The notes under the pieces are model-generated. The model was not told where the DNA came from. It did no database searches and worked only from the letters and a program-made list of their open reading frames with translations. DNA of 64,000 nucleotides from Urbifossiella limnaea. GTDB taxonomy: Bacteria > Planctomycetota > Planctomycetia > Gemmatales > Gemmataceae. A program made the translations under genes and the position numbers. Shown here in pieces: positions 1-64,000 of this stretch; positions within the stretch are counted from its first letter, which is position 1; every line of letters begins with the position of its first letter. The stretch covers positions 6,184,322 to 6,248,321 of the forward strand of contig NZ_CP036273.1 in NCBI RefSeq assembly GCF_007747215.1, in the 5' to 3' direction.

Positions 1-9
1 GCGTGACGG

Positions 10-600
10 TCACTCGTCCGACTCGAACGCCGCCGGCGTCGGATCCCAGAGCAACTCGGCGAGTGGCAGCGTGAATCCGGGCAGCACGGTGCCGCCGTCG
101 AGCGTGTCGGCGCGCGTGAGCCGGCGGGCGGCGCTGCTGGGTTCGTAGACGTCTACCACCGCCGTTTCCGGGTACACGACCCACACCTGTCGCACGCCGG
201 CTTCCAGGTACTCCTCGATCTTGTTGTTGAGGTCGCCGGCCCGGTCGGTCGGGCTCACCACCTCGACGCACAGGTCGGGGACGATGTCCCAGGCGGCGGT
301 GTCGGGCAGCCGCCGGCCACGCGCCCAGGTGGTGAACGGGACGAAGATCACGTCCGGCTTGCGGCTCCGGTCGCGGTTGATCGGGAGCTTGATGAGCATC
401 TCCGTGTACGGCATCCCTACGTTCCGACCCATTCCGTAGTTGCCGAGGGCGAGTGTCAAAATGGTGGCGATGCCGGTCGATTCCGTACTTATGGGCGGGA
501 GTTCCACGCGTACGCCGTCGACGATCTCGTACCAATCGTGGTCGTAGGGGTCTTTCGGCAACGCCTTCGGCGGCGGGGTCTGCACCTCGGCCGTGCTCAT
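10..600 (-). CDS. Uma2 family endonuclease-like protein (DUF820)
   Basis: This 196-residue protein has the layout of the Uma2 family, a PD-(D/E)XK nuclease-fold group that is greatly expanded in cyanobacteria and planctomycetes. Visible fold motifs are RKPDVIFVP near residue 80, LCVEVVSPTD near 110, and the helix KIEEYLEAGVRQVW near 127, which supply the acidic residues and the lysine of the nuclease core. The ATG at 598-600 is a good start and the length is normal for the family. It runs in the same direction as the thiazole synthase gene upstream but looks like a stand-alone gene. The biological role of the family is poorly known. Nuclease activity is inferred from the fold only. Confidence 0.85.
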   Translation of the reverse strand: MSTAEVQTPPPKALPKDPYDHDWYEIVDGVRVELPPISTESTGIATILTLALGNYGMGRNVGMPYTEMLIKLPINRDRSRKPDVIFVPFTTWARGRRLPDTAAWDIVPDLCVEVVSPTDRAGDLNNKIEEYLEAGVRQVWVVYPETAVVDVYEPSSAARRLTRADTLDGGTVLPGFTLPLAELLWDPTPAAFESDE

Positions 601-614
601 GGCTCACCCATCGG

Positions 615-1634
615 TTAGCGAATCAGGCCGTCCATCGGGCTGCTGGCGTTCGCGTACAGTTTACGCGGGATGCGGCCGGCCAGGAACGCCAACCGGCCCG
701 CCTCGCAGGCGTAGCGCATCGCCCACGCCATCCGCTCCGGGTCCTGCGCGCTGGCGATGGCCGTGTTCAGCAGCACCCCGTCGCAGCCCAACTCCATCGC
801 CACCGCCACGTCCGACGCGGTGCCGACGCCGGCGTCCACGATCACCGGGTAGTCGGGGTCGCCGTCCTTCAGGTACTCCAGGATGATGCGGATGTTCGTC
901 GGGTTCTGAATCCCCTGCCCGCTGCCGATCGGGCTCCCGGCCGGCATCACGCTCGCCGCCCCCGCCGCCTTCAGCCGCCGCGCCAGCATCGGGTCGTCCG
1001 TCGTGTACACCAGCACCTGGAAGCCTTCCTTCACCAGCACCTCCGTCGCCCGCAGCGTGTCGATGGGGTCGGGCAGCAGCGTCTTCTTGTCGCCGAGGCA
1101 CTCGAGCTTCACCCACCCGGCGCCGGGGTTGCCGAGGTTCCCCAACAGCTCCCGCGCCAGCCGGGCGTGACGGACGGCATCTTCGGCGCTGAAGCAGCCG
1201 GCGGTGTTCGGTAGGATGGTGAGCTTCGACAGATCGAGGCTGTCGAGGAGGCTCTTGCCGGTGGCGTCGATCAGCCGCTCGCGGCGGACGGCGACCGTCG
1301 TCACTTCGCAGCCGCTGGCGACCATGCAGCGTTGCATCAGGTCGTGGGTCGCGTACTTCCCGGTGCCGGTGAAAAGCCGGCTGCTGAAGGTGAACGGGCC
1401 GACCTTCAGGGGTTTGTCGGCCGGCGGCCCCGAACCTCCCCCCACCAGCGTGACGATCTCGACCGCGTCGCCGTCGGCGAGGCGGCGGGCCGGGTGGTCG
1501 GCGCGCGGCACGACCTCGCGGTTCACTTCCACCGCGAGCTTGCCGGGGTCCTTGCCGAGCGCCCGGAGCAGGTCGGCGACGGTGGCCGGGTCGGGGAGCG
1601 TCCGCGGCTGGTCGTTCACGGTGACGGTCGGCAT
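615..1634 (-). CDS. thiG: ThiS-ThiG fusion, thiazole synthase
   Basis: A 339-residue fusion for thiamine biosynthesis. Residues 1-67 form a ThiS-like ubiquitin fold ending in EIVTLVGGG; residues about 75-335 are ThiG, which makes the thiazole phosphate from deoxyxylulose phosphate, dehydroglycine and sulfur carried on ThiS. The Schiff-base lysine is K176 in VKLECLG, and the phosphate-binding loops [11 protein letters not shown] and [10 protein letters not shown] are present. ThiS normally needs a free C-terminal Gly-Gly to be adenylated and thiocarboxylated, but here GGG (65-67) continues directly into a short linker (SGPPADKP) and ThiG. Bifunctional ThiS/ThiG proteins are annotated elsewhere, so the fusion itself is not unique. 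No other thiamine gene is in view. The ATG at 1632-1634 is used. Confidence 0.93.
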
Positions 1635-1640
1635 GGCACA

Positions 1641-1671
1641 CCCCGGCGAGCCCGGGGCGTACGCCCCCCGG
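1641..1671. repeat. palindromic repeat, family C copy
   Basis: Just upstream of the thiazole synthase start lies a GC hairpin with core GGGGCGTACGCCCC. The surrounding string begins CCCCGGCGAGCCC and ends CCCGGTTTCT. It closely resembles the element after the FG-GAP gene at 36664 and more loosely the element at 15511, so it is grouped with them. Confidence 0.5.
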
Positions 1672-1740
1672 TTTCTGGAATGCGTTCAGCATACCCGGTA
1701 CAACAAGCCGCGTCCCCCGCCCCCCGAGACGCGCCGCCCG

Positions 1741-3906
1741 ATGAGCCCTGCCGCCGACCCGACGGCCGCGTTCCTCTCCTCCCTCCGCGGGTCCGGGCTC
1801 CTCACTCCCGCACAGGCCGACGACCTCGCCGCCTGGGCCACCCAGACCAAGCCCGACCCCACCACCCTGGCGAAGGAAGTCGCCCGCCGCGGCTGGCTCA
1901 CCAACTACCAGATCAAGGAAGTGTTCCGCGGCCGCGGCAAGGACTTACTCGTGGACCGCTACGTCCTCCTCGACCTGCTCGGCGAGGGCGGCATGGGGCG
2001 CGTCTTCAAGGCGCACGACACCCGGCTCGCCCGCGACGTGGCCCTCAAGATCATCCGGAAGGAGCGGCTGTCGAACCCGGCCGCGGTCGCCCGGTTCGGC
2101 CACGAGATGGTCGCGCTCGGCCAGCTCCAGCACCCCAACGTCGTCAAGGCGTTCGACGCCAGCCAGACCGGCGACACGCACTTCGTGGTGATGGAGTTCA
2201 TCGACGGCCAGGACCTGACGAAGATCGTGCAGGCCCGCGGGCCGCTCCCGCTGGTGCCAGCGTGCGAGGCGGTCCGGCAGGCGGCGCTCGGCCTCCACCA
2301 CGCCTACGAGGCGGGGATGGTTCACCGCGACATCAAGCCGTCGAACATCCTCGTCACCCCCGATTGGAAGACGGCGAAGCTCGTGGACCTGGGCCTGGCC
2401 CGGCTCGACGAGCCGGGCGCCGACGCCCGGGTGACGCAGGAAGGCTTCGTCATCGGCACGCCGGACTTCCTGGCCCCGGAGCAGGCCCGCGACCCCGGTA
2501 GCGTGGACATCCGCGCCGACATCTACGCCCTCGGCGCGACGCTGTACTACGTCCTGACCGGCAAGGTGCCGTTCTCCGGGGCGAACCCCACGGAGAAGCT
2601 GCTGAAGCACTGCACCGAGCCGCCGCCGGCGCTGCGGGTGCTTCGCCCCGACGCCCCGCCGCAGCTCGAAGCGCTGATCCACTGGTGCATGGCGAAGCGG
2701 CCCGAGGACCGGCCGCAGACGCCGATGCAGCTCGCGGCCGCCCTCGCCCCCTTCTGCCCGGCCGCGCCGCGGCCGAGCGGGCCGCACCCGGTCGCGCCTC
2801 CACTCCGGTTCCTGCCGGCGCCGGCTCCGGTGCCCGCCCCGCTGCCGCTGCCGAACCCACACTCCAGCAGCCAGGTGTTCCGCCTGCCGGACCACTCCGC
2901 CGACAACAGCCCGGTCCTCCAGCGGGCGCGGCCGACGTTCCCGTGGGCGATGGTCGGCATCGGCGCCGGCATCCTGTTCGTCGTCGCCGTGCTCGGCTTC
3001 GCCGGCTACCGCGCCGTGTTCGGGAACCGGCTCGGCCCCGTCGATTCGTTCACGAACGCGGCCGGGATGAAAATGGTGAAGCTCGACGGCGGCACGTTCG
3101 TGATGGGGAGTCCGCCGGGCGAGCCGGGCCGACCGCCGACGCCCCCCGGCGAGGCGGACCCCGAAGGCCCGCCCCACGAGGTGACGATCGGCGGCCCGTT
3201 CCTGATGGCGGCGACCGAGGTGACGTTCGGGCAGTACTGGAGGGTGATGAACAACGCCAGCCCGCGCGGGTCGGTGTCGAAGGCGCGAGGCGCGAACCAG
3301 CTGCAGAACCACCCGGTCGAGGGCGTCAGCTTCGGCGAGGCGGTCGAGTTCTGCAAGCGCCTGACGGAGCGCGACCGGAACGAGCCGCACGCCCGGCCCG
3401 GCTGGGCCTACCGGCTGCCGACGGAGGCCGAGTGGGAGTACGCGGCGCGGGCCGGCACCACCGCGCCGTTCGGCGTCGGCGAGGGCGGCACCGACAAGCT
3501 CGTGTACCGGCCGCAGGTCAAGTCGGTGACGGCGCTGTACACAGTGACTGGCGCCGACCCGTGCGAGGACGCCGACCCGATCGCCCCGCTGACGCTGCCG
3601 GGGAAGGCCGGGAGCTACCCGCCGAACCGGTGGGGGCTGTACGACATGCACGGGAACGTGGCCGAGTGGTGCCACGACTGGTTCAAGCCCGGCTACCCCG
3701 CCGACGGCCCGCGCACCGACCCGACCGGCCCGTCGGGCGGCGACAAGCGCGTCGTCCGCGGCGGCTCGTTCCGCGACCCGGCGAGCGCCTGCCGCAGCGC
3801 GGCGCGCAAGGGCGTGCGGCCGTTCGACACCGGCGGCGAGTCGCACAACCCCGTCACCGGGGCGGTCGGGTTCCGCGTGGTGTACGCTCCTTCGCCGAAA
3901 GGATGA
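1741..3906 (+). CDS. Ser/Thr protein kinase fused to SUMF1/FGE-sulfatase domain
   Basis: A 721-residue protein. A short N-terminal helical domain (1-70) is followed by a Hanks-type kinase (about 73-340) with glycine loop GEGGMG, ATP lysine K103, HRD at 195-197 and metal-binding D216 in DLG instead of DFG. A proline-rich linker leads to one membrane segment (about 400-427). The C-terminal part (about 440-721) is a formylglycine-generating-enzyme/SUMF1 domain starting GMKMVKLDGG and containing GNVAEW and RVVRGGSF. The paired catalytic cysteines of true FGE are not evident after RGGSF, so this domain probably binds ligand or protein rather than converting cysteine. The kinase should be cytoplasmic and the SUMF1 domain extracytoplasmic, which suggests a receptor-like kinase. 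The start is the ATG opening MSPAADPT; earlier in-frame starts lie inside the thiG region. Confidence 0.92.
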   Translation: MSPAADPTAAFLSSLRGSGLLTPAQADDLAAWATQTKPDPTTLAKEVARRGWLTNYQIKEVFRGRGKDLLVDRYVLLDLLGEGGMGRVFKAHDTRLARDVALKIIRKERLSNPAAVARFGHEMVALGQLQHPNVVKAFDASQTGDTHFVVMEFIDGQDLTKIVQARGPLPLVPACEAVRQAALGLHHAYEAGMVHRDIKPSNILVTPDWKTAKLVDLGLARLDEPGADARVTQEGFVIGTPDFLAPEQARDPGSVDIRADIYALGATLYYVLTGKVPFSGANPTEKLLKHCTEPPPALRVLRPDAPPQLEALIHWCMAKRPEDRPQTPMQLAAALAPFCPAAPRPSGPHPVAPPLRFLPAPAPVPAPLPLPNPHSSSQVFRLPDHSADNSPVLQRARPTFPWAMVGIGAGILFVVAVLGFAGYRAVFGNRLGPVDSFTNAAGMKMVKLDGGTFVMGSPPGEPGRPPTPPGEADPEGPPHEVTIGGPFLMAATEVTFGQYWRVMNNASPRGSVSKARGANQLQNHPVEGVSFGEAVEFCKRLTERDRNEPHARPGWAYRLPTEAEWEYAARAGTTAPFGVGEGGTDKLVYRPQVKSVTALYTVTGADPCEDADPIAPLTLPGKAGSYPPNRWGLYDMHGNVAEWCHDWFKPGYPADGPRTDPTGPSGGDKRVVRGGSFRDPASACRSAARKGVRPFDTGGESHNPVTGAVGFRVVYAPSPKG

Positions 3907-4324
3907 AGGAGGAAGGATGAAGGATGAATCCGGACAGCCACCGGTAGATCTGAAGACGCGGACGCGGCAGTTCGCGCTACGGATCATCCGTCTCTACAAT
4001 GGCCTGCCGGAAAACGCCGTGGGCCGGACGATTGGCAACCAGATTCTCCGGTCCGGCACCTCGGTCGGCGCGCATTACCGCGAGGGGATGAGGAGCCGGT
4101 CTGACGCGGAGATCATCAGCAAGTGGGGCGGGGCGCTACAAGAACTCGAAGAAACCGATACTGGCTCGAACTGCTCACGGAAGGGGACATCGTCACGGAA
4201 TCCCGGCTCGCCGACCTGACACGGGAATGCGACGAGTTGATTGCAATCCTCACGACTTGCGTGAAACGGGTGAAGGACCGCCGCCGGGCTTGATTCATCC
4301 TTCATCCTTCCTCCTTCATCCTTT
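3898..4324 (+). mobile_element. four-helix-bundle cassette bounded by 33-bp inverted repeats
   Basis: Two perfectly matching inverted copies of a 33-bp sequence (3898-3930 and 4292-4324) bracket one small gene. Each arm is itself made of short near-repeats of AAGGATGA and GGATGAAGGA. The left arm begins 9 bases before the stop of the kinase gene and contains the start codon of the small gene. The right arm overlaps its stop and ends 14 bases before the dihydrodipicolinate-synthase-family gene. The block therefore looks like a discrete insertion between two unrelated genes. No transposase or reverse transcriptase is present, so any mobility would be supplied from elsewhere. The mobile nature is inferred; the repeat is directly visible. 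Confidence 0.6.
3917..4293 (+). pseudogene. four-helix bundle protein (S23/23S rRNA IVS family), frameshifted
   Basis: The first 81 or so residues match the four-helix-bundle family found in 23S rRNA intervening sequences and related to the Avd accessory proteins of diversity-generating retroelements. Motifs are FALRIIRLYNGLP, GNQILRSGTSVGAHYREG and ISKWGGALQELEET. Around 4159 the reading frame breaks: the original frame runs into junk and stops at 4219. The minus-one frame resumes the family pattern with WLELLTEGDIV and ends in a lysine/arginine-rich helix at the stop 4291-4293. One missing base explains the break. No slippery heptamer is obvious, so a mutation or a sequencing error is more likely than programmed frameshifting. 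The start codon lies inside the left inverted repeat. Confidence 0.8.
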
Positions 4325-4338
4325 TCAAAAGGTAAGTC

Positions 4339-5244
4339 ATGCCTGCCGTAAGTTGGACCGGTGTCTTCCCTGCGGTCTGCACGCAGTTCCACAGCGACTA
4401 CGCGCTGAACATCCCCGGCACGCTGGCGCACGTCGATGCGATGCTCGCGGCCGGCGTCCACGGGCTCGTCATGATGGGGAGCGTCGGCGAGAACACGACG
4501 CTGGAGCCGTCCGAGAAGCGCGAGCTGTTCAAGGCCACGATCGCGCACGTCGGCGGCCGGGTGCCGGTGCTCACGGGCGTCGCCGAGTACACCACGGCGC
4601 AGGCCTGCCGCTGGGCCGCCGAGGCCGCGAAGCTCGGCGCCGACGGGCTGATGGTGCTGCCGCCGATGGTCTACAAGGGCGACGACCGCGAGACGCTGGC
4701 CCACTTCCGCACCGTTGCGAAGGCGAGTGACCGACCGATCATGGTCTACAACAACCCGCCGGCGTACAAGGCCGACATCACGCCCGAGATGTTCGTGGAG
4801 CTGGCCGACGAGCCGACGCTGGCGTGCATCAAGGAGAGCAGCGACAACCCGCGGCGGATCACCGACATCATCAACCTGACCGGCGACCGCTACGTCATCT
4901 TCGCCGGCGTGGACGACCTGTTCCTCGAGTGCCTGCTGCTCGGCGCCGTCGGCTGGGTGAGCGGGCTGGTGAACGCCTTCCCCGCGGAGAACCGGCTGGT
5001 GTGGGACCTGGCGACGGCCGGGAAGTGGGAGGAGGCGCGGGCGGTGTACCGGTGGTACACGCCGCTGCTGCACCTGGACACGCACCCGAAGCTGGTGCAG
5101 TACATCAAGCTGGCGTCGACCGAGTGCGGCTACGGCACCGAGCTGTGCCGCCCGCCGCGGCTGCCGCTCGTCGGCGAGGAGCGCGAACGCGTCCTGGGCA
5201 TCATCCGCAAGGCGAAGGCGACGCGGCCGGGGGCGGGGAAGTAG
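4339..5244 (+). CDS. dihydrodipicolinate synthase family lyase, possibly hydroxyproline catabolism
   Basis: A 301-residue TIM-barrel aldolase of the DapA/NAL family. Visible are GSVGENTTL near residue 50, the catalytic tyrosine Y137 in VYNNPP and the Schiff-base lysine K165 in CIKESS. The family includes dihydrodipicolinate synthase, sugar-acid lyases and the pyrroline-4-hydroxy-2-carboxylate deaminase of hydroxyproline breakdown. A probable hydroxyproline epimerase lies 600 bases downstream on the same strand, which favours the deaminase role, but the link is contextual only. The D-hydroxyproline oxidase and the semialdehyde dehydrogenase are not in the window. The start ATG follows AAAAGGTAAG, a plausible ribosome site just outside the inverted repeat cassette. 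Confidence 0.85.
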   Translation: MPAVSWTGVFPAVCTQFHSDYALNIPGTLAHVDAMLAAGVHGLVMMGSVGENTTLEPSEKRELFKATIAHVGGRVPVLTGVAEYTTAQACRWAAEAAKLGADGLMVLPPMVYKGDDRETLAHFRTVAKASDRPIMVYNNPPAYKADITPEMFVELADEPTLACIKESSDNPRRITDIINLTGDRYVIFAGVDDLFLECLLLGAVGWVSGLVNAFPAENRLVWDLATAGKWEEARAVYRWYTPLLHLDTHPKLVQYIKLASTECGYGTELCRPPRLPLVGEERERVLGIIRKAKATRPGAGK

Positions 5245-5266
5245 GGTTCGCGTCGTGTGCCTTCGC

Positions 5267-5707
5267 TCAGCGCGTCCAGCGGCGATACGCGACCACCGAC
5301 CGCTCGCGGTCGATCCCGACCACCGACCCCGGGCCGGCGTACCACTCGGTAATCCCGGTCGCACGCTCTGCACCGGGAACACCAACGAACCAACCCGTAT
5401 CCGCCGATGGTGTCGCGGCCGCGCCCGCGGGCACCCAGTCGGCCAGTTCCGCGGGCGGGACTGTGGCCACCACCCGGATGTCCCAGTCGGACGGACCTGG
5501 CACCAGGCCGCCGCCGTTGTCGTGGTACACGACGCGGAACCCCAGGTCGGTGTACCCACGGCGGAACGTGACGTACCGCTGGAGGAACTCGACGCGCGCT
5601 TCCAGCGACGGCAGCGCATTGCTGGACGTGTCGGTCGAAGCCGGGCCTGTCGGCCCGCTGCACCCGGCGAGTACGGCCATCAGAAGCCACGCCGACCCCG
5701 CACGCAT
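5267..5707 (-). CDS. hypothetical lipoprotein
   Basis: This 146-residue protein opens with a short hydrophobic segment and a lipobox, LLMAVLAGC, cleaved before Cys15. It should be lipid-anchored outside the cytoplasmic membrane. The remainder has alternating strand-like stretches such as FRVVYHDNGGG and DIRVVATVPP, with no recognised domain. It is encoded on the opposite strand between the lyase and epimerase genes, so it is not part of their transcript. It is likely real because of the clean lipoprotein signal and codon pattern. The function is unknown. Confidence 0.7.
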   Translation of the reverse strand: MRAGSAWLLMAVLAGCSGPTGPASTDTSSNALPSLEARVEFLQRYVTFRRGYTDLGFRVVYHDNGGGLVPGPSDWDIRVVATVPPAELADWVPAGAAATPSADTGWFVGVPGAERATGITEWYAGPGSVVGIDRERSVVAYRRWTR

Positions 5708-5850
5708 TCCACCCCTTCGCCTTCAACGATGAACAGTGATTAGGCGTACTCGCCGGTTCAGGGGCGGCACCCCGCCAGGGCGACGCCGTCCACAGAAGCG
5801 TACCGCCCCGCGGCGGTGACCACAAGCCGCGCCGGCCTACAATCGGCGGG

Positions 5851-6786
5851 ATGAACCGCATCACCGTCATCGACTCGCACACCGGCGGCGAGCCGACGCG
5901 TGTCGTCGTCGCCGGCGGGCCGGACCTCGGCACCGGCCCCCTCGCCGACCGCGCCCGCCGCTTCCGCGACTACTTCGACGCCTTCCGCTCGTGCGTCGTC
6001 AACGAGCCGCGCGGGGCCGACGTGCTTGTCGGCGCCCTCCTCTGCGAGCCGCACGCGCCGGGGTGCGCGGCCGGGGTGATCTTCTTCAACAACGTCGGCA
6101 CCATCGGCATGTGCGGGCACGGCACCATCGGCCTCGTCGTCACCCTGGCGCACCTCGGCCGACTCGCCCCCGGCGAACACCGCATCGACACCCCCGTCGG
6201 CGTCGTCACCGCGACGTACCACGGCGGCGCCCGCGTCACCGTCCGCAACGTGCCGAGCTACCGCCGCGCCGCGGGGCTCGCCGTCACCGTGGACGGCCAG
6301 CGCGTGACCGGCGACGTGGCGTGGGGCGGGAACTGGTTCTACCTCGTCCGCGAGTGCGACGACGTGGGGCCGCTGGCGGTCGGCAACGTGGCCCGGCTCA
6401 CGGCGTTCACGTCGGCCGTGCGCCGCGCCGTGAACGCCACCCCGGAGGGGGAACTCGTCGATCACGTCGAGCTGTTCGGTGCCCCGGCCGACGCGGCGAA
6501 CCACAGTCGCAACTTCGTGCTGTGCCCCGGCGGCGCCTACGACCGCTCCCCGTGCGGAACCGGCACCAGCGCCAAGCTGGCGTGCCTGTTCGCCGACGGC
6601 AAACTGAAGCCCGGCGACGTGTGGCGGCAGGAGAGCGTGACGGGAAGTGTCTTCGAGGGGAGCATCGAGATCGGCGACGAGCCCGGCGTGGTGGTGCCGA
6701 GCGTCACGGGCACGGCCTACGTCACGGCCGAGGCGACGCTCATCGCCTCGGCCGACGACCCGCTGCGGGACGGGATTCAAGCCTGA
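5851..6786 (+). CDS. proline racemase family, probable 4-hydroxyproline 2-epimerase
   Basis: A 311-residue two-domain enzyme of the proline racemase family. Both catalytic cysteines are present: C88 in GMCGHGTIG and C235 in SPCGTGTSA. In the related trans-3-hydroxyproline dehydratases the first cysteine is a threonine, so this copy should be an epimerase acting on 4-hydroxyproline or proline. Length matches hydroxyproline epimerases (about 310). Together with the upstream DapA-family enzyme it suggests use of hydroxyproline, for example from collagen-like protein or plant wall glycoprotein. The ATG at 5851 has CGGCGGG just upstream as a weak ribosome site. The substrate is inferred. Confidence 0.88.
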
Positions 6787-6787
6787 C

Positions 6788-7144
6788 TCAGCGCACCGCG
6801 GCGGCCGGGCCGACGACGGCGGCCACGCTCGTCGGGCGGCTGGTCGCGCCGTCCGTGCAGCACGCCGCAGCCGCGCGGGCGGCGCACGCCGGGCACCCGG
6901 CCGGCTTCGCGTCGGTGCTCACCGGCACCGTGCCCTCCGTGAACAGCGCCACGGGCCCGGCGGCGGCCACCGTCATCTCGGCGGGCGACGCGGCCGCCTC
7001 CGTCGGAGTGTCGCAGCAGCGCACCTGGGCCGTCTTGCACCCCGACAGCGGGCAGTTGTTCGGGTCGAGGTGGTGGAACACGGCGAACGTCGCCCCGCCG
7101 GCGACCGCCGCCGACGCCGCCAGAATCGCGATCAGCTTGCCCAT
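6788..7144 (-). CDS. small cysteine-rich membrane-anchored or exported protein
   Basis: A 118-residue protein starting with a hydrophobic segment (LIAILAASAAVAGGATFAVF) that could be a signal peptide or anchor. The rest holds eight cysteines in clusters: NCPLSGCKTAQVRCC, then GCPACAARAAAACC. The CPAC and CC pairs could bind metal or form disulfides. It converges with the epimerase gene, with their stops one base apart. I do not recognise the family. The cysteine density and clear signal segment favour a real gene, but composition alone supports the call. Confidence 0.6.
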   Translation of the reverse strand: MGKLIAILAASAAVAGGATFAVFHHLDPNNCPLSGCKTAQVRCCDTPTEAAASPAEMTVAAAGPVALFTEGTVPVSTDAKPAGCPACAARAAAACCTDGATSRPTSVAAVVGPAAAVR

Positions 7145-7364
7145 CGTCGGCCTCCCGTGGGGTGGAACGGAATTGAGTATAGCGTCGGTCCGCGGCCGGG
7201 AACACTACAAACAGCCCGGCCGCGGTCACGCTCGCACCGGGTTCATTGTTTCCGCCCAGGGGGGGTCGATCCCCGGAACCATGTCACCGACTCATAAAAA
7301 AGTCCGTTCGCTCCAGCCGGCGCCACATCGATAGCGGTAAACACTCACGCCGCAACCGGTTGCG

Positions 7365-10100
7365 TCACTTCCCCGGCAGCTCCAGCCGGAAGCACGCCCC
7401 CGTGTCGCCGTCGGCCGGGCGGTAGCCCAGGGTGCCGCCCAAACTCTCCGCCCACTGCTTGCACAGCGCCAGCCCCAGGCCCGCGCCGCCGGCGGTGGTG
7501 TCGGCCGTCTCGCCGCGGCGGAACGGGCGGAAGATGAGCTTCTGCTCCCGCGGCGGCACGCCGGGGCCGCGGTCCTCCACCTCGAACACCACCTTCCGCC
7601 CCTCCGGCTTCGCCCACACCCACACCCGCGGGTCACTCGCCGTGCGCGTGTACTTCCGCGCGTTGTCGATCAGGTTCCCCACGATCTGCCCCACCAGCGC
7701 CGCGTCGGTCGTCACCTCGGCCTCGGGCGGCAGCGTGGAGACGACGATCAGTTCCTTCCCGTCGGCGCCGCAGCGATCGGTCCAGGTGTCGCGCACGGCC
7801 GCCAGCACGTCGGCCACCTTCGCCGGCTTCAGGTCCGAACTCGCGCGGCGGCGTTCGAGCCGGGCGAAGTCCAGCACGTTGTCCACGAGCCGGTGCAACC
7901 GGTCGGACTCGACGGCGAGCGTGGCCAGGTACTCGGTCCGCTTCGCCTCGTCCTGCACCATACCGCTCAGCAGCAGGTCGAGGTACAGCCGCAGCGACGT
8001 GAGCGGCGTCCGCAGTTCGTGCGTGACCGCGGACACGAAGCGGATGCGGCGCTCGGACAGGTCGATGAGCGACCAGCCCGCCAGGCCAATGGCGCCGAAC
8101 GCGATCAGCGCCGCGGCCCACGCCAGCGCCAGCCCGATCCGCAGCGGCGACCATTCGGCGGGCTCGTCGGTGGCGGCCGGGGGGCCGGGGTCGAGCTGCA
8201 CCGGCAGCGCCGTCATGGCGCGGTCGGGGGTGGCGTCGCCGGCCTTCACCGGCACCAGCTGCGCGTGGGGGAACAGGTCCTGCACGTCCTCGCGGAGCAC
8301 CTTCTGGAGGCCCGGCCAGTCGAGGACGACCCCCTGGTAGACGGTCCGGTCGTTGAGCCGGGCGGTGCGGACGAGTACGAGCGAGTCGGGGCCGCCGTCG
8401 CCGGCCGGGAGCCACTGCGGGCGGACCGGCCCGAGGTGGACGGCGACCGGCGGCACGTTGAACAGCACGACCGGCGGCGCCGGCGCGTCGGCCGGCGGTG
8501 CGGGCTCGGCGGCCGGCGCGCGGGGGGCGGTTTCCGGCGCCGTCGGCGGCACCACCGGGGTGGGCGTCGGGGGCGCCGGGGCGGACGCACTGGCGGGTGC
8601 GGCCGGCGCGGTGCCGCCAGCGGGCGGGCCGCCCGGCGGCACCGCCTTCAAGTCGGGCACGGGCAGCCGACCGGCGAGCGGCAGCGCCGGCCCGGAGCGC
8701 GACGGACTCTCGGCGCCGGCGGCCGCCTTCGGGAACGGCCCGGCGACGCCCGGCGGGGGCGCGGGGGCCGGGGCTCCGCCGGCGACGCCACCGCGGCCGA
8801 AGCCGCCCCCGCCGGAGGCGCCGGGGGTGGCGAACATCCGCTCCGCCTTCGCCCGGTCGAGCATCGCCAGCCCGTCGGTCGCGCCCTTCGCCTTGGCGCC
8901 GTCTTGATCCTGGAGTTTGTACTTCTGCTGCGATTCCTTCAGACCGCGGGCCAGGAAGTCGACCAGCCCGCCGAGCGAGGGCGCCTCGGCTCGCGCGCCG
9001 CCTTCCAGGGCACGCGGCCCGCCGCCGGGGCCGGCGCCCTTCGCCATCTGCGCCATCGCCGTCGCGCCGTTCTCGTCGGCCTTCGTGCCGGACCGCGAGT
9101 CGCGGTCGGCGGGGCCGGGCGGGGCGGCGTACCGGTTGAGGATGCCGCCGAGACCCGGTTGGCCGGGCGGGTTCTGGCCCGGGTTAACGGGCACGGTGTT
9201 GCGGGCGAAGTTGTTGGCGAGGCCGTTCTGGGTCAGCGGGTCAGTCGTGTTCTGCCGGTAGTTCGGCGGGTAGATGTACGTCTGCTGCTGGCGAGCGTCG
9301 GCGGCCAGGTCGGCGACGCGGCGGCGGAACTGGAGGTCGCCGCGGTTGGCGTCGAACTCCCCGTTACGGGCGGTGTTGTCGGCGGCGACGGGGGCCGGGC
9401 GCGGCGGCGGGGCCGGGGCGACGCCGGCCGGATCGACCGCCTTCGGCGCCGGGGCGACGCGCTCGTCCTCCTTCGGCCGCGCGAGCTCGGGAACGGCGGG
9501 GCCGTTGGCCAGGCCGAAGGCGGGCGGCGCCATCATCTTGGCCGGGGCGGCGTCGGCGACGGGGCGGCCGCGGTCGGTCGGCACGGGTATGCCGTCGTGG
9601 CGGGCGAAGGCGGCGTAGGCAACCTTGGCCGCGTGGCGGCGCCGGAGGGCGTCGAGGGCGCGGGCGCGGTCGGGGGTGGCGTTCGTCGGCGTCAGCTCGG
9701 GCCACGCCTCCTCGAACCTCAGCCGGGCGTCCGGCGTGAGTACCTGCGGCGACGCCCAGCCGGTCTCCGGGTCGAGTTGGGCGTGTAGCTTCATCCAGTC
9801 GGGGAGCGGCGCGGCCAGGAGCTGCGCGCAGGTGGGGCCGTACGCCGAGTCCGGGTCGGGCGCCTCGTACTCGAGGTAGGGGCGGGCGTTCTCGGCGCCG
9901 AGGGCCGGCAGCAGCCGGCCGTCGAGCCGCCACAGCGCGACGCGGAGGTTGTTGGCGACGGCGGCCTCGGCCGCGGCCGCGCGCTGGGCGTCCTCGACGC
10001 GCAGCGCCGCAACGGTCACCCAGCCGAGGCCGGCGAACACCAGCCCGGCGACCAGGAGGAACGCGACCGACCCGCCGACCGGGCCGAGACACCGTCTCAC
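7365..10100 (-). CDS. membrane sensor histidine kinase with long low-complexity periplasmic region
   Basis: The protein is 911 residues when started at the GTG at 10098-10100. GGAGGT lies 7 bases upstream of that GTG, which favours it over the ATG 24 bases earlier. One membrane segment lies near residues 6-30 and a second at about 653-680. The dimerisation helix holds phospho-accepting H694 in VTHELRTPL, followed by an ATPase domain with NLIDNARKY, DRGPGV and GAGLGLAL. The 620-residue extracytoplasmic part contains long runs rich in proline, alanine and glycine and looks disordered. The partner response regulator lies just upstream and is probably co-transcribed, separated by a strong palindrome. 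The signal sensed is unknown. Confidence 0.9.
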   Translation of the reverse strand: MRRCLGPVGGSVAFLLVAGLVFAGLGWVTVAALRVEDAQRAAAAEAAVANNLRVALWRLDGRLLPALGAENARPYLEYEAPDPDSAYGPTCAQLLAAPLPDWMKLHAQLDPETGWASPQVLTPDARLRFEEAWPELTPTNATPDRARALDALRRRHAAKVAYAAFARHDGIPVPTDRGRPVADAAPAKMMAPPAFGLANGPAVPELARPKEDERVAPAPKAVDPAGVAPAPPPRPAPVAADNTARNGEFDANRGDLQFRRRVADLAADARQQQTYIYPPNYRQNTTDPLTQNGLANNFARNTVPVNPGQNPPGQPGLGGILNRYAAPPGPADRDSRSGTKADENGATAMAQMAKGAGPGGGPRALEGGARAEAPSLGGLVDFLARGLKESQQKYKLQDQDGAKAKGATDGLAMLDRAKAERMFATPGASGGGGFGRGGVAGGAPAPAPPPGVAGPFPKAAAGAESPSRSGPALPLAGRLPVPDLKAVPPGGPPAGGTAPAAPASASAPAPPTPTPVVPPTAPETAPRAPAAEPAPPADAPAPPVVLFNVPPVAVHLGPVRPQWLPAGDGGPDSLVLVRTARLNDRTVYQGVVLDWPGLQKVLREDVQDLFPHAQLVPVKAGDATPDRAMTALPVQLDPGPPAATDEPAEWSPLRIGLALAWAAALIAFGAIGLAGWSLIDLSERRIRFVSAVTHELRTPLTSLRLYLDLLLSGMVQDEAKRTEYLATLAVESDRLHRLVDNVLDFARLERRRASSDLKPAKVADVLAAVRDTWTDRCGADGKELIVVSTLPPEAEVTTDAALVGQIVGNLIDNARKYTRTASDPRVWVWAKPEGRKVVFEVEDRGPGVPPREQKLIFRPFRRGETADTTAGGAGLGLALCKQWAESLGGTLGYRPADGDTGACFRLELPGK

Positions 10101-10130
10101 GAGAACACCTCCGGAGGGAACCATCCACCC

Positions 10131-10195
10131 GTCAGGCCGGGGCGCGAGCCCCGTCGGGGTTCAGACGCCCGACGGGGCTCGCGCCCCGGCCTGAC
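10131..10195. repeat. 28-bp perfect palindromic repeat, family B
   Basis: Arms 10131-10158 and 10168-10195 match perfectly around a 9-base loop. The core reads GGGGCGCGAGCCCCGTCGGG. The element lies between the response regulator and histidine kinase genes. A close relative sits inside the hrpB coding sequence at 59995-60056. As RNA it would form a very stable hairpin, and it could reduce read-through from regulator into kinase. Confidence 0.9.
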
Positions 10196-10202
10196 GGCGC
10201 AC

Positions 10203-10940
10203 TCACGTCGCCGCCACGGCTTCCACACGCACGGTCAGCGCCGGGCCGGCCATGTACCCGTGCGCCCGCACCGTCACGATCGCCTCCGGCTGGTGGTCGT
10301 CGCCGGCCGGGTCCTTCAGCTTCGCCCGCAGCCGGGCGATGTGCATGTCCACCGCCCGCGTCTCCAGCCCGGCCGTGCCGATGCCCCACACCCGGTTCAG
10401 CAGCTCCTCCCGCGACACGGCCCGCTCGCGGTTCACCACCAAATACTTCAGCAGCGCCGTCTCCGTCTCCGACAGGTCGTGCCGGGTGCCGTCCGGCCAC
10501 CGCACCTCCCGCCGGTGGAGATCGACACTCCCCTTCCCGACCTTCACTGCTTTGACTTCCGCGGGGGGCTTGAGGGTTCGCCGCAACACGGCTTCCACCC
10601 GCGCCAGCAGTTCCTTCGCCGAGAACGGCTTCACGACGTAGTCGTCGGCCCCCATCTTGAGGCCCTTCACGCGGTCGTCCTCGGTGCCGCGGGCGGTCAG
10701 CACGATGACCGGCCGCGTGGGGCAGGTGCGGCGGATTTCGGCGAGCACGTCGAGGCCGTCGCGCTTGGGCAGTTGCAGATCAAGCAGCACGAGGTCGACG
10801 CCGGCGGCGGCGCCCTCGGTGAGTCCGGCGGCGCCGTCGGGCGCCTCGGTGACCTCGTACCCGCTGAGGCGCAGGGCGTCGGACACGCCGCGGCGGATGG
10901 CGGGCTCGTCCTCGACGACGACGATTCGTGCCTTCGGCAT
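10203..10940 (-). CDS. OmpR-family response regulator
   Basis: A 245-residue two-domain regulator. The receiver domain has acidic residues E10-D11, phosphorylation site D54 in LLDLQLP, the conserved threonine in VLTARG and lysine in VVKPFSAKE. The C-terminal winged-helix DNA-binding domain (about 135-235) shows LSETETALLKYL, VSREELLNRVWG and the recognition helix VDMHIARLRAKL. It precedes the histidine kinase in the same direction with about 100 bases between them, a standard two-component pair. On the other side lies a 48-bp palindrome. Target genes are unknown. Confidence 0.95.
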   Translation of the reverse strand: MPKARIVVVEDEPAIRRGVSDALRLSGYEVTEAPDGAAGLTEGAAAGVDLVLLDLQLPKRDGLDVLAEIRRTCPTRPVIVLTARGTEDDRVKGLKMGADDYVVKPFSAKELLARVEAVLRRTLKPPAEVKAVKVGKGSVDLHRREVRWPDGTRHDLSETETALLKYLVVNRERAVSREELLNRVWGIGTAGLETRAVDMHIARLRAKLKDPAGDDHQPEAIVTVRAHGYMAGPALTVRVEAVAAT

Positions 10941-10956
10941 CGTGATCCTCTTTCGC

Positions 10957-11004
10957 TTCGCCGCTCGCGGCGTAGCGCCGCGGCGCTACGCCGCGAGCGG
11001 CGAA
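10957..11004. repeat. 48-bp perfect palindrome, family A copy 1
   Basis: Arms 10957-10980 and 10981-11004 pair perfectly with no loop. The core is GCCGCTCGCGGCGTAGCGCC. It sits between the response regulator start and the MuiA-like gene end. Five clear related copies occur elsewhere in the window (12859, 25480, 40018, 44279, 45755), all outside genes. Confidence 0.9.
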
Positions 11005-11015
11005 ACCCTCAGTCG

Positions 11016-12836
11016 CTACCGGGCCAAAAAGCCGCCGATGTTCACGTTCCGGTCGAGCTCCATCTTGAACTCGTAGCCGATCGGCAGGGCCTTCTCGCCG
11101 TTCTGGTCCGGCCGCAGCGACACGTCCCACCGCAGCAGCCCCTTCGGCCGGTCCTCGCGCAGGTACGCCGCCTCCGTGCTCAGCGCCGGCGTCGGGTTGT
11201 TCACCGTCACCGCGATCGTCATCGCCGACTCGGCGCTCGGCACGCGGTCCCACACCTGCACCGGCACCGGCTCGCGCTTGTAGCTGCTCAGCGACACCTG
11301 GTACTTGAATGTTAACACCTGGTTGCCGCCCTGTGTGGTGCGGTTCTTCTCCGTCAGGGTGCGCGTCACCTGCAACTGCGGGTCGGCGCCGAACCCGACC
11401 GTGAACCCCTTCCCCGCGGCGACGAGCGGCAGCTTGGTCTGGCCCACGAAGTCGGAGCCCAGGTACATCGTCGCCTCGCCCGGCAGGAGGACGTGGTCGC
11501 TCGTGTTGGTCAGGTCCGCCAGGCGGTACACGTTCGGCGTCAGCACCGGGACCGCCTTGTAGTAGAACTTCGGCGCCAGGTCGAACCGGTCGATCTCCAG
11601 CACCTGCTCGTCGCCGCGGCTGGGCAGGCTGGCGCCACCCTTCACCCGGTAGGCGACGCTCGGCCCCTCGCGCGCGGCCGCGGCCCCGGGGATTCCCTTG
11701 CCGGCGGCGTCGTCGAGGAACAGGTCGCAGAACTGTTCGACGGCGGCGGCGTCGTTGGTGAGCTTGGCGGCCACGTCGTCCTTGTTCTGGCGGTAGTTCT
11801 CGGCCGCCGCGGCGCGCTGCCCCTTGGCCTGCTTGTCCAGGTCGCGGGCGATCGCCGACGCGCTCGGCATCCCTCCGCCGGGGCCGCTGGCGCTCGAGCC
11901 GGGCTGGCCGGGCGCCTTCGGGTCGCTCATCGCCAGCCCCGGCCCGCCGACGGTTACAGCCAGCACGCGCAGGTCGGGCGGGGCGGCGTTGAGCAGCGGC
12001 TGGGCCGTGGACAGGGTGAGGTTCACGCCGGTCCAGTCCTCGCCGGTCTGCTGCTCGATCGCGGCCAGGTACTCCAGGCTCACCGCGTCCTTGTCCTTGG
12101 TGCCGGCCCGGAGCTTGTAGACCGGCCGCCAGTTGGCGTTCGACACGAGGTAGTTGAGCCGCACCGTGGCGGCGGCGCCGGCCTTCTTGTCCACGGTGAT
12201 GACGGCGTCCCGCTCGGTGCGGACCACGCCGCCGGACTTCTCGCCGAGCAGCCGCTTGGCGAACGCCAGCTGCGTGGTGTTCCCCTCCAGCTCCTGCTTG
12301 AGCAGCTGCGCCTCCTTGCTCCGCTTCGAGCGGTCGTCCTGGACGAACTTCGCCAGGACGATGATCTTGTCGGCGTCGAGCTGCCCCTTGTCGGTGAGGT
12401 TGTCGAGCCCCTTGGCGGTGAACCCTTCGAGCTTGTCGAGCAGCTTCAGGTTGTCCTCGACGGCCTTGAGCTCGGCCTGGATGGTGGCCTGCTTCTGGGT
12501 GAGGGTCTTGATCTGAAGTTCGACCTTGCGCACGTCCTCGCGGGTGTCCTCGGCGATGGCCCGGGTGCGGAACCGGACGCTCAGCACGCGAATCCCCTCG
12601 CCGCCCTCGGCGTACAGCGACGACTGGAGCGTGTGGGCCGGCAGCGGCGACACGACCACCTCGGACAGCCCGGGCGCCTCGGGGAGCGTGACCTCGCGGG
12701 TGACGAGGGCGGTCTGCTGGTAGAGGGTGACGGCGGTGATCTTGCTCGGGGCGGCCTTGACGGCGCCGTCCTGGGCGCGGGCGCCGGACAGCGCGGCGAG
12801 GAGGCCGACGGCGAGGAGCGGCAGGGCGCGGCGCAT
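11016..12836 (-). CDS. mucoidy inhibitor MuiA family protein (DUF4140/DUF4139)
   Basis: A 606-residue exported protein with signal peptide LPLLAVGLLAALSGARA. The N-terminal part (about 30-130) matches DUF4140, starting KITAVTLYQQTALVTREV. A predicted coiled coil follows (about 110-200). The C-terminal DUF4139 region has YLVSNANWRPVYKLRAG and ALEY-like strand LEYLAAIEQQTGEDW, with the typical LSTAQPLLN after it. A glycine/serine-rich linker lies in the middle. Family members are conserved across bacteria and even animals. The name comes from an effect on mucoid colony form, but the biochemical function is not established. It is separated from the vWA gene upstream by a palindrome and may be co-transcribed with it. 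Confidence 0.88.
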   Translation of the reverse strand: MRRALPLLAVGLLAALSGARAQDGAVKAAPSKITAVTLYQQTALVTREVTLPEAPGLSEVVVSPLPAHTLQSSLYAEGGEGIRVLSVRFRTRAIAEDTREDVRKVELQIKTLTQKQATIQAELKAVEDNLKLLDKLEGFTAKGLDNLTDKGQLDADKIIVLAKFVQDDRSKRSKEAQLLKQELEGNTTQLAFAKRLLGEKSGGVVRTERDAVITVDKKAGAAATVRLNYLVSNANWRPVYKLRAGTKDKDAVSLEYLAAIEQQTGEDWTGVNLTLSTAQPLLNAAPPDLRVLAVTVGGPGLAMSDPKAPGQPGSSASGPGGGMPSASAIARDLDKQAKGQRAAAAENYRQNKDDVAAKLTNDAAAVEQFCDLFLDDAAGKGIPGAAAAREGPSVAYRVKGGASLPSRGDEQVLEIDRFDLAPKFYYKAVPVLTPNVYRLADLTNTSDHVLLPGEATMYLGSDFVGQTKLPLVAAGKGFTVGFGADPQLQVTRTLTEKNRTTQGGNQVLTFKYQVSLSSYKREPVPVQVWDRVPSAESAMTIAVTVNNPTPALSTEAAYLREDRPKGLLRWDVSLRPDQNGEKALPIGYEFKMELDRNVNIGGFLAR

Positions 12837-12858
12837 GGGAGGGGTTCCGTTGGTGGGT

Positions 12859-12930
12859 GGTTCGGAGATCTGCCGCTCGCGGCGTAGCGGCGTGTACGCC
12901 GCTACGCCGCGAGCGGCAGAACTCCGAACC
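12859..12930. repeat. long palindrome, family A copy 2
   Basis: Perfect 25-bp arms (12869-12893 and 12896-12920) enclose a 2-base loop. The stem continues outward after a small interruption through GGTTCGGAG (12859) and CTCCGAACC (ending 12930). It fills almost all of the space between the vWA and MuiA-like genes. Family A core: GCCGCTCGCGGCGTAGCGGC. Confidence 0.9.
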
Positions 12931-12936
12931 GGGCGG

Positions 12937-14148
12937 TTACTTCTTCTCGTCGCGGCCGTTACCGACCTCGAACCCGGCCGCCCGCGCCTGGTCGCGGACG
13001 ACGCCCTTCACCGCCTCGTCGAGGGCCTGGTCGGCGGGGTTGCGCGGCGCCTTGGCGCGCTCCTCGTCGAGTTTCCGCTGCCGCTGCGCCGTCAGGTCGG
13101 CGATCCGCTTCTGGAGGGCGGCGCGCTCGTCGGCCTTCTTCTGCACGTACCCGGCGCGGTCGGCCGGCGGCAGCTTCGCCACCTCGGCCGGCAGCTCCGC
13201 GTCCGGCACCTTGGTGATGTCGAACGCCTTGTCCTGCTTCAGCTTGTCGATCAGGTCCCAGCGCTCGTTGCGGTACAGGTCGCCGGCCTTCGACGCGGCC
13301 CGCGCCAGCGCCGCCTGCGGGGCGGCGCCGCCGAACCCGCCCGGACCCGCGGCGGCACCCGGGGCCGCCTTCAGGGCGTTCGCGTCTTGCGCCTTCTGGT
13401 TCTCGAACCGCGCCGCCCCCTCCTTGCCGTAGGCGAGGTACGTCCTGCCGAGGTCGTCGCCGGCCTTGAGGATCTGGTCGTCGAACTCGGTCTTCGGCAC
13501 GGCCGCGACCACGGCGCGGTTCTGGTCGATGGTCAGCGCCCGGCCGCCGCACTTGTCGGCGAACATGGCCCACCCCTTCGCCTCGTGGCTGTCGCCGCGG
13601 CCGCAGTAGATGGTGTTCAGGATCACGCCGCGGCCCTTCGCCAGGTCCGCGACCTCTTCGAGCGTCGTCTGCCGGTCCTGGTCGACGGGCTCGTTGCCGC
13701 ACACGAACAGCAGCTTGAGCGCGCCGCGGTGCCACGGCTGCTCGGTGAGCGCCGCCTTGCCGACGCGGGCGACCAATTCGGTGCCGCCGCGGGTGCGGAG
13801 GGTGTTGAGCGCCTTGTACACGTCGTCGAGGTCGGCGGTGAGGTCGAGTTCCTTCTTCACCCAGCCGGTGGCGGGGGCGTAGTTGTCGTTGCCGTAGCTG
13901 TACAGGGCGACGCGGAGGTCGGGCGTCGGCCGGAGGCGGGCCAGCTCGTTGACGATGTCCCACAGCTTGATCTTGGCCGAGTCGATGAGGCCGTCCATGC
14001 TGTTGGACGTGTCTAGGCACAGCACGAGGTCGATGGCCTTGGGGGCGGCAACGGGGCGAGGCCGGGCGGGCTCCTGGGCCGGTGCCGGGGCCGGGGTGAA
14101 GGCGAGCGGCACGGCGAGGACCGCGGCGCACACGAGCAGGCGGGACAT
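12937..14148 (-). CDS. exported von Willebrand factor A domain protein
   Basis: With the ATG at 14146-14148 the protein is 403 residues; CGGAGG lies 7 bases upstream and decides this start. A signal peptide (LLVCAAVLAVPLAFTPAPA) leads to a vWA domain with metal-ion-dependent adhesion site DTSNSMD, followed by a second strand region with TRGGTELVARVGKAAL. The C-terminal third is rich in charged helices (AELPAEVAKLPPADRAGYVQKKA) and looks coiled-coil. vWA proteins of this kind bind partner proteins or substrate outside the cytoplasmic membrane. It lies upstream of the MuiA-like gene in the same direction, so a shared transcript is possible. The partner is unknown. Confidence 0.88.
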   Translation of the reverse strand: MSRLLVCAAVLAVPLAFTPAPAPAQEPARPRPVAAPKAIDLVLCLDTSNSMDGLIDSAKIKLWDIVNELARLRPTPDLRVALYSYGNDNYAPATGWVKKELDLTADLDDVYKALNTLRTRGGTELVARVGKAALTEQPWHRGALKLLFVCGNEPVDQDRQTTLEEVADLAKGRGVILNTIYCGRGDSHEAKGWAMFADKCGGRALTIDQNRAVVAAVPKTEFDDQILKAGDDLGRTYLAYGKEGAARFENQKAQDANALKAAPGAAAGPGGFGGAAPQAALARAASKAGDLYRNERWDLIDKLKQDKAFDITKVPDAELPAEVAKLPPADRAGYVQKKADERAALQKRIADLTAQRQRKLDEERAKAPRNPADQALDEAVKGVVRDQARAAGFEVGNGRDEKK

Positions 14149-14310
14149 GAGCAACCTCCGGATCGGGGAAGCCTTCCACCGTCTGACGGGATTCTAACCG
14201 GAAGTGCGAGCCGGGGGCGTAACGGGTTGGTAACTGCCGGCGCCGCCCCGGAGCTTTCCTTCCCCGCGGCCGTCGGTTACCGTGGGGCGTACCTCCCCGG
14301 AGCCACCCCC

Positions 14311-15507
14311 ATGCCCGACCGCCGCACCTTCCTCGCATCCACCGCCGCGATGCTGGGAGCCGAGTCCGCCCGCGGGTTCCAGGCCAACGACACCCTCCGC
14401 GTCGGCTGCATCGGCACCGGCGGCCGCTGCCGCACCCTCATGCGGTCGCTCGCCACCATCCCGAACGTCAAGATCACCGCCGTGTGCGACGTGTGGGAGA
14501 CGAACCGCGAGGAGGGGAAGAAGCTCGCCGACCCCGCCGCCTTCGCCACCGGCCGGCACGAAGACCTGCTCGCGCGGAACGACGTCGATGCGGTGCTCAT
14601 CGGCTCCCCCGACCACTGGCACGTGCCGCTCACCGTGGCGGCGTGCGCCGCGGGGAAGGACGTGTACGTCGAGAAGCCGCTGACGCACGACCTCGACGAG
14701 GGCCGCGCCGCCGTCGAGGCCCAGGACCGGCACCGCCGCGTCGTGCAAGTCGGCACCCAGCAGCGGAGCATGACCCACGTCCGCGCCGCCTACGACTTCC
14801 TCAAGAGCGGCGCCGTCGGCACCGTCCACAAGGTTCACTGCACGTGGAACCGCAACGCCGCGCGGGCGACGCGGTTCAAGGACACGCTCGACGCCTCGAA
14901 GGTGGACTGGACGCGCTTCCTCGGCACGGCCCGGCAGCAGCCGTTCGACGCCTACAAGTTCCGCCAGTGGCGTTGGTTCTGGGACTTCGGCGGCGGCATC
15001 TTCACCGACCTGATGGTCCACTGGATCGACGTGGTCCACTGGTTCCTGGACCTCGGCGTGCCGGCCACGGCCGCGAGCGCCGGCGACTTCTACTCGGCGA
15101 AGGACGTGTGGGAGACGCCGGACACGGTGCAGACCATCCTGCGGTACCCCGAGAAGCAGGTGCAGGTGTACTTCGAGGGCACGTTCAGCAACAACCGCAA
15201 CGGGGCGATGGTCGAGTTCATGGGCACGGAAGGCACGCTGTACCTGGACCGCGGCCGGTTCGAGTTCATCCCCGACCGCGGCAAGGCGGGCCGGCCGCGC
15301 GAGCTGATCCTGGGCACGGGCACGCGCGGGCTCGACTTCTACGACAAGCCCGACGGGGAGTTGCTGCACCTGACGGACTGGGTGGCGGCGGTACGGGCGC
15401 GGCGGAAGCCGAGCTGCCCGGCGGAGGCCGGCGTGACGGCCGCCGCGGCGGCGCACCTGGCGAACCGGTCGCTGCGCACGGGGCAGATCGCCCACGCGAA
15501 GGGGTAA
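14311..15507 (+). CDS. Gfo/Idh/MocA family oxidoreductase, Tat-exported
   Basis: A 398-residue protein starting at the ATG of MPDRRTFLAST, a twin-arginine signal. The mature part begins with a Rossmann fold (RVGCIGTGGRCRTLM) and continues with the family motif YVEKPLTHD, where the lysine is the usual catalytic residue, and with DFGGGIFTDLMVHWIDVVHW holding the conserved histidine region. Enzymes of this family oxidise or reduce sugars and sugar acids with NAD(P). Planctomycetes carry many Tat-exported copies thought to work on polysaccharide breakdown products in the periplasm. The substrate cannot be read from sequence. It is divergent from the vWA gene and followed by a long palindrome. Confidence 0.9.
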   Translation: MPDRRTFLASTAAMLGAESARGFQANDTLRVGCIGTGGRCRTLMRSLATIPNVKITAVCDVWETNREEGKKLADPAAFATGRHEDLLARNDVDAVLIGSPDHWHVPLTVAACAAGKDVYVEKPLTHDLDEGRAAVEAQDRHRRVVQVGTQQRSMTHVRAAYDFLKSGAVGTVHKVHCTWNRNAARATRFKDTLDASKVDWTRFLGTARQQPFDAYKFRQWRWFWDFGGGIFTDLMVHWIDVVHWFLDLGVPATAASAGDFYSAKDVWETPDTVQTILRYPEKQVQVYFEGTFSNNRNGAMVEFMGTEGTLYLDRGRFEFIPDRGKAGRPRELILGTGTRGLDFYDKPDGELLHLTDWVAAVRARRKPSCPAEAGVTAAAAAHLANRSLRTGQIAHAKG

Positions 15508-15510
15508 CAC

Positions 15511-15596
15511 CCGGCGAGCCGGGAGCGTGAGCGACCGGAGTCCGAGGGGCTTCGATATGCGTCAGACTCCGCTCGCTCACGCTCCCGGCTCGCCGG
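15511..15596. repeat. 32-bp inverted repeat, family C-like
   Basis: Arms 15511-15542 and 15565-15596 pair with one mismatch around a 22-base loop. The core is CCGGCGAGCCGGGAGCGTGA. It begins 4 bases after the oxidoreductase stop and ends 51 bases before prmC, so it may work as a terminator or mRNA-end stabiliser. Confidence 0.85.
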
Positions 15597-15646
15597 AGTT
15601 TCCGTACACCACCCGAACGCCCCCGGTCACTTCCACGGACGGACCC

Positions 15647-16522
15647 ATGTCACCCGCTGCCCCGCCGGTCTGGACGGTCAAGGCGCTGCTCGAGTGGACG
15701 ACCGACTTCCTCGCCAAGAAGAACGTCCCCGGCCCGGCCGCGAAGACCGACGCCCGCCTGCTGCTGGCCCACGTCCTGAAGTGCAAGCCGATCGACGTGC
15801 TCGTCCGCTACGACGAGCAGCCGACCGACGCCGACCGCACCACCTTCCGCGAACTCATCAAGCGCCGCGTGGACGGCTGGCCCGTGGCGTACCTCCTCGG
15901 CGAGAAGGAATTCTTCCTCCTGCCATTCGAGGTGACGCCCGCCGTGCTCATCCCGCGGCCCGAAACCGAAACGCTGGTCGGCGAGGCGCTGACGCTCTTG
16001 AAGAAGCAGCCCGGCGCGGCCGCGCTCGACCTCTGTACCGGCTCCGGTTGCGTCGCGGTGAGCCTGGCGCGCAACGCGAAGCAGGCGATCATCACGGCGA
16101 CGGACGTGTCGCCGGACGCGCTCGACGTGGCCCGCCGCAACGCGACTCGGAACGCCGTCGCCGACCGGATCGACTTCCGCGCCGGCGATCTGTTCGCGGC
16201 GCTGCCGGCCGGCGCGCAGTTCGACGTGGTCGCGACGAACCCGCCCTACGTGACGCAGACGGAGCTGGCCGGGTTGCAGCCGGAGGTGCGCGACCACGAG
16301 CCGCGGCTGGCGCTGGACGGCGGCCCCGACGGGCTGGCGTTCTACCGCCGCATCGCCGCCGGCGTGGAGGCGTATCTGAAGCCCGGCGGCTGGCTCCTGG
16401 CCGAGATCGGCGCGACGCAGCAGGACGCGGTGACGGCGCTGTTCGCGGAGCGGCTCGACGTGGTGAAGACGCTCAAGGACGTGGCGGGGTTGCCGCGGGT
16501 GTTCGTGGCGCGGAAGCGGTGA
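15647..16522 (+). CDS. prmC: peptide chain release factor N5-glutamine methyltransferase
   Basis: A 291-residue PrmC (HemK) that methylates the GGQ glutamine of release factors RF1/RF2 with S-adenosylmethionine. The N-terminal helical domain (1-90) contains VAYLLGEKEFF. The Rossmann-type methyltransferase domain has the cofactor loop DLCTGSGCVAVSLA and the signature VATNPPYV, whose NPPY holds the substrate glutamine. The ATG of MSPAAPPVW is chosen because the longer frame would run through the upstream palindrome. prfA, its frequent neighbour, is not here. The gene stands alone, followed by a 49-bp inverted repeat. Confidence 0.95.
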   Translation: MSPAAPPVWTVKALLEWTTDFLAKKNVPGPAAKTDARLLLAHVLKCKPIDVLVRYDEQPTDADRTTFRELIKRRVDGWPVAYLLGEKEFFLLPFEVTPAVLIPRPETETLVGEALTLLKKQPGAAALDLCTGSGCVAVSLARNAKQAIITATDVSPDALDVARRNATRNAVADRIDFRAGDLFAALPAGAQFDVVATNPPYVTQTELAGLQPEVRDHEPRLALDGGPDGLAFYRRIAAGVEAYLKPGGWLLAEIGATQQDAVTALFAERLDVVKTLKDVAGLPRVFVARKR

Positions 16523-16530
16523 GGGGGAAG

Positions 16531-16643
16531 ATTTTTTGACGGGATGAACAGGACAGGACAGGATGGAAGCCAGAGACAGAATTGAACATGATTCCTGTCT
16601 CTGGCTTCCATCCTGTCCTGTCCTGTTCATCCCGTCAAAAAAT
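16531..16643. repeat. 49-bp perfect inverted repeat, probable bidirectional terminator
   Basis: Arms 16531-16579 and 16595-16643 are exact reverse complements around a 15-base loop. The outer ends are ATTTTTTGAC and GTCAAAAAAT, so on either strand the hairpin is followed by a T-run, as in factor-independent terminators. It lies between the converging prmC and DUF1501 genes. The arms have much lower GC than their surroundings and internal GGACA repeats, which suggests an acquired element. Confidence 0.85.
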
Positions 16644-16651
16644 GCCTTGAT

Positions 16652-18007
16652 TCAGAACAGCTCCTCGATGCGCTTGCCGTGCGGCAGCACCGGGATCGGC
16701 CGGCCGTTGTTGAGGTAACTCGCACCCACGTCCACGCCGAGGTGCGCGTACACCGTCGCCAGCACGTCCTGCGGCGTCTTCGGGTTCGCCTTCGGGAACG
16801 CCCCCAGCTCGTCCGACGCACCGACCACGCGCCCGCCGACCACGCCGCCGCCGGCGAGCGCGGCGCTGAACACGTTCGGGTAGTGGTCGCGGCCGGCGTC
16901 GTTGTTCACCCGCGGCGTCCGCCCGAACTCGCCCCACGCCAGCACCAGCGTCGTGTCCAGCAGGCCCCGCGCCTCCAGGTCTTCCAGCAGCGCCGAGTAC
17001 GCCCGGTCCCACCGCGGCAGGAACCCCTCCCGCAGCGACTCGAAGCCCTTCACGTGCGTGTCCCACCAGCGCAGGTCAACCGTCACGATCCGCACCCCGG
17101 CTTCGACCAGGCGGCGGGCCAGCAGCATGCGTTGTGCCCAGTTCGGGGCGCCGCAGCGGTTCGCGGCCTTCGGGTCGAACGCCGGCAGGAAGCCGTACCG
17201 CTCGCGGACGGCCATCGGCTCCTTGTCCAGGTCGAAGGCGTCGCGCGCCGCCGGCGACGTGAGGATGTCCCACGCCCGCGTCTGGAAGCGGTCGAGGGCG
17301 TCGAGCTGGCCGCCGGTGTCGGCGTCGCGGCGGAGGGTGTCGAAGCGGCTCAGGAGCGAGCGGCGGTCGGCGGCGCCGTCGCTGGTCACGCCCGTGGCCA
17401 GCGTGAAGTTCGGCAGGCGGAACGGGCCGGGCTGGGCCGGGTCGGCCTGCGTCTCGAACGGCTTGTGCGCCACGCCGAGGTACGCCGAGCCGGCGCCCGG
17501 GAGCACCCGCGGGATCATGACGTAGGCCGGCAGGTGCGGCGTGAGGTGGCCGAGCTGCTTCGACACCACCGACCCCACCGACGGGTGGACGTTCTCGTCC
17601 GGCGCCGGGCCGCTGTTGTACCCGGTGAAGCAGATCTGATCGCCGGTGCTGTGCCCGGCGTCGTGGTGGTGCAGGCTGCGGACGATCGACCACTTCCGCA
17701 TGATTCGAGCCGACATCGGCAGCAGGTCGGACAGGCGCACGCCGGCGACGGGGGTGGGGATGGTGCCGAACTCGCCGCGCACTTCCGCCGGCGCGTCGGG
17801 CTTCGGGTCCCAGGTGTCGTGGTGGCTCGGCCCGCCGCGCATCCACAGCAGGATGACGGAGTTCACGCGCTTCGGCGTGTTCAGCTCGTTGGCGCGGAGC
17901 ACGTCGGCGAGGCCGACGCCGGCGCCGAGGAGGCCGGCCTTCACGAAGCCGCGGCGGCTGGTGCGGAGGGTGCGGCGGAAGTCGGCACAGCCGAGGGGCG
18001 TGGGCAT
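16652..18007 (-). CDS. DUF1501 domain-containing protein, Tat-exported
   Basis: About 451 residues from the ATG of MPTPLGCADFRR; an in-frame ATG 45 bases earlier is possible. A twin-arginine motif TSRRGFVKAG is followed by a sulfatase-like fold typical of planctomycete DUF1501 proteins: SVILLWMRGGPSHHDTWDPK, HHHDAGHSTGD, WWDTH and AWGEFGRTP near the C-terminus. The histidine and aspartate positions resemble metal sites of the alkaline phosphatase superfamily. DUF1501 genes are usually paired with DUF1549/DUF1553 cytochromes, but this copy stands alone; a paired copy is at 44358. The role is unknown. Confidence 0.92.
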   Translation of the reverse strand: MPTPLGCADFRRTLRTSRRGFVKAGLLGAGVGLADVLRANELNTPKRVNSVILLWMRGGPSHHDTWDPKPDAPAEVRGEFGTIPTPVAGVRLSDLLPMSARIMRKWSIVRSLHHHDAGHSTGDQICFTGYNSGPAPDENVHPSVGSVVSKQLGHLTPHLPAYVMIPRVLPGAGSAYLGVAHKPFETQADPAQPGPFRLPNFTLATGVTSDGAADRRSLLSRFDTLRRDADTGGQLDALDRFQTRAWDILTSPAARDAFDLDKEPMAVRERYGFLPAFDPKAANRCGAPNWAQRMLLARRLVEAGVRIVTVDLRWWDTHVKGFESLREGFLPRWDRAYSALLEDLEARGLLDTTLVLAWGEFGRTPRVNNDAGRDHYPNVFSAALAGGGVVGGRVVGASDELGAFPKANPKTPQDVLATVYAHLGVDVGASYLNNGRPIPVLPHGKRIEELF

Positions 18008-18137
18008 GGGACGCGGCCCGGGGAGGGCGGGGGCAGGCGGGAGGGCCGACATACGAACGATACCACCGGCCGGCCGCGGGTGCCAGCGGATTTCGCCCCC
18101 CTACAACAGCCGCATCAACAACTACGGGGGGGCGGCC

Positions 18138-18620
18138 ATGAAGGGGAACGACCAGGTCATCGACGCGCTGAACCGCGCCCTGACCATCGAGCTGACGGCG
18201 ATCAACCAGTACTTCATCCAGGCGAAGATGTGCAAGAACTGGGGCTTCCTGAAGCTCGGGAAGAAGCACTACGAGGAGAGCATCGGCGAGATGAAGCACG
18301 CCGACAAGATCATCGAGCGGATCCTGTTCCTGGACGGCGTGCCGGAGATCGGCCGGTACGACGTGATCCGCGCCGGCGGCGACGTGAAGGAGCAGTTCGA
18401 GGTGGACCTGAAGCTCGAGTCGAGCGGCGTGGCGGCGTACAACGAGCTGGTGAACCTGTGCATCCAGGTGAAGGACAACGGCACCCACAAGCTGGCGCTC
18501 GAAATCCTCCACGACTCGGAGGAGCACGTGGACTGGCTGGAGACGCAGCTGAACGTGATCGGCACGATCGGCCTCGAGAAGTACCTCGCCGAGCACCTCT
18601 TCGACGGCGACGACGAGTGA
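18138..18620 (+). CDS. bfr: bacterioferritin
   Basis: A 160-residue ferritin-like four-helix protein that stores iron as a 24-mer shell. The ferroxidase ligands are visible: E18, E51, H54 and the later pair in SSGVAAYNELV and HDSEEHVDWLE. The haem-binding methionine M52 in GEMKH is present, so haem binding between subunits is expected. Length is standard. The start ATG follows a G-rich stretch (CGGGGGGGC) that probably serves as ribosome site. It is transcribed divergently from the DUF1501 gene. No ferredoxin (Bfd) partner is next to it. A small toxin-antitoxin-like pair follows. Confidence 0.96.
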   Translation: MKGNDQVIDALNRALTIELTAINQYFIQAKMCKNWGFLKLGKKHYEESIGEMKHADKIIERILFLDGVPEIGRYDVIRAGGDVKEQFEVDLKLESSGVAAYNELVNLCIQVKDNGTHKLALEILHDSEEHVDWLETQLNVIGTIGLEKYLAEHLFDGDDE

Positions 18621-18681
18621 GGGCGGTTGAACGCGGCCGGTGCCCTGGGGTAAGATGCGGGCAGCTTCACGGAGGCCACGC

Positions 18682-18915
18682 ATGTCCATCACGATCACCG
18701 ACCCTGCCCTGATCGCCCAGTTGCGGGAGGCCGGCAGCGCCGAGCTGACCGACCCGGACGGGAACGTGATCGGCACGTTCGCCGTCGAGGGGTTGGGGAT
18801 GCTCCCGCCGGGGGTGAAGTCGCCCTTCACCGACGAGGAGCGGGCGGAGATGCGCAAGGAGCGCTCCGGCCGCCCGCTGAAGGACATCCTCCGCGACCTG
18901 GAGGCGCGGGGATGA
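18682..18915 (+). CDS. antitoxin-like small protein
   Basis: A 77-residue acidic protein starting at the ATG 6 bases after GGAGG. The N-terminal half (ITDPALIAQLREAG, ELTDPDGNVIGTF) resembles a small strand-helix DNA-binding or dimerisation fold. The C-terminal tail (FTDEERAEMRKERSGRPL) is charged and probably disordered, as in antitoxins that wrap their toxin. Its last four bases overlap the next gene (ATGA), which gives coupled translation. I recall similar short proteins in front of RelE/ParE-like toxins in planctomycetes, but no family is firmly assigned. Confidence 0.7.
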   Translation: MSITITDPALIAQLREAGSAELTDPDGNVIGTFAVEGLGMLPPGVKSPFTDEERAEMRKERSGRPLKDILRDLEARG

Positions 18916-19169
18916 GTTACGCCGTCGTGTGGGCGCCCACCGCCGAACGGCAGCTCGCCGCCGTGTGGACCGCTGCCGCCGACCGCGCCGCGGTGACGGC
19001 CGCTTCCGCGTGGCTCGACAAGCGCCTCGCCTCCGACCCACTTCGCTTCGGCCGGCCGATCGATTCGTCGGTCCACCGGAGCGGGTCGTTCGACGGCCTG
19101 GGCGTCGAGTTCGAGGTGATCGAGGACGACAAGCGCGTCATCGTCCACGGCGTGTTCACCGTCCCGTAA
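18912..19169 (+). CDS. RelE/ParE-like toxin candidate
   Basis: An 85-residue protein overlapping the upstream antitoxin-like gene by four bases. Its pattern fits the small RelE/ParE fold: an N-terminal strand YAVVWAPTAERQLAAVW, a long helix with AWLDKRL, then strands with FEVIEDDKRVIVHGVFTV. Such proteins cleave mRNA at the ribosome or poison gyrase, and are held inactive by the partner antitoxin. It ends six bases before the hemA stop on the other strand. The order antitoxin then toxin with ATGA overlap is typical of type II modules. The toxic activity is inferred. Confidence 0.65.
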   Translation: MSYAVVWAPTAERQLAAVWTAAADRAAVTAASAWLDKRLASDPLRFGRPIDSSVHRSGSFDGLGVEFEVIEDDKRVIVHGVFTVP

Positions 19170-19175
19170 CCCGCG

Positions 19176-20447
19176 TCACTTCAGCCCGAACAGCCGCATC
19201 AGCGCCTCGCGGAGGCCGGGGCCGTGGCCCTCCCGGCTCGCCTCCTTCAGCGCCGCGATCGGGCCGTGCAGCATCTTGTTCCCCATCAGCCGGAACGCCG
19301 CCTCTACCGCCGCCTTGTCGGCCGCCGTCAGCCGGCCGTTCAGCTTCCCCAGCAGCGGCCCCAGCACCTCGTCGCGGATGCGGTTCACCTCCTCCGTCAG
19401 CGCCCCGATCACCGGGCCGTCCTTGCGGCGGTTCCAGTCGGTCAGGAACGCCGTCACCTCCTCCGCCACGAGCTCCTCCGCGGGGGCGAGGTGCCGCCGC
19501 CGCTCGGCCAGCTGCTGGTCGCGGACGCGGTTCAGGTCGTCCACGTTGAACACCGTCACCGCGTCGCCGTCGTCGATCCGCGGGTCGAAGTCGCGCGGCA
19601 CGGCCAGGTCGAACACCACCAGCTTCCGCCGCCCGCGCCGGGGCCGCACCTTCTCGTCGAACCGCCGCCGCGGCACGATGAAGTCGTCCGCCCCGGTCGT
19701 ACTCACCACGATGTCGGCGCGGGCCAGGCCGTCGTCGAGTTGCTCCCACAACAGCGGCGCCCCGCCGAACTCGGCCGCCAGCGCCGCCGCCTTCTCGGGG
19801 CTGCGGTTCGTCACCAGCACCGCCGCGGGCTGGAGCTCGCGGATGTGCGTGAGCGTCAGCCGGCCCATCTCGCCGGCGCCGATCACCAGCACCGTCTTGT
19901 CGGTGAAGCGGTTGAACACCTCCTTCAGGAAGCCGACCGCGGCGCTGGCCACCGACACCTGCCCCTGCCCGAGGCCGGTTTCGGTGCGGACGCGCTTGGA
20001 GGCGCGGGCGGCGGCGGGGAACAGGGCGTTCAGCAGCGGGCCGGTGGCGCCGGCGCGCTGGGCTGACTCGAAGGCGTCCTTCACCTGCCCGGCGATCTGG
20101 TCCTCGCCGAGCACCACGCTGTCGAGCCCCGCGGCGACGCGGAAGGCGTGCCGCACGGCGTCGGCGTCGGCGTGCTCGTAGAGGTGCGGGTGGATGTCGG
20201 CGGCGGGCACGCCGTGCAACTCGGACAGGTACTCGGCGACGAGCGGCGAGTGGACCGGGGCGCCGGTCTCGGGCCGGGCCAGGTACAGCTCGACGCGGTT
20301 GCAGGTGCCCAGCACCACGGCCTCGGCGCCGTAGCGGGCGGTGAGTTCGGCGAGGGCGCGGGTCGTCTTGTCGGCGTCGAACGCCAGCTTCTCCCGCAGC
20401 TCGACCGGGGCCGAGCCGACGTTGCAGCCGATGGCGCGGAGGTTCAT
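19176..20447 (-). CDS. hemA: glutamyl-tRNA reductase
   Basis: A 423-residue glutamyl-tRNA reductase, the first committed step of C5 haem synthesis. The catalytic cysteine is C49 in GTCNRVELY. The substrate-binding region has VVLGEDQIAGQVK and the NADPH domain has VLVIGAGEMGRL. The C-terminal dimerisation helix ends with the usual MRLFGLK-like tail. The ATG at 20445-20447 is chosen because the protein then aligns with family N-termini and overlaps the upstream hemX-like gene by four bases (ATGA). Translational coupling of the two is likely. The toxin-like gene converges at its end. Confidence 0.96.
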   Translation of the reverse strand: MNLRAIGCNVGSAPVELREKLAFDADKTTRALAELTARYGAEAVVLGTCNRVELYLARPETGAPVHSPLVAEYLSELHGVPAADIHPHLYEHADADAVRHAFRVAAGLDSVVLGEDQIAGQVKDAFESAQRAGATGPLLNALFPAAARASKRVRTETGLGQGQVSVASAAVGFLKEVFNRFTDKTVLVIGAGEMGRLTLTHIRELQPAAVLVTNRSPEKAAALAAEFGGAPLLWEQLDDGLARADIVVSTTGADDFIVPRRRFDEKVRPRRGRRKLVVFDLAVPRDFDPRIDDGDAVTVFNVDDLNRVRDQQLAERRRHLAPAEELVAEEVTAFLTDWNRRKDGPVIGALTEEVNRIRDEVLGPLLGKLNGRLTAADKAAVEAAFRLMGNKMLHGPIAALKEASREGHGPGLREALMRLFGLK

Positions 20448-21262
20448 CGGTCGCCCCCCGCGAACGGGTGCGACGCCATAAGCGCCAGCAGCAACAGGCC
20501 GAACGCCGCGACGTGGAGCGTCGCCAGCCGCCGGGCCGACACGTTCGTGGCGTAGCGGAGGTACACCAGCACCGCGAACACGAGCCACAGCGACGCCGTG
20601 GTCAGCACCTTCAGCGACAGCCACGTCTCGGCGCCGCCGTGCCCGGTCCGCAGCAACAGCGTGCCGACGAGGAGCCCGGCGGTGAGGAGCGGGAAGGCCC
20701 AGTTCACGGCGTTGCGGGCCATCGCCTCAAGCCGTTCGAGGTTGAGCATCGGCACGACCACGGCCGGGTTCACCCGGTTGCGGACGCGCCGCAGCTGCAC
20801 CAGGTACATGACGCTGGCGAGGAACCCGACGCTGATGCCGATGGCCCCGCCGAGCAGCAGGAAGCCGTGGACGGCGCCCCAGAAGCGGTCGCCGTGGAGC
20901 CAGTCGGGCGCGGCGGTGGTGTCGCTCGCGGCGAGGGCCAGGGACAGCCCGACGAGGCCGAGGACGAGCGGGAGGACGAACACGGCCCACGCCTGCCTGG
21001 CGTAGTGGAGGGTGCCGTAGAGGTAGAACAGCGCGAGCACCCACGCCAGCAGGAGGAGCGAGCCGTACGGCGCAGCGGGGGTGGGCGGGTTGAGGGCGAG
21101 GTAGGCGGTGTGGGCGAGCACGCCGGCGGCGCCGGCCGCGAGGCCGGCGAGGCGCCAGCCGCGGCCGGGCCAGAACAGGCGGGCGATCTCCAGGCCGAGG
21201 GCGAGGAGGTAGCTGAGCCCGAAGCAGGCGTGGGAGAGGCCCGTGAGGGGCGGGACCGTCAT
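20444..21262 (-). CDS. HemX/CcsA-like cytochrome c assembly membrane protein
   Basis: A 272-residue integral membrane protein with about eight hydrophobic segments, for example FGLSYLLALGLEIARLF and AVFVLPLVLGLVGLSLAL. It belongs to the CcsA/HemX group, which handles haem at the membrane. Conserved histidines lie in the segments (LAHTAYLAL, WGAVHGFLLLGG, LHVAAFGLLLL). The gene precedes and overlaps hemA, an order also known from Bacillus, where HemX affects GluTR level. Here it could link haem supply to the many c-type cytochromes in the window. The full WWD haem signature of true CcsA is not evident. Confidence 0.85.
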   Translation of the reverse strand: MTVPPLTGLSHACFGLSYLLALGLEIARLFWPGRGWRLAGLAAGAAGVLAHTAYLALNPPTPAAPYGSLLLLAWVLALFYLYGTLHYARQAWAVFVLPLVLGLVGLSLALAASDTTAAPDWLHGDRFWGAVHGFLLLGGAIGISVGFLASVMYLVQLRRVRNRVNPAVVVPMLNLERLEAMARNAVNWAFPLLTAGLLVGTLLLRTGHGGAETWLSLKVLTTASLWLVFAVLVYLRYATNVSARRLATLHVAAFGLLLLALMASHPFAGGDR

Positions 21263-21349
21263 CGGCGCGGCGGGGCTCGAGGGTGGCGCGGGGCGGGTGA
21301 GGGGATTATACTCGCGGCGCCCGAAGCCGACCGGGCGAGCCGACCGTCG

Positions 21350-22357
21350 TCACTCCGACACCGGGAGCTCGCCGCCGGCGCGCGTCGTCAGCGCCAGCAG
21401 CGCCGCCGCGCTCGTCGTGGCGCGCAGGAAGCGCACGCTGCCGTCGCCCAGCGCCACGTTCGCGCCGCCGGTGTGGTAGCTGCCGTAGGCGCCGAGCCGC
21501 GCCCGGTACTCGGCGGCGAGCTGGGTGCCGTTCACCGGCGGGGGCGGCGTCGGGATCACGATCGGCGGCACCGGCGGCGGCGGCGGCTCCCAGTGACTCG
21601 GGTTCGACATCCCCACCGCCGCCCCCGACGCGAACAAGCCGCCCGCCGCGGTCCCGGCCGGGGCGTCCGGCGTCGACGCCGGGAACGGGTACCACCGGGC
21701 GTACGCCGCCACCGGCTGCAGCGGCGGGGTCGGCGGCGGCATGATGATCCCCATCGACTGCGGCTGCTGGTACGTGTCCAGCCCCGCGTCGCCGACCTGC
21801 CGCTCGCCCAGCAGCAGCGTGTTCGAGGTGCCGTCGAGCACGTCGCCGAAGCGCACCCCGACCTGGTTCGCCGCCGGTTTCGACCCCGGGCCGGTGCTGT
21901 GGAACATGCCGTCGGTCTTCGTGTTGGCGTCGAGCGGGTACGGCCGCGTGCCGCCGTTGCCCCCGTAGGTCGTCAGCCCGGAAGCCGCGTCGAGCGTCGG
22001 GTGGCTCGGGCACAGCATCAGCGGCAGCGCCGTCTGCGCCAGCGCGCTGTTGTTGCCGGTGTTCACAAAGTCCCAGCGGCGGAACAGCGGGTCCTGCTCG
22101 ACATGCGGCAGGAGCTCGACGAACAGCGTGGTGTAGCGCGACCCGCCGGCCTCGCACGCGGTCGGGAAGCGGTCAGTCGTGCCGTGGTAGCCGTGGCAGG
22201 CCAGCGCGAGCTGCTTCAGCTGGCTGGTACACTTCGCGCGCGCCGCCGCCTCGCGGACCTTCTGCACCGCGGGGAGGAGCAGCCCGATCAGGATGGCGAT
22301 GATGGCGATCACCACCAGCAGTTCGATGAGCGTGAACGCGGCGCGGCGACCGGCCAT
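21350..22357 (-). CDS. DUF1559 domain pseudopilin-like protein
   Basis: A 335-residue protein with a type IV pilin-like N-terminus: a short leader then FTLIELLVVIAIIAILIGLL, with the conserved glutamate five residues after the cleavage site. The rest is the DUF1559 domain common in planctomycetes, including the C-terminal pattern GGANVALGDGSVRFLR. These proteins occur in dozens per genome and are processed by prepilin peptidase. They are thought to form surface or secretion-related structures, but the function is not established. A proline-rich stretch (PPPPPVPPIVIPTPPPP) lies in the middle. Start ATG at 22355-22357. Confidence 0.93.
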   Translation of the reverse strand: MAGRRAAFTLIELLVVIAIIAILIGLLLPAVQKVREAAARAKCTSQLKQLALACHGYHGTTDRFPTACEAGGSRYTTLFVELLPHVEQDPLFRRWDFVNTGNNSALAQTALPLMLCPSHPTLDAASGLTTYGGNGGTRPYPLDANTKTDGMFHSTGPGSKPAANQVGVRFGDVLDGTSNTLLLGERQVGDAGLDTYQQPQSMGIIMPPPTPPLQPVAAYARWYPFPASTPDAPAGTAAGGLFASGAAVGMSNPSHWEPPPPPVPPIVIPTPPPPVNGTQLAAEYRARLGAYGSYHTGGANVALGDGSVRFLRATTSAAALLALTTRAGGELPVSE

Positions 22358-22480
22358 GCCGACCTCGGGGACGGGGGACTGTCATCATCCCACGTCGGGG
22401 CGGCGGCGTCCACCGCGGGACGGAAACGAACGAACCCGGGGTCGCCCCCGGGGTCGTGTGGTGCGGCGGCCGCCGGTCGG

Positions 22481-23236
22481 TCAGGCGGTGGCGGCCGGCT
22501 TGCGGCGGAAGGCGCCGCGGCCGAGGAGGCAGCCGACGCCGGCCAGCGCCAGCAGCACGGCCGGCGGGGCCGGCACGGCGCCCGGCGGCGTGGTCGGCGG
22601 CGGGTACGACTTGGTGACGGTGGCCAGCACCTTGCTCCCGTTGCTGGAGCTGTAACTGCCGGCCGTGCGGAAGCGGGCGCCGATGCCGGCGCTGCCGTTC
22701 GTGCTCAGGTACGTCATCAGGGCGTCGGCGGTGATGTTCGCCCCCGGCCCGACCAGGTCGAATACGAACACGCCCGTCGCCCCCATGGCGATGCCGTTGA
22801 CCGACGCGCCGGACGTGTGCCAGCTGCTGCCGACGGCGGCGCCGATGTCGAACTGGCCGAACGAGCCCGTGTCGAACATCGAGCCGTTGCTGTAGTCGGC
22901 GTCGGCGAGCAGTTGCCAGTTCGACGTCGGCTTCGAGGCCAGGGAGCCGCTGGTGAGCGTGCCCGGCAGGCTGATGCCGAACGCGGTCAGGTACTGGCTG
23001 CCGCTGGTGTTGGTGAGCGTGATCCGGACGCTGGCGCTGGTCGGGCCGTTGTTGTCGACTTCGATCGAGCCGGTGTAGCTGCCGCCGGAGCCGAAGCTCG
23101 GGGCGATGCTCTTGATGTCCACCTTGCTGTCGTAGGCGACGAACGCTGCCCGGGCGGACCCGGGGCCGGCCAGGGCGGCGGCCCCGACCAGCAGTGCCGC
23201 GACAAGGCGGCGGGGAGTAATGAGGGCGGGGCGCAT
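22481..23236 (-). CDS. exported protein with PEP-CTERM-like sorting tail
   Basis: A 251-residue protein with an N-terminal signal peptide (LVAALLVGAAALAGPGSARA) and a C-terminal tripartite tail: VPAPPAVLLALAG, a hydrophobic stretch, then the basic end GRGAFRRKPAATA. This matches PEP-CTERM sorting tails with PAPP in place of PEP. Such tails are removed by an exosortase during export. The mature part is serine/glycine-rich with strand-like segments (VRITLTNTSGSQYL) and resembles exported matrix or adhesion proteins. The pseudopilin gene follows in the same direction 120 bases away. The exact role is unknown. Confidence 0.85.
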   Translation of the reverse strand: MRPALITPRRLVAALLVGAAALAGPGSARAAFVAYDSKVDIKSIAPSFGSGGSYTGSIEVDNNGPTSASVRITLTNTSGSQYLTAFGISLPGTLTSGSLASKPTSNWQLLADADYSNGSMFDTGSFGQFDIGAAVGSSWHTSGASVNGIAMGATGVFVFDLVGPGANITADALMTYLSTNGSAGIGARFRTAGSYSSSNGSKVLATVTKSYPPPTTPPGAVPAPPAVLLALAGVGCLLGRGAFRRKPAATA

Positions 23237-23689
23237 CGGACGGGGCTCCTCGGTGTGAAACCGGTTGCGGCGTGGCCGGAAGATCAGGGGGTGCCACGGA
23301 CCGCGTCAGCGGGGACCGTGTGGCACACCTGGTGCCGTCGGGGGTGCGTTCCCGGACGGGCGGGGTGGGCGAATCGGAACCCGTTGGGGGGTAACGGGAT
23401 CGGCATTCGACCGGGCACGTCTCTCGGCCGCATCGGGTCGGGAGGCGCTACCGGGGGGTAACGGCCTCGCCGACAATGACTCATGAAGTGTACAGCCGGC
23501 AACACCGGCCTGACTACCCGATCCGGCAAAGTTTGCGGATGCGGCGTAATCGTTAAGATCGGACGTGAATTCCGGCGTGAAGGCGGCGGCGGTTCCGGCC
23601 GCGGCCGCGGGATTGTGCTATCCCGGGGCGGGCCGCGTCATTAGGATGGCCCCACCCCTCCCGCCAGCCGACTCGCCAAGGGCCAAATC
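23237..23689. other. 453-bp intergenic region between divergent genes
   Basis: No convincing gene is seen. It must hold promoters for both the exported-protein gene and the POT transporter. A 12-bp direct repeat GGGGGGTAACGG occurs at 23386-23397 and 23453-23464, spaced 67 bases, and could be a regulator site. An imperfect hairpin with GTGCCACGG and CCGTGTGGCAC lies around 23290-23326. Confidence 0.5.
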
Positions 23690-25471
23690 GTGGGAACCGA
23701 CGCCGCTACCGACCCCGTGCCGACCAGCCACCCGGTCGGGTTCCGATTCTTCTTCTGGGGCGAGTTCGCCGAGCGCTGCTCGTACTACGGGATGCGGGCG
23801 ATCCTCGCCCTGTACATGACCGAGAAGCTCGGCGTGGACAAGGCCGACGCCGGCACGTTCATGTCGCTGTTCATCGCGGCGTGCTACTTCTTCCCGCTCG
23901 TCGGCGGGTACGTGGCCGACAACTTCCTCGGCAAGTACTGGACGATCGTGCTGTTCTCGGTGCCGTACGTCGCGGCCCAGTTCCTCGTCGGCATCGAGGA
24001 CAAGTACGTGGTGTTCGGGGCGCTGGTGCTGCTGGCGATGGGGAGCGGCGTCATCAAGCCGAACATCTCGACCCTGATGGGGATGACCTACGAGCAGCAG
24101 CGGCCCGGCCAGGAGCAGCTCCTGACCAGCGCGTTCAGCTGGTTCTACATGGCGATCAACTTCGGCGCCGGCATCTCGCAGCTGGCGATGCCGTGGCTGC
24201 GGACGAACTACAGCTACCAGGTGGCGTTCCTGTTCCCGGCCGGGCTGATGGCGCTGGCCCTGATGCTGTTCGCCGCCGGCAAGCGGTACTACGCCAAGGA
24301 GACGATCGAGCGGAAGGTGGTGACCGACGGCCCCCCGCCGGAGGACACGACGACGATCACCGGCATCCCGGTCCGGTACAAGGCGGTGACCCAGGCCGAG
24401 AAGGACGCCGACCGGGCGCTGAAGATTCAGGTGCTCAGCCGGATCGGGCTGGTGTTCCTGCTGGTGATGTTCTTCTGGGCCATCTTCGACCAGTCGGCCA
24501 GCACGTGGATCTTCTTCGCCGACACGTACATGGAGAACATCCTGTTCGGCGTGCCGGTCACGGCCGACCAGATTCAGGCGTTCAACGCCTGGTTCATCGT
24601 GCTGCTGGTGCCGGCGAGCGTGTTCCTGTTCAAGTCGCTCGACCAGGCCGGGCTGAAGGTGAAGGCGACGCAGAAGATGGCCGTGGGCTTCCTCTTCACC
24701 GGGCTGGCGATGGCGATCATGAGCCTGGCCGGGTTCATGGCCGGAGCCAAGCAGGACGCGGTGAAGATCACCACGCCCGAGGGCGCCGTCGTGGTGCCGG
24801 TGGCGAAGACGCCGCTGAAGGACGTCAAGGCCGGCACGGCCGAGTTCGGCCCGGTGAAGGTGACGGCCGCCGACTGGGCCTACGACGAGGGGAAGAAGCG
24901 GCTGACGTTCGCGTCCGGCACCGTCCGGCTGGCCGACGGGAAGGAGCTGCTGGTGACCGGCGGCCACCTCGTCGCCGAGGAGTTCCCGGACGCCGCCGGG
25001 TGGGAGCGCGGCGGGGTGCTGGAGCCGCTGCTGAAGTCCGGCGAGGACCGGGCCAAGGCCGGCACCGAACCGACCAAGGCGACCGCCGAGGTGATCGACT
25101 GGGTGAAGCCCGCCGAGCGCGTGACGGTGTGGTGGCAGGTGCTGGCCTACCTCATCATCACCGTGGCCGAAATCCTGATCTCGGTGACCGGCCTGGAGCT
25201 GGCGTTCGTGGCCGCCCCGCAGTCGATGAAGAGCTTCGTGACCGGGTGCTGGCTGGCCGTGGTGTTCCTGGCGAACCTGCTGATCAACGCGCCGATCACC
25301 CGCCTCTACCCGGTGATGGCCCCGGGTGTGTACTTCGCCATGCTGGCCGGGGCGATGGTGGTGGTGGTGGTGGTGTTCATCCCGGTGGCGATGGCCTTCA
25401 ACCGCGGGATGGCGGCGCAGGCGAACACGGCCCCCCGTCGGATCGGCGAGGCGGAGACGGAAGCGGTGTAA
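23690..25471 (+). CDS. POT family proton-dependent oligopeptide transporter
   Basis: A 593-residue membrane transporter of the PTR2/POT group in the major facilitator superfamily, which imports di- and tripeptides with protons. The signature EFAERCSYYGMRA with the ExxER motif lies near residue 22. GYVADNFLGKYWTIVLFS and the FSWFYMAINFGA motif of the family follow. About 12 or more membrane segments are predictable. A soluble block of roughly 125 residues (about 352-478, from AGAKQDAVKITTPEG to IDWVKPAERV) interrupts two late membrane helices and is larger than usual loops. The start is GTG at 23690. A run of GTG codons near 25357 encodes valines in the last helix. Confidence 0.92.
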   Translation: MGTDAATDPVPTSHPVGFRFFFWGEFAERCSYYGMRAILALYMTEKLGVDKADAGTFMSLFIAACYFFPLVGGYVADNFLGKYWTIVLFSVPYVAAQFLVGIEDKYVVFGALVLLAMGSGVIKPNISTLMGMTYEQQRPGQEQLLTSAFSWFYMAINFGAGISQLAMPWLRTNYSYQVAFLFPAGLMALALMLFAAGKRYYAKETIERKVVTDGPPPEDTTTITGIPVRYKAVTQAEKDADRALKIQVLSRIGLVFLLVMFFWAIFDQSASTWIFFADTYMENILFGVPVTADQIQAFNAWFIVLLVPASVFLFKSLDQAGLKVKATQKMAVGFLFTGLAMAIMSLAGFMAGAKQDAVKITTPEGAVVVPVAKTPLKDVKAGTAEFGPVKVTAADWAYDEGKKRLTFASGTVRLADGKELLVTGGHLVAEEFPDAAGWERGGVLEPLLKSGEDRAKAGTEPTKATAEVIDWVKPAERVTVWWQVLAYLIITVAEILISVTGLELAFVAAPQSMKSFVTGCWLAVVFLANLLINAPITRLYPVMAPGVYFAMLAGAMVVVVVVFIPVAMAFNRGMAAQANTAPRRIGEAETEAV

Positions 25472-25479
25472 GCGAAGTT

Positions 25480-25523
25480 GCCGCTTGCGGCTTAGCGTCG
25501 CGGGACGCTAAGCCGCAAGCGGC
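25480..25523. repeat. palindromic repeat, family A copy 3
   Basis: Perfect 20-bp arms (25480-25499, 25504-25523) with a 4-base loop. The core is GCCGCTTGCGGCTTAGCGTC. It lies exactly between the convergent POT transporter and rhodanese genes, one base from the rhodanese stop, a position suited to a shared terminator. Confidence 0.9.
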
Positions 25524-25524
25524 G

Positions 25525-25851
25525 TCAGTACCGCGGGACCGACGGATCGATCAGCCGGCTCCAGGCGTCGATCCCGCCGGCCAGCGACGCGGCGTTATCG
25601 TGCCCCGCGGCCCGCAGCACCGCCGCCCCGCGCAGGCTCCGCACCCCGTGGTGGCACAGCACCACCACCAGCGCCCCCGCCGGCGGCTGCACTTCGTCCG
25701 TGCGTCCCGCCAACTCCGGCAGCGGAATCAGCAGGCTCCCCGGCAGGCGGCAGTAGGCGTACTCGTCGGGGTTGCGCACGTCCACGAGGTACACCGGCTC
25801 ACCGGCGTCCTGCATCCGCTTCAGCTCGGCGACCGTCAGTTGCGGGATCAT
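25525..25851 (-). CDS. rhodanese-like domain protein
   Basis: A 108-residue single rhodanese domain. Motifs are YLVDVRNPDEYAYCRLPGS near the N-terminus and the active-site loop VVLCHHGVRS, with the catalytic cysteine that carries persulfide sulfur. The C-terminal GGIDAW matches the usual GG.xxW end. Such proteins hand sulfur to other enzymes. It is the last gene of a tight seven-gene minus-strand run, four bases after ybeY. The ThiS-ThiG fusion elsewhere in the window needs a sulfur donor, but no direct link is shown. Confidence 0.92.
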   Translation of the reverse strand: MIPQLTVAELKRMQDAGEPVYLVDVRNPDEYAYCRLPGSLLIPLPELAGRTDEVQPPAGALVVVLCHHGVRSLRGAAVLRAAGHDNAASLAGGIDAWSRLIDPSVPRY

Positions 25852-25855
25852 CCAC

Positions 25856-26296
25856 TCACTCCCCGGCGATGTCCGGCAGGCCCAGCTTCGTCAGGTACTC
25901 GCGCTCCTTCGCCCGCATCGCGGCGGCGCCGCGGTCGTCGGTGTCGGTGTACCCGCACAGGTGGAGGCACCCGTGGACGACGTAGAGCACCAACTCCGGG
26001 CCGACGGCGTGGCCGCGGTCGGCGGCGTACTCCGTCGCCACGCCGTAGCCGATGACCACGTCGCCCTCCAGCTTCTTCGCCCCGGCGGCGCTGTGCGGGA
26101 AGGTGAGCACGTCGGTCGGCTCGTCGTGGTTCAGGAACTGCTTGTTCAGCCGGTGGATGTGGGCGTCGTCCACGAACGCCAGCGTCACCGCGGCCTCGCG
26201 CACGCCCTCGCCCTCGAGCACGACGCGGGCGGCGTCCTTGAGGGCGGCGAAGTCGAGCGGGTACTCGTACGGGTTCGACACGCGGGCGCGGATCAT
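25856..26296 (-). CDS. ybeY: endoribonuclease YbeY, rRNA maturation
   Basis: A 146-residue metal-dependent endoribonuclease that matures 16S rRNA and takes part in ribosome quality control. The zinc motif is HGCLHLCGYTDTDD: two histidines are kept, and aspartate stands where many homologues have the third histidine (GYDH). I believe this aspartate variant is common in some phyla. Upstream are FVDDAHIHRLNKQFL and TDVLTFPHS, typical of the family. The ATG at 26294-26296 overlaps the stop of the phosphoesterase by four bases (ATGA), so I prefer it to the ATG nine bases further upstream. Confidence 0.93.
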   Translation of the reverse strand: MIRARVSNPYEYPLDFAALKDAARVVLEGEGVREAAVTLAFVDDAHIHRLNKQFLNHDEPTDVLTFPHSAAGAKKLEGDVVIGYGVATEYAADRGHAVGPELVLYVVHGCLHLCGYTDTDDRGAAAMRAKEREYLTKLGLPDIAGE

Positions 26297-26907
26297 GCGT
26301 CCCATTCTACGACCACCGGCCGGCCGCGCCCGTCGAAGCAGCTGGCGTTCACGAACGTGGTGCCGTCGATGTCGCTGCGCCCCGCGGCCTCGTGGATGTG
26401 GCCGAACACGTGAAGCCGCGGCCGTACCTCCATCACGCGGTCGAACAGGTCGCGGCAGCCGACCAGCTCACCGCGAATCGTGCGGTCCAGGATTCCCGCC
26501 GGCGGGCCGTGCGTGATGAGGATGTCGGTGCCGTCGGGAATCTTCGCCCACACGGCGGCGAGGGCGGGGCCGCGCTCCAGGTTGAACGCCCAGCCGCCGA
26601 ACCACGGCTGCCACGGGCTGCCGTACACCGTCAGTCCGCCGACCGTGACCGCGGTGTCTTCGAGGTAGTGGGCGTGGGTGAGGAGCGCCCGTGCGGCCCG
26701 CGGCTGTTCCTGAAACGCGAAGTCGTGGTTGCCGCAGATGACGACCTTGTGCGGGTGCGGGAGTTCCCCGAGCCAGCGGTCGAAGTCGGCGACGGTGTCG
26801 AGTTCGCCGCGGCGGGTGATGTCGCCGGCGTGGACGAGGAGGTCGCCGTCGGGCACGGTCAGGTCGCGGTGCCCCCCGTGGGTGTCGCTGACGCAGACGA
26901 TCCGCAT
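26293..26907 (-). CDS. metallophosphoesterase
   Basis: A 204-residue calcineurin-like phosphoesterase. The two-metal site motifs are all present: VSDTHGG at the N-terminus, HAGDITRRG, CGNHDF, and later THGPPAG and FGHIHEA. The short form resembles bacterial enzymes with phosphodiesterase activity of unknown in vivo substrate. It overlaps ybeY by four bases and follows the retropepsin-like gene by six bases, so it is part of the operon. The function within this operon is not evident. Confidence 0.93.
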   Translation of the reverse strand: MRIVCVSDTHGGHRDLTVPDGDLLVHAGDITRRGELDTVADFDRWLGELPHPHKVVICGNHDFAFQEQPRAARALLTHAHYLEDTAVTVGGLTVYGSPWQPWFGGWAFNLERGPALAAVWAKIPDGTDILITHGPPAGILDRTIRGELVGCRDLFDRVMEVRPRLHVFGHIHEAAGRSDIDGTTFVNASCFDGRGRPVVVEWDA

Positions 26908-26913
26908 GGGGGG

Positions 26914-27354
26914 TCAGTAGTCGAGGGTGAAGGTGAGCGACGGGCCGTCGAGGCGGAAGGCGCACAGCACGAGCAGGTCGCGGCCGATCAGAATGTCGCA
27001 GCCGAACGGGCCGAGCGGAACCTCCGTCAGCGGCAGGTCGGCCTTGTGGAAGTTGTCCGCGACACGCCCACTCGGGTGCGGGATGGTCAAGGAGGCGGCG
27101 TACTGGACCGCGTACCCGAGCCCGCCCGCGGCTGGCACGTTGATGTGAGTGAACCCGTAGTGGTCGAGCGGAAGCCGGGCGAGCACGTCCGGGTCGACGC
27201 ACGTCACCTGTGCCCCGGTGTCGACGAGGGCGAGCACGTCGATCGGCTGCGGTATCGGGCTGCCGGCGGCCCGGAGGCGGCGGACTTCCTTCGCGCTCAG
27301 TCCGATCCAAACCCGGAGCGCTGCCCCGTCGGCCTCGTTCCACGACCCGCTCAC
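26914..27354 (-). CDS. retropepsin-like aspartic protease
   Basis: A 146-residue single-domain aspartic protease candidate. The catalytic motif is D45-T-G-A in ALVDTGAQVTCVD, and the flap-distal psi-loop motif is CDILIGRDLL, as in retropepsins, which act as dimers. The start is a GTG whose bases overlap the TGA of the upstream gene (GTGA), so translation is coupled; longer versions of the frame would run through other genes. Standalone prokaryotic retropepsin-like proteins are little studied. Their pairing with a small upstream protein is discussed in the findings. Substrate unknown. Confidence 0.85.
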   Translation of the reverse strand: MSGSWNEADGAALRVWIGLSAKEVRRLRAAGSPIPQPIDVLALVDTGAQVTCVDPDVLARLPLDHYGFTHINVPAAGGLGYAVQYAASLTIPHPSGRVADNFHKADLPLTEVPLGPFGCDILIGRDLLVLCAFRLDGPSLTFTLDY

Positions 27355-27647
27355 GCCGGGCACGGGGCGGCCTCCGCGGCCGGGACGGTGCCGAACACCT
27401 CGGCGAGTGGGTCGAGCAGCTTCGCGTCGATCCGTTGAACCAGGAACGTGCCGGGCTCGAACTGGCCGAGCCCGTACTGAAGGCCGTCCCCGTAGGTGTC
27501 CCAGGTGCCGAACGTTTCGCTGCCGCGCACCACGACGTACCGGCCCTCGCCCCCGAGCTCCGCGAGCATCTCCGGGAGGGCGCGGTAGTACGTCCGCATC
27601 GGTTCCTCCATCCACGGGTGTCGCGCCAGCAGTTCGGGGATCGTCAT
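27351..27647 (-). CDS. small protein paired with retropepsin-like protease (DUF5678-like)
   Basis: A 98-residue protein with core pattern GRYVVVRGSETFGTWDTY, followed by DALQ-like helix GDGLQYGLGQF and EPGTFLVQRI. This resembles the small DUF5678-type proteins that bacteria often encode next to retropepsin-like proteases. The two genes overlap by four bases, which implies equal and coupled expression. It may be an inhibitor, a substrate or a targeting partner of the protease. The family name is from memory of the pattern. Confidence 0.75.
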   Translation of the reverse strand: MTIPELLARHPWMEEPMRTYYRALPEMLAELGGEGRYVVVRGSETFGTWDTYGDGLQYGLGQFEPGTFLVQRIDAKLLDPLAEVFGTVPAAEAAPCPA

Positions 27648-27674
27648 TGTCGCTCCTCGGCAGTCCTTCCCATC

Positions 27675-28223
27675 CTACCCGCCGGGCCGGCCGCGCACCA
27701 GCCGCGCGAACGTGCGGTACGCCCGCCACAACCCCGCCACCGAGCCCACCGCGCCGGCCGCGCACCACAGCGCCACCGTCGCGTCGCCGGCGCCCGCCGC
27801 CTGCCACGCCTTCGCGCCCAGCGCGGCCGTCAGCCCGAGGCCCATCGGCGTCAGGAAGCCGACCAGGAACGACCCCACGAGCCACGACGGAAGCACCGTC
27901 CGCCGGTTCGCCGACGGCACGCCGCGCCACAGCCGCCGGGCCAGCCACGCCAGCGCGAACCCGACCACGCCGTGACCCGCGCCGATGCCGAGCAGCAGCC
28001 CCGCCAGCGGCCACTCGTTCCGCCACGCGAAGTGCGCCGCGGCCACGGGCGTGAGCAACCCGGCGAGCAGGAAGTACGCCGCGACCGGGGTGAGAGCCGC
28101 GGCGCCCAACAGGCGCGGCCAGCGGCCGACGTCGGCGAAGTAGTCGGTGCCGCGGGCGAGCTTGCCGAGGTTGCTCGGCTCGTCGGCGTCGGGGCGGTCG
28201 AAGGGGATGAGGTCGGAGTCCAC
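27675..28223 (-). CDS. membrane protein of unknown function
   Basis: A 182-residue protein with a hydrophilic N-terminus (DSDLIPFDRPDADEPSNLG) and about four membrane helices, such as LLGAAALTPVAAYFLLAGLL and GIGAGHGVVGFALAWLA. The start is GTG at 28221-28223. It lies 14 bases after the GT87-like gene and 27 bases before the small DUF5678-like gene, within the same run. No family is recognised. Confidence 0.75.
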   Translation of the reverse strand: MDSDLIPFDRPDADEPSNLGKLARGTDYFADVGRWPRLLGAAALTPVAAYFLLAGLLTPVAAAHFAWRNEWPLAGLLLGIGAGHGVVGFALAWLARRLWRGVPSANRRTVLPSWLVGSFLVGFLTPMGLGLTAALGAKAWQAAGAGDATVALWCAAGAVGSVAGLWRAYRTFARLVRGRPGG

Positions 28224-28237
28224 GGCGTCACGGGGGG

Positions 28238-29572
28238 TCAGGCGGCGCGGCGCATCGGCAGCGGCTCCGCCGCCGCCTCCGGCCGCCGGGCGATCGCCGC
28301 CAGCCCCAGCGCCCACAGGCCGATCGTCGCGGCGGCGCCCAGCCCGCCCTCGCGGAGGCGGTCGAATACCGGGCCGGGGAACAGCGGCACCGCGGTGATG
28401 ATAGCCCACGCCGCCAGCGCCGTCGTGGTGCGGGCGTCCGCCGTCAGTGCCCCCGGCCGCGCCGCCAGCCCGCGGAGCCACAGCCCGCACGCCAGCGGCA
28501 GCACGAAGGCGTAGTAGTGCATGTGCGACACCGGCGTCATCAACATCATCACCGCGCACAGGCCACCGAACAGCACCAGCTGGTCGGCCGGCGCCGGCCC
28601 CGCACGGCGGAACCCGACCCACGCCGTCACCAGCAGCATCGTGCCGCTCACGGCCAGGTGCGCCACTTTGGCCGCCCGGCCCGGCTGGTCCGGCCGCGCC
28701 GCCGGGTCGGGGTGCTGCCAGGCGTGGACCGCCGCCAGCACCGACTGGCTGTCCGTCGCCGCCGCCCCGTGCAGTTCCTTCGCCCGCGTCTGGTCGCCGT
28801 GCTCGTCGAACACCGGCCCCAGCACCACCCGCACGAGCTTCGCGTTCACGTCCACCGCGCCCGGCACGCCCCACACCGCCGCCGGCACGACGCCGATGAG
28901 CACCACCACCGCGGCCGCGGCGCCGACCAGCGCCCGCCAGTCGCGGCGGACCAGCGGGTACACCACCAGCAGCGTCGGGATGATCTTCAGGACCGCGGCC
29001 GCGGCCAGCCACGCGCCGCCGGCGTAGCGGCGGTTCCGCACCACGGCGGCGAACCCGGCCGCCCACAGCGCCACCACCATCGGGTTGACCTGCCCGCGGC
29101 CGAGGGTGTGACCCAGCCCGCCGAGGCACACGTACACCGGCACCAGCCGGGCGTACCACCACCGCCGCGAGCCACGCTCCAGTGTCGGCAGCACCACCCC
29201 GGCGAACGTGTGGACCGCGTAGCCGATCGCCAGCAGGCTCAGCGCGTACCACACGCCGACGGACACGGCGTAGGGCACGTACCCGGCTTGCGGCAGGAAC
29301 TTGTACGGGTGGGCCAGCGGCACCATCGCCACGGCGAACGGCGGCGGGTAGGCGTAGTGCCAGCCGTTGTCGTCGGTCACGTCGTAAATGTCGAGGCCGG
29401 CGCGGACGGCCCAGCCGGCGCGGGCGAAGACGCCGAAGTCGGTCTTCGGCGTGGTCTGGAACGCCGAGCGGATTTCGGTGAGCACCCCGAACGCGACCAG
29501 CAGCAGCGCGAGCAGGGCGAGGCCGACGCGCTCCCAGGTCCGGAGGCGGTCGGAGGTGGGGGACGGTGTCAT
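28238..29572 (-). CDS. GT87-like integral membrane glycosyltransferase (DUF2029)
   Basis: A 444-residue multi-pass membrane protein of the DUF2029/GT87 type, related to polyprenyl-phosphate mannosyltransferases. The first periplasmic loop holds the family pattern TDFGVFARAGWAVRAGLDIYD and AYPPPFA, where the aspartate is likely catalytic. About ten membrane helices follow. Such enzymes transfer a sugar from a lipid carrier to glycolipids or proteins outside the membrane. The ATG at 29570-29572 is chosen; GGAGG lies a little upstream. It is the first gene of the minus-strand operon. Confidence 0.85.
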   Translation of the reverse strand: MTPSPTSDRLRTWERVGLALLALLLVAFGVLTEIRSAFQTTPKTDFGVFARAGWAVRAGLDIYDVTDDNGWHYAYPPPFAVAMVPLAHPYKFLPQAGYVPYAVSVGVWYALSLLAIGYAVHTFAGVVLPTLERGSRRWWYARLVPVYVCLGGLGHTLGRGQVNPMVVALWAAGFAAVVRNRRYAGGAWLAAAAVLKIIPTLLVVYPLVRRDWRALVGAAAAVVVLIGVVPAAVWGVPGAVDVNAKLVRVVLGPVFDEHGDQTRAKELHGAAATDSQSVLAAVHAWQHPDPAARPDQPGRAAKVAHLAVSGTMLLVTAWVGFRRAGPAPADQLVLFGGLCAVMMLMTPVSHMHYYAFVLPLACGLWLRGLAARPGALTADARTTTALAAWAIITAVPLFPGPVFDRLREGGLGAAATIGLWALGLAAIARRPEAAAEPLPMRRAA

Positions 29573-29912
29573 TCCGGGGTTATCGGCAATTCCGCCGGCG
29601 GACGCGAGCCCAGCTGTACTCGGTGGCACGAGTGTCGGGCGGGTTCCTTCATGGTGCGGCGCGTGCGCCCCCTAACTCGCACGATGTGAGCCCGATTCAC
29701 GATGGCACATTGGAGCGACGCCGGCGGCGTGGAACGTTGCGGCGCCGTGGGTTACGACGAACGGGGGTGCGGCGCCGTCCCACGACCATACGGCGGCGGT
29801 CAACCCGGCGCGCGAGCGGAAGTTGTGGCGACTGCTCGACGCGATCCGCTGGGAGACGTAAGTGGCGGTGCCGTTCGCGGCTCCAAGGTGGCCAACGCTC
29901 CGGCCGGTTGCG
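29573..29912. other. 340-bp intergenic region, no confident gene
   Basis: This is upstream of the GT87-like operon and should hold its promoter. Open frames are present on both strands, but they look like random high-GC translation without domains or a ribosome site. Base composition is slightly more mixed than in flanking genes. I see no RNA gene or strong palindrome. Confidence 0.4.
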
Positions 29913-30083
29913 TCACATCCACGAAGTCGCTGCGACCAACCCGACGTACCCGAGGACCCCCGCGGCCACCACCCCGCCGCCCGCGGCGGCACCGGTGGCC
30001 GGCCCACGACGGCGCCCGACCACGAGGCCCACGCCGAGTGCCAGGGCGGTCACGACCGCAGCGAGGATGACTGTGATGCCCAC
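29913..30083 (-). CDS. small single-pass or two-pass membrane protein
   Basis: A 56-residue hydrophobic peptide starting at GTG 30081-30083, with GGAGG about 8 bases upstream on the minus strand. It has two hydrophobic stretches, ITVILAAVVTALALGVGLVVG and GGVVAAGVLGYVGLVAA, separated by basic residues GRRRGP. It could be a small membrane protein of the kind that regulates larger complexes. There is no family match. The ribosome site and clean hydrophobic pattern are the main support. Confidence 0.5.
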   Translation of the reverse strand: MGITVILAAVVTALALGVGLVVGRRRGPATGAAAGGGVVAAGVLGYVGLVAATSWM

Positions 30084-30189
30084 CGACCGCCCTCCGGTGA
30101 TCAAGTAATCACAGGCTAACTCGCTCGCCCTCGCCGGGGAATACCTTCGCCGGGCCGCCACGGTATTGGTCCGAGTCGGCGAGGCATCC

Positions 30190-31626
30190 CTACGCCGCCG
30201 GCTTCACCCCCAGCCGCCGTAGCACCGACCGCGCCGCGGCCCAGCCGCACATCCCGTGAACGCCGCCGCCGGGCGGCGTCGACGACGAGCACAGCCACAG
30301 CCGCGAGTTCGCCGTCCGGTACGGGTCGAACTTCGCCACCGGCCGCGTGAACAGCTGCCACAGGTCCGTCACGCCGCCGCTGATGTCGCCGCCCACGTAG
30401 TTCGGGTTGTACGCCTCCATCGCCGCCGCCGTCGTCACGTGCCGGCCGAGCACCACGTCGCGGAAGCCCGGGGCGAAGCGCTCCATTTGCGCCTCGATGC
30501 GGCCCAGCATGTCCTCCCCGCCGCCCGGCGGGACGTGGCAGTAGCCCCAGCCGACGTGTTTCCCCGCCGGCGCCCGCGACGGGTCGATCACGCCCGGCTG
30601 CACGAACAGCACGAACGGCTTCTCCGCGTGCCGGCCCTCGAACCCGGCGCGCTCCGCGGCGGCGACCTCGTCCAGCGTGCCGCCGACGTGGACGGTGCCG
30701 GCCCCGCGCACGTCCACCGCCGCCCACGGCACCGGGGCCGACAGCGCCCAGTCCACCTTGAACACGCCGGGGCCGTGCCGGTACTTCCGCAGCCGCCGCG
30801 CGTACCCGGCCGGCAAAGCGTCGCCGGCGATCGCCAGAAGTTGCCGCGGCGACGTGTCGAACAGCACCGCCTTCGCCGGCGGCAGGTCGGCCAGCGACTT
30901 CACCCAGCGGCCCGTTTCGATCTCGCCGCCGAGTGAGCGGAAGTAGCCGGCGAGGGCGTCGGTCAGCGCCTGCGCGCCGCCGCGTGCGACCGGCCAGCCG
31001 TGGGCGTGGCCGGCCAGGCCGAGCATGAGCGCCACCGCCCCGCCGGGCCGCGACTCCAGCGGCAGGATCGCGTGCGCCGCCACCCCCGCCCACAGCGCAC
31101 GGGCTTCCCGCGTGCGGAAGTACGCCTCCGCGAAGCCGCGACCCGAGCGCAACCCGGGGAGGCCGAACCGCAGCGCGGCCAGCGGGTGCCGCGGGATCGT
31201 GAACGGCGGCCCCAGCAGGTCGGCGAACAGCCCGTCGGCGGCGCGGACGAGCGGCGCGATCAGCCGGCGGTAGGCGTCCGCGTCTTCTCCCAGACCCGCG
31301 GCGGTGTCCTCGACCGAGCGGCGGAACACGGCCGCGGTGCCGCCGTCGAGCGGGTGGGCGAACGGCAGCGGCGGGTGGAGCCATTCCAGGCCGAAGCGGT
31401 CGAGCGGCAGCGTGCGCAGGTACGGACTCGCGGCGGCCATCGGGTACACCGCCGAGCACACGTCGTGGGTGAAGCCCGGCAGCGTCAGCGCCGCCGACCG
31501 CGCCCCGCCGCCGATCGTGTCGGCCCCTTCCACGACCAGCACCGACAGGCCGGCGCGGGCCAGCTCGATGGCGGCCGCGAGGCCGTTGGGCCCGCTGCCG
31601 ACGATGACCGCGTCGCGTTCCGGCAT
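30190..31626 (-). CDS. FAD-dependent phytoene-desaturase-like oxidoreductase
   Basis: A 478-residue flavoprotein of the carotenoid/phytoene desaturase type. The N-terminal dinucleotide fold is VIVGSGPNGLAAAIELARAG followed by the ribose-binding glutamate VVEGAD. Typical later motifs are GWPVARGGAQALTDAL and, at the C-terminus, TPPGGGVHGMCGWAAA, which closes the FAD site. Carotenoid synthesis partners such as phytoene synthase are not nearby, so the substrate is open. The start is the ATG of MPERDAVIVG; the longer frame includes the divergent promoter region. A small gene is divergent from it. Confidence 0.9.
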   Translation of the reverse strand: MPERDAVIVGSGPNGLAAAIELARAGLSVLVVEGADTIGGGARSAALTLPGFTHDVCSAVYPMAAASPYLRTLPLDRFGLEWLHPPLPFAHPLDGGTAAVFRRSVEDTAAGLGEDADAYRRLIAPLVRAADGLFADLLGPPFTIPRHPLAALRFGLPGLRSGRGFAEAYFRTREARALWAGVAAHAILPLESRPGGAVALMLGLAGHAHGWPVARGGAQALTDALAGYFRSLGGEIETGRWVKSLADLPPAKAVLFDTSPRQLLAIAGDALPAGYARRLRKYRHGPGVFKVDWALSAPVPWAAVDVRGAGTVHVGGTLDEVAAAERAGFEGRHAEKPFVLFVQPGVIDPSRAPAGKHVGWGYCHVPPGGGEDMLGRIEAQMERFAPGFRDVVLGRHVTTAAAMEAYNPNYVGGDISGGVTDLWQLFTRPVAKFDPYRTANSRLWLCSSSTPPGGGVHGMCGWAAARSVLRRLGVKPAA

Positions 31627-31685
31627 GTCGCCCCCGGCACAGCCTTTGCCCTGGGTGGGTGGTCGCACCCCCACGGAGATGCTGT

Positions 31686-31868
31686 ATGGCCGCCGACCCG
31701 AACCCGCCCGCGAAGAACGAACCGGCCCCGGACGTGAAGTTGCAACCGGCGGAGCACGAGCAGGAGACCACTCCCGCCCAGGAGCGCGGCGAGCGGTACG
31801 ATCAGGCCAAGGCCGTGGCCCGCGGCGGCAAGGACGCCGGCCATGTGCCGGGGGCCGAGCCGGCGTGA
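31686..31868 (+). CDS. small hydrophilic, probably disordered protein
   Basis: A 60-residue protein rich in proline, glutamate and lysine, for example ADPNPPAKNEPAPDVKLQP and ERYDQAKAVARGGKDAGHV. It has no hydrophobic core. ACGGAGAT lies about 9 bases before the ATG and is a fair ribosome site. It is divergent from the FAD oxidoreductase. Small charged proteins of this type can be nucleoid- or stress-related, but I do not assign a function. Confidence 0.55.
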   Translation: MAADPNPPAKNEPAPDVKLQPAEHEQETTPAQERGERYDQAKAVARGGKDAGHVPGAEPA

Positions 31869-32206
31869 CCGCCGCCCCAGGCATTCGAGCCGGCGTCCGA
31901 TGGCGAGCGAATCGACTCGTCCCCGCTGAACCGCTCACCTCGTCCGACGACCGTCCCGCCCGGCGGTCGGCCGGAACCACCTACGCGGTGGCAACTTGGG
32001 ACCGACTGCCGGTATGCAATCGTCGCTCGAGCGGCGATCTGTTTTAGGCCACGTCGTCGGCCGCAAAGCGGGGTAGCCGTCCGCCGGACACCATGACACC
32101 GGCACGACCACACGGACGCCCCCGCTGCCAAATCCTGTTCTACGGTACAGCCGCACCACCCGCGCAACCGGTCCGGTCGCCACGACCCGACAGCGGAGGT
32201 CCGTCC
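31869..32206. other. 338-bp intergenic region with a hairpin
   Basis: No convincing gene. At 32019-32038 the sequence ATCGTCGCTCGAGCGGCGAT forms a hairpin with one mismatch and is followed by CTGTTTTA, a possible weak terminator for the small gene at 31686. GGAGG at 32195-32199 serves the kinase gene that follows. Confidence 0.45.
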
Positions 32207-35200
32207 GTGCCCGACGCCCGCACCCATAGCCTACACCCTCCCGAACCCGACCCCACCTGCGTCATCGCGGGCGGGACCGCGGTCAGCACGCCGCTGCCGC
32301 CGTCGGCCGCCGACGCGGCCCCCGGGTACGTGGTGATCCACGAGATCGCTCGCGGCGGCATGGGGCGCGTCGTCGCCGCCCGCGACCCGAAGCTGAACCG
32401 CGAAGTGGCCATCAAGTTCCTCCTCCCCACGTCCGACCCGACGGCCGCCGACCGGTTCGCCCGCGAGGCGGAGATCACGGCCCGGCTGCCGCACCCGGGC
32501 GTGCCGCCGGTCCACGCCCTGGGCCGCACCCCGGCCGGGCAGCCGTTCCTGGTGATGAAGCTGGTCCGCGGCCGCACCCTGGCCGCGCTACTCGGCGACC
32601 GGCCTGACCCGCGGCACGCACTGGGGCGGTTCGTCGGCGTGTTCGAGCAACTGTGCCAGGCCGTCGGGTACGCCCACAGCCAGGGGATCATCCACCGCGA
32701 CCTGAAGCCGGCGAACGTCATGGTCGGGGCGTTCGGCGAGGTGCAGGTCATGGACTGGGGGCTCGCGGCGGACGGTGCGGAGTGCGGCGTGCGGCGCGCG
32801 GCGGCCAGGCCCGAGTCGCGGCCGGCGCCTCCGGACTCCGCGCCCACCTCAACGCACTCCGCACTCACGCTGGCCGGGACGGTCCTCGGCACGCCCGGGT
32901 ACATGGCGCCGGAGCAGGCCCGCGGCGAGGCCATCGACGCGCGGGCCGACGTGTTCGCGCTCGGCGGCGTGCTGGCGCTCGTCCTCACCGGCCGGCAACC
33001 GGTCCCCGACGACTGGACGGCGGGCAGCGCGGCCGAGGACGGCATCGAGGCGGCGGCGGCGCTGCGCGCGGACCTGCCGCACGCCGGCGCCGACCCCGAG
33101 TTAACGCGGCTCGCCTACGCCTGCCTGAGCCCGTACCCGGACGACCGCCCGGCCGACGGGAAGGCCGTGGCCGAGGCCGTCGCCGCGTACCGGGCCCGCG
33201 CCGAGGACCGCGCCCGCCGGGCCGAGTCGGACCGCGCCGCGGCGGAGGCGCGCGTCGCCGCCGAGGCCCGCGCGTCCGCGGCCCGCGCCGCCGCCGACGG
33301 CCGCACGCGCCGCGCCCACGCCGGGCTGTGGGCGGCGTTCGTCGTGATGGGCGCGGCCGCCGGCCTGGCCGGGTGGTGGCACGACCGGGTGGAGCGCGAG
33401 CGCCAGCAGGAGGCCGGTCACGCCGCGGCGGCGCAGGCCCGGCTGCAGCTGGAGCGCGACCTGGCCCACGAGCGGGCCGACGGCGAGTCGAGCTCGACCC
33501 GCGCCAACGCCGCCCAGCACCTGGCGCTGGCCGCCGACCTCCGCGACCGCTTCCGGTTCGACGACGCCGACCGGGCCGTGGCGCTGGCCGCCGCGCTGGC
33601 GGCGCGCGTCGAGGCGGACGACCTGGTGCGCCGCGCGGCCGAGGCGAAGGCGCAGCTGGACACCGTGCGGGCGCTCGACGCGGCCCGGACCAGGCAGCTG
33701 GTGTGGGTGCAGCAGCAGGGGAGCCTCGGCCGGTACGCCGACGCCTCGGGCGACTTCCGCGCCGCGTTCGCCGCCGCCGGCCTCGACTTCGCCGCCGAGG
33801 AAATCGACGCCCTGGTCGGCAAGGTGACGGCGTCGCCGATCAGGACGCAACTGGTGGCCGCGCTCGACGACTGGACGGCGGCCGAGGACGACCGGCGGCT
33901 GGCGGCGCGGGCGCTGGAGGTGACCCGGCTGGCCGACCCCGGCCCGTGGACCGACCGGCTCCGCGACCCGGAGGTGCGGGCCGACCCCGGTCGGCTCGCG
34001 GACCTCGCCGCGGCGGCCGAGCCGGCCGAGCTCACGTCCGCCGCGCTGGTGGCGCTGGCCCGCGTGATGATGGCCGCGCGGCTGGACCCGGCGCCGGTGC
34101 TGCTGCGGGCACACGCCGCCCACCCGGCCGACTACCGCATCGCCTTCCACCTCGGCGACCTGTCCGTCCACCGCGACGCGGCCCGCGCCGCCGGGTTCTA
34201 CCGCACCGCCCGCGCCATGCGGCCGGACAACTTCGCCGCCAACGTCAACCTCGGGGTGGCGCTGATGAAGGCCGGCGACCCGGCCGGGGCGCGCGACGCC
34301 TACCTGCTCGCCGCCCGGATCGACCCCGACAGCCCGCTGGCGGCGTACAACCTCGGCCGCGCCCTCGCCGCCACCGGCGACCTGCTCGGCGCCGCCGCGT
34401 CGCTGCTGAAGGCGACCCGCGGCTTCCCCGGGTACGTGGACGCGCAACTGGAACTGGCCCGGGTGCTGGACGAGGCCGGCGACCTGCCGGCGGCGGTCGA
34501 GGCGGCGTGGGCCGCGACGCGGGCCGACCCCGCCGACAAGCGGGTGTGGGACCGGCTGGCCGTGCTGGCGGCCCGGACGGACCGGCCGCACCAGCACATC
34601 GACGGCCTGCGGGAGGTCGTCGGGAAGTCGCAGGACCAGGCCGTCTTCCACACGCACCTGGGCGGGGCGCTGGTGGACGCCGGCCGGCCGGACGAGGGGA
34701 TCGCGGCGCTGCGGCGGGCGGTCGAACTGGCCCCGGGGCACTCGCCGGCGTACCAGTTCCTGGGCGTGGCCTATTCCCACAAGGGCGACACGGCCGAGGC
34801 CATAAGCTGGCACCGCAAGGCGGTCGACATCGACCCGACCAGCTCGTGGGCGCAGACCCGGCTCGGCGGCGCGCTGGTGAACGCCGGCCGCGAGGACGAC
34901 GGCATCGCCGCCCTCGACGCCGCCGCCCGGCTCGACCCGACGAACGCCACCGCGTTCGAGTTCCTGGGCGTCGCCCGCAACCGGAAGCGCGAGTACACCG
35001 CGGCCGCGGTCGCGTTCCGCCGGGCGGCCGAGCTGGAGCCGACGATCCCGCGGGTACACTACCAGTTCGGCACGGCGCTGCTGAACGCCGGCGACGCGGC
35101 CGGGGCGGTGGAGCCGCTCCGCGAGGCGACGCGCCGCGAACCGGGCGTGCCGCAGCCGTGGACGAACCTGGGCAGCGCCCTGATGCGGGTCGGCCGCACG

Positions 35201-35302
35201 GCCGACGCCGCGGCGGCCTTCCGCGAGGCGCTGCGGGTGCGGCCCGGCTTCCCGCCGGCGGCCGCCGGCCTCGCCGAGGTGGAGCGGCTGACGGCGGAGT
35301 GA
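32207..35302 (+). CDS. Ser/Thr protein kinase with TPR repeats
   Basis: A 1031-residue protein starting at GTG 32207, with GCGGAGG upstream. The Hanks-type kinase (about 40-330) has K70 in VAIKF, HRD at 163-165 and D183 in DWG, a common planctomycete replacement of DFG. The activation segment carries a 35-residue insert bounded by a 12-bp inverted repeat (see repeat at 32775). An alanine/arginine-rich coiled coil leads to one membrane helix (about 371-390). The extracytoplasmic part ends with about ten tetratricopeptide repeats (about 630-1031), for example FHLGDLSVHRDAARAAGFYR. It probably senses protein partners outside and signals inside. Confidence 0.92.
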   Translation: MPDARTHSLHPPEPDPTCVIAGGTAVSTPLPPSAADAAPGYVVIHEIARGGMGRVVAARDPKLNREVAIKFLLPTSDPTAADRFAREAEITARLPHPGVPPVHALGRTPAGQPFLVMKLVRGRTLAALLGDRPDPRHALGRFVGVFEQLCQAVGYAHSQGIIHRDLKPANVMVGAFGEVQVMDWGLAADGAECGVRRAAARPESRPAPPDSAPTSTHSALTLAGTVLGTPGYMAPEQARGEAIDARADVFALGGVLALVLTGRQPVPDDWTAGSAAEDGIEAAAALRADLPHAGADPELTRLAYACLSPYPDDRPADGKAVAEAVAAYRARAEDRARRAESDRAAAEARVAAEARASAARAAADGRTRRAHAGLWAAFVVMGAAAGLAGWWHDRVERERQQEAGHAAAAQARLQLERDLAHERADGESSSTRANAAQHLALAADLRDRFRFDDADRAVALAAALAARVEADDLVRRAAEAKAQLDTVRALDAARTRQLVWVQQQGSLGRYADASGDFRAAFAAAGLDFAAEEIDALVGKVTASPIRTQLVAALDDWTAAEDDRRLAARALEVTRLADPGPWTDRLRDPEVRADPGRLADLAAAAEPAELTSAALVALARVMMAARLDPAPVLLRAHAAHPADYRIAFHLGDLSVHRDAARAAGFYRTARAMRPDNFAANVNLGVALMKAGDPAGARDAYLLAARIDPDSPLAAYNLGRALAATGDLLGAAASLLKATRGFPGYVDAQLELARVLDEAGDLPAAVEAAWAATRADPADKRVWDRLAVLAARTDRPHQHIDGLREVVGKSQDQAVFHTHLGGALVDAGRPDEGIAALRRAVELAPGHSPAYQFLGVAYSHKGDTAEAISWHRKAVDIDPTSSWAQTRLGGALVNAGREDDGIAALDAAARLDPTNATAFEFLGVARNRKREYTAAAVAFRRAAELEPTIPRVHYQFGTALLNAGDAAGAVEPLREATRREPGVPQPWTNLGSALMRVGRTADAAAAFREALRVRPGFPPAAAGLAEVERLTAE
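32775..32864. repeat. 12-bp inverted repeat inside kinase activation segment
   Basis: GTGCGGAGTGCG at 32775-32786 and its exact reverse complement at 32853-32864 bound a 90-bp block inside the kinase gene. The block is in frame and encodes a basic, proline/serine-rich peptide between the DWG and APE motifs. The CGGAGTGCGG-type core resembles repeat-derived peptides I recall from other Gemmata proteins. Confidence 0.5.
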
Positions 35303-35375
35303 CGGCGGTTCGTGCTGGCGGGCGCCCGTCCGCGGTCGTACAGTGGCGGGGAACCCCTCCCGGAGGCCTCCCCCC

Positions 35376-36659
35376 ATGCGCCACCTCCTCCCCGCGCTCG
35401 CGGTCGCCCTCGGCGCCGCCGTCGGCGTCGGCGGCCCGCTCGCCCTCGGCCAGGACAAGACGCCCGCCGCCGCGGGCGCCAAGATCAGCTGGAAGAAGAC
35501 CGTTCTCGACACCAAGTTCCGCTCCGAGGGCGTGGCCGTCGCCGACGTCAACAAGGACGGCAAGGTCGACGTGCTCAACGGCGAGTACTGGTACGAGGCG
35601 CCGAACTGGACGCCGCACGAGCTCCAGCCGTTCAAGGACCACGGCGACGGCCTGCGGAACTACAGCCGCGTCTTCGCCTGCTGGGCCGAGGACGTCAACA
35701 AGGACACCTTCCCCGACCTCATCGTCATCGACTTCCCCGGCGCCCCCTGCTACTGGATGGAGAACCCGAAGGGGAAGGCCGGCCACTGGGCGAAGCACAC
35801 CATCTGGCACTCGGCGTGTAACGAGACGCCGCTGTACACCGACCTGCTCGGCACCGGCAAGCGCGTCCTCGTGATGGGCTCCCAGCCGCCGGGCAAGGGG
35901 AACGAGGGCCAGATGGCCTACTTCACCCCGGACGAGAAGGACCCCGCCGCGAAGTGGGTGATGCACCCGATCAGCCCGCCGAGCACGCCGGCGGAGGTGA
36001 AGGACGGCAAGGCCGTCCCCGGCACCGGCAAGGAGATCCCCGGCACGCAGCGGTTCAGCCACGGGCTCGGCGTCGGCGACGTGAACGGCGACAAGCGGAA
36101 GGACGTGATCTGCACCGCCGGGTGGTGGGAGCAGCCGGAGAAGGCCGACGGCAAGACGCCGTGGGTGTTCCACCCGGCGGCCCTCGGGAACGCCGCCGCC
36201 GACATGTACGTCTGGGACATGGACGGCGACGGCAAGGCCGACGTGCTCAGCAGCTCGGCGCACCAGTTCGGCATCTGGTGGCACAAGCAGCGGCCGGCGG
36301 CGTCGCCCGGCGCTCACCCGGCGTTCCAGACGATGGTGCTCTTCCCGCGGCTCGTCAGCGAGACGCACGCGGCGCACTTCGTGGACATCGACGGCGACGG
36401 CCTCCCCGACTTCGTGACCGGCAAGCGGTGGTGGAGCCACGGCATGGCCGAGCCGGGGTCGGACGGGCCGGCGGCCATCTACTGGCTGAAGAACGCCCGC
36501 GGCCCGGACGGCATGACCACGTTCACCCCGATGACGATCGACGAGGACAGCGGCATCGGCACCCAGTTCGAGGTCGCCGACATCAACGGCGACGGGCTGC
36601 TGGACATCATCTCGTCGAACAAGAAGGGCGTGCGCGTCATCGTGCAGGTGCGGCGGTAG
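35376..36659 (+). CDS. exported FG-GAP/VCBS repeat protein
   Basis: A 427-residue exported protein with signal peptide MRHLLPALAVALGAAVGVGG. At least five calcium-binding-like blades are visible: VADVNKDGKVDVLNG, VGDVNGDKRKDVI, VWDMDGDGKADVL, FVDIDGDGLPDFVTG and VADINGDGLLDIIS. Each has the D-x-D/N-x-D-G loop of integrin alpha-type FG-GAP repeats, so a beta-propeller is expected. Such proteins are abundant in planctomycetes and are probably adhesive or enzymatic scaffolds. It is followed by two stacked hairpins and a hydrolase gene. The ATG at 35376 is chosen for the signal peptide. Confidence 0.9.
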   Translation: MRHLLPALAVALGAAVGVGGPLALGQDKTPAAAGAKISWKKTVLDTKFRSEGVAVADVNKDGKVDVLNGEYWYEAPNWTPHELQPFKDHGDGLRNYSRVFACWAEDVNKDTFPDLIVIDFPGAPCYWMENPKGKAGHWAKHTIWHSACNETPLYTDLLGTGKRVLVMGSQPPGKGNEGQMAYFTPDEKDPAAKWVMHPISPPSTPAEVKDGKAVPGTGKEIPGTQRFSHGLGVGDVNGDKRKDVICTAGWWEQPEKADGKTPWVFHPAALGNAAADMYVWDMDGDGKADVLSSSAHQFGIWWHKQRPAASPGAHPAFQTMVLFPRLVSETHAAHFVDIDGDGLPDFVTGKRWWSHGMAEPGSDGPAAIYWLKNARGPDGMTTFTPMTIDEDSGIGTQFEVADINGDGLLDIISSNKKGVRVIVQVRR

Positions 36660-36663
36660 CTGC

Positions 36664-36741
36664 CCCGGCGAGCCGGGGGCGTCAGCCCCCGGCTTCTCGT
36701 GGCGCGTGGTTCAAGCATCCGGGGGCAGTCGCCCCCGGCTC
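36664..36741. repeat. double hairpin, family C copy
   Basis: AGCCGGGGGC (36671-36680) pairs with GCCCCCGGCT (36685-36694) around GTCA. A second copy, CCGGGGGC then GCCCCCGG (36719-36738), follows. The two also pair with each other over 11 bases. It lies between the FG-GAP and hydrolase genes and may act as a terminator. Confidence 0.75.
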
Positions 36742-36760
36742 ACCATTTGGGGAGTCGCCC

Positions 36761-38089
36761 GTGCCCCGCATCGCCCCCGACGAAGGCCGCACCGGGTACG
36801 ACCTCATCGGCTTCGACGCCGGCGGGGACGAGCGCCGCGACGACCCCAGCGGCGTCATGTCCGACCTCACCCTCCGCACCCTGGCCGACGACGCCACCGG
36901 CATCACCGACGTGTTCGTCGTCAGCCACGGGTGGATGGGCGACCTGCCCGCCTCGAAGGCGCAGTACGACGCCTGGCTGACCGCGATGGGCAGCTGCGGC
37001 GCCGACCTGGCCCGCGCCGCGCAGCAGCGGCCCGGCTTCAAGCCGCACGTCGTCGGCATCCACTGGCCGAGCCTGCCGTGGGGCGACGAGTCGTTCGGCG
37101 GCGGCGGGTCGTTCGCCGTCCCGGTGGACGGCCCCGCCGACCCCGTGGCGGCGCTCGTGGACGACTACGCCAGCCGCATCGTGGACACGCCGAAGGCCCG
37201 CGAGGCGCTGCAGCGCATCGTCTCGGCCGCAGTCGAGGACGTGGACCCGGACCAGCTCTCGCCCGAGGTGGTGCAGGCGTACCGCGAGCTGAACTGGGAG
37301 GCCGACCTGGGCGCCGCCGGCGCCACGCCCGCGGCCGACCGCAGCGGCTTCGACCCGCAGGGCATCTACGAGTCGCTGAAGGAGGACGCGCCGAGTTTCG
37401 GCCTGTTCGGCGGCGGCGGCGTGCTCGGCGTGCTGCGGACGCTGTCGTTCTGGCGGATGAAGGACCGCGCCCGCGCGTTCGGCGAGGCGGCCGGGTCGAA
37501 GCTGCTGGCGAAGATGATGCAGGCGGCGCCGCGGCACCTGCGCTTCCACCTCGTCGGCCACAGCTTCGGGTGCATCGTGATGGCGGCGACGCTCGGCGGG
37601 CCGCGCGGCCGCGGCCGGGTGGCGCAGCCGGTGGAGTCGCTGTCGCTGCTGCAAGGGGCGCTGTCGCTGTGGTCGTTCTGCGACGACATCCCCGGCGTGC
37701 CCGGCCAGCGCGGCTACTTCCGCCAGGTGATCGCCGACGGCCGGGTGCGCGGGCCGATCGTCTCGACCCAGTCGGCGTTCGACACGGCGACCGGGAAGTG
37801 GTACCCGCTGGGCGCCGGGGTGGCGCGGCAGGTGGCGTTCGCGGCGCCGGGCGAGCTGCCGAAGTACGGCGCGATCGGCACCCACGGCGTCCGCGGCCCC
37901 GGGGTGACGGCGACCGACCTGTCGCTCGTGAAGCCCGACCGCGACTACGCCTTCGCCCCGGGCGGCGTGTACAACCTGGAGGGCAGCGAGGTCATCTGCA
38001 ACGGCTCCGGCGTGTCCGGTGCGCACAGCGACATCTGCCACCCCGAGGTGGCGCACGCGGTGTGGCAGGCGGCGCTGACGACCGTGTGA
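36761..38089 (+). CDS. alpha/beta hydrolase fold protein
   Basis: A 442-residue protein with an alpha/beta hydrolase signature. The nucleophile elbow is GHSFG in HLVGHSFGCIVMAA, and the oxyanion strand is VFVVSHGWMGD near residue 45. No signal peptide is seen, so it is likely cytoplasmic. It is longer than simple esterases, with an inserted region containing FGGGGVLGVLRTLSF. The start is GTG at 36761 with GGAG 7 bases upstream; the longer frame would cross the repeats. The substrate is unknown, and the catalytic acid and histidine are not securely placed. Confidence 0.75.
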   Translation: MPRIAPDEGRTGYDLIGFDAGGDERRDDPSGVMSDLTLRTLADDATGITDVFVVSHGWMGDLPASKAQYDAWLTAMGSCGADLARAAQQRPGFKPHVVGIHWPSLPWGDESFGGGGSFAVPVDGPADPVAALVDDYASRIVDTPKAREALQRIVSAAVEDVDPDQLSPEVVQAYRELNWEADLGAAGATPAADRSGFDPQGIYESLKEDAPSFGLFGGGGVLGVLRTLSFWRMKDRARAFGEAAGSKLLAKMMQAAPRHLRFHLVGHSFGCIVMAATLGGPRGRGRVAQPVESLSLLQGALSLWSFCDDIPGVPGQRGYFRQVIADGRVRGPIVSTQSAFDTATGKWYPLGAGVARQVAFAAPGELPKYGAIGTHGVRGPGVTATDLSLVKPDRDYAFAPGGVYNLEGSEVICNGSGVSGAHSDICHPEVAHAVWQAALTTV

Positions 38090-38309
38090 ACGACCCGCGC
38101 TGCCGGCGCTTCACTCGCGCCCGCAGCTGAGGCACGCCCCTGGTATTCGCAATTCGCCGCGTGAACCTGCGCAAACTCTGCCGGTGATTCCGGCCCCCGC
38201 TCGCGCCCGGTGCCGTCCGCACAGCCCGTCTCGCGTGGTTGCCCACGTCTGCCGCCGATAACCCCTTCAGCCCGACCAACCCACCCCGGCGGCGCCCCAG
38301 GAACATCCC

Positions 38310-40010
38310 ATGCGCCACGTCCTCCCACGCCTTCGCGCCGCCGTCGCCGGCGTCGCCCTCGCCGCCGGCCCCGCCGCGGCGCAACCGCCCGCCGAACTGC
38401 CGCCGGTGGTCACGCTCCCCGAGGTGCCGCAGGTCTGCGAGGAGGAAGCCGCCCCGAAAGGCGCCCCACCGGCTGCGGGTACGGCCACGCTCGCGGCGCC
38501 CGCCCCGGCCCCGGCGCCGGCCGGCCCGAAGTGGGTGACGCCGGCGCCGCGGTCGGGCTCGTTCATCGTCCCGCCGGTCGGCTGCGGCTACTACTCGGCC
38601 CTCGACCAGCTCCGCGGCGAGACCCGCCAGGCGCCGCCGAAGTACCCGTACCCGCGGTTCGGGCTCATGCAGCAGCCCAACTTCGACATCAACTGGTCGT
38701 ACCTGAAGAACCCCCAGAACGCCGAGCACGACTACGCCGACCCGCTGAAGTGGATGCACGTTTGCGACGGCGTCACGCTCACCCTCGGCGGCGACGTGCG
38801 GTACCGGCTGATGCAGGAGGTGAACAGCAACAACCGCCTCGCCGGCCAGGTGGACAACTACGACCTGTACCGCAACCGCACCTACGCCGACCTGTGGGTG
38901 GACGACTGGCTGCGCGTCTACGGCGAGTTCCTGTACGCCGACTACACCCGCCGCAGCTTCACCCCGCTGGCGACGGACGCGGACCGCGGCGACATCCTCA
39001 ACCTGTTCGTGGACGCGCGGGTGGCCCAGTTCGGCGAGAAGGACAACCCGGTGTACGTCCGCGCCGGGCGGCAGGAGCTCATCTACGGCTCGCAGCGGCT
39101 CGTCAGCCCGCTGGAGTGGGTGAACACCCGGCGCACCTTCCAGGGCGTCAAGGCGTTCACCCGCACCGACAAGTGGGACTTCGACCTGTTCGTGGTGCAG
39201 CCGGTGGTGCCGAACGCCGGCCGGTTCGACTCGGTGGACAACAACCAGGTGTTCAGCGGGGCGTTCTTCACGTACCGCCCGGCCGCGGGCATCAACCTCG
39301 ACCTGTACTACCTGAACCTCGACAACACGAACCCGACCGCCCGCGGCCAGTACGGCGCCGTCGGCGGGCAGAACGTGAACACGATGGGCACGCGGTTGGT
39401 GGGGGCGAAGAACAACTGGTTGTGGGACGCCGAGGGGGCGTTCCAGTTCGGCAGCTACGCGAACCAGGCGATCATCGCCCGGTCGGCGTCGGTGAGCGGC
39501 GGGTACCACTTCAAGGACGCGCTGTGGGAGCCGCAGGTGTGGGTCGGCTACGACTACGCCAGCGGCGACCCGGACCCGCAGGCAAGTGGCACCCGGCGGA
39601 CGTTCAACCAGCTGTTCCCGTTCGGCCACTACTACTTCGGCTTCACCGACGTGGTGGGCCGGCAGAACATCAACGACGTGTTCGCGCAGGCCGTGCTGTA
39701 CCCGGAGAAGTGGCTGACGTGCATCGCCCAGTTCCACGTCCTGCGGCTCGACTCGGACCGCGACGCCCTGTACGCGGCGAACGGCACGGTGCTGCGGCAG
39801 GACCGCACCGGCCGGGCCGGCAACGACGTGGGGAACGCGATCGACCTGCGGGTGAACGCCCACCTGACGCATCACTCGGACGTGCTGGTGGGGTACTCGC
39901 GCCTGTTCGCCGGCGACTTCATCCGCAACACGGCCGGCACCGGCGCCGCGGGCGCGGCGAGGAGCGCGGACCCGGAGTTGTTCTACTTGCAGTACAGCTA
40001 CAAGTGGTGA
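38310..40010 (+). CDS. alginate-export-type outer-membrane beta-barrel protein
   Basis: A 566-residue exported protein. After a signal peptide (LRAAVAGVALAAGPAAA) and a proline/alanine-rich stretch, the sequence becomes a series of amphipathic strands typical of a large barrel, for example VTLTLGGDVRYRLMQEV, DLWVDDWLRVYGEFLYADY and VYVRAGRQELIYGSQRLV. The last residues LFYLQYSYKW end in an aromatic, as in barrel proteins inserted by BamA. This matches the alginate export (AlgE-like) family, widespread in planctomycetes where no alginate is made. The transported compound is unknown. It is followed by a family A palindrome. Confidence 0.85.
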   Translation: MRHVLPRLRAAVAGVALAAGPAAAQPPAELPPVVTLPEVPQVCEEEAAPKGAPPAAGTATLAAPAPAPAPAGPKWVTPAPRSGSFIVPPVGCGYYSALDQLRGETRQAPPKYPYPRFGLMQQPNFDINWSYLKNPQNAEHDYADPLKWMHVCDGVTLTLGGDVRYRLMQEVNSNNRLAGQVDNYDLYRNRTYADLWVDDWLRVYGEFLYADYTRRSFTPLATDADRGDILNLFVDARVAQFGEKDNPVYVRAGRQELIYGSQRLVSPLEWVNTRRTFQGVKAFTRTDKWDFDLFVVQPVVPNAGRFDSVDNNQVFSGAFFTYRPAAGINLDLYYLNLDNTNPTARGQYGAVGGQNVNTMGTRLVGAKNNWLWDAEGAFQFGSYANQAIIARSASVSGGYHFKDALWEPQVWVGYDYASGDPDPQASGTRRTFNQLFPFGHYYFGFTDVVGRQNINDVFAQAVLYPEKWLTCIAQFHVLRLDSDRDALYAANGTVLRQDRTGRAGNDVGNAIDLRVNAHLTHHSDVLVGYSRLFAGDFIRNTAGTGAAGAARSADPELFYLQYSYKW

Positions 40011-40017
40011 GGGTTCC

Positions 40018-40059
40018 GCCGCTTGCGGCGGTGCGCCGCGGCGCACCACCGCAAGCGGC
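40018..40059. repeat. palindromic repeat, family A copy 4
   Basis: Arms 40018-40036 and 40041-40059 pair with one mismatch around CGCG. The core is GCCGCTTGCGGCGGTGCGC. It lies between the convergent barrel and trpA genes. Confidence 0.85.
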
Positions 40060-40060
40060 A

Positions 40061-40864
40061 TCAGCGGAGCGCCCCGCTCAGCTCGCGGACCAGCGCCCGC
40101 ACGTCGGCCAGCGCCTTCGCCCGGTCGCCGGCGGCCGCCTCCAGCTTCTTCACCAGCGCGCTGCCGACGATCACCCCGTCGGCCACGTCCTTCAGCTCGC
40201 GGACGTGCTCCGGCCGGCTCACCCCGAACCCGACGCACAGCGGCAGGTCGGTCATCGTCCGCAGCCGGGCGAGCATGTCGCCGATCTGCACCGGCAGCCG
40301 GTCGCGCGCCCCGGTGATGCCGACCACGCTCACCACGTACACGAACCCGCCGCACGCCTTCACCACCTTCTCGGCCCGCGCCGGCGAGGTGGTCGGCGTC
40401 ACCAGCAGGATCAGCTTGAAGTCGCGGTCGGCGGCGCGCTTCGACAGTTCCTCGGCCTCCTCGACGGGCAGGTCCGGCACGACGGCGCCGCTGAGGCCGG
40501 CCGCGAGGGCGGCGGTCATGAAGGCGTCCGGGCCGCGCTTGTAGACGAGCGAGTACGACGCCATCGCCACCATCGGCATCGTCCAGCCGGGCCGGGCGGC
40601 GACGGCGGCGGTGGCGGCGAACACGTCGGCGAGCTTCAGGCCGGGGGTGAGGGCGCGGGTGTACGACGCCTGGATGACCGGCCCGTCGGCGATGGGGTCG
40701 GAGAACGGGATGCCGATTTCGGCGAGGTCGGCGCCGCTCTCGGCCACGGCCGGCAGCAGGTCGCGGGTGAAGGCGAGGTCGGGGTCGCCGGCGGTGACGA
40801 ACGGCATGAACGCCCGCCGGTTCTCGGCCCGGAGGCGGCGGAAGAGCGCATCGATCGGATTCAT
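40061..40864 (-). CDS. trpA: tryptophan synthase alpha subunit
   Basis: A 267-residue TIM-barrel enzyme that splits indole-3-glycerol phosphate to indole, passed to TrpB. The catalytic acids lie in the conserved stretch GADLAEIGIPFSDPIADGP (glutamate and aspartate). The C-terminal phosphate site CVGFGVSRPEHV and DGVIVGSALV are present. TrpB is not adjacent; on this strand the next gene upstream is a DMT permease on the far side of 50 bases. Detached trpA genes are not rare in planctomycetes. Start ATG at 40862-40864. Confidence 0.96.
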   Translation of the reverse strand: MNPIDALFRRLRAENRRAFMPFVTAGDPDLAFTRDLLPAVAESGADLAEIGIPFSDPIADGPVIQASYTRALTPGLKLADVFAATAAVAARPGWTMPMVAMASYSLVYKRGPDAFMTAALAAGLSGAVVPDLPVEEAEELSKRAADRDFKLILLVTPTTSPARAEKVVKACGGFVYVVSVVGITGARDRLPVQIGDMLARLRTMTDLPLCVGFGVSRPEHVRELKDVADGVIVGSALVKKLEAAAGDRAKALADVRALVRELSGALR

Positions 40865-40913
40865 GGGGGTGGTTTTATCGGTTCCCGCCGGTTGCGGCGT
40901 TGCGCCGGGCGGG

Positions 40914-41363
40914 TCACAGGTACTTCATGCACACCACGCCCGCCACCACGAGCAGCGCCCCGAGCACCCGACCGGGCGTGAGCACCTGTTCCGGCAGCCC
41001 CAGCAGGGCGAAGTGGTCCAGCAGCAGCGAGCACAGCAGTTGCCCCGCCACCACCGACGCGATGAACAGCGCCGCGCCCAGTTCCGACACCAGCGTGGCG
41101 CCAGCCAGTACGATCAGGGCCCCGAGCGGGCCGCCGATCCAGTTCCACCACGGCGCCTGCCGGAGCGCCTCGGCCGACGGCGCCGTCGGGCGGAGCAGCA
41201 GCATCGCGGCGGCGGCCGTGAGGATGGTGCCGCAGATCGAGAAGAACGCGGCGAACAACGGGCTGTCGATGTTCCGGCTGAAGTTGCCGTTGGCCGACGC
41301 CTGGAGGGCGATGCACGCCCCGGCCCCGGCGGCCAGCAGCACGAACACGGCGGCGTGACTCAT
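40914..41363 (-). CDS. DMT family small permease (DUF606/YdcZ)
   Basis: A 149-residue membrane protein with about five hydrophobic helices, beginning AAVFVLLAAGAGACIALQA and ending GRVLGALLVVAGVVCMKYL. It matches the small DUF606/YdcZ branch of the drug/metabolite transporter superfamily, which works as a half-size transporter needing a partner copy. The substrate is unknown. It is divergent from the cytochrome gene that follows and upstream of trpA in the same direction. Confidence 0.88.
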   Translation of the reverse strand: MSHAAVFVLLAAGAGACIALQASANGNFSRNIDSPLFAAFFSICGTILTAAAAMLLLRPTAPSAEALRQAPWWNWIGGPLGALIVLAGATLVSELGAALFIASVVAGQLLCSLLLDHFALLGLPEQVLTPGRVLGALLVVAGVVCMKYL

Positions 41364-41498
41364 GGGGGGATTGTAAGGGCCGGCCGCATTCGTGGCGGGC
41401 GATGTGAAGCCGGCGTGAGAATCGGTCGCCGGTGAAACCCGCCCGCCGTTTTGGAGTTAAATAAGGCAATCGAGCCCTGCCCACCGCCGGGGGAAGCC

Positions 41499-44273
41499 GT
41501 GATCCGTGCCGCCAAGGTCGCCGCCCTGTTCGCCGCCGCCGTCGGGCTGGTCGGCGTCGCCGGCGGGCAGCCCGAGCCGAACCCGCTCCTGAAGCTCGCC
41601 AAGGCCGCGAAGGACGGCAAGCTGTCGCAGGACGACTTCCTCAAGGCCTTCGCCAAGAGCCCGAAGGGGAAGGAGAACCCCGCCGTCGGCAAGGCCGTGT
41701 TCTCCAGGCTCGACGCCAACATGGACGGCTTCCTGACCGCCGACGAGCTCAAGGTGCTCGGCGACAAGAAGGGCGGGAAGCTGGAGAAGGCACCGGGGAA
41801 GGCGCCGCCCGCCGGGTCCGGCTTCAACGACGCCCCGACCGCCGAGCAGCTGGCGTTCTTCGAGAAGAAGGTGCGGCCGGCCCTCGTCGAGCACTGCTAC
41901 AAGTGCCACTCCGAAACGGCCGAAAAGCTCCGCGGCGGCCTCGCCCTCGACACCCGCGCCGGCACCCGCGCCGGCGGCGACACCGGCCCCGCCGTCGTGC
42001 CCGGCAGCCCCGAGCGCAGCCTGCTCGTGAGGGCGATTCGCTCGACGGACCAGGCCACGGCGATGCCGCCGAAGGGGAAGCTCCCGGAGAGCGTGATCGC
42101 CGACCTGGAGGCGTGGGTGAAGATGGGCGCCCCCGACCCGCGCGACGGGCAGAAGGTGGCGCGCCAGGAAATCGACGTGGTGAAGGGCCGGCAGTTCTGG
42201 TCGTTCCAGCCGCCGAAGATGCACCTCGCCCCGCTCGTGAAGGACGCCGCGTGGCCGCGCACGGACGTGGACCGCTTCCTCCTCGCCGCGCTCGAGGCGA
42301 AGGGCTTGCACCCCGTCGGCGACGCCGACCGCCGCACCCTCATCCGCCGCGTCTACCTCGACCTGACCGGCCTCCCGCCGACGGCCGAGGAAGTGGAAGC
42401 GTTCGCCTCCGACACCGACGCGAAGCCGTTCGTGAAGGTCGTTGACCACTTGCTGGCGTCGCCGCGGTTCGGCGAGCGGTGGGGCCGCCACTGGCTGGAC
42501 GTGGCCCGCTACGCCGAGACGAGCGGCAAGACGGCGAACTTCAACTTCCCGCACGCGTGGCGGTACCGCGACTACGTCATCGCCGCGCTCAACGCCGACA
42601 AGCCGTACGACGTGTTCGTGAAGGAGCAGATCGCCGGCGACCTGATGCCGAGCGCCGACCCGAAGGTGCAGGCCGAGCGGCTGATCGCCACCGGGTTCCT
42701 GGCCATCGGCCCGAAGGCCCTCAACGAGCGGAACGGCCTCCAGTACGAACTGGACGTGGCCGACGAGCAGATCGACGTGACCACGCAGGCGTTCCTCGGC
42801 ATCACCGCGGCGTGCGCCCGCTGCCACGACCACAAGTTCGACCCCATCCCGCAGCGCGACTACTACGCCCTCGCCGGCATCTTCCGCAGCACCGAGACGT
42901 GCTACGGCACCGTGCGGTTCGTGCAGAGCCAGCGGCCCAGCGCGCTGCTGGAGCTGCCGAAGGGGTGCGGCCTGCCCGCGGCCGTGGAGCCGCTCAGCGC
43001 CGCCGGCCGCGCCGCGACGGAGAAGACGATCGCCGACTTCACCCAGCGCATGAAGGACACGAAGGAGCCGATCAACAACATCTTCAACGCCGCGCAGGTC
43101 GCGCTGAACAAGTCGAAGCTCGACTCGTTCGACGCCGACGGCGCCCCGAAACTGCTGGCGATGGGCGCCCGCGAGAAGCCCGCCGGCTTCGGCGGCGGGT
43201 TCGGGCCGGGCGGCTTCGGCCCGCAGCCGAAGGGGATGAAGGGCGGGTTCGGGCCGGGCCTGTTCGGCAGCCGCACCGTGGCCGACAGCCCGCTGTACAT
43301 CCGCGGCGAGGTGGACAAGCCGGGCGAGGTGGTGCCGCGCGGCTTCCTCCAGGTGCTGACGCCGAGCCCGAAGCCGATCCGCGCCGGCAGCGGCCGCAAG
43401 GAACTGGCCGAGTGGGTGGCCTCGAAGGACAACCCGCTGACGGCGCGCGTGATGGTGAACCGCGTGTGGCTGAACCTGTTCGGCCAGGGGCTCGTGCCGA
43501 CGCCCGACAACTTCGGCGTCGCCGGCCGCGCGCCCACGAACCCGGCGCTGCTGGACACGCTCGCGGTGTCGTTCATGGACGACGGCTGGAGCGTGAAGCG
43601 GCTCATCCGCCGCATCGTGCTGAGCCGCGCCTACCAGCTCGACAGCCGCACGGATGCGAAGAACGCCGAGGCCGACCCGGACAACGCGCTGGTGTGGCGG
43701 ATGAGCCCGCGGCGGCTGGACGCCGAGGCGCTGCGCGACTCGATGCTCGCCGCGAGCGGGCTGCTGAACCTGACGCCGCCGGTCGGTTCCGCGGTGGCAC
43801 AGGCGGGCGAGGGGCCGTCGAACCGCCCGCGGCTCGGCGGCCTGGGCGCCGGCCCGGGGCCGAACGACCCGCGCGACAACCGCCGCTCCGTGTACCTGCC
43901 GGTGGTCCGCGACAACCTGCCGGAGGCGCTCGAGCTGTTCGACGGCGCCGACCCGAGCCTGGTGGTGTCGGAGCGGCCGACGACGACGGTGCCGGCGCAG
44001 GGTCTGTTCATGCTGAACAGCCCGTTCGCACTGCGGGTCGCCGACGCCGCCGCCGAGCGCGTGCTGAAGGGCACCACGGCCGACAGCGAGCGCGTGCGGG
44101 CGGCGTACCAGATCGCCTACTCGCGCACGCCGACGGACGCCGAGCTGACGACGGCGACGCGGTTCGTGGAGCAGTACCGCAGCGGCGGCCGCGGGCCGCG
44201 CGGCGAGCGCGAGACGTGGTCGGCGCTGATGCAGGCGCTGCTGGCAAGCGCCGAGTTCCAGTACCGCAAGTGA
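41499..44273 (+). CDS. planctomycete cytochrome c with EF-hand, DUF1549 and DUF1553 (PSD1 type)
   Basis: A 924-residue exported protein; GTG 41499 follows GGGGGAAG and gives a clean signal peptide (ALFAAAVGLVGVAGG). Domains in order: an EF-hand-like calcium loop near 72-83 (DANMDGFLTADE), the planctomycete cytochrome c domain with CYKCH at 133, DUF1549 beginning VDRFLLAALEAKG, with a second motif CARCHDH at 439, and DUF1553 with ARVMVNRVWLNLFGQGLVP. A glycine-rich linker lies near 580. The partner DUF1501 gene follows directly, the classic planctomycete pair. The electron donor or substrate is not known. Confidence 0.92.
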   Translation: MIRAAKVAALFAAAVGLVGVAGGQPEPNPLLKLAKAAKDGKLSQDDFLKAFAKSPKGKENPAVGKAVFSRLDANMDGFLTADELKVLGDKKGGKLEKAPGKAPPAGSGFNDAPTAEQLAFFEKKVRPALVEHCYKCHSETAEKLRGGLALDTRAGTRAGGDTGPAVVPGSPERSLLVRAIRSTDQATAMPPKGKLPESVIADLEAWVKMGAPDPRDGQKVARQEIDVVKGRQFWSFQPPKMHLAPLVKDAAWPRTDVDRFLLAALEAKGLHPVGDADRRTLIRRVYLDLTGLPPTAEEVEAFASDTDAKPFVKVVDHLLASPRFGERWGRHWLDVARYAETSGKTANFNFPHAWRYRDYVIAALNADKPYDVFVKEQIAGDLMPSADPKVQAERLIATGFLAIGPKALNERNGLQYELDVADEQIDVTTQAFLGITAACARCHDHKFDPIPQRDYYALAGIFRSTETCYGTVRFVQSQRPSALLELPKGCGLPAAVEPLSAAGRAATEKTIADFTQRMKDTKEPINNIFNAAQVALNKSKLDSFDADGAPKLLAMGAREKPAGFGGGFGPGGFGPQPKGMKGGFGPGLFGSRTVADSPLYIRGEVDKPGEVVPRGFLQVLTPSPKPIRAGSGRKELAEWVASKDNPLTARVMVNRVWLNLFGQGLVPTPDNFGVAGRAPTNPALLDTLAVSFMDDGWSVKRLIRRIVLSRAYQLDSRTDAKNAEADPDNALVWRMSPRRLDAEALRDSMLAASGLLNLTPPVGSAVAQAGEGPSNRPRLGGLGAGPGPNDPRDNRRSVYLPVVRDNLPEALELFDGADPSLVVSERPTTTVPAQGLFMLNSPFALRVADAAAERVLKGTTADSERVRAAYQIAYSRTPTDAELTTATRFVEQYRSGGRGPRGERETWSALMQALLASAEFQYRK

Positions 44274-44278
44274 CGCGA

Positions 44279-44320
44279 CCGCTTGCGGCTTCGCGCTGCC
44301 CAACGCGAAGCCGCAAGCGG
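44279..44320. repeat. palindromic repeat, family A copy 5
   Basis: Perfect 17-bp arms CCGCTTGCGGCTTCGCG (44279-44295) and its complement (44304-44320), with an 8-base loop. It lies between the PSD1-type gene and its DUF1501 partner. Confidence 0.9.
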
Positions 44321-44357
44321 CAACGTAACCAGCACACCCCTAACCCGGACCGCACCC

Positions 44358-45749
44358 ATGCTCTCACGCCGTCACCTGTTGCAGACCACGGCCTCCGGGT
44401 TCGGCTACCTCGCGTTCTCGGCACTGGCCCAGGCCCAGGAGCGCGCCGCCGACGCCAACCCCCTCGCGCCGAAGCGGCCGCACTTCGCCCCAAAGGCGAA
44501 GCGCGTCATCTTCCTGTGCATGGACGGCGGCCCGAGCCACGTCGACACGTTCGACTACAAGCCGAAGCTCATCGCCGACAACGGCAAGCCCTCGAACCGC
44601 GGCCGGTTCGGCGGCGCCACCCTCCTCGGCCCCACGGCGGCGTTCCGGCAGCGCGGCCAGAGCGGCCAGTGGATCAGCGACCTGTTCCCCGAGCTGGCCA
44701 ACCGCGCCGACGACCTGTGCCTGCTCAACGGCATGCACACCGACCTGCCGGCACACCCGCAGGCGTTCCTGCAAATGCACTGCGGCATCTTCCAGTTCCC
44801 GCGGCCGAGCCTCGGCGCGTGGGTCCTCTACGGCCTCGGCACCGAGAACGCCAACCTCCCCGGGTTCGTCAGCATCTCGCCGCCGAGCAACAACAGCGGC
44901 CCCGCCAACTACGGCAGCTCGTTCCTCCCGGCGGCGTTCCAGGGCACCCGCGTCGATCGCTCGGGCCAGATCGCCAACCTCGCCAACCCGCGCCGCTCCG
45001 TCACCGCGCAGCGGCAGCAGCTCGACTTCCTCCAGCAGTTGAACCGCTCCGAGGCGGAGCGCGGCGGCGACGCGGCCGCGATCGACGGCCTCATCGGCTC
45101 CTACGAGCTGGCGTTCCGCATGCAGGCCGAGATGCCGAAGGTGATGGACCTGACCCAGGAAACGCGCGAGACGCAGGCGCTGTACGGCATCGGCGGCGGT
45201 CGCGGCGGCGGGGGCGGGTTCGGCGGCGGCTTCGGCCCCGGCGGCGGCGACAGCTTCGGCCGGGCCTGCCTGTCGGCGCGGCGCCTCGTCGAGGCGGGGG
45301 TGCGGTTCGTCGAGGTGAACCTCGGCGGCTGGGACCACCACCAGAACCTGAAGGAGTCGCTGGAGCGGAACTGCGCCGCCGTGGACAAGCCGGCCGCGGC
45401 GCTGCTGACCGACCTGAAGCGCCGCGGCCTGCTGGACGACACGCTGGTGATCTGGGGCGGCGAGTTCGGCCGCACGCCGGCGGCGCAGGGCGCCAACGGC
45501 CGCGACCACAACAACAAGGGCTACAGCATGTGGATGGCCGGCGGCGGCGTGAAGGGCGGGCTGCGGCACGGCGCCACCGACGACTACGGCTTCGAGGCGG
45601 TGACGGGCAAGGTCCACGTCCACGACTGGCACGCGACGATCCTGCACCTGCTGGGCCTCGACCACGAGAAGCTGACGTTCCGCCACGCCGGCCGCGACAT
45701 GCGGCTGACCGACGTGAAGGGCACCGTGGTGCGCGAGGTGCTGGCCTGA
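44358..45749 (+). CDS. DUF1501 domain-containing protein, Tat-exported
   Basis: A 463-residue protein with a Tat motif SRRHLLQTTASGFG, so it is exported folded. The DUF1501 core shows RVIFLCMDGGPSHVDTFD, DLCLLNGMHTD and WGGEFGRTPA, similar to the gene at 16652 but clearly diverged. A glycine-rich loop (GGGRGGGGGFGGGFGPGGG, about 275-297) is an expansion not seen in the other copy. It is paired with the upstream DUF1549/DUF1553 cytochrome; the two should form one exported complex. The ATG at 44358 is chosen for the Tat signal. Confidence 0.92.
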   Translation: MLSRRHLLQTTASGFGYLAFSALAQAQERAADANPLAPKRPHFAPKAKRVIFLCMDGGPSHVDTFDYKPKLIADNGKPSNRGRFGGATLLGPTAAFRQRGQSGQWISDLFPELANRADDLCLLNGMHTDLPAHPQAFLQMHCGIFQFPRPSLGAWVLYGLGTENANLPGFVSISPPSNNSGPANYGSSFLPAAFQGTRVDRSGQIANLANPRRSVTAQRQQLDFLQQLNRSEAERGGDAAAIDGLIGSYELAFRMQAEMPKVMDLTQETRETQALYGIGGGRGGGGGFGGGFGPGGGDSFGRACLSARRLVEAGVRFVEVNLGGWDHHQNLKESLERNCAAVDKPAAALLTDLKRRGLLDDTLVIWGGEFGRTPAAQGANGRDHNNKGYSMWMAGGGVKGGLRHGATDDYGFEAVTGKVHVHDWHATILHLLGLDHEKLTFRHAGRDMRLTDVKGTVVREVLA

Positions 45750-45754
45750 TTGTT

Positions 45755-45800
45755 CCGCCGCTTGCGGCGTAGCGCCGTGTCGCTACGCCGCGAGCGGCGG
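45755..45800. repeat. palindromic repeat, family A copy 6
   Basis: Arms 45755-45774 and 45781-45800 pair with one G:T-type mismatch around a 6-base loop. The core is CCGCCGCTTGCGGCGTAGCG. It follows the DUF1501 stop by five bases. Confidence 0.9.
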
Positions 45801-45864
45801 CGTCCTGAAACCCCTCCCCTCTCCCCCAGGTACAATAGCCGCCCACGAACCACGGAACCGGTCC

Positions 45865-47694
45865 ATGCGCGTTGCCGCACTGCTGCTCACGGTCGCCCTC
45901 GTCACCGCAGTCCCGGCCGACGAGCCGCGGCGCAACCCGTTCCGCGACGGCACCGGCAAGGGCGGCGTCGACCCCACCGCGAAACCCGTCACGCCGCGCC
46001 CCACACCCACGCCGTCGCCCGCACCCGCACCGTCCGCCCCCGACCTGAAGACCGCCCCGAAGGTGCGCCGCGCCGTCGACCACCGCGTCGGCGTTCTCGT
46101 CGCCGACGCGCCGTTCACCGACCGCGCCGGCAAGACGGGCAAGCTCTCGGACTTTCGCGACAAGGCGTACCTCGTCGTGGCCATGACCGACCCCGGCTGC
46201 CCGCTGTGCCAGAAGTTCGCCCCCGCCCTCGCCCGGCTGGAGAAGGAGTACGCGGCGAAGAACGTCGCCTTCCTGTTCGTGAACCCGCTGGCGGACGAGA
46301 AGTTCGCCGCCGCCGTCGGCGCCACCAGCACCACGGAAGTGGTCGTGCTCGACCCGGCCCGCACGGTCGTGTACCGCGGCGCCGTGAGCGACCAGTACGG
46401 CCTCGGCTACAGCCTCGACGCGCCGCGCTACAACTACCTCGCCGCCGCCCTCGACCACCTCCTCGCCGGCCGCGTGCCGAAGGTCGCCGCCACCACCGCC
46501 CCCGGCTGCGAAATTTCGCCCCCGGCCGCGCCGCCGACGCCGCTCACCTACCACGCCCGCGTCGAGCGGATCGTGCAGCAGAACTGCGTCGAGTGCCACC
46601 GCGCCGGCGGCACCGCCCCGTTCGCGCTCGACACCTACGAGCAGCTGGCCGCCCGCCGCGGCGCCGTGAAGCGGGCCGTGACCGACAAGGTGATGCCGCC
46701 GTGGTACGCCGCGGCGCCGGCCGCGGGCGAGCACACGCCGTGGATGAACGACCGCTCCCTCACGACCGCCGACCGCTCCGACCTGCTGGCCTGGCTCGAC
46801 GGCGACCGTCCGAAGGGGAACCCGGCCGACGCCCCCCGCCCGCGCTCGTTCGAGACCGGCTGGAGCATCGGCAAGCCGGACATGATTATCGAGCTGCCGC
46901 GGGCCGTGCCGATTAAGGCCGAGGGCGTGATGCCCTACGTCAACATCATGGTCCCCACCGGGCTCACCGAGGACAAGTGGGTCGCCGCGCTGGAGGTGCA
47001 GCCGACGGCCCGACAGGTGACGCACCACGCCCTGGTGTTCGCGGCGAAGCCGGGCGACCCGACCAAGGGCGAGGGCGACGGGTTCTTCGCCGCCTACGCC
47101 CCGGGGGCCGTGGCGCTGGTGTACCCCGAGGGCTACGCCAAGAAGCTGTCGAAGGACGCGGCCCTGCGGTTCCAGCTCCACTACACTCCGAACGGCACCG
47201 CGACCGAGGACCGCACGCGGATCGGGCTGGTGTTCGCCAAGGCGCCGCCGCGACACGAGGCGCGGGTGGCGGCGCTGGTGAACGGCCGGTTCGAGATCCC
47301 GCCGGGCGACCCGAACTACAAGATCGAGTCGGACGCGAAGTTCTTCCCGCCGCGGCTGATGCAGCCGGCGTGGTACACGCCGGCGCGGATTCTGGCGTTC
47401 TTCCCGCACGCCCACGTCCGCGGCAAGGCGATGAAGTTCGAGCTGCCGGGCGAGGGCGGCGCCCCGTCGCGCACGCTGCTGGAGGTGCCGCGGTACGACT
47501 TCAACTGGCAGCTGGAGTACCGCTACGCGGAGCCGGTGCCGGTGCCGGCGGTGACGCAGCTGAAGTACACCGCGTGGTACGACAACAGCCGCGGCAACCC
47601 CGCCAACCCCGACCCGACGGTGCCGGTGCGCTGGGGCCCGCAGACGTTCAACGAGATGCACCTCGGGTACGTCGAGTTCGTCGCCGACCGCTGA
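45865..47694 (+). CDS. redoxin-cytochrome-copper monooxygenase-like fusion
   Basis: A 609-residue exported protein. After a signal peptide and a threonine/proline-rich linker, a thioredoxin/AhpC-like domain (about 75-210) carries C112 and C115 in GCPLCQKF. A short cytochrome-like segment holds CVECH at 241. The C-terminal half (about 330-609) resembles the type II copper ascorbate-dependent monooxygenase fold, with candidate ligands H387-H388 (THHALVF), H439 (QLHYTPNG) and H515/H517 (HAHVRG), and a late methionine in NEMHLGY. Planctomycetes often carry such three-part proteins. The substrate is unknown, and activity depends on copper loading. Confidence 0.85.
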   Translation: MRVAALLLTVALVTAVPADEPRRNPFRDGTGKGGVDPTAKPVTPRPTPTPSPAPAPSAPDLKTAPKVRRAVDHRVGVLVADAPFTDRAGKTGKLSDFRDKAYLVVAMTDPGCPLCQKFAPALARLEKEYAAKNVAFLFVNPLADEKFAAAVGATSTTEVVVLDPARTVVYRGAVSDQYGLGYSLDAPRYNYLAAALDHLLAGRVPKVAATTAPGCEISPPAAPPTPLTYHARVERIVQQNCVECHRAGGTAPFALDTYEQLAARRGAVKRAVTDKVMPPWYAAAPAAGEHTPWMNDRSLTTADRSDLLAWLDGDRPKGNPADAPRPRSFETGWSIGKPDMIIELPRAVPIKAEGVMPYVNIMVPTGLTEDKWVAALEVQPTARQVTHHALVFAAKPGDPTKGEGDGFFAAYAPGAVALVYPEGYAKKLSKDAALRFQLHYTPNGTATEDRTRIGLVFAKAPPRHEARVAALVNGRFEIPPGDPNYKIESDAKFFPPRLMQPAWYTPARILAFFPHAHVRGKAMKFELPGEGGAPSRTLLEVPRYDFNWQLEYRYAEPVPVPAVTQLKYTAWYDNSRGNPANPDPTVPVRWGPQTFNEMHLGYVEFVADR

Positions 47695-47901
47695 TGCGCC
47701 GGGTGCGGTAGCATCGCCCGTGCGCAAGGTAGGTCTGGTCAGCTCCACGGCGTATAGTCGGCGCGCACGCCACTGTAGCGAGCCCGGTAGGGCGGAACTC
47801 TGCGACCCGTTTGGTCGCAGGTAACGACCACGATGCAGGCGCCGCGTTGCAATGCGCCACGAAGCGCGCGAATCCTAGTTCGGCGGCGGAGGGCTCCGCG
47901 G

Positions 47902-48456
47902 ATGGAGGAGGCGGATCGGTTGGCGCGTGCGGCTCGGCTCCGCGAAGCAGCGATGGCCTCCGTCCGCGAGGAGAACGAGCGGATGGCCCGCGAGGCCGCC
48001 CGTAACTGCTGTAAGCAATGCCCGCATCCGAAGCCGGAGCGGGACGAGGTGGTGGATCTCCTGAACGGCGTCCGACTGTCGGTATATGTGGCCCACTGCC
48101 AGCGCCCCGGCCCGGACTGCACCGCGCTCGTCTATTCGCACCTGCTGTCGGAGCCGCCGGCGGTGGCCAACCGCATGGTTGAGCACTTGGCCGCGGTGCC
48201 GGAGTTGGCGGCGGCCGGGGTGAGCTGGTTGGCCTGCCTCGCCCCGGACGCGGACCGGCTCATACTGACGTACCGCGTCCCGGCGTCGGAACGGGTCGCG
48301 GCAGCGGTCGGAGCGATGCGGGTTGAGGAGTTCGAGCAAGAGCCAGTTGGCCCGTCTTGCTTGAGGTGTGGGCAGCCGATCCCGTTACACAGGCTGGCCA
48401 ACGTACCCCAAGCAGTCCGCTGCTGGGAGTGCCAAACGGCGATCGAGCGGGTGTAG
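47902..48456 (+). CDS. protein with DksA/TraR-type C4 zinc finger
   Basis: A 184-residue protein from the ATG of MEEADRLARAARL, preceded by GGAGGG; a longer start 69 bases upstream is possible. The N-terminus is a charged coiled coil (RLREAAMASVREENERMA). A CC-CP cluster follows, then a central domain without clear match. The C-terminus is a four-cysteine finger: C153-L-R-C156, ending C174-W-E-C177, with the phrase GQPIPLHRLA typical of DksA/TraR proteins that bind RNA polymerase through its secondary channel. The tip aspartates of DksA are not evident. Codon use and GC are more mixed than in neighbours. Confidence 0.65.
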   Translation: MEEADRLARAARLREAAMASVREENERMAREAARNCCKQCPHPKPERDEVVDLLNGVRLSVYVAHCQRPGPDCTALVYSHLLSEPPAVANRMVEHLAAVPELAAAGVSWLACLAPDADRLILTYRVPASERVAAAVGAMRVEEFEQEPVGPSCLRCGQPIPLHRLANVPQAVRCWECQTAIERV

Positions 48457-48663
48457 CGCCGACGCTGGGGGATGGACTTTCAAAGGAGCCGGCACGGACA
48501 GCTGCCGAAGCGCATGTTACAGCGGATCGCCGGCTGAATACCGCGGTTCAGCTGCACCTGCCACCAGCAGCCACTAGAAGATCGTGAAACCAGTTCTCTG
48601 GGAATTGGCTCAATCGCTTGGCGATTCCAAGCGCTTACGGCGTTAGCGGGCACGAAGGCGATG

Positions 48664-49818
48664 CTACCCGGTCGCGTTCGCCTTCAGCAAATCCTCGACC
48701 ACGCCGTCGGCGACGCAGAGGCCGCGGCGGGTGAGCGTCACCGCGGCGCCGTCGTCGGCGAGCAGCCCCGCCGCCACCAGCGCCGCCACACGCCCCCGAA
48801 CGAGCTCGTCCAGGGCGAACCCCGTTTGCTCGCGGAAGCGGCCGCGGGCGATGCCGTCGGCGCGGCGCAGCTGCGTCGCCAGCGTCTCGAACGCGCGGTC
48901 GCGCGGCGGCAGCTCCTCACCCTGGAACGTGGGCGACTCGCCGGCGAGGACGCGGCGCACGTACAGCACCGTGTCGCGGACGTTCAGCTCCCGCCGGCCG
49001 CCCACGTAGCGCGCCGCGCCGGTGCCGAACCCGTGGTACGCCTCGTTCGCCCAGTACCGCTCGTTGTGCCGGCAGCGCCGCCCCGGCCGGGCGAAGTTCG
49101 ACACCTCGTAGTGCTCGAACCCGGCCGCGGTCAGGCGGTCGATGGCGTGCTCGTACATCGCCAGCTCGGCGTCCTCGGGCACGGCGGGCACCGCGCCGCG
49201 GCGGCGCGCCTTCCACAGCGGCGTCCCCGTCTCGTAGGTCAGGCCGTACGTGCTCACGTGGTCCGGGGCGAACGCCAGGGCGGCGTCCAGGTCGGCGGCC
49301 CAGTCGGCGGGGGTGCTGCCGGGGGCGGCGAAGATCAGGTCGAGCGACAGCGCCAGGCCGCGCCCGCGGACGGCGTCCACGGCCCGCGGCACCTGCTCTG
49401 GAGTGTGGCGGCGTTCGAGCGCCGCGAGCGACCCGGGGCGGAACGACTGCACCCCGAGGCTGACCCGCGTCACGCCGCCGGCCGCGAGCGCGGCGGCCTT
49501 CTCGGCATTGAACGTCTCCGGGTTCGCCTCGACGCTGAACTCGCTGCCCGGCGGCGCGGGGAGCCAGCGGTTCAGCAGCGCGAGCAGGCGCGCGAGCTGG
49601 TCGGCGCTCAGGTGCGTGGGCGTGCCGCCGCCGATAAACCGCGTCTCGACGGGGAACGGCTCGCCGAGGCCGGCCAGCTCGACGGCCAGGGCGTCCAGGT
49701 ACAGCTCGACGAGGTGGTCGCTGCCGGTGGCGACGGCGAAGTCGCAGTACCCGCAGTGGTGGGCGCAGAACGGGACGTGCACGTAGGCCGTGCGCGGGTG
49801 GAACCAGGGGTCGGACAT
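48664..49818 (-). CDS. hemW: radical SAM haem chaperone/coproporphyrinogen oxidase-like protein
   Basis: A 384-residue radical SAM protein of the HemN/HemW group. The [4Fe-4S] cysteines are in CAHHCGYCDF. Further family motifs are RFIGGGTPTHL, VEANPETFN, RVSLGVQSF and HNERYWANEAYHGFG. The HNxxYW motif and short N-terminus fit HemW, a haem carrier, better than true oxygen-independent coproporphyrinogen oxidase. The ATG of MSDPWFHPR is chosen. It stands in a region with several c-type cytochrome genes. Confidence 0.9.
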   Translation of the reverse strand: MSDPWFHPRTAYVHVPFCAHHCGYCDFAVATGSDHLVELYLDALAVELAGLGEPFPVETRFIGGGTPTHLSADQLARLLALLNRWLPAPPGSEFSVEANPETFNAEKAAALAAGGVTRVSLGVQSFRPGSLAALERRHTPEQVPRAVDAVRGRGLALSLDLIFAAPGSTPADWAADLDAALAFAPDHVSTYGLTYETGTPLWKARRRGAVPAVPEDAELAMYEHAIDRLTAAGFEHYEVSNFARPGRRCRHNERYWANEAYHGFGTGAARYVGGRRELNVRDTVLYVRRVLAGESPTFQGEELPPRDRAFETLATQLRRADGIARGRFREQTGFALDELVRGRVAALVAAGLLADDGAAVTLTRRGLCVADGVVEDLLKANATG

Positions 49819-49922
49819 GGGGCTCAGTTTACGCCCCCGTCGGCGACGGGTCGTGAGGCGGCGCCCCGCCTCGGGTAACATGCAGCCTCGTACCCGCCCG
49901 CCCGCCCGCTCCGAGGTGCCCG

Positions 49923-51155
49923 ATGCGCCCGCTGTTCGCGCTCGCCGTCCTCGCCGCCGTTTCCCAAACGGCCCGCGCCGACGACCCCGTCAAGGTCTTC
50001 GAGCAGCGGCTGCTCCCCATCTTCAAGTCGCCGAATCCCAGCAGCTGCGTGCAGTGCCACCTCGCGGCCGTGGACCTGAAGGACTACATCCTGCCGAGCT
50101 CGCGCGACACGTTCCTCGCGCTCCGCGACCAGGGGCTCATCGACCTGGAGCGGCCCGACGACTCGCGCATCCTCAAGCTGATCGGCCGCGGCAAGACCGA
50201 CCCCGGGGCGAAGCTCATCCCGGCCGGCGTCCGCGACGCCGAGTACGCCGCGTTCTCGGCGTGGATCAAGGCCTGCGCCGACGACCCGCAGCTGAAGGCC
50301 GCGAAGGCCAAGGCGCCGGCGCTGGCGGTGAAGCCGGTCGAGGTGGTGCGGCACGCCCGCGCCGACCGCGTGACCGAGTCGTTCGCGTCGAACGTGTGGG
50401 CGATGCGGTTCCGCTGCATGAACTGCCACACGGAGGGAACGCCGGCGTGCGACAAGCACGTGAAGGAGCACGGCGAGCGCGTGGCGTGGTTCAAGCGCGG
50501 CGGCCCCGAGGCGACCATGAACTACCTGCTCGGCAGCGGCCTGCTCGACTTCTCCAACCCCGAGAACAGCCTGCTGCTGCGGAAGCCGCTGGGGGGCGTG
50601 AAGCACGGCGGCGGCATCAAGTTCGTGACGGGCGATCAGGGCTATCGCGCCTTCCGCGGCTGGATCGAGGACGCGGCGGCAGTCCGCGCCGGGAAGTACG
50701 CGAAGGCGGCCGACCTGCCGCCGCCGGAGCGCGAGCGGCGGTTCGGCTCCGAGGCCTGGCTGAAGCTCACGAACACGCCGCCGGAGTGGGGCGACAAGCT
50801 CCTCCAGGCCGACGTGTACGCCTGGGACGCGGCGGCGAACAAGTGGGAGGCGGCGCCGGTGGCGACATCCGATCGCGTGGTGTGGGGCAAGGGGAAGGCG
50901 TGGCAGCACACGCTGACGCTGCTGGCGGCGCCGGGCTCGGAGCGGGCGAAGGCGTGGGCCGCGGGGAAGGCGGCACTGCCGGCGGGGAAGTATTTGGTGC
51001 GCGTGTACGTGGACCGCGCCGGCGCGAAGGCGGCCGACTGGCGGCGGGCGTGGGTTCCCGACGACTACGCGGGCGCGGTGGAGGTGGAGTCGCGGTGGCC
51101 GGAGGGCTACGGCTCGATGACGACGGCCGACGCCGCCCGGGTTCGGCGGGAGTGA
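49923..51155 (+). CDS. exported dihaem cytochrome-like protein
   Basis: A 410-residue exported protein with signal peptide LFALAVLAAVSQTARA. Two haem-binding motifs are present: CVQCH at 42 and CMNCH at 165. The sequence after each, KSPNPSSCVQCHLAAVDL and FRCMNCHTEGTPAC, resembles planctomycete cytochrome domains. The C-terminal 150 residues form a strand-rich domain (DVYAWDAAANKWEAAP) without haem. It likely carries electrons outside the membrane. It converges with the WD40 gene. Confidence 0.8.
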   Translation: MRPLFALAVLAAVSQTARADDPVKVFEQRLLPIFKSPNPSSCVQCHLAAVDLKDYILPSSRDTFLALRDQGLIDLERPDDSRILKLIGRGKTDPGAKLIPAGVRDAEYAAFSAWIKACADDPQLKAAKAKAPALAVKPVEVVRHARADRVTESFASNVWAMRFRCMNCHTEGTPACDKHVKEHGERVAWFKRGGPEATMNYLLGSGLLDFSNPENSLLLRKPLGGVKHGGGIKFVTGDQGYRAFRGWIEDAAAVRAGKYAKAADLPPPERERRFGSEAWLKLTNTPPEWGDKLLQADVYAWDAAANKWEAAPVATSDRVVWGKGKAWQHTLTLLAAPGSERAKAWAAGKAALPAGKYLVRVYVDRAGAKAADWRRAWVPDDYAGAVEVESRWPEGYGSMTTADAARVRRE

Positions 51156-51165
51156 CACCGCGGCG

Positions 51166-52104
51166 TCACCGCGGGAGCGTCCACACCTTCACGGTCTTGT
51201 CCCAGCTGCCGGCGGCGAGGCGGGGCCGTGTCGGGTCGAAGGCCAGCGCCAGCACCTCGCCGGTGTGGCGGAGCGCCGCCCGCTCCTTCCAGCCAGCGGT
51301 GTCCCACAGGCGGACATCGCCGGGGCGGTTCCAGTCGCCGTCGCCGCTGGCGAGGGTGCGGCCGTCGGCCGAGAACGCCACCGCCCACACATCGCCGGCG
51401 TGCCCCTTCAGCGACGCCACCTCGGCGCCGGTGGCCAGGTCGAACACCTTGACGACGCCGTACCGCGTGCCGGCCGCCAGCCGCTTCCCGTCCGGCGACA
51501 CCGCCACCGACCGCACCTCCGCTGCGTTCGGCCGGATCACCATCCGCTCCTTCCGGGTCGCCACGTCCCACAGGCGGATGGTGTTGTCGGAGCTGCCGGA
51601 CACGAGCGTGCGGCCGTCGGGCGTGAAGGCCACGGCGTTGACCCAGGACTTGTGCCCGTCCAGAGTCGCGACGGGTTCGCGGGCGTCCCACAGCACCACG
51701 CGCGTGTCGATGCCGCCGGTGGCCATCGCCTTGCCGTCGGGCGATACCGCCACGGCCATGACGACGCCCCTGTGGCCGGTGAGGGTGTGCTTCACGCCGC
51801 CGGTCGCGGCATCCCACAATTTCGCGGTGCCGTCGAAGCTCGCGCTGGCGAGAGTCTTACCATCCGGCGACCACGCCACGGCAGAGACGTAATCCGTGTG
51901 ACCCTTCAGCGTCGCGAGTTCGCGGCAGGTGTCGGCGTCCCACACCTTCACGGTCTTGTCGGCGCTGGCGGTGGCGAGCCGCTTCCCGTCCGGCGAGAAG
52001 GCCACGCCGCCGACCCAGCCGGTGTGGCCCTTCAGCGTGCGGGCGTCGTCGGCCGGTTGCGCGGCGACCAGGGTGACGGCGAGGAGGGCGGCAGTGGTGC
52101 GCAT
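51166..52104 (-). CDS. exported seven-bladed WD40 protein
   Basis: A 312-residue protein: signal peptide TTAALLAVTLVAAQ followed by exactly seven WD40 repeats, each ending in VKVWD-like strands (KTVKVWD, GTAKLWD, TRVVLWD, NTIRLWD, VVKVFD, DVRLWD, KTVKVW). This fills one complete propeller with no other domain, so it is an exported protein-binding platform. Its first 20 codons and upstream region are an inverted copy of those of the divergent gene at 52188. Such short exported WD40 proteins are common in planctomycetes; the partner is unknown. Confidence 0.9.
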   Translation of the reverse strand: MRTTAALLAVTLVAAQPADDARTLKGHTGWVGGVAFSPDGKRLATASADKTVKVWDADTCRELATLKGHTDYVSAVAWSPDGKTLASASFDGTAKLWDAATGGVKHTLTGHRGVVMAVAVSPDGKAMATGGIDTRVVLWDAREPVATLDGHKSWVNAVAFTPDGRTLVSGSSDNTIRLWDVATRKERMVIRPNAAEVRSVAVSPDGKRLAAGTRYGVVKVFDLATGAEVASLKGHAGDVWAVAFSADGRTLASGDGDWNRPGDVRLWDTAGWKERAALRHTGEVLALAFDPTRPRLAAGSWDKTVKVWTLPR

Positions 52105-52215
52105 GTCGCCACGCTACACCGGCGGCGCGGCGGGGGCAACCGGCCGAACGGGTTGCTGGCGCGCCCGGCCCCGTGTACCGTGGCGACATGCGCACCACTG
52201 CCGCCCTCCTCGCCG
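52077..52215. repeat. 43-bp inverted duplication spanning two divergent gene starts
   Basis: Arms 52077-52119 and 52173-52215 are reverse complements with one mismatch. Each arm covers the ribosome-site region, start codon and first signal-peptide codons of one of the two divergent genes. The 53-base spacer contains a small hairpin (GCAACC/GGTTGC). The two proteins share the start MRTTAALLA. Confidence 0.9.
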
Positions 52216-53189
52216 CCCTCGTCGCCACACTTCCCGCGCCGGCCCAGGAGTCCGCCGAACCCGGCTACATCGCTTCCACGCTCCGAGGCTTTTTCGCAAA
52301 TACGGCCCGGCCCGACGGCTCGTTCCGCCCCGGCATCGACCCCGCCTACGAGGGCATGTCCGACAGCGCGTTCAGCGACCTCGCCCCGGTCGCCTACGCC
52401 GTCGTGCTCCACAAAACCTTCGGCTGGAAGCTCCCCGACGAGGCCAAGACGCGCGAGTTCCTCCTCGGCCGGCAGCGCGACGACGGCTCGTTCTTCAACG
52501 TGGCCGGCACCGTCGGCCCCGACTCGGCCGCGGGCCGGGCCTACAACACGACGATGGCCGTGATGGCGCTGAAGGCGCTGAACACGAAGCCGCGCCGCGA
52601 CCCGCTCCCCGTCTTCGACGCCGTGCTGAAGACCGATTACAAGGAGCTGCCGGCGTACATGACGAGCTTCTTCCCGCTCGCGTACCTGGCCAGCGGCAAG
52701 GCCATCCCGCCGGAAGCGGACCGGAAGATCAAGGCGCTGATGGAGCAGGACGCCGACGGCTACCTGCACGACCACGTCGCCGCGACGTTCCACGCCGCCC
52801 ACTACTACCGGCTGATCGGCGAGCCGGTGCCGCGCGGCGAGGCGATGCTGGCCCGGGTGCTGCGCGACCAGAAGCCGGACGGCAGCTGGATGCTGAACCC
52901 GCCGGCCCGCGACCGGCACGCCACGTTCGACGCGGTGTTCGTGGTGCGGCAGCTCGGCGGCAACCGGCCCGCGGCCCGGGAGGCGCTGCGGAAGGCGGCA
53001 TCCTGGTCGCTGACGTGCCGCAACCGCGACGGCGGCTTCGGCCACTACCCCGGCAGCCCGTCCGACGCCGACGCCTGCTTCTTCCACGCCGGCACGCTGG
53101 TGATGGCCGGGTACTTGAAACCCGTCGAACCGCTGCCCCCGGACGCCCGCCTCCTCGGCTGGGGGCACCTGTTCCCCGTGAGCGAGTAG
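52188..53189 (+). CDS. exported terpenoid-cyclase/protein-prenyltransferase-like protein
   Basis: A 333-residue protein with a signal peptide and an alpha-barrel pattern of the squalene cyclase/prenyltransferase beta group. Repeats with QW-like glycine loops are visible: RQRDDGSFFN, RDQKPDGSWMLN and CRNRDGGFGHYPG. The C-terminal stretch PSDADACFFHAGTLVMAGYL resembles the zinc-binding end of Rab geranylgeranyltransferase beta, with aspartate, cysteine and histidine present, but the arrangement is not proven. Export of such a fold is unusual for lipid cyclases and fits planctomycete members of unknown role. It shares its 5' end by inversion with the WD40 gene. Confidence 0.8.
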   Translation: MRTTAALLAALVATLPAPAQESAEPGYIASTLRGFFANTARPDGSFRPGIDPAYEGMSDSAFSDLAPVAYAVVLHKTFGWKLPDEAKTREFLLGRQRDDGSFFNVAGTVGPDSAAGRAYNTTMAVMALKALNTKPRRDPLPVFDAVLKTDYKELPAYMTSFFPLAYLASGKAIPPEADRKIKALMEQDADGYLHDHVAATFHAAHYYRLIGEPVPRGEAMLARVLRDQKPDGSWMLNPPARDRHATFDAVFVVRQLGGNRPAAREALRKAASWSLTCRNRDGGFGHYPGSPSDADACFFHAGTLVMAGYLKPVEPLPPDARLLGWGHLFPVSE

Positions 53190-53194
53190 CCGCG

Positions 53195-54127
53195 TCAGTC
53201 CCGCAGCGCGTGCCCCGTCAGCTCCAGGAACACGCGTTCCAGCGTCGGCTCCGTCGCGGTCACCGCCGTCAACTCAACGCCGGCCGCGGCGCACGCCGCC
53301 GCGGCGCGGGCCAGCGCCGGCGCCGCCTCGTCCACCACTAGCTCGAACCCGTCCGCCGTCGGCGCGACGGAGCGCACGCCCGGCAGCGCCGCCAGCCGCT
53401 CCGTGAACCCGGCCGGCGCCGACACGCCCAACCGCAGCGTCGTGTCCAGCCGGCGCAGCAGGTTCGTCAGCGTGTCGCACGCCTTCACCCGGCCGTGGTC
53501 GAGCACCGCCAGCCGCGGGCACAGCGCCTGAACTTCCTCCAGGTAGTGGCTCGTGTACAGCACCGTCATGCCGGCGGCGCTCAGCGCCTTTACCTGCTCG
53601 AAGATGTGGTTGCGGCTCTGCGGGTCCACGCCGGTCGTCGGCTCGTCCAGGAACAGCACCCGCGGCCGGTGGACGACCGCCGCCGCCAGGTTCAGCCGCC
53701 GCTTCATGCCGCCGGAGAAGGTGCCGGCGCGGTCGTCGGCGCGGTCGGCGAGGCCGACGGCGGCGAGCTGCTCGGTCACGCGGCTGTTCAGGTCGGCGCC
53801 GCGGAGGCCGTACAGCTTGCCGAAGAACCGCAGGTTCTCGCGCGCCGTCAGGTCGGGGTAGATGCTCAGGTCTTGCGTGCCGATGCCGACGAGGCGGCGG
53901 CGGCCGCGGTCGGCGGGGGTGAACGGCTGACCGAACAGCGTGACGGCGCCGGCGTCGGCGGCGGCGAGGCCGGCGAGGATCGAGATGAGGGTGGTCTTGC
54001 CGGCGCCGTTCGGGCCGAGGAGGCCGAAGACTTCGCCCTCGCCGACGGCGAGCGAGACGCCGTCGAGGGCGAGGGTGCCGCCGTGGGCCTTGCGGATGCC
54101 GTCGGCGGCGAGCACGGGGGCGGACAT
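53195..54127 (-). CDS. ABC transporter ATP-binding protein (ABC-2 export type)
   Basis: A 310-residue ATPase starting at the ATG of MSAPVLAADGIRK. Walker A is GPNGAGKTT, the signature is TFSGGMKRRLNL and Walker B is RVLFLDEPTTGVDP with the switch histidine in YTSHYLEEV. A C-terminal DUF4162-like extension (about 220-310) is typical of DrrA/NatA-type export ATPases. No membrane permease lies next to it in this window, so its partner must be elsewhere. Substrate could be a lipid, drug or pigment; not readable from the ATPase. Confidence 0.93.
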   Translation of the reverse strand: MSAPVLAADGIRKAHGGTLALDGVSLAVGEGEVFGLLGPNGAGKTTLISILAGLAAADAGAVTLFGQPFTPADRGRRRLVGIGTQDLSIYPDLTARENLRFFGKLYGLRGADLNSRVTEQLAAVGLADRADDRAGTFSGGMKRRLNLAAAVVHRPRVLFLDEPTTGVDPQSRNHIFEQVKALSAAGMTVLYTSHYLEEVQALCPRLAVLDHGRVKACDTLTNLLRRLDTTLRLGVSAPAGFTERLAALPGVRSVAPTADGFELVVDEAAPALARAAAACAAAGVELTAVTATEPTLERVFLELTGHALRD

Positions 54128-54155
54128 GCCGGGTATGATACGGCCCGCGCCCGGA

Positions 54156-54386
54156 TCACCCCGGGTACGGCGACTCGGCCTCGATCCCCTCGGCGGCGAA
54201 CTGCGGCTCCAGCACGCCCTTCCAGCAATCGGGGCAGATGCCGTGGCTGAACCGGGCGTCCGAGCCGGTCGGCTCCTGCTCCAGGAACGGCACGAGTCGA
54301 GCTGAGCAGGGGTGACAGCGCGGGTACGGCCGTCCCCAGGCTTCGTGACGTTCACCGGTTGTTAACCCGCCAGACGCTCCTGACAC
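54156..54386 (-). CDS. small zinc-ribbon-like protein
   Basis: A 76-residue protein starting at GTG 54384-54386, without an obvious ribosome site. It contains CHPC and CPDC pairs separated by about 25 residues (in YPRCHPCSARL and SHGICPDCWKG), a classic four-cysteine zinc ribbon layout. The SHGICPDCW string resembles ends of small response-regulator- or sigma-associated proteins, but no family is assigned. It is divergent from the sigma factor gene, with 188 bases between the two starts. Confidence 0.55.
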   Translation of the reverse strand: MSGASGGLTTGERHEAWGRPYPRCHPCSARLVPFLEQEPTGSDARFSHGICPDCWKGVLEPQFAAEGIEAESPYPG

Positions 54387-54574
54387 GGTTCCGAAACGCC
54401 GGGGTTTCCGGGCGGAACCGATCGTGTCGATTTTTCCGTTTGACCGCCGCCGTTTCGTGTCCCACGTTACCCGCGTCTACCCGATCTCCGGCCGGGTCTG
54501 AACCACCCCCACACAGTCGCCGCCACGGGCCGCACGCCGGCCCGCCGGGGCGCCGTCATCACGCGAGGCCCACC

Positions 54575-55369
54575 GTGAGCCGCGACCCCTTCGCCAGCTA
54601 CCTCACCGAGATCGACCGCACCCCGCTGCTGACCGCCGCCGAGGAACGCGAATTGGCCGGCCGCATCGCCACCGGCGACGTGGAGGCCCGCGACCAACTC
54701 GCCCGCGCCAACCTGCGGCTGGTGGTCAGCATCGCCCGCCAGTACGGCGGCCGCGGGCTGGCGCTCGAAGACCTGATCGCCGAGGGGAACGTCGGCCTGC
54801 TGCGGGCCGTGGAGGGGTTCGACCCCGCCGCCGGCACGCGGTTCAGCACCTACGCCGCGTTCTGGGTCCGGCAGGCGGTGCGGGTGGCGCTGAACAAGTA
54901 CGGCCACGCCGTGCGGCTGCCGCAGTACATGGGCGTGCTGCTGCCGAAGTGGCGGCGCGCGGAAGCGGCGCTGCGGGACTCGCTGGGGCGGGAGCCGCTG
55001 GCGACCGAAATCGCCGCGGAGTTGGGGCTGAAGCGGGGCCAGGCGCGGGCGGTGGCCAAGGCGCTGAAGGCGGTCGGCTCGGCCCGCGCGACCGGCGGCG
55101 AGGAGGACCCGAACGCCCTGCTGGCGGACATTCACGCGGCGGCCCCACAGGACCGGCTCGCCACGGCCGACGAGGTGCGGGCGGCGCTCGGCTCACTCGA
55201 CCAGCTCGACGAGCGCGAGGCGGCGGTGCTACGGCTGCGGTTCGGCCTCGACGGCGGCGAGCCGATGACGCTCGAAGACGTGGGCCGGCAGTTCGGCCTG
55301 ACCCGCGAGCGCGCCCGGCAGATCGAGCGCTCGGCGCTGGCGGCGCTGCGCGAGTCGCTGGCGGCGTGA
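54575..55369 (+). CDS. sigma-70 family RNA polymerase sigma factor
   Basis: A 264-residue sigma factor of the primary-like group without region 1.1. Region 1.2 begins SYLTEIDRTPLLTAAEE; region 2 has LRLVVSIARQYGGRGLALEDLIAEGNVGLLRAV and TYAAFWVRQAV, region 3 lies near VRLPQYMGVLLPKW and region 4 ends LTRERARQIERSAL. The start GTG at 54575 is preceded by GCGAGG. With about 264 residues it is shorter than RpoD and likely an alternative sigma of group 2 or 3. A small zinc-ribbon gene is divergent. Regulon unknown. Confidence 0.93.
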   Translation: MSRDPFASYLTEIDRTPLLTAAEERELAGRIATGDVEARDQLARANLRLVVSIARQYGGRGLALEDLIAEGNVGLLRAVEGFDPAAGTRFSTYAAFWVRQAVRVALNKYGHAVRLPQYMGVLLPKWRRAEAALRDSLGREPLATEIAAELGLKRGQARAVAKALKAVGSARATGGEEDPNALLADIHAAAPQDRLATADEVRAALGSLDQLDEREAAVLRLRFGLDGGEPMTLEDVGRQFGLTRERARQIERSALAALRESLAA

Positions 55370-55391
55370 TCAGCCCGCCGCGAGCGGCGGA

Positions 55392-57116
55392 TCACCGCCG
55401 CCGCGCGACACCACCCTCGGTCAGCACCCAGTACGCCCCGGGCGTCACGCCTGAAAACTCCTGCGTCTTCCCCGACGGCCAGTGGACCGTCACGCCGGTC
55501 ACGGCCGCGTCGGCGCCCAGGCCCACCAGCAGCCGCGGGTCGCACGTCGAGGCGAAGCTGCCGCCGCCCTTCGCGAACTTGGTCTGCGTGCCGCCGGCGC
55601 TCGTCACCACCACGCGGGCGCCGACCACGTCGCGGTTCTTCTCGCCGGCCAGCACCAGCCCCAGCCAGTTCTTGCCGTCCGCCACGTTCCGCAGCACCGA
55701 AACCGGCTCGTTGAGGTGGCTGACCACCAGGTCCGGCCGGCCGTCGTTGTCCAGGTCGCCGACGGCCAGGCCGCGGGCGTTGTGCGGCGAGCGGAAGTAC
55801 GGCCCGGCCTGCCGCGTCACCGGCTTGAACTTCCCCGCCTCGTTCCGCAGCAGCAGCGGCGTCTGCCGGCGGTCGATCTTCGTCGGGAAGCGGATGGCGT
55901 GGCCGCTGACGATCATCAGGTCGTCCCACCCGTCCAGGTCGTAGTCGAAGAACCCGGTGCCCCAGCTGACGTAGCTGCCGCCGACGACCGCGAGGCCGGA
56001 CGGGAGCGTGTCGTAGGTGAACTGCTCCTTCCCCGGCCCGCTGCGGTTGCGGTACAGCGCCGGCAGCTCGTTCTCGTAGTTGGTCACGACCACCGACGCC
56101 AGCCCGGTGCGGTTGAAGTCGGCGGCGTCGAGGCCCATGCTGCCGTTGGCCATGCCGCGGTCGTCGCGGGCCATGCCGCTGAACAGCCCGCCCTCTTTCA
56201 GGTCCACCGGGCCGCCCGCCTTGCCGCGGTTCACGTACAGGAAGTTGTCGTCGGTGTCGTTGGCCACGTACACGTCCGGCCGGCCGTCGTTGTTCAGGTC
56301 GGCGACGAGAACGCCGAGCCCCTTGCCGTCGGTGCGCAGGTTCTGCGTCGGGGTGATGTCGGCGAACGTGCCGTTGCCGGTGTTCCGGTACAGGGTGTGC
56401 GGCAGCGCCTTGAAGCGGCGCGGCTGGCACACGTCGCGGGTCTTGCCGTCGTAGGTGCAGTCGGTGGGGTGGTTGGTGTCGAAGCCCCAGTCGCCGTAGT
56501 GGGTGACGTAGACTTCGGGGAACCCGTCGCCGTCCAGGTCGCCCCACCCGGCCGACGCCGACCACAGCTTGTCGTTCAGCCCCGCCTTCGCGGTCACGTC
56601 GGTGAAGCGGCCGTCGCCGTCGTTGTGGAGCAGCACGAGCCGGCTGTACCCGGTCACGAGGAGGTCGGGCCGGCCGTCGCGGTCGTAGTCGAAGGCGGCG
56701 GCGCCGTGGCTGTACTGGAACGTGACCCGATCCAGGCCGGCCTTCGCGGTCACGTCCTCGAACTTGAAGCCGCCGAGGTTGCGGTACAGCTTGCACGGGT
56801 GGCCGAGGACGGTCTTGTCGCGGTAGTGGCCGCCGCCGGGGAGGAAGACGTCGAGGAGGCCGTCGCCGTCGTAGTCGAGGAGCGCGGCCCCGCCGCCGAG
56901 CGACTCGATGATGGCGAAGTTGCCGGCCTCTTCGCCATTCTTGTAGGTGAACGCGACGCCGGAGGCGGCGGTCACGTCCTCGAACAGCGGCGGGCCGACC
57001 GGCTCCTCCGGCTGCGCGGGCGCGACGACGGCGGAACCGCCGCCGGAGCAGCCCACAACGGCGAGCGCGGCGGCGAGGAGGCACCCGGCGACGACGGGGA
57101 AGCGGCGGTTACGCAT
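55392..57116 (-). CDS. CRTAC1-family lipoprotein with FG-GAP repeats and ASPIC/UnbV domain
   Basis: A 574-residue lipoprotein; the lipobox AAALAVVGC places the anchor cysteine at about 23. Several FG-GAP blades follow, each with a DYDGDG- or DLDGDG-type calcium loop, for example LLDYDGDGLLDVFLP, WGDLDGDGFPEVYVT and VADLNNDGRPDVYVA. The C-terminal ASPIC/UnbV domain begins WLGLVLAGEKNRD and holds TVHWPSGKTQEFSGV. The group is very common in planctomycetes. It is probably an adhesive or scaffold protein on the outer face of a membrane. Start ATG at 57114-57116. Confidence 0.92.
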   Translation of the reverse strand: MRNRRFPVVAGCLLAAALAVVGCSGGGSAVVAPAQPEEPVGPPLFEDVTAASGVAFTYKNGEEAGNFAIIESLGGGAALLDYDGDGLLDVFLPGGGHYRDKTVLGHPCKLYRNLGGFKFEDVTAKAGLDRVTFQYSHGAAAFDYDRDGRPDLLVTGYSRLVLLHNDGDGRFTDVTAKAGLNDKLWSASAGWGDLDGDGFPEVYVTHYGDWGFDTNHPTDCTYDGKTRDVCQPRRFKALPHTLYRNTGNGTFADITPTQNLRTDGKGLGVLVADLNNDGRPDVYVANDTDDNFLYVNRGKAGGPVDLKEGGLFSGMARDDRGMANGSMGLDAADFNRTGLASVVVTNYENELPALYRNRSGPGKEQFTYDTLPSGLAVVGGSYVSWGTGFFDYDLDGWDDLMIVSGHAIRFPTKIDRRQTPLLLRNEAGKFKPVTRQAGPYFRSPHNARGLAVGDLDNDGRPDLVVSHLNEPVSVLRNVADGKNWLGLVLAGEKNRDVVGARVVVTSAGGTQTKFAKGGGSFASTCDPRLLVGLGADAAVTGVTVHWPSGKTQEFSGVTPGAYWVLTEGGVARRR

Positions 57117-57181
57117 GGGAGCGCCGGGTACGGGTGAGGGGGCGTCTATCGTTCTACGCCGCCGACCCGCCGGGCGTGCGG

Positions 57182-58561
57182 TCAGTCCGTCGTCAGGCAG
57201 TACCGGTTCCACACCGTGCCGCCGTTGCGCACGGTCACGCGGTACAGCCCGTCCGCGGCCGGCGACCACACCAGGTCGACGCGCTCTTCCTTGCACGTCG
57301 TCCGCGCCACTACCCGGCCGTCGGGGCCCTCGACCGTCAGGGCCAGTTCCGTGTCGCCGTCGCCGCGCACGCTGACGCGCGCCTTGCCCCCGTCCTTCGT
57401 GTACTGGAACTGGTACGAGTCCGCCCCCTTGGCCGCGATCCGCCGCAGCAGCGTCAGCGGCACGGCCAGCCGGTCGCCCTCGTTCCGCAGGCCGAACCGG
57501 TCGACCGCCAGCGTGTACGTGTTCGTCCCCTTCTTGCCGCCGAGGTTCTGCACCTGCGCCCGGGCGTACCCGCTCCACCCGGCCGTGAACCCCTTCCGCT
57601 CCTGGTCCGTGTCGCCCGTCTCCTCGACCAGGAGCTTGCCGAACGTCTTGTTCTTCTTGCCGAACTTGCGGGTGTCCTGCCCCGGGCCGTCCACGTCGTC
57701 GGCGTACAGGTCGAGGTCGGTGGTGCCGTCGCCCTTCAGGTCGAGCGTGACGGGGGCGCCCTTGGTGACCGGGAAGTAGAACTCGTCCCACCCCGGCGTG
57801 TCCACCGCCCCCTGCACCACGAACCGCCGGCCGCCCGGCTGCTGGAGACCTTCCAGCGCGCGCTTGATCTCGGCGAAGTGGACGCTGTTGTCCACCACCT
57901 GCCGCTTCCCCTCGCCGATGGTGCCCTGCGAGATGATCGCCAGCAGCTTGCCGTCGGAGGCCAGGACCGCGCCGCCGCTGTCGCCCTTGTTGCTCGGGGC
58001 GTGGTGGGTGACGGAGTAGAAGACGCGGCCGTCCTTGTCGTGGTGGTGGACGTTGCGGACCTTCCCCTCCGAGTAGCCGAACGTGCCGCCCTCGAAGTAG
58101 TTGCTGTTGCCGATGACGTGGACCGGCTCGCCGGGGTCCGGGTTCTCGGCCGCCAGCGGCACGGCGACGACCCCGGCCGGGAGGCGGTCCAGCCGTACGA
58201 GCGCCAGGTCCTTGCCGCGGTTGAGGTAGACCACCTTGCCGGGCACGCGCACCTCGGGGTGCTTGGCGTAGAACACGGCGTCGGTCACGACGCGGCCGTC
58301 CTTCCCCTTCACCGGGAACGCCACCTTCACGTCGAACCGCCCCTCGCGGACCACGTCGTCCACGACGTGCGCGGCCGTGACGACGAGCTTCTTCTCGGCG
58401 TCCACGAGGACGCCGCTGCCGACGCTCGTGGAGCCGTCGGACTCGAAGTGGAACAGCACCGTGGAGGGCACGGCCTTGCGGTACAGGACCACGTCGCCGC
58501 GCGCGGGCACGGCGACGGCGGCGGCGAGGGCGGCGAGCGCGAGGGCGCGGCGGGCGATCAT
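57182..58561 (-). CDS. exported trypsin-like serine protease
   Basis: A 459-residue exported protein with signal peptide ALAALAAAVAVPARG. The trypsin-like core has catalytic H65 in TAAHVV, D118 in KDLALVRL and S195 in GDSGGAV. The C-terminal part (about 270-459) is strand-rich with no PDZ signature, unlike HtrA. It could be a pre-peptidase C-terminal-like domain, supported by strands such as APVTLDLKGDGTTDLDLY and YRVTVRNGGT. It likely acts outside the cytoplasm on damaged or nutrient protein. The gene ends 66 bases from the CRTAC1 lipoprotein start. Confidence 0.88.
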   Translation of the reverse strand: MIARRALALAALAAAVAVPARGDVVLYRKAVPSTVLFHFESDGSTSVGSGVLVDAEKKLVVTAAHVVDDVVREGRFDVKVAFPVKGKDGRVVTDAVFYAKHPEVRVPGKVVYLNRGKDLALVRLDRLPAGVVAVPLAAENPDPGEPVHVIGNSNYFEGGTFGYSEGKVRNVHHHDKDGRVFYSVTHHAPSNKGDSGGAVLASDGKLLAIISQGTIGEGKRQVVDNSVHFAEIKRALEGLQQPGGRRFVVQGAVDTPGWDEFYFPVTKGAPVTLDLKGDGTTDLDLYADDVDGPGQDTRKFGKKNKTFGKLLVEETGDTDQERKGFTAGWSGYARAQVQNLGGKKGTNTYTLAVDRFGLRNEGDRLAVPLTLLRRIAAKGADSYQFQYTKDGGKARVSVRGDGDTELALTVEGPDGRVVARTTCKEERVDLVWSPAADGLYRVTVRNGGTVWNRYCLTTD

Positions 58562-58642
58562 GTCGGACCTCCGAACAGTGGTGAGGGGAGCGTAAGCGGG
58601 CGCGGGGCGGGCGTCAACGCATCTGGCGCGACGCCGAGGCTA

Positions 58643-58758
58643 CCCGGGGCTTCCGCCCCGGGCTAACGACGGCCGCCCCTCCGGGGCTCAAGACCGTTGG
58701 CTCGGAGCTTCAGCCCCGGAGGGGCGGCCGTTCTTAGCCCGGGGTGGAAACCCCGGGC
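58643..58758. repeat. nested palindromic element
   Basis: A pair of outer hairpins CCCGGGG/CCCCGGG (58643-58662 and 58737-58758) flanks a 20-bp perfect inverted repeat (58669-58688 and 58712-58731). The halves together form 34-bp arms (58655-58688, 58712-58745) with a few mismatches. It fills most of the space between the divergent protease and hrpB genes, where promoters are expected. Confidence 0.8.
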
Positions 58759-58806
58759 GGCCGTGGCGGTGTCACGACCAACTCCCGCCCGCCGTAAACT
58801 TCCCCC

Positions 58807-61380
58807 ATGCCCCGCGACCCGCTGCCGATCGACGCCGCGCTTCCCGAACTGCTCGCCGCCGTCCGCGCCTCGCGCGCCGCCGTCCTCCGCGCTCCCACCG
58901 GCGCCGGCAAGACGACCCGCGTCCCCCCGGCGCTGCTCGACGTGGTTCCCGGCACCGTCGTGATGCTCGAGCCGCGGCGCGTCGCCGCCCGCGCCGCGGC
59001 GCGCCGCATGGCGCACGAACACGGCTCCGCCCTCGGCGACGTCTTCGGCTATCAGGTTCGCTTCGACCGCGCCGCCGGGCCGAACACCCGCGTCCTCGTC
59101 GTCACCCCCGGCGTGCTGCTGCGGCGCCTCCACGACGACCCATTCCTCGACGGCGTCGGCGCCGTCGTGTTCGACGAGTTCCACGAGCGCGGCCTCGACG
59201 CCGACCTGGCCCTCGGCATGGTCAAGCTCGTCCGCGAGACGGTGCGGCCCGACCTGGTCGCCGTCGTGATGTCGGCGACGATCGACCCCGGCCCGGTGGC
59301 CGCGTACCTCGGCGGCGCCCCCGTCGTGGACAGCGCCGGCCGCAGCTTTCCCGTCGAAATCGTGTACCGTCCGCGCCGCACCGCCGCGGAGGGCGTCCGC
59401 GAGGCGCTCCAGCTCACCGACGGCGACGTGCTCGCGTTCCTGCCCGGCCTCCGCGAGATCCGCCACACCGCCGACGAACTCGGCGACCTCGGCGTGGAAG
59501 TGCTGCCGCTCCACGGCGACCTGCCGCCCGAGCAGCAGGACCGCGCGTTGCAGCAGCTCGGCCGCCGCAAGGTGGTGCTGGCCACGAACGTCGCCGAAAC
59601 GTCGGTGACGGTCGAGGGTGTGACCGCGGTCGTGGACACGGGGTTGGCGCGGCAGCTGGAGTTCGAGCCGGCCGTCGGCATGGACCGGCTGCGGCTCGTC
59701 CCCATCTCGCGCGCCTCGGCCGACCAGCGTGCCGGCCGCGCCGGGCGGACGCGGCCGGGCGTGTGCCTGCGGCTGTGGGACGAACCCGGCCACCGGGCCC
59801 GGCCGGAGCAGACGGAGCCGGAAATCCGCCGCGTGGACGTGTGCGGCGCCGCCCTTCAACTTCTGGCCCTCGGCGAGACCGACGTGTCGAGCTTCCCCTG
59901 GCTCGACCGCCCGCGCCCGGAGGCGATCGATCAGGCGAACCGCCTCCTCGAACAGCTCGGGTTGGTGATAGCTTCACGGGTGGTCGACGACTTGTTAGGC
60001 CGGGGCGCAAGCCCCGTCGGGGTTGATAACCCGACGGGGCTTGCGCCCCGGCCTAACGGGCTGACCGACCTCGGCCGCGAGGCGGCGCGACTCCCGGTCC
60101 ACCCGCGGCTCGGCAGGCTACTGGTGGAAGGGAAGCTCCTCGGCGACCCGCGGCGGGCGGCGCTGGCGGCGGCGCTGCTCGCCGAGCGCGACCCGTTCGT
60201 GCGGCCCGACGGCCCGCCGACGCGCACCGCGCCGCCGACCGCGTCCGACGTGCTCGATCGCGTCGAGGCGCTGGAGGCGTTCGAGCGGACGAAGCGGCTC
60301 GACACGCCGGTCGGCCAACTCCACCGCGGCGGCGCCTTCGCCGTGCTGGAGGCGCGGGATCAGTTCGCTCGCCTCCTGGCGAGCGGCGGGCGTCAGCCCG
60401 CTGTTCCGATCGACCGCGACGCGGTCGTGCTTCGGGCCGTCTTCGCCGCCTACCCCGACCGGCTGGCGCGGCGGCGCGAGCCGGGCAGCTCGCGGGCCGT
60501 CACCGTCGGCGGCCGCGGCGTGAGGCTCGCCCCCACCAGCGGCGTCCGCGAGCCCGAACTGTTCGTCTGTGCCGACGTCGATGCTGCCGGCGCCGATGCG
60601 TTCGTGCGGCTCGCGTCCGGCGTGGACCGCGCCTGGCTCCCCGCCGAGCGCCTCACCGTCCGCACGGATGTCACCTTCGACGACCAGACCGAGCGCCTCG
60701 CTGCCCGCAAGCGGACCCGCTTCGACGACCTGATTCTCGACGAGGTGCAGGCCCACATCGCCGACGAGGCCGACGCGGCCCGGGTGCTCGCCGCCGCGGC
60801 CCGCGACCGGCTGGCGAAGGTGCTCCCCGATCCCGAGTCGGACGCCGGCCGCTTCCGCACCCGCGTCCGCTGCCTCCGCGGCTGGCTCCCCGAGCTGAAC
60901 CTCCCCGCGTTCGACGCCGCCGACCTCGGCGACCTGCTCGAACACCTGGCCCGCGGCCGCCGCTCGCTCGCCGAGCTGCGGTCGGGGCCGTGGCTCGACC
61001 TGATGCGCGGGCAGCTCACGTTCGACCAGCAGCGGGCGCTCGACCGCGAGGCGCCGGACCGGCTCGAAGTGCCGAGCGGCAGCCACATCGCGTTGCAGTA
61101 CGAGGAGGGCCGCCCGCCCGTGCTGGCGGCGCGCATCCAGGAGCTGTTCGGGCTCACCGAGACGCCGCGCGTCGGCGGCGGGCGGGTCAAGGTGCTGCTG
61201 CACCTGCTCGCGCCGAACCACCGGCCGCAGCAGGTGACGGACGACCTGGCGAGCTTCTGGAAGACCGGCTACCCGCTGGTGCGGAAGGAGCTGCGCGGCC
61301 GCTACCCGAAGCACAGCTGGCCCGACGACCCGCTCACGGCCGAGGCGGTGCGCGGGGCGAGGCGGCGGCCGCCGACGTAA
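58807..61380 (+). CDS. hrpB: ATP-dependent helicase HrpB
   Basis: An 857-residue DEAH-box helicase of the HrpB group. Motif I is APTGAGKTTRVP, motif II is DEFHERG, motif III is VMSATIDPG, and motif VI is SADQRAGRAGRTRPG. The ratchet and C-terminal HrpB domains follow. Between residues 397 and 417 an in-frame palindromic repeat (59995-60056) adds GRGASPVGVDNPTGLAPRPN just before LTDLGREAARLP, the start of the winged-helix region. A smaller GTCA-loop hairpin lies at 60386-60401. HrpB's cellular role is not well established. ATG at 58807. Confidence 0.95.
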   Translation: MPRDPLPIDAALPELLAAVRASRAAVLRAPTGAGKTTRVPPALLDVVPGTVVMLEPRRVAARAAARRMAHEHGSALGDVFGYQVRFDRAAGPNTRVLVVTPGVLLRRLHDDPFLDGVGAVVFDEFHERGLDADLALGMVKLVRETVRPDLVAVVMSATIDPGPVAAYLGGAPVVDSAGRSFPVEIVYRPRRTAAEGVREALQLTDGDVLAFLPGLREIRHTADELGDLGVEVLPLHGDLPPEQQDRALQQLGRRKVVLATNVAETSVTVEGVTAVVDTGLARQLEFEPAVGMDRLRLVPISRASADQRAGRAGRTRPGVCLRLWDEPGHRARPEQTEPEIRRVDVCGAALQLLALGETDVSSFPWLDRPRPEAIDQANRLLEQLGLVIASRVVDDLLGRGASPVGVDNPTGLAPRPNGLTDLGREAARLPVHPRLGRLLVEGKLLGDPRRAALAAALLAERDPFVRPDGPPTRTAPPTASDVLDRVEALEAFERTKRLDTPVGQLHRGGAFAVLEARDQFARLLASGGRQPAVPIDRDAVVLRAVFAAYPDRLARRREPGSSRAVTVGGRGVRLAPTSGVREPELFVCADVDAAGADAFVRLASGVDRAWLPAERLTVRTDVTFDDQTERLAARKRTRFDDLILDEVQAHIADEADAARVLAAAARDRLAKVLPDPESDAGRFRTRVRCLRGWLPELNLPAFDAADLGDLLEHLARGRRSLAELRSGPWLDLMRGQLTFDQQRALDREAPDRLEVPSGSHIALQYEEGRPPVLAARIQELFGLTETPRVGGGRVKVLLHLLAPNHRPQQVTDDLASFWKTGYPLVRKELRGRYPKHSWPDDPLTAEAVRGARRRPPT
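59995..60056. repeat. 27-bp perfect palindromic repeat inside hrpB, family B
   Basis: Arms 59995-60021 and 60030-60056 pair perfectly around GTTGATAA. The core CCGGGGCGCAAGCCCCGTCG is nearly that of the intergenic element at 10131. It is read in frame with no stop and adds about 21 residues to the helicase. Confidence 0.92.
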
Positions 61381-61484
61381 CCGCGGCGTAACGAGCGGCT
61401 CCCGGCGGCTTGTTTCGGCGGCCCGGCCGACGGCATACTACCCTCGCCGCACCCGCCCGCGTGCCGCCCCAGGAGGTGACGACG

Positions 61485-62204
61485 ATGACCGCCCCCGTCC
61501 GCATCGGCCTACTCGCCGCGCTCGCCGTACTCGTCGGCGGCGCCGCCCCGGCCGCGCCCGAGCCCGCCGCCACCGAGCCGACCAAGCAGGAACGCGCCAG
61601 CCTGGCCTACCTCCACCGCCACACCGTGAAGCTGTTCATCGACCAGTCCGGGTTCGGGTTCAGCCGCATGGAGCCGCCGCTGACGGACGTGCTCGGCCCG
61701 CCGAAGTCGGCGGCCGACCAGCCGAGCGGCACGGCGGTCGGGCCGCAGCCGGACCCGATCGTCATCGTTGCGGCCAAGGGCGCGAAGGGCGCGAAGGACG
61801 AACGGCCCGCGCACTTCTCGTTCGCCAAGGCCGCGGCGCGCGGCGTTGTGTTCTTCCCGCCGCCGGCCCCGAAGAAGGCGTGGGTGCTGAAGGACGTGCA
61901 ACTGGTGGGGCTCGTCAAGAACCCGGAGCCGGTTGTGTACCTGACCGGCGGCGGCATGAAGACGGAGAAGGAGGTGAAGACGCGGCGGCCGGACGCCTTC
62001 GAGACGAGGGCGCTGGAGGTGATCCGCGGCGGCGGCGACCTGGTGCAGGCGGAGAAGGCGAACGGCGCGATGCGGGCGGTGAGCGGCGTGTACGCCGGCC
62101 GGCAGTGCCTGCGGTGCCACGAGCGGCCGGGCGAGATGCTCGGCGCGTTCACCTACCGGCTGGCCGTCGAGGACGCCCCGGCCGCCGGCACCGTGCGGCC
62201 GTGA
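61485..62204 (+). CDS. exported monohaem cytochrome-like protein
   Basis: A 239-residue exported protein with signal peptide LLAALAVLVGGAAPA, from the ATG 7 bases after AGGAGGT, an ideal ribosome site. One haem motif CLRCH lies at 208 near the C-terminus (QCLRCHERPGEMLGAF). The preceding 180 residues show no haem motif. It may be a small electron-transfer protein. It converges with the CE15-like gene, whose stop is eight bases away. Confidence 0.78.
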   Translation: MTAPVRIGLLAALAVLVGGAAPAAPEPAATEPTKQERASLAYLHRHTVKLFIDQSGFGFSRMEPPLTDVLGPPKSAADQPSGTAVGPQPDPIVIVAAKGAKGAKDERPAHFSFAKAAARGVVFFPPPAPKKAWVLKDVQLVGLVKNPEPVVYLTGGGMKTEKEVKTRRPDAFETRALEVIRGGGDLVQAEKANGAMRAVSGVYAGRQCLRCHERPGEMLGAFTYRLAVEDAPAAGTVRP

Positions 62205-62211
62205 CCCCGCG

Positions 62212-63561
62212 CTATCGGCCCGGGCCGCCGACGTACCGCTCCGCGAAGCGGAGGAACGTCGGCCAGTTCGGGCCGGTGGTGTGGCCGCCGGCGTGCTGGC
62301 GGAACGCCACCTCGCCCGCCACCAGCGCCGTCTCTTGCGGCGGGAACTCGGCCGTGCCCAGGCCGCGCTTCCCGAGCAACTCGTACACCGGCCCGGCGTG
62401 CACGCCCGCCAGGAACATGCCCCGCGCGTCCACCCACGTCCCCTCCACCTGCGCCGACCCGACGCTGATGAACACCGGCCGCGGGGCGCACAGCGCCACC
62501 AGCTCGTGCGCGTCCACCGGCAGGTCCTTCGCCGTCAGCGGGCCGGCGTACTTCAGGTAGTTCCCGGCCATCCAGTGGTACTCGCCGCTGCCGGCCACGT
62601 TCTCCACCTTCTCGCCGAAGTCGCGGCGGTGCAGCTTCGCCCCGCCGGCCCCCGACGAGCCGATGAACCCGACCGCGAACCGCTCGTCGTAGGCCATCGC
62701 CACCAGCGCCGCCTTGCCGTACCGCGACAGCCCCTCGATCATCACCCGCCGCGCGTCCACGCTCGGGTCGGTCTCGAAGTAGTCGAGCGCCCGGCTGGCG
62801 CCCCAGGCCCAGGCCCGCAGCGCGCCCCAGTCGTCCACCCCGCGCGGCCGGCCGGCGTTGCAAAGGCCGATGATCCCGCGCGTCAGCCCGGCGCCGGTGT
62901 CGGCCTGCACGGTGGCCGGAACCAGGATCGCGTAGCCCCACCCCTTCGCCAGCACCTGCTGCTGCCACGACGGGCCGCCCTTCCCGCCCGGCGGCGGCAG
63001 CGCCGGCCCCTTCCCGCCGGGGAACACGAAGCCGAACTCCAGCACCACCGGCACCGGCCCGGCGGCCGCCGCCGGCACCGTCAGCGTCAGGGCGATGTCC
63101 ACGGTCACCGCCGGGTACGCCGAGTTGTCCACGCGGCCGACCAGCGTCTTGGTGACGACCGGGACGTCGCCCACGGTCTGCTTCTCGGTCCTGGTCACCT
63201 CCCACTTCACCTTCGGCGTCTGCCGCGGCACCCGGCCGTACACCTCGCGGTCGAAGTCCTCGACGATCTCGGCGCGGCGCCTGGTGCGCCACAGTTCCGG
63301 CGTGGTGACGCGCTGCCCGTCCTTGAGCCGGAGCGGGTCGGGGAGGTCGGGGTACGGCGTGGCCTTCGCCTCGTCGCTGTTGGCGGCGTTCGGCGACTTG
63401 GGGTTGCCGTCGGCGCCGCGGCGCAGCTCCTTGATGCCGAGCAGGTCCATCGTGCGCTTGTGGTCGTCCTTCGCGGAGAGCTGGACCGGCGGCGGGTGGT
63501 CGGCACGGGCCGGGACGGCGGCGACGAGCGCGAGCAACGGAAGCAGAACGGTCGGTCGCAT
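62212..63561 (-). CDS. CE15-like glucuronoyl esterase family hydrolase
   Basis: A 449-residue exported hydrolase with signal peptide LLPLLALVAAVPARA. The nucleophile serine is S279 in EGLSRYGKAAL, matching the GxSRxGK pattern of CE15 glucuronoyl esterases that cut lignin-xylan ester links. The catalytic histidine is probably in HTTGPNWPTF. The usual acidic residue in the ESGxGG motif is serine here (GSSGAGG), so the acid may come from elsewhere, for example the aspartate in PVDAHELVAL. It fits a degrader of plant polysaccharide. The activity is not certain. Confidence 0.85.
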   Translation of the reverse strand: MRPTVLLPLLALVAAVPARADHPPPVQLSAKDDHKRTMDLLGIKELRRGADGNPKSPNAANSDEAKATPYPDLPDPLRLKDGQRVTTPELWRTRRRAEIVEDFDREVYGRVPRQTPKVKWEVTRTEKQTVGDVPVVTKTLVGRVDNSAYPAVTVDIALTLTVPAAAAGPVPVVLEFGFVFPGGKGPALPPPGGKGGPSWQQQVLAKGWGYAILVPATVQADTGAGLTRGIIGLCNAGRPRGVDDWGALRAWAWGASRALDYFETDPSVDARRVMIEGLSRYGKAALVAMAYDERFAVGFIGSSGAGGAKLHRRDFGEKVENVAGSGEYHWMAGNYLKYAGPLTAKDLPVDAHELVALCAPRPVFISVGSAQVEGTWVDARGMFLAGVHAGPVYELLGKRGLGTAEFPPQETALVAGEVAFRQHAGGHTTGPNWPTFLRFAERYVGGPGR

Positions 63562-63627
63562 GACGTGTCCTCGGGACAGGGGAGAGGGCGCGACGCCTGG
63601 TGAACGGGCTTCGCCGCCAACCCGGCG

Positions 63628-64000
63628 CTACCGGCCGGCGGTGGCCGCAAGGACCCCGCCGGCGACGACCAGGACGGCGGCCAGCGCCAGCCGGCCGGGC
63701 TGAACCGTCTGCCATTCGCCGAGCGCGACGAGGCCGACGGCCACGGCCACGAGCGTGTTCATGTTGTAGAGCGGCACCAGCTGGCTGATGCGGGCTTCGA
63801 ACCGGCCGAGGGCGACGGCGATGGCCCCGACGCCGGCCGCCCACAAGAGCCCGAACAGCGCCGCGTACCCGGCGCCGGCCGGCGTCGCCGAGGCGTCCCG
63901 CTCGACGGCCGTCACAGCCGCCCCGGCCGCGGCCACGACCAGCCCGATGACGACGAGGTACGGCCCGGTGGCGATGCCGCCGGCGGCGCCCTTCTGCACC
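63628..64000 (-). CDS. DMT/EamA-like permease, C-terminal part, cut by window end
   Basis: About 124 residues are visible; the N-terminus lies beyond the window. At least four membrane helices are present, for example YLVVIGLVVAAAGAAVTAV and NTLVAVAVGLVALGEW, with the latter typical of the last helices of EamA/DMT transporters. The C-terminus ends AAVLVVAGGVLAATAGR. The substrate is unknown. It precedes the CE15-like gene on the same strand by 66 bases. Confidence 0.7.
   Translation of the reverse strand, partial: VQKGAAGGIATGPYLVVIGLVVAAAGAAVTAVERDASATPAGAGYAALFGLLWAAGVGAIAVALGRFEARISQLVPLYNMNTLVAVAVGLVALGEWQTVQPGRLALAAVLVVAGGVLAATAGR

Follow-up and report, generated by a model that had tools for sequence, protein, structure and literature searches.

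Overlapping genes for a retropepsin-like protease and a small DUF5678-like protein form a recurrent pair in Gemmatales

In Urbifossiella limnaea, the gene for a retropepsin-like aspartic protease overlaps a small gene directly upstream of it, and this two-gene arrangement recurs across the order Gemmatales far beyond chance. We propose that the protease is a cytosolic, predicted homodimeric retropepsin under the control of its co-translated partner, which most likely restrains it. This reading we regard as plausible if a little short of probable. Few bacterial retropepsins have an established role. To our knowledge, no natural small-protein partner was previously known for a bacterial enzyme of the HIV-protease type, and the module would be the first. 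A dedicated partner gives DUF5678 a testable job, and the module poses a concrete question, namely whether the protease is silenced, activated, or fed by its partner.

The gene pair and its two products

The window is the whole 64,000-nt stretch of DNA that was analyzed and is part of a single 7.8-Mb contig. On its minus strand, the small partner gene occupies 27351..27647 (98 aa, ATG start), and the protease gene occupies 26914..27363 (149 aa from our preferred start, GTG 27361-27363), giving a 13-nt overlap at 27351..27363. The sequence-only reading had placed the protease start at GTG 27352-27354, which yields 146 aa and a 4-nt overlap, and had described this codon as overlapping the stop of a DUF5678-like gene. 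The described overlap does exist, as the GTG and the small-gene TGA (27351-27353) form GTGA on the minus strand. The true start is nevertheless likely to be GTG 27361-27363, because the protein starts of homologues align there: the protease read from this codon begins MPGVSG..., and the consensus in the family alignment is MPxL.... An offset of -13 was found in 16 of 35 aligned modules, with -1 in four, -28 in three, -4 and -14 in two each, and every other offset once; in 30 of the 35, the two genes share one base or more. These module starts were picked by a script favoring ATG and nearness to the model start, and single cases may be off.

The minus-strand gene order is an ORF at 28238-29629, an ORF at about 27675-28235, the small gene, the protease, an ORF at 26293-26907, and two further ORFs. 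From a look at the sequences, we take the first to be GT87-like, the second membrane-protein-like, and the ORF after the protease metallophosphoesterase-like; beyond it lie what are presumably YbeY and then a rhodanese-like ORF. Since the gaps flanking the pair are short, it may be transcribed together with its neighbors. No special RNA structure, promoter, or terminator was found at the pair. Elsewhere in the window, two adjoining minus-strand ORFs at 21350-22357 and 22481-23236 combine a prepilin-type N terminus in one with a PEP-CTERM-like C terminus in the other (VPAPPAVLLALAGVGCLLGRGAFRRK).

The protease carries the catalytic motif LVDTGA, which follows the pattern of two hydrophobic residues, Asp, Thr or Ser, and Gly. 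The predicted catalytic Asp codon, computed from the translation, lies at 27220..27222 (minus strand) and is residue 45 from GTG 27354 or 48 from GTG 27363. In the former numbering, D45, T46, and G47 are nearly invariant in two alignments (A4 and A6). Among 40 aligned proteins, the Asp, Thr, and Gly are nearly invariant, as are G124 and D126 in a second motif near the C terminus, ILIGRD (hydrophobic-Gly-Arg-Asp/Asn). The match to PF00077 (RVP; E 5.8e-4, 20.5 bits) narrowly misses the Pfam gathering cut-off of 20.7 bits, and the retropepsin assignment therefore relies on fold and motifs. An AlphaFold2 model built from 39 sequences reached a pLDDT of 95.3 and a pTM of 0.87, and all 11 of its Foldseek matches at E<=0.001 were retropepsins, including the proteases of FIV, Rous sarcoma virus, and avian myeloblastosis virus as well as Rickettsia APRc. 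Retroviral and Ddi1 proteases were likewise among the matches when PDB sequences were searched with a profile. By motifs and predicted fold, then, the window protease is a single-lobe clan AA retropepsin, and the earlier description of a dimeric viral-type protease is supported as far as the fold goes. No signal peptide or membrane segment was evident in it by eye, and it is single copy in the U. limnaea genome, where the sole other match had an E-value of 0.35. APRc (PDB 5c9f) likewise has a bacterial single-lobe retropepsin fold, with about 15% identity to the window protease; we know of no small partner gene for APRc.

The family of the small protein is less direct. The window protein itself had no Pfam match up to E 10, DUF5678 (PF18929) included. 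Among its homologues, 15 of 55 matched DUF5678 at E<=0.1 (9 of 16 at E<=1 in an earlier, smaller set), and two distant module members from other classes, L238 and L242, scored 35.7 and 37.4 bits against a PF18929 cut-off of 23.2. A 54-row profile of the small family aligned with a nine-row alignment including both of these at 99.7% probability. The label DUF5678-like given by the sequence-only reading thus holds through homologues only, and the window protein is not a member by score. Its AlphaFold2 model (54 sequences, pLDDT 87.8) has the predicted order helix-helix-strand-strand-helix-strand-helix. Foldseek returned nothing for this model at E<=0.001, VIA-align gave a best Z of 2.6 and no reliable fold match, and a sequence search found no solved relative. 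No DNA-binding Pfam domain recurs among the 55 small proteins, in one of which there is a single weak TetR_C_33 match (2.2e-4).

The C-terminal tail of the small-protein model is of low confidence (its last block averages a pLDDT of 57). Such a tail, together with dedicated pairing and coupled synthesis, might be expected if the small protein were a substrate whose cleavage product, released by the retropepsin, acts as a signal. We consider this very unlikely. The last residues of the small proteins (CPA, CPS, or CQS) come from the start of the protease gene (ATGCC or GTGCC) being read in the other frame; their conservation is dictated by that overlapping start, is not independent, and gives no sign of a cleavage site. 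A conserved linker was not seen either.

Pairing across genomes and coevolution

We surveyed 102 genomes of the order and counted matches at E<1e-10 as strong, obtaining 60 for the small gene and 52 for the protease. The small gene lay upstream of 47 of the 52 proteases, and a protease lay downstream of 46 of the 60 small genes. The small-gene profile was built on 16 seed genes found beside proteases, and these seeds make up 17 of the 60 matches, all paired; among the other 43, a protease follows in 29. Pairing was less frequent in the weaker range from 1e-10 to 1e-3 (13 of 23 and 19 of 73), as expected if many of these matches are other proteases. In the same genomes, PF13650, another aspartic-protease family taken as a control, had the small gene in the 1 kb upstream at 0 of the first 100 places among the matches listed (Fisher p 5.5e-34 against 47 of 52).

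Across a phylum sample of 392 genomes, there were 16 small-gene matches in 14 genomes, of which 13 were followed by a retropepsin (a partial one in L243) and three were not. Leaving out six that are the window or seed genes, 7 of 10 were paired. An earlier search of the phylum, made with the protease, had added six further matches, five of them paired. The linkage also persists in other classes and in a plasmid-borne copy. An accidental adjacency of two unrelated genes, to which we assign a negligible chance, is refuted by the order, phylum, and control surveys together, and the earlier proposal of a dedicated small partner, for which a co-occurrence survey had been suggested, came through that survey well.

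The distribution is patchy and multi-copy. Full-length pairs occur in 24 of the 102 genomes, with up to four per genome, and a match to the window protease occurred in only one (G005) of five same-genus relatives. In the sister genome G001, neighboring genes are kept and the pair is absent, with homology stopping at the start of the metallophosphoesterase-like ORF; a clean empty site was not demonstrable in G001, where the other flank is not conserved. The proteases L084, L085, and L217 belong to a clade of four from a single genus, all of the 132-aa type. Upstream of L084 and L217 at least is another conserved small basic protein, MARDxKPxKAxKxKY...DGDRRHRxGASAKQAIKNK.

The module appears to consist of two genes. 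The pair was common to 21 of 22 neighborhoods compared, and no third conserved gene was found in these 22, where other gene clusters were limited to three to five loci each; a three-gene system was rejected on that ground. Natural fusion of the two proteins was likewise rejected, as a scan of 6827 frames contained no partner-protease fusion. Only the small domain was found joined to itself, at one locus where its tandem copies share an open frame directly ahead of a protease (L006:1950-2498, the same locus as L036, L064, and L172).

The protein trees of the two families agree (r 0.52) after trimming the 16 residues next to the overlap from each protein. None of 5000 permutations reached this value (maximum 0.23), and swapping partners within genomes reached it in 63 of 19972 cases. 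This agreement adds to the case for a dedicated partner. Both genes are under purifying selection, with dN below dS for each in 14 of 14 close pairs and a ratio of roughly 0.07-0.4 where dS is finite.

Decay of the protease gene and modes of control

The 60 small-gene matches in the order are followed by a full protease in 33 cases (two of which are both domains of one gene), by a broken protease or remnant in 16, by a contig end in two, and by none in nine. Fourteen of the broken cases were called by script; the other two, G048 and G041:C18, are frameshifted near the end and had been filed by the script as intact. Among the nine without a protease, G003 shows a short remnant by eye. Small genes without a detectable adjoining protease were noted at L096, L098, L099, L100, L102, L103, L106, and L108. 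Conversely, 37 proteases were matched over at least 130 codons, and 33 of these are paired, 32 with a small domain in one frame and one, in G066, with a small gene truncated where the contig begins. The four without the small partner, L084, L085, and L217 among them, form one clade in one genus. No broken small gene was seen beside any of the 33 full-length paired proteases, against 16 cases of the reverse, and if breaks fell by length, none of the 16 falling in the small gene would have p=0.0004.

This asymmetry would be consistent with a cost of carrying the protease when its partner is missing. It could alternatively arise from a more dispensable protease, or from false frameshifts in draft assemblies.

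In the mechanism that we favor, the first gene would supply a small alpha/beta protein of the DUF5678-like family, and the second, read from the overlapping start codon, a soluble cytosolic retropepsin that would act as a homodimer with one Asp contributed per chain. The overlap probably couples translation, so that partner would be present whenever protease is made. The partner would bind the protease and restrain it until a trigger releases it, and the module would behave like a toxin-antitoxin or guarded-protease system. The 16 of 60 small-gene matches with a broken protease, with the reverse unseen, speak for restraint, as does gene order, since the partner is upstream of the effector in most type II toxin-antitoxin operons. 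Several observations weigh against it: the four-place protease clade without such a partner, the nine small-gene matches without an adjoining protease, and the loss of the catalytic Asp, with the frame kept, in 3 of 39 aligned proteases (to Asn in L012, His in L014, and Tyr in L039). Nor did a DNA-binding Pfam domain recur among the partners; no fusion was found in the 6827 frames, and the window pair has no PADLOC match.

The suggestion of a toxin-antitoxin-like module by the sequence-only reading can accordingly be kept in part. The likeness to type II systems lies in two small, adjacent, codirectional, and overlapping genes with the partner first, in their strict limitation to two, in the patchy and multi-copy spread, and in an effector, here the protease, that decays first. 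The differences are that the putative effector is a protease and that a DNA-binding antitoxin domain was not seen in the small proteins.

The small protein could instead bind the retropepsin as an activator, chaperone, or substrate adaptor, bringing it substrates or stabilizing its dimer, in which case the pair would carry out ordinary regulated proteolysis. The linkage and coevolution would serve this explanation equally well, and so would purifying selection on both genes. There is also precedent in RimB (of RimABK) and RloA of Pseudomonas, retropepsin-like aspartic proteases encoded in operons with functional partners (PMC11957791, PMC12239564). Those enzymes are accompanied by ATP-grasp, phosphodiesterase, and transglutaminase-like proteins, where the present module has a small DUF5678-like protein, and RloA has a signal peptide; the window module, for its part, has no recurring third gene. 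If the protease depended on the partner, however, genomes that had lost only the partner should suffer no cost and hence be visible, yet none was seen against 16 of the reverse, and small genes survive without a protease in nine places. We regard activation as possible but rather doubtful.

A second subfamily and relation to known systems

The arrangement also holds for a second protease subfamily, in which 10 of 11 places have a small gene immediately upstream, with overlaps of 4 nt (six), 14 nt (two), and 1 nt (one), and a gap of 1 nt (one); the eleventh place, L226, is part of a 772-aa open frame. Three more pairs of this subfamily occur in the order, with ATGA overlaps. The loci of this subfamily are L115, L119, L127, L218-L225, and L227, where the upstream small protein reads EWVLLEDPET...HSKDRDEVYRKA and the overlap is mostly of the ATGA type. 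Together with its small gene, the second subfamily constitutes a separate module family. Alignment of the small proteins of the two subfamilies by hhalign gave probabilities of 2-6%, or 46% via distant members, and in DUF5678 scans L115, L119, and several of L220-L227 fell below the cut-off or had no match. Homology between the two kinds of small gene is not shown by these comparisons and is only suggested.

A broader reading would be a widespread conflict or toxin-antitoxin class, in which a retroviral-fold protease is silenced by a DUF5678-family inhibitor from the same overlapping transcript, and several subfamilies, SEC-C-tailed ones included, each have their own partner lineage. We put this forward with reserve, as possible and somewhat improbable.

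Among mobile elements, one of 72,556 plasmid records carries the pair, namely Methylobacterium radiotolerans plasmid pNYY1_5, in which the ATG of the protease and the TGA of the small gene form ATGA. The two L094 proteins had no match among plasmids. Carriage by phages was considered and rejected: a phage search gave no match, and neither did a pair of single-protein scans of viral contigs, which are sensitive to close relatives only.

Component B of the PADLOC candidate system PDC-M08 is represented by retropepsin-type models, and the PDC systems are described as candidates from a guilt-by-embedding approach (PMC12988326). The pair could be part of the anti-phage defense repertoire in this form, which would be compatible with restraint or with activation, and which we judge unlikely. 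The PDC-M08B models match second-subfamily proteases (best 1.4e-12) and, weakly, 13 of 40 members of the window protease's family (best 1.4e-5), and the patchy, multi-copy distribution with its one plasmid copy would suit a defense role. However, neither the window protease nor its partner has a PADLOC match at E<=0.1, no small protein matches any PDC-M08 model, and PDC-M08B also matches larger aspartic proteases that are unpaired. The window copy, moreover, lies among housekeeping-type genes, and no further gene regularly accompanies the pairs. The overlap of PDC-M08B with the module is limited to the protease side.

The idea that the module is undescribed holds for the pair in the literature searched, which left subscription papers and bioRxiv mostly outside its coverage; it is qualified by the PADLOC listing of retropepsin-type proteins. 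Searches of that literature for retropepsins or clan AA aspartic proteases with antitoxin or toxin-antitoxin, and for PDC-M08, found nothing, and DUF5678 appeared in a single unrelated paper out of 5.39 million. As a minor observation, several partnered retropepsins end in a SEC-C zinc-binding motif, found by scan in L094 and by eye in L239 and L241.

Follow-up and report, generated by a model that had tools for sequence, protein, structure and literature searches.

How did a long palindrome come to be read in frame within the gene of a conserved RNA helicase, and is it kept there as a tolerated mobile element, as a selected coding module or as a signal in the mRNA? The question is raised by the hrpB gene of the present window (the whole 64,000-nt stretch of DNA that was analysed). 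This gene, at 58807-61380 on the + strand, codes for an intact ATP-dependent RNA helicase HrpB (857 aa) and is free of stops within its frame; its product matches TIGR01970 HrpB (NCBIfam, E 1e-210) and Pfam HrpB_C. A first-pass annotation of the DNA had placed the palindrome inside the hrpB coding region and described it as read without a stop, and the uninterrupted 857-codon ORF bears this out.

Geometry of the palindrome and its place in the protein

The palindrome spans 59994-60057 (64 nt, no strand assigned) with the layout GTTAGGCCGGGGCGCAAGCCCCGTCGGG-GTTGATAA-reverse complement, in which perfect 28-nt arms without any mismatch enclose an 8-nt loop, and in hrpB it is translated as (L)LGRGASPVGVDNPTGLAPRPN; the 62-bp interval given for it earlier (59995-60056) had caught the palindrome correctly and missed its true ends by one base on each side. 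The predicted RNA fold reaches -69.4 kcal/mol, with a z-score of -12.3 against shuffles. The arm motif has four matches in the window against 0.01 expected, and these belong to two copies, at 59994 and 10131. The second copy (10131-10195, 65 nt, no strand assigned) is a G variant with the ends GTCAGG...CCTGAC and is not in frame in a gene. The core shared by the two sites upholds their earlier assignment to one family, for which the hairpin sequence is GTTAGGCCGGGGCGCAAGCCCCG. A different large palindrome, with 61-nt arms (85% complementary) and a 15-nt spacer, is present at 58632-58768 in the spacer directly upstream of hrpB.

Compared with insert-free HrpB, the protein has a net gain of 27 residues (81 nt) rather than the about 21 residues first proposed, consisting of the 64-nt palindrome and ~17 nt of unaligned 5′ sequence. 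The latter is found in the linker ATAGCTTCACGGGTGGTCGACGACTT (59968-59993, + strand), which adjoins the palindrome on its 5′ side and in which, by direct comparison, ~17 of 26 nt have no counterpart in relatives with an empty site. No target-site duplication or clear insertion rule was seen for the family.

In an AlphaFold model of HrpB made with 21 aligned sequences (mean pLDDT 83), residues 392-416 have a pLDDT <50 and lie between two short strands (~387 and ~419), preceded by a helix at 371-383 and followed by another at 421-427. We take the two strands to be the beta-hairpin of the winged-helix domain, following the established DEAH architecture, and hence the insert lies within this domain and not before it; the original placement between helicase core and winged-helix region is thus superseded. 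According to the model, the palindrome encodes a predicted disordered surface loop at the tip of this beta-hairpin. Known structures of DEAH/RHA helicases match the model, E. coli HrpB 6heg (Z 48) being one of them, and the alignment of HrpB with the E. coli HrpB sequence in the PDB is also interrupted at the insert position.

The repeat family and its candidate transposase

Of 25 Gemmataceae HrpB genes whose sequence covers the insert position, 22 lack the insert and have just a short turn between ‘...LGLL’ and ‘LTxLG’, and the empty sites include those of two sister species in the same genus (G090 and G091); a comparison with HrpB of related Gemmataceae had been proposed earlier as a check. 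The closest HrpB (87%, G089) is not readable at the insert site because its contig begins downstream of it.

In the genome (7.80 Mb, one contig), the arm pattern with ≤3 mismatches has 120 matches against 5 for a reversed control, and about 61 doublets (119 strand hits) are recovered by a covariance model based on 25 copies, such presence of a short palindromic unit many times in one genome being a REPIN trait; copies were examined in 55 stretches around the genome hits. An inverted REP pair joined through a variable spacer into one hairpin, a further trait of REPINs, is likewise found, with near-invariant arms, a variable loop sequence and a total length of 61-76 nt (65 nt in 38/61 copies and 64 nt in 12/61). 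A single arm folds as CGGGGC-GCAA-GCCCCG and has the 5′ end GTTAG, compared with the GTAG foot of the classic REP. The hrpB insert is a REP doublet, a non-autonomous hairpin element of REPIN type. A variant of the family is present in one congener, G089 (26 arm hits), and the remaining Gemmataceae are at background; the family is confined to the source species and, as this variant, to G089. No prior report of the family, or of REPs in Gemmata, was found in the open-access literature.

The copies are unevenly spread over the chromosome, with 3 of 61 in 1.7-5.4 Mb (binomial p ~2.5e-13, for boundaries picked after viewing the data). Genes with a DnaA domain occur at 0.28 Mb, where the match is best, and at the start of the contig, and thus the copy-poor half is far from the presumed origin. 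At one locus (L085, G000:C1:635490-635692), two identical copies lie 126 nt apart, apparently inside a tandem duplication.

A RAYT-like Y1 transposase gene (RAYT/TnpA-REP) is located at G000:C1:986408-986878, between 73-nt family copies at 986337-986409 and 986882-986954. In class 3 RAYT systems, REPs of the associated family flank the Y1 HUH transposase gene, and here copies stand on both sides of it. The match of the protein to Pfam Y1_Tnp (E 1.8e-5) is over the cut-off and that to NCBIfam REP_Tyr_transpos (E 3e-7) is below the equivalog cut-off. Its motifs NHVHVVV, WWTERG and YVLDGQ are largely common to its homologues and come close to the class 3 signature (NHVH, W[TA], Y....Q; PMC6006769). 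However, the 5′ end of the family, GTTAG, is neither the 5′ CnGA foot of class 3 nor the canonical GTAG, and because of the difference from CnGA we call the enzyme class-3-like rather than a member of class 3.

Palindromes are present at 9 of 11 homologue loci of other Gemmataceae, usually immediately next to the gene, on one flank or on both; two of them start with GTTAGCC, and most hold GCGC(A/G)AGC or a close variant. The homologues in G061, G008, G028, G037, G064, G067 and G082 are each accompanied by their own palindromes, whose core in most cases resembles GCGC(A/G)AGC, and at the short homologue loci of G045 and G055 no flanking palindrome was found. That gene and hairpin vary together is the strongest indication that enzyme and elements belong together. 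The intact transposase gene occurs in the genome that also carries the full family; a close copy of the gene was not found in the 84%-complete assembly of G089, which carries the variant family. The RAYT-like enzyme probably mobilises the family.

Copies inside genes and the origin of the insert

Three of about 62 copies lie in frame in coding sequence, a count to be read as a careful estimate rather than an annotation, as genic status was judged with a codon-usage scorer for which the window and the loci served as training set. They are found in hrpB, in the gene of the 2-oxoacid dehydrogenase E2 (L084 2176-3345, linker between the lipoyl and E3-binding domains) and in that of apolipoprotein N-acyltransferase Lnt (L096 1938-3617, loop between LNT_N and the nitrilase domain). 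The family is therefore mostly extragenic, as is usual for REPINs. All three copies translate LGRGASPVG...TGLAPRPN, in loops or linkers; the count of genic copies and their frame, proposed earlier as a check, thus gives a single frame. Spanning ORFs at 5581872, 108939, 5464455, 990991 and other positions were rejected as genic, since their codon scores were weak or negative on at least one side or no plausible single protein resulted. Because random insertion in a dense bacterial genome would mostly fall in genes, we infer strong purging of genic insertions.

The most probable origin, which we hold with considerable confidence, is that a REP doublet of this family was mobilised by the class-3-like RAYT, inserted in the hairpin turn of hrpB and survived there as a tolerated loop. 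The REP-associated Y1 transposase would mobilise the doublet, perhaps via a single-stranded DNA intermediate, and the doublet would have entered the turn of the winged-helix beta-hairpin after the split of the source species from its sister species. Survival would have been possible because palindrome and flank together kept the frame, because the reading frame in use is free of stops and yields a short flexible peptide, and because the hairpin tip may tolerate a disordered loop. The insert is probably neutral for the helicase.

A different account of the shared frame is that the family is kept translatable as a coding module, the added peptide (LGRGASPVG..TGLAPRPN) benefiting or tuning its host proteins, and the first-pass annotation had likewise suggested selection for a protein-compatible form. 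The three genic copies do share one frame and nearly one peptide, and their lengths (64, 76 and 64 nt) are all 1 mod 3, compared with 2 mod 3 for 38/61 copies, the chance of drawing three from the 18/61 pool being ~0.025. However, both remaining frames of the 64-nt form usually run into TAG, TAA, TGA or loop stops, so that survivors must share one frame and the frame of the genic copies is largely forced; nearly the same peptide would also be read in either orientation, because the element is a palindrome. Moreover, the 65-nt form, which is the commonest, has a different open frame encoding the basic peptide VRPGRKPRR...RPGL, which was not found in genes, and the genic copies are few, although insertion at random in a dense genome would leave most copies in genes. 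The shared frame hence looks like survivorship and not like selection for a coding form, the earlier suggestion is not sustained, and a selected module seems to us quite improbable.

We give the same low standing to a function at the RNA level, in which the 28-bp hairpin in hrpB mRNA would act in regulation or processing (pausing, RNase III-type cleavage) and so tune HrpB synthesis. The predicted RNA hairpin is very stable (-69 kcal/mol), and Neisseria NEMIS hairpins in mRNA are cleaved by RNase III (PMC2229807), but the hairpin is missing from hrpB of nearly all relatives and the frame is open throughout, so that a conserved regulatory role is not indicated. The view that the insert is ancestral to HrpB, or is just an ordinary lineage-specific loop whose palindrome arose by chance, has nothing in its favour except the length variability of the region; with an arm motif found ~120 times in the genome, sister species with an empty site and a fold z-score of -12, its probability is negligible, and the empty sites and the repeat family refute it.

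Independent gains in HrpB and relation to known systems

The turn that carries the doublet in the source species is also occupied in two other genera, by a 21-residue insert in G020 and an 18-residue insert in G045, and both inserts belong to another, GTAG-tagged REP family, GTAGCCGGCCTCTGTGAGGCCGG, whose arm has 60 hits in G020, 18 in G045 and none in the source genome. A quick HrpB tree plus parsimony gives at least three separate gains at this site. In another family of the class (L217, G391:C122), a palindrome TCAGCCTTTCCAGGCTGACCCGA is in frame in HrpB after reference residue 44; it represents yet another repeat family, with 57 arm hits in the G391 genome. No other long palindromic insert was found among the about 70 HrpB loci examined. 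The HrpB length outliers of the class (G290, G196, G212, G256, G366 and G377) do have inserts, but these are without a long palindrome.

These gains could be read as going beyond mere tolerance, with the winged-helix hairpin of HrpB as a recurrent landing site for unrelated planctomycete REP families, through which the helicase would be repeatedly modified via its RNA-binding domain or a hairpin-bearing mRNA. This reading, which takes in two repeat families in three genera and a third family elsewhere in the HrpB of another planctomycete family, we regard as unlikely, though less so than a coding module or an RNA signal.

Proline-rich peptides occur in HrpB near reference residue 535 (L043/L201 of G045 and L226 of G018) and in the Lnt loop of L161 (G090). 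The variable loops of different proteins, from different genera, repeatedly contain peptides like PSVTPSPLRG, PAVTPLPFRGGGLGG and PIPLPRGGRG, which suggests another translated repeat family.

REPs of the GTAG and CGTC super-families lying wholly inside ORFs were reported in 2013 from many species, with dimers and groups adding 20-30 residues (PMC3733652); the richest GTAG case was Opitutus terrae, of the PVC group, RNA helicases were among the targets, and recB of two Xanthomonas species carried different REPs at nearly the same position. The hrpB element is similar in being an inverted REP dimer wholly inside the ORF of an RNA helicase. It differs in its GTTAG foot, its GCGC(A/G)AGC hairpin and its Gemmataceae host, the 24 GTAG families of that study standing outside this comparison, and in that, across three genera, the same position of the same gene is occupied by two unrelated families. 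As REPs in Planctomycetes and intragenic REPs of Opitutus terrae, RNA helicases included, were already published there, the earlier impression that a planctomycete counterpart would be new holds for the Gemmataceae family and host and not for the phenomenon. Like the REPIN-RAYT systems described in 2011 (PMC3116915), the present one has inverted doublets that fold into a single long hairpin, a loop less conserved than the arms and a RAYT gene flanked by copies; the Pseudomonas families are almost wholly extragenic and have hundreds of copies, whereas here there are about 61 copies, three of them genic and in frame, and a class-3-like RAYT. Class 3 TnpA-Y1 transposases are reported mainly from Planctomycetes (PMC6006769), and our system shares with them the NHVH, W-T and Y....Q motifs, the planctomycete host and the high-copy flanking hairpins, but has GTTAG on simple symmetric hairpins in place of a CnGA foot and atypical structures.

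The comparison with Rickettsia RPE made at the outset was apt as regards the outcome, which in both cases is a palindromic repeat translated in frame within a conserved protein, here a family copy missing from close relatives. RPE are Rickettsia-specific and 105-146 bp long, and the RPE-carrying enzyme Gmk is active with altered substrate affinity (reviewed in PMC2229807); the present element, of 64 nt, from a planctomycete and linked to a RAYT, is not an RPE.

The insert is thus of a known kind with a new family and host, and the recurrence in the same loop across three genera is the fresh part. RAYT-linked REP insertion into proteins is extended to Gemmataceae, with empty sites, repeat family and candidate transposase found together. 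Moreover, the independent entry of unrelated mobile hairpins into the same loop of a protein is a natural replicate, which makes the choice between tolerance and an altered helicase directly testable.
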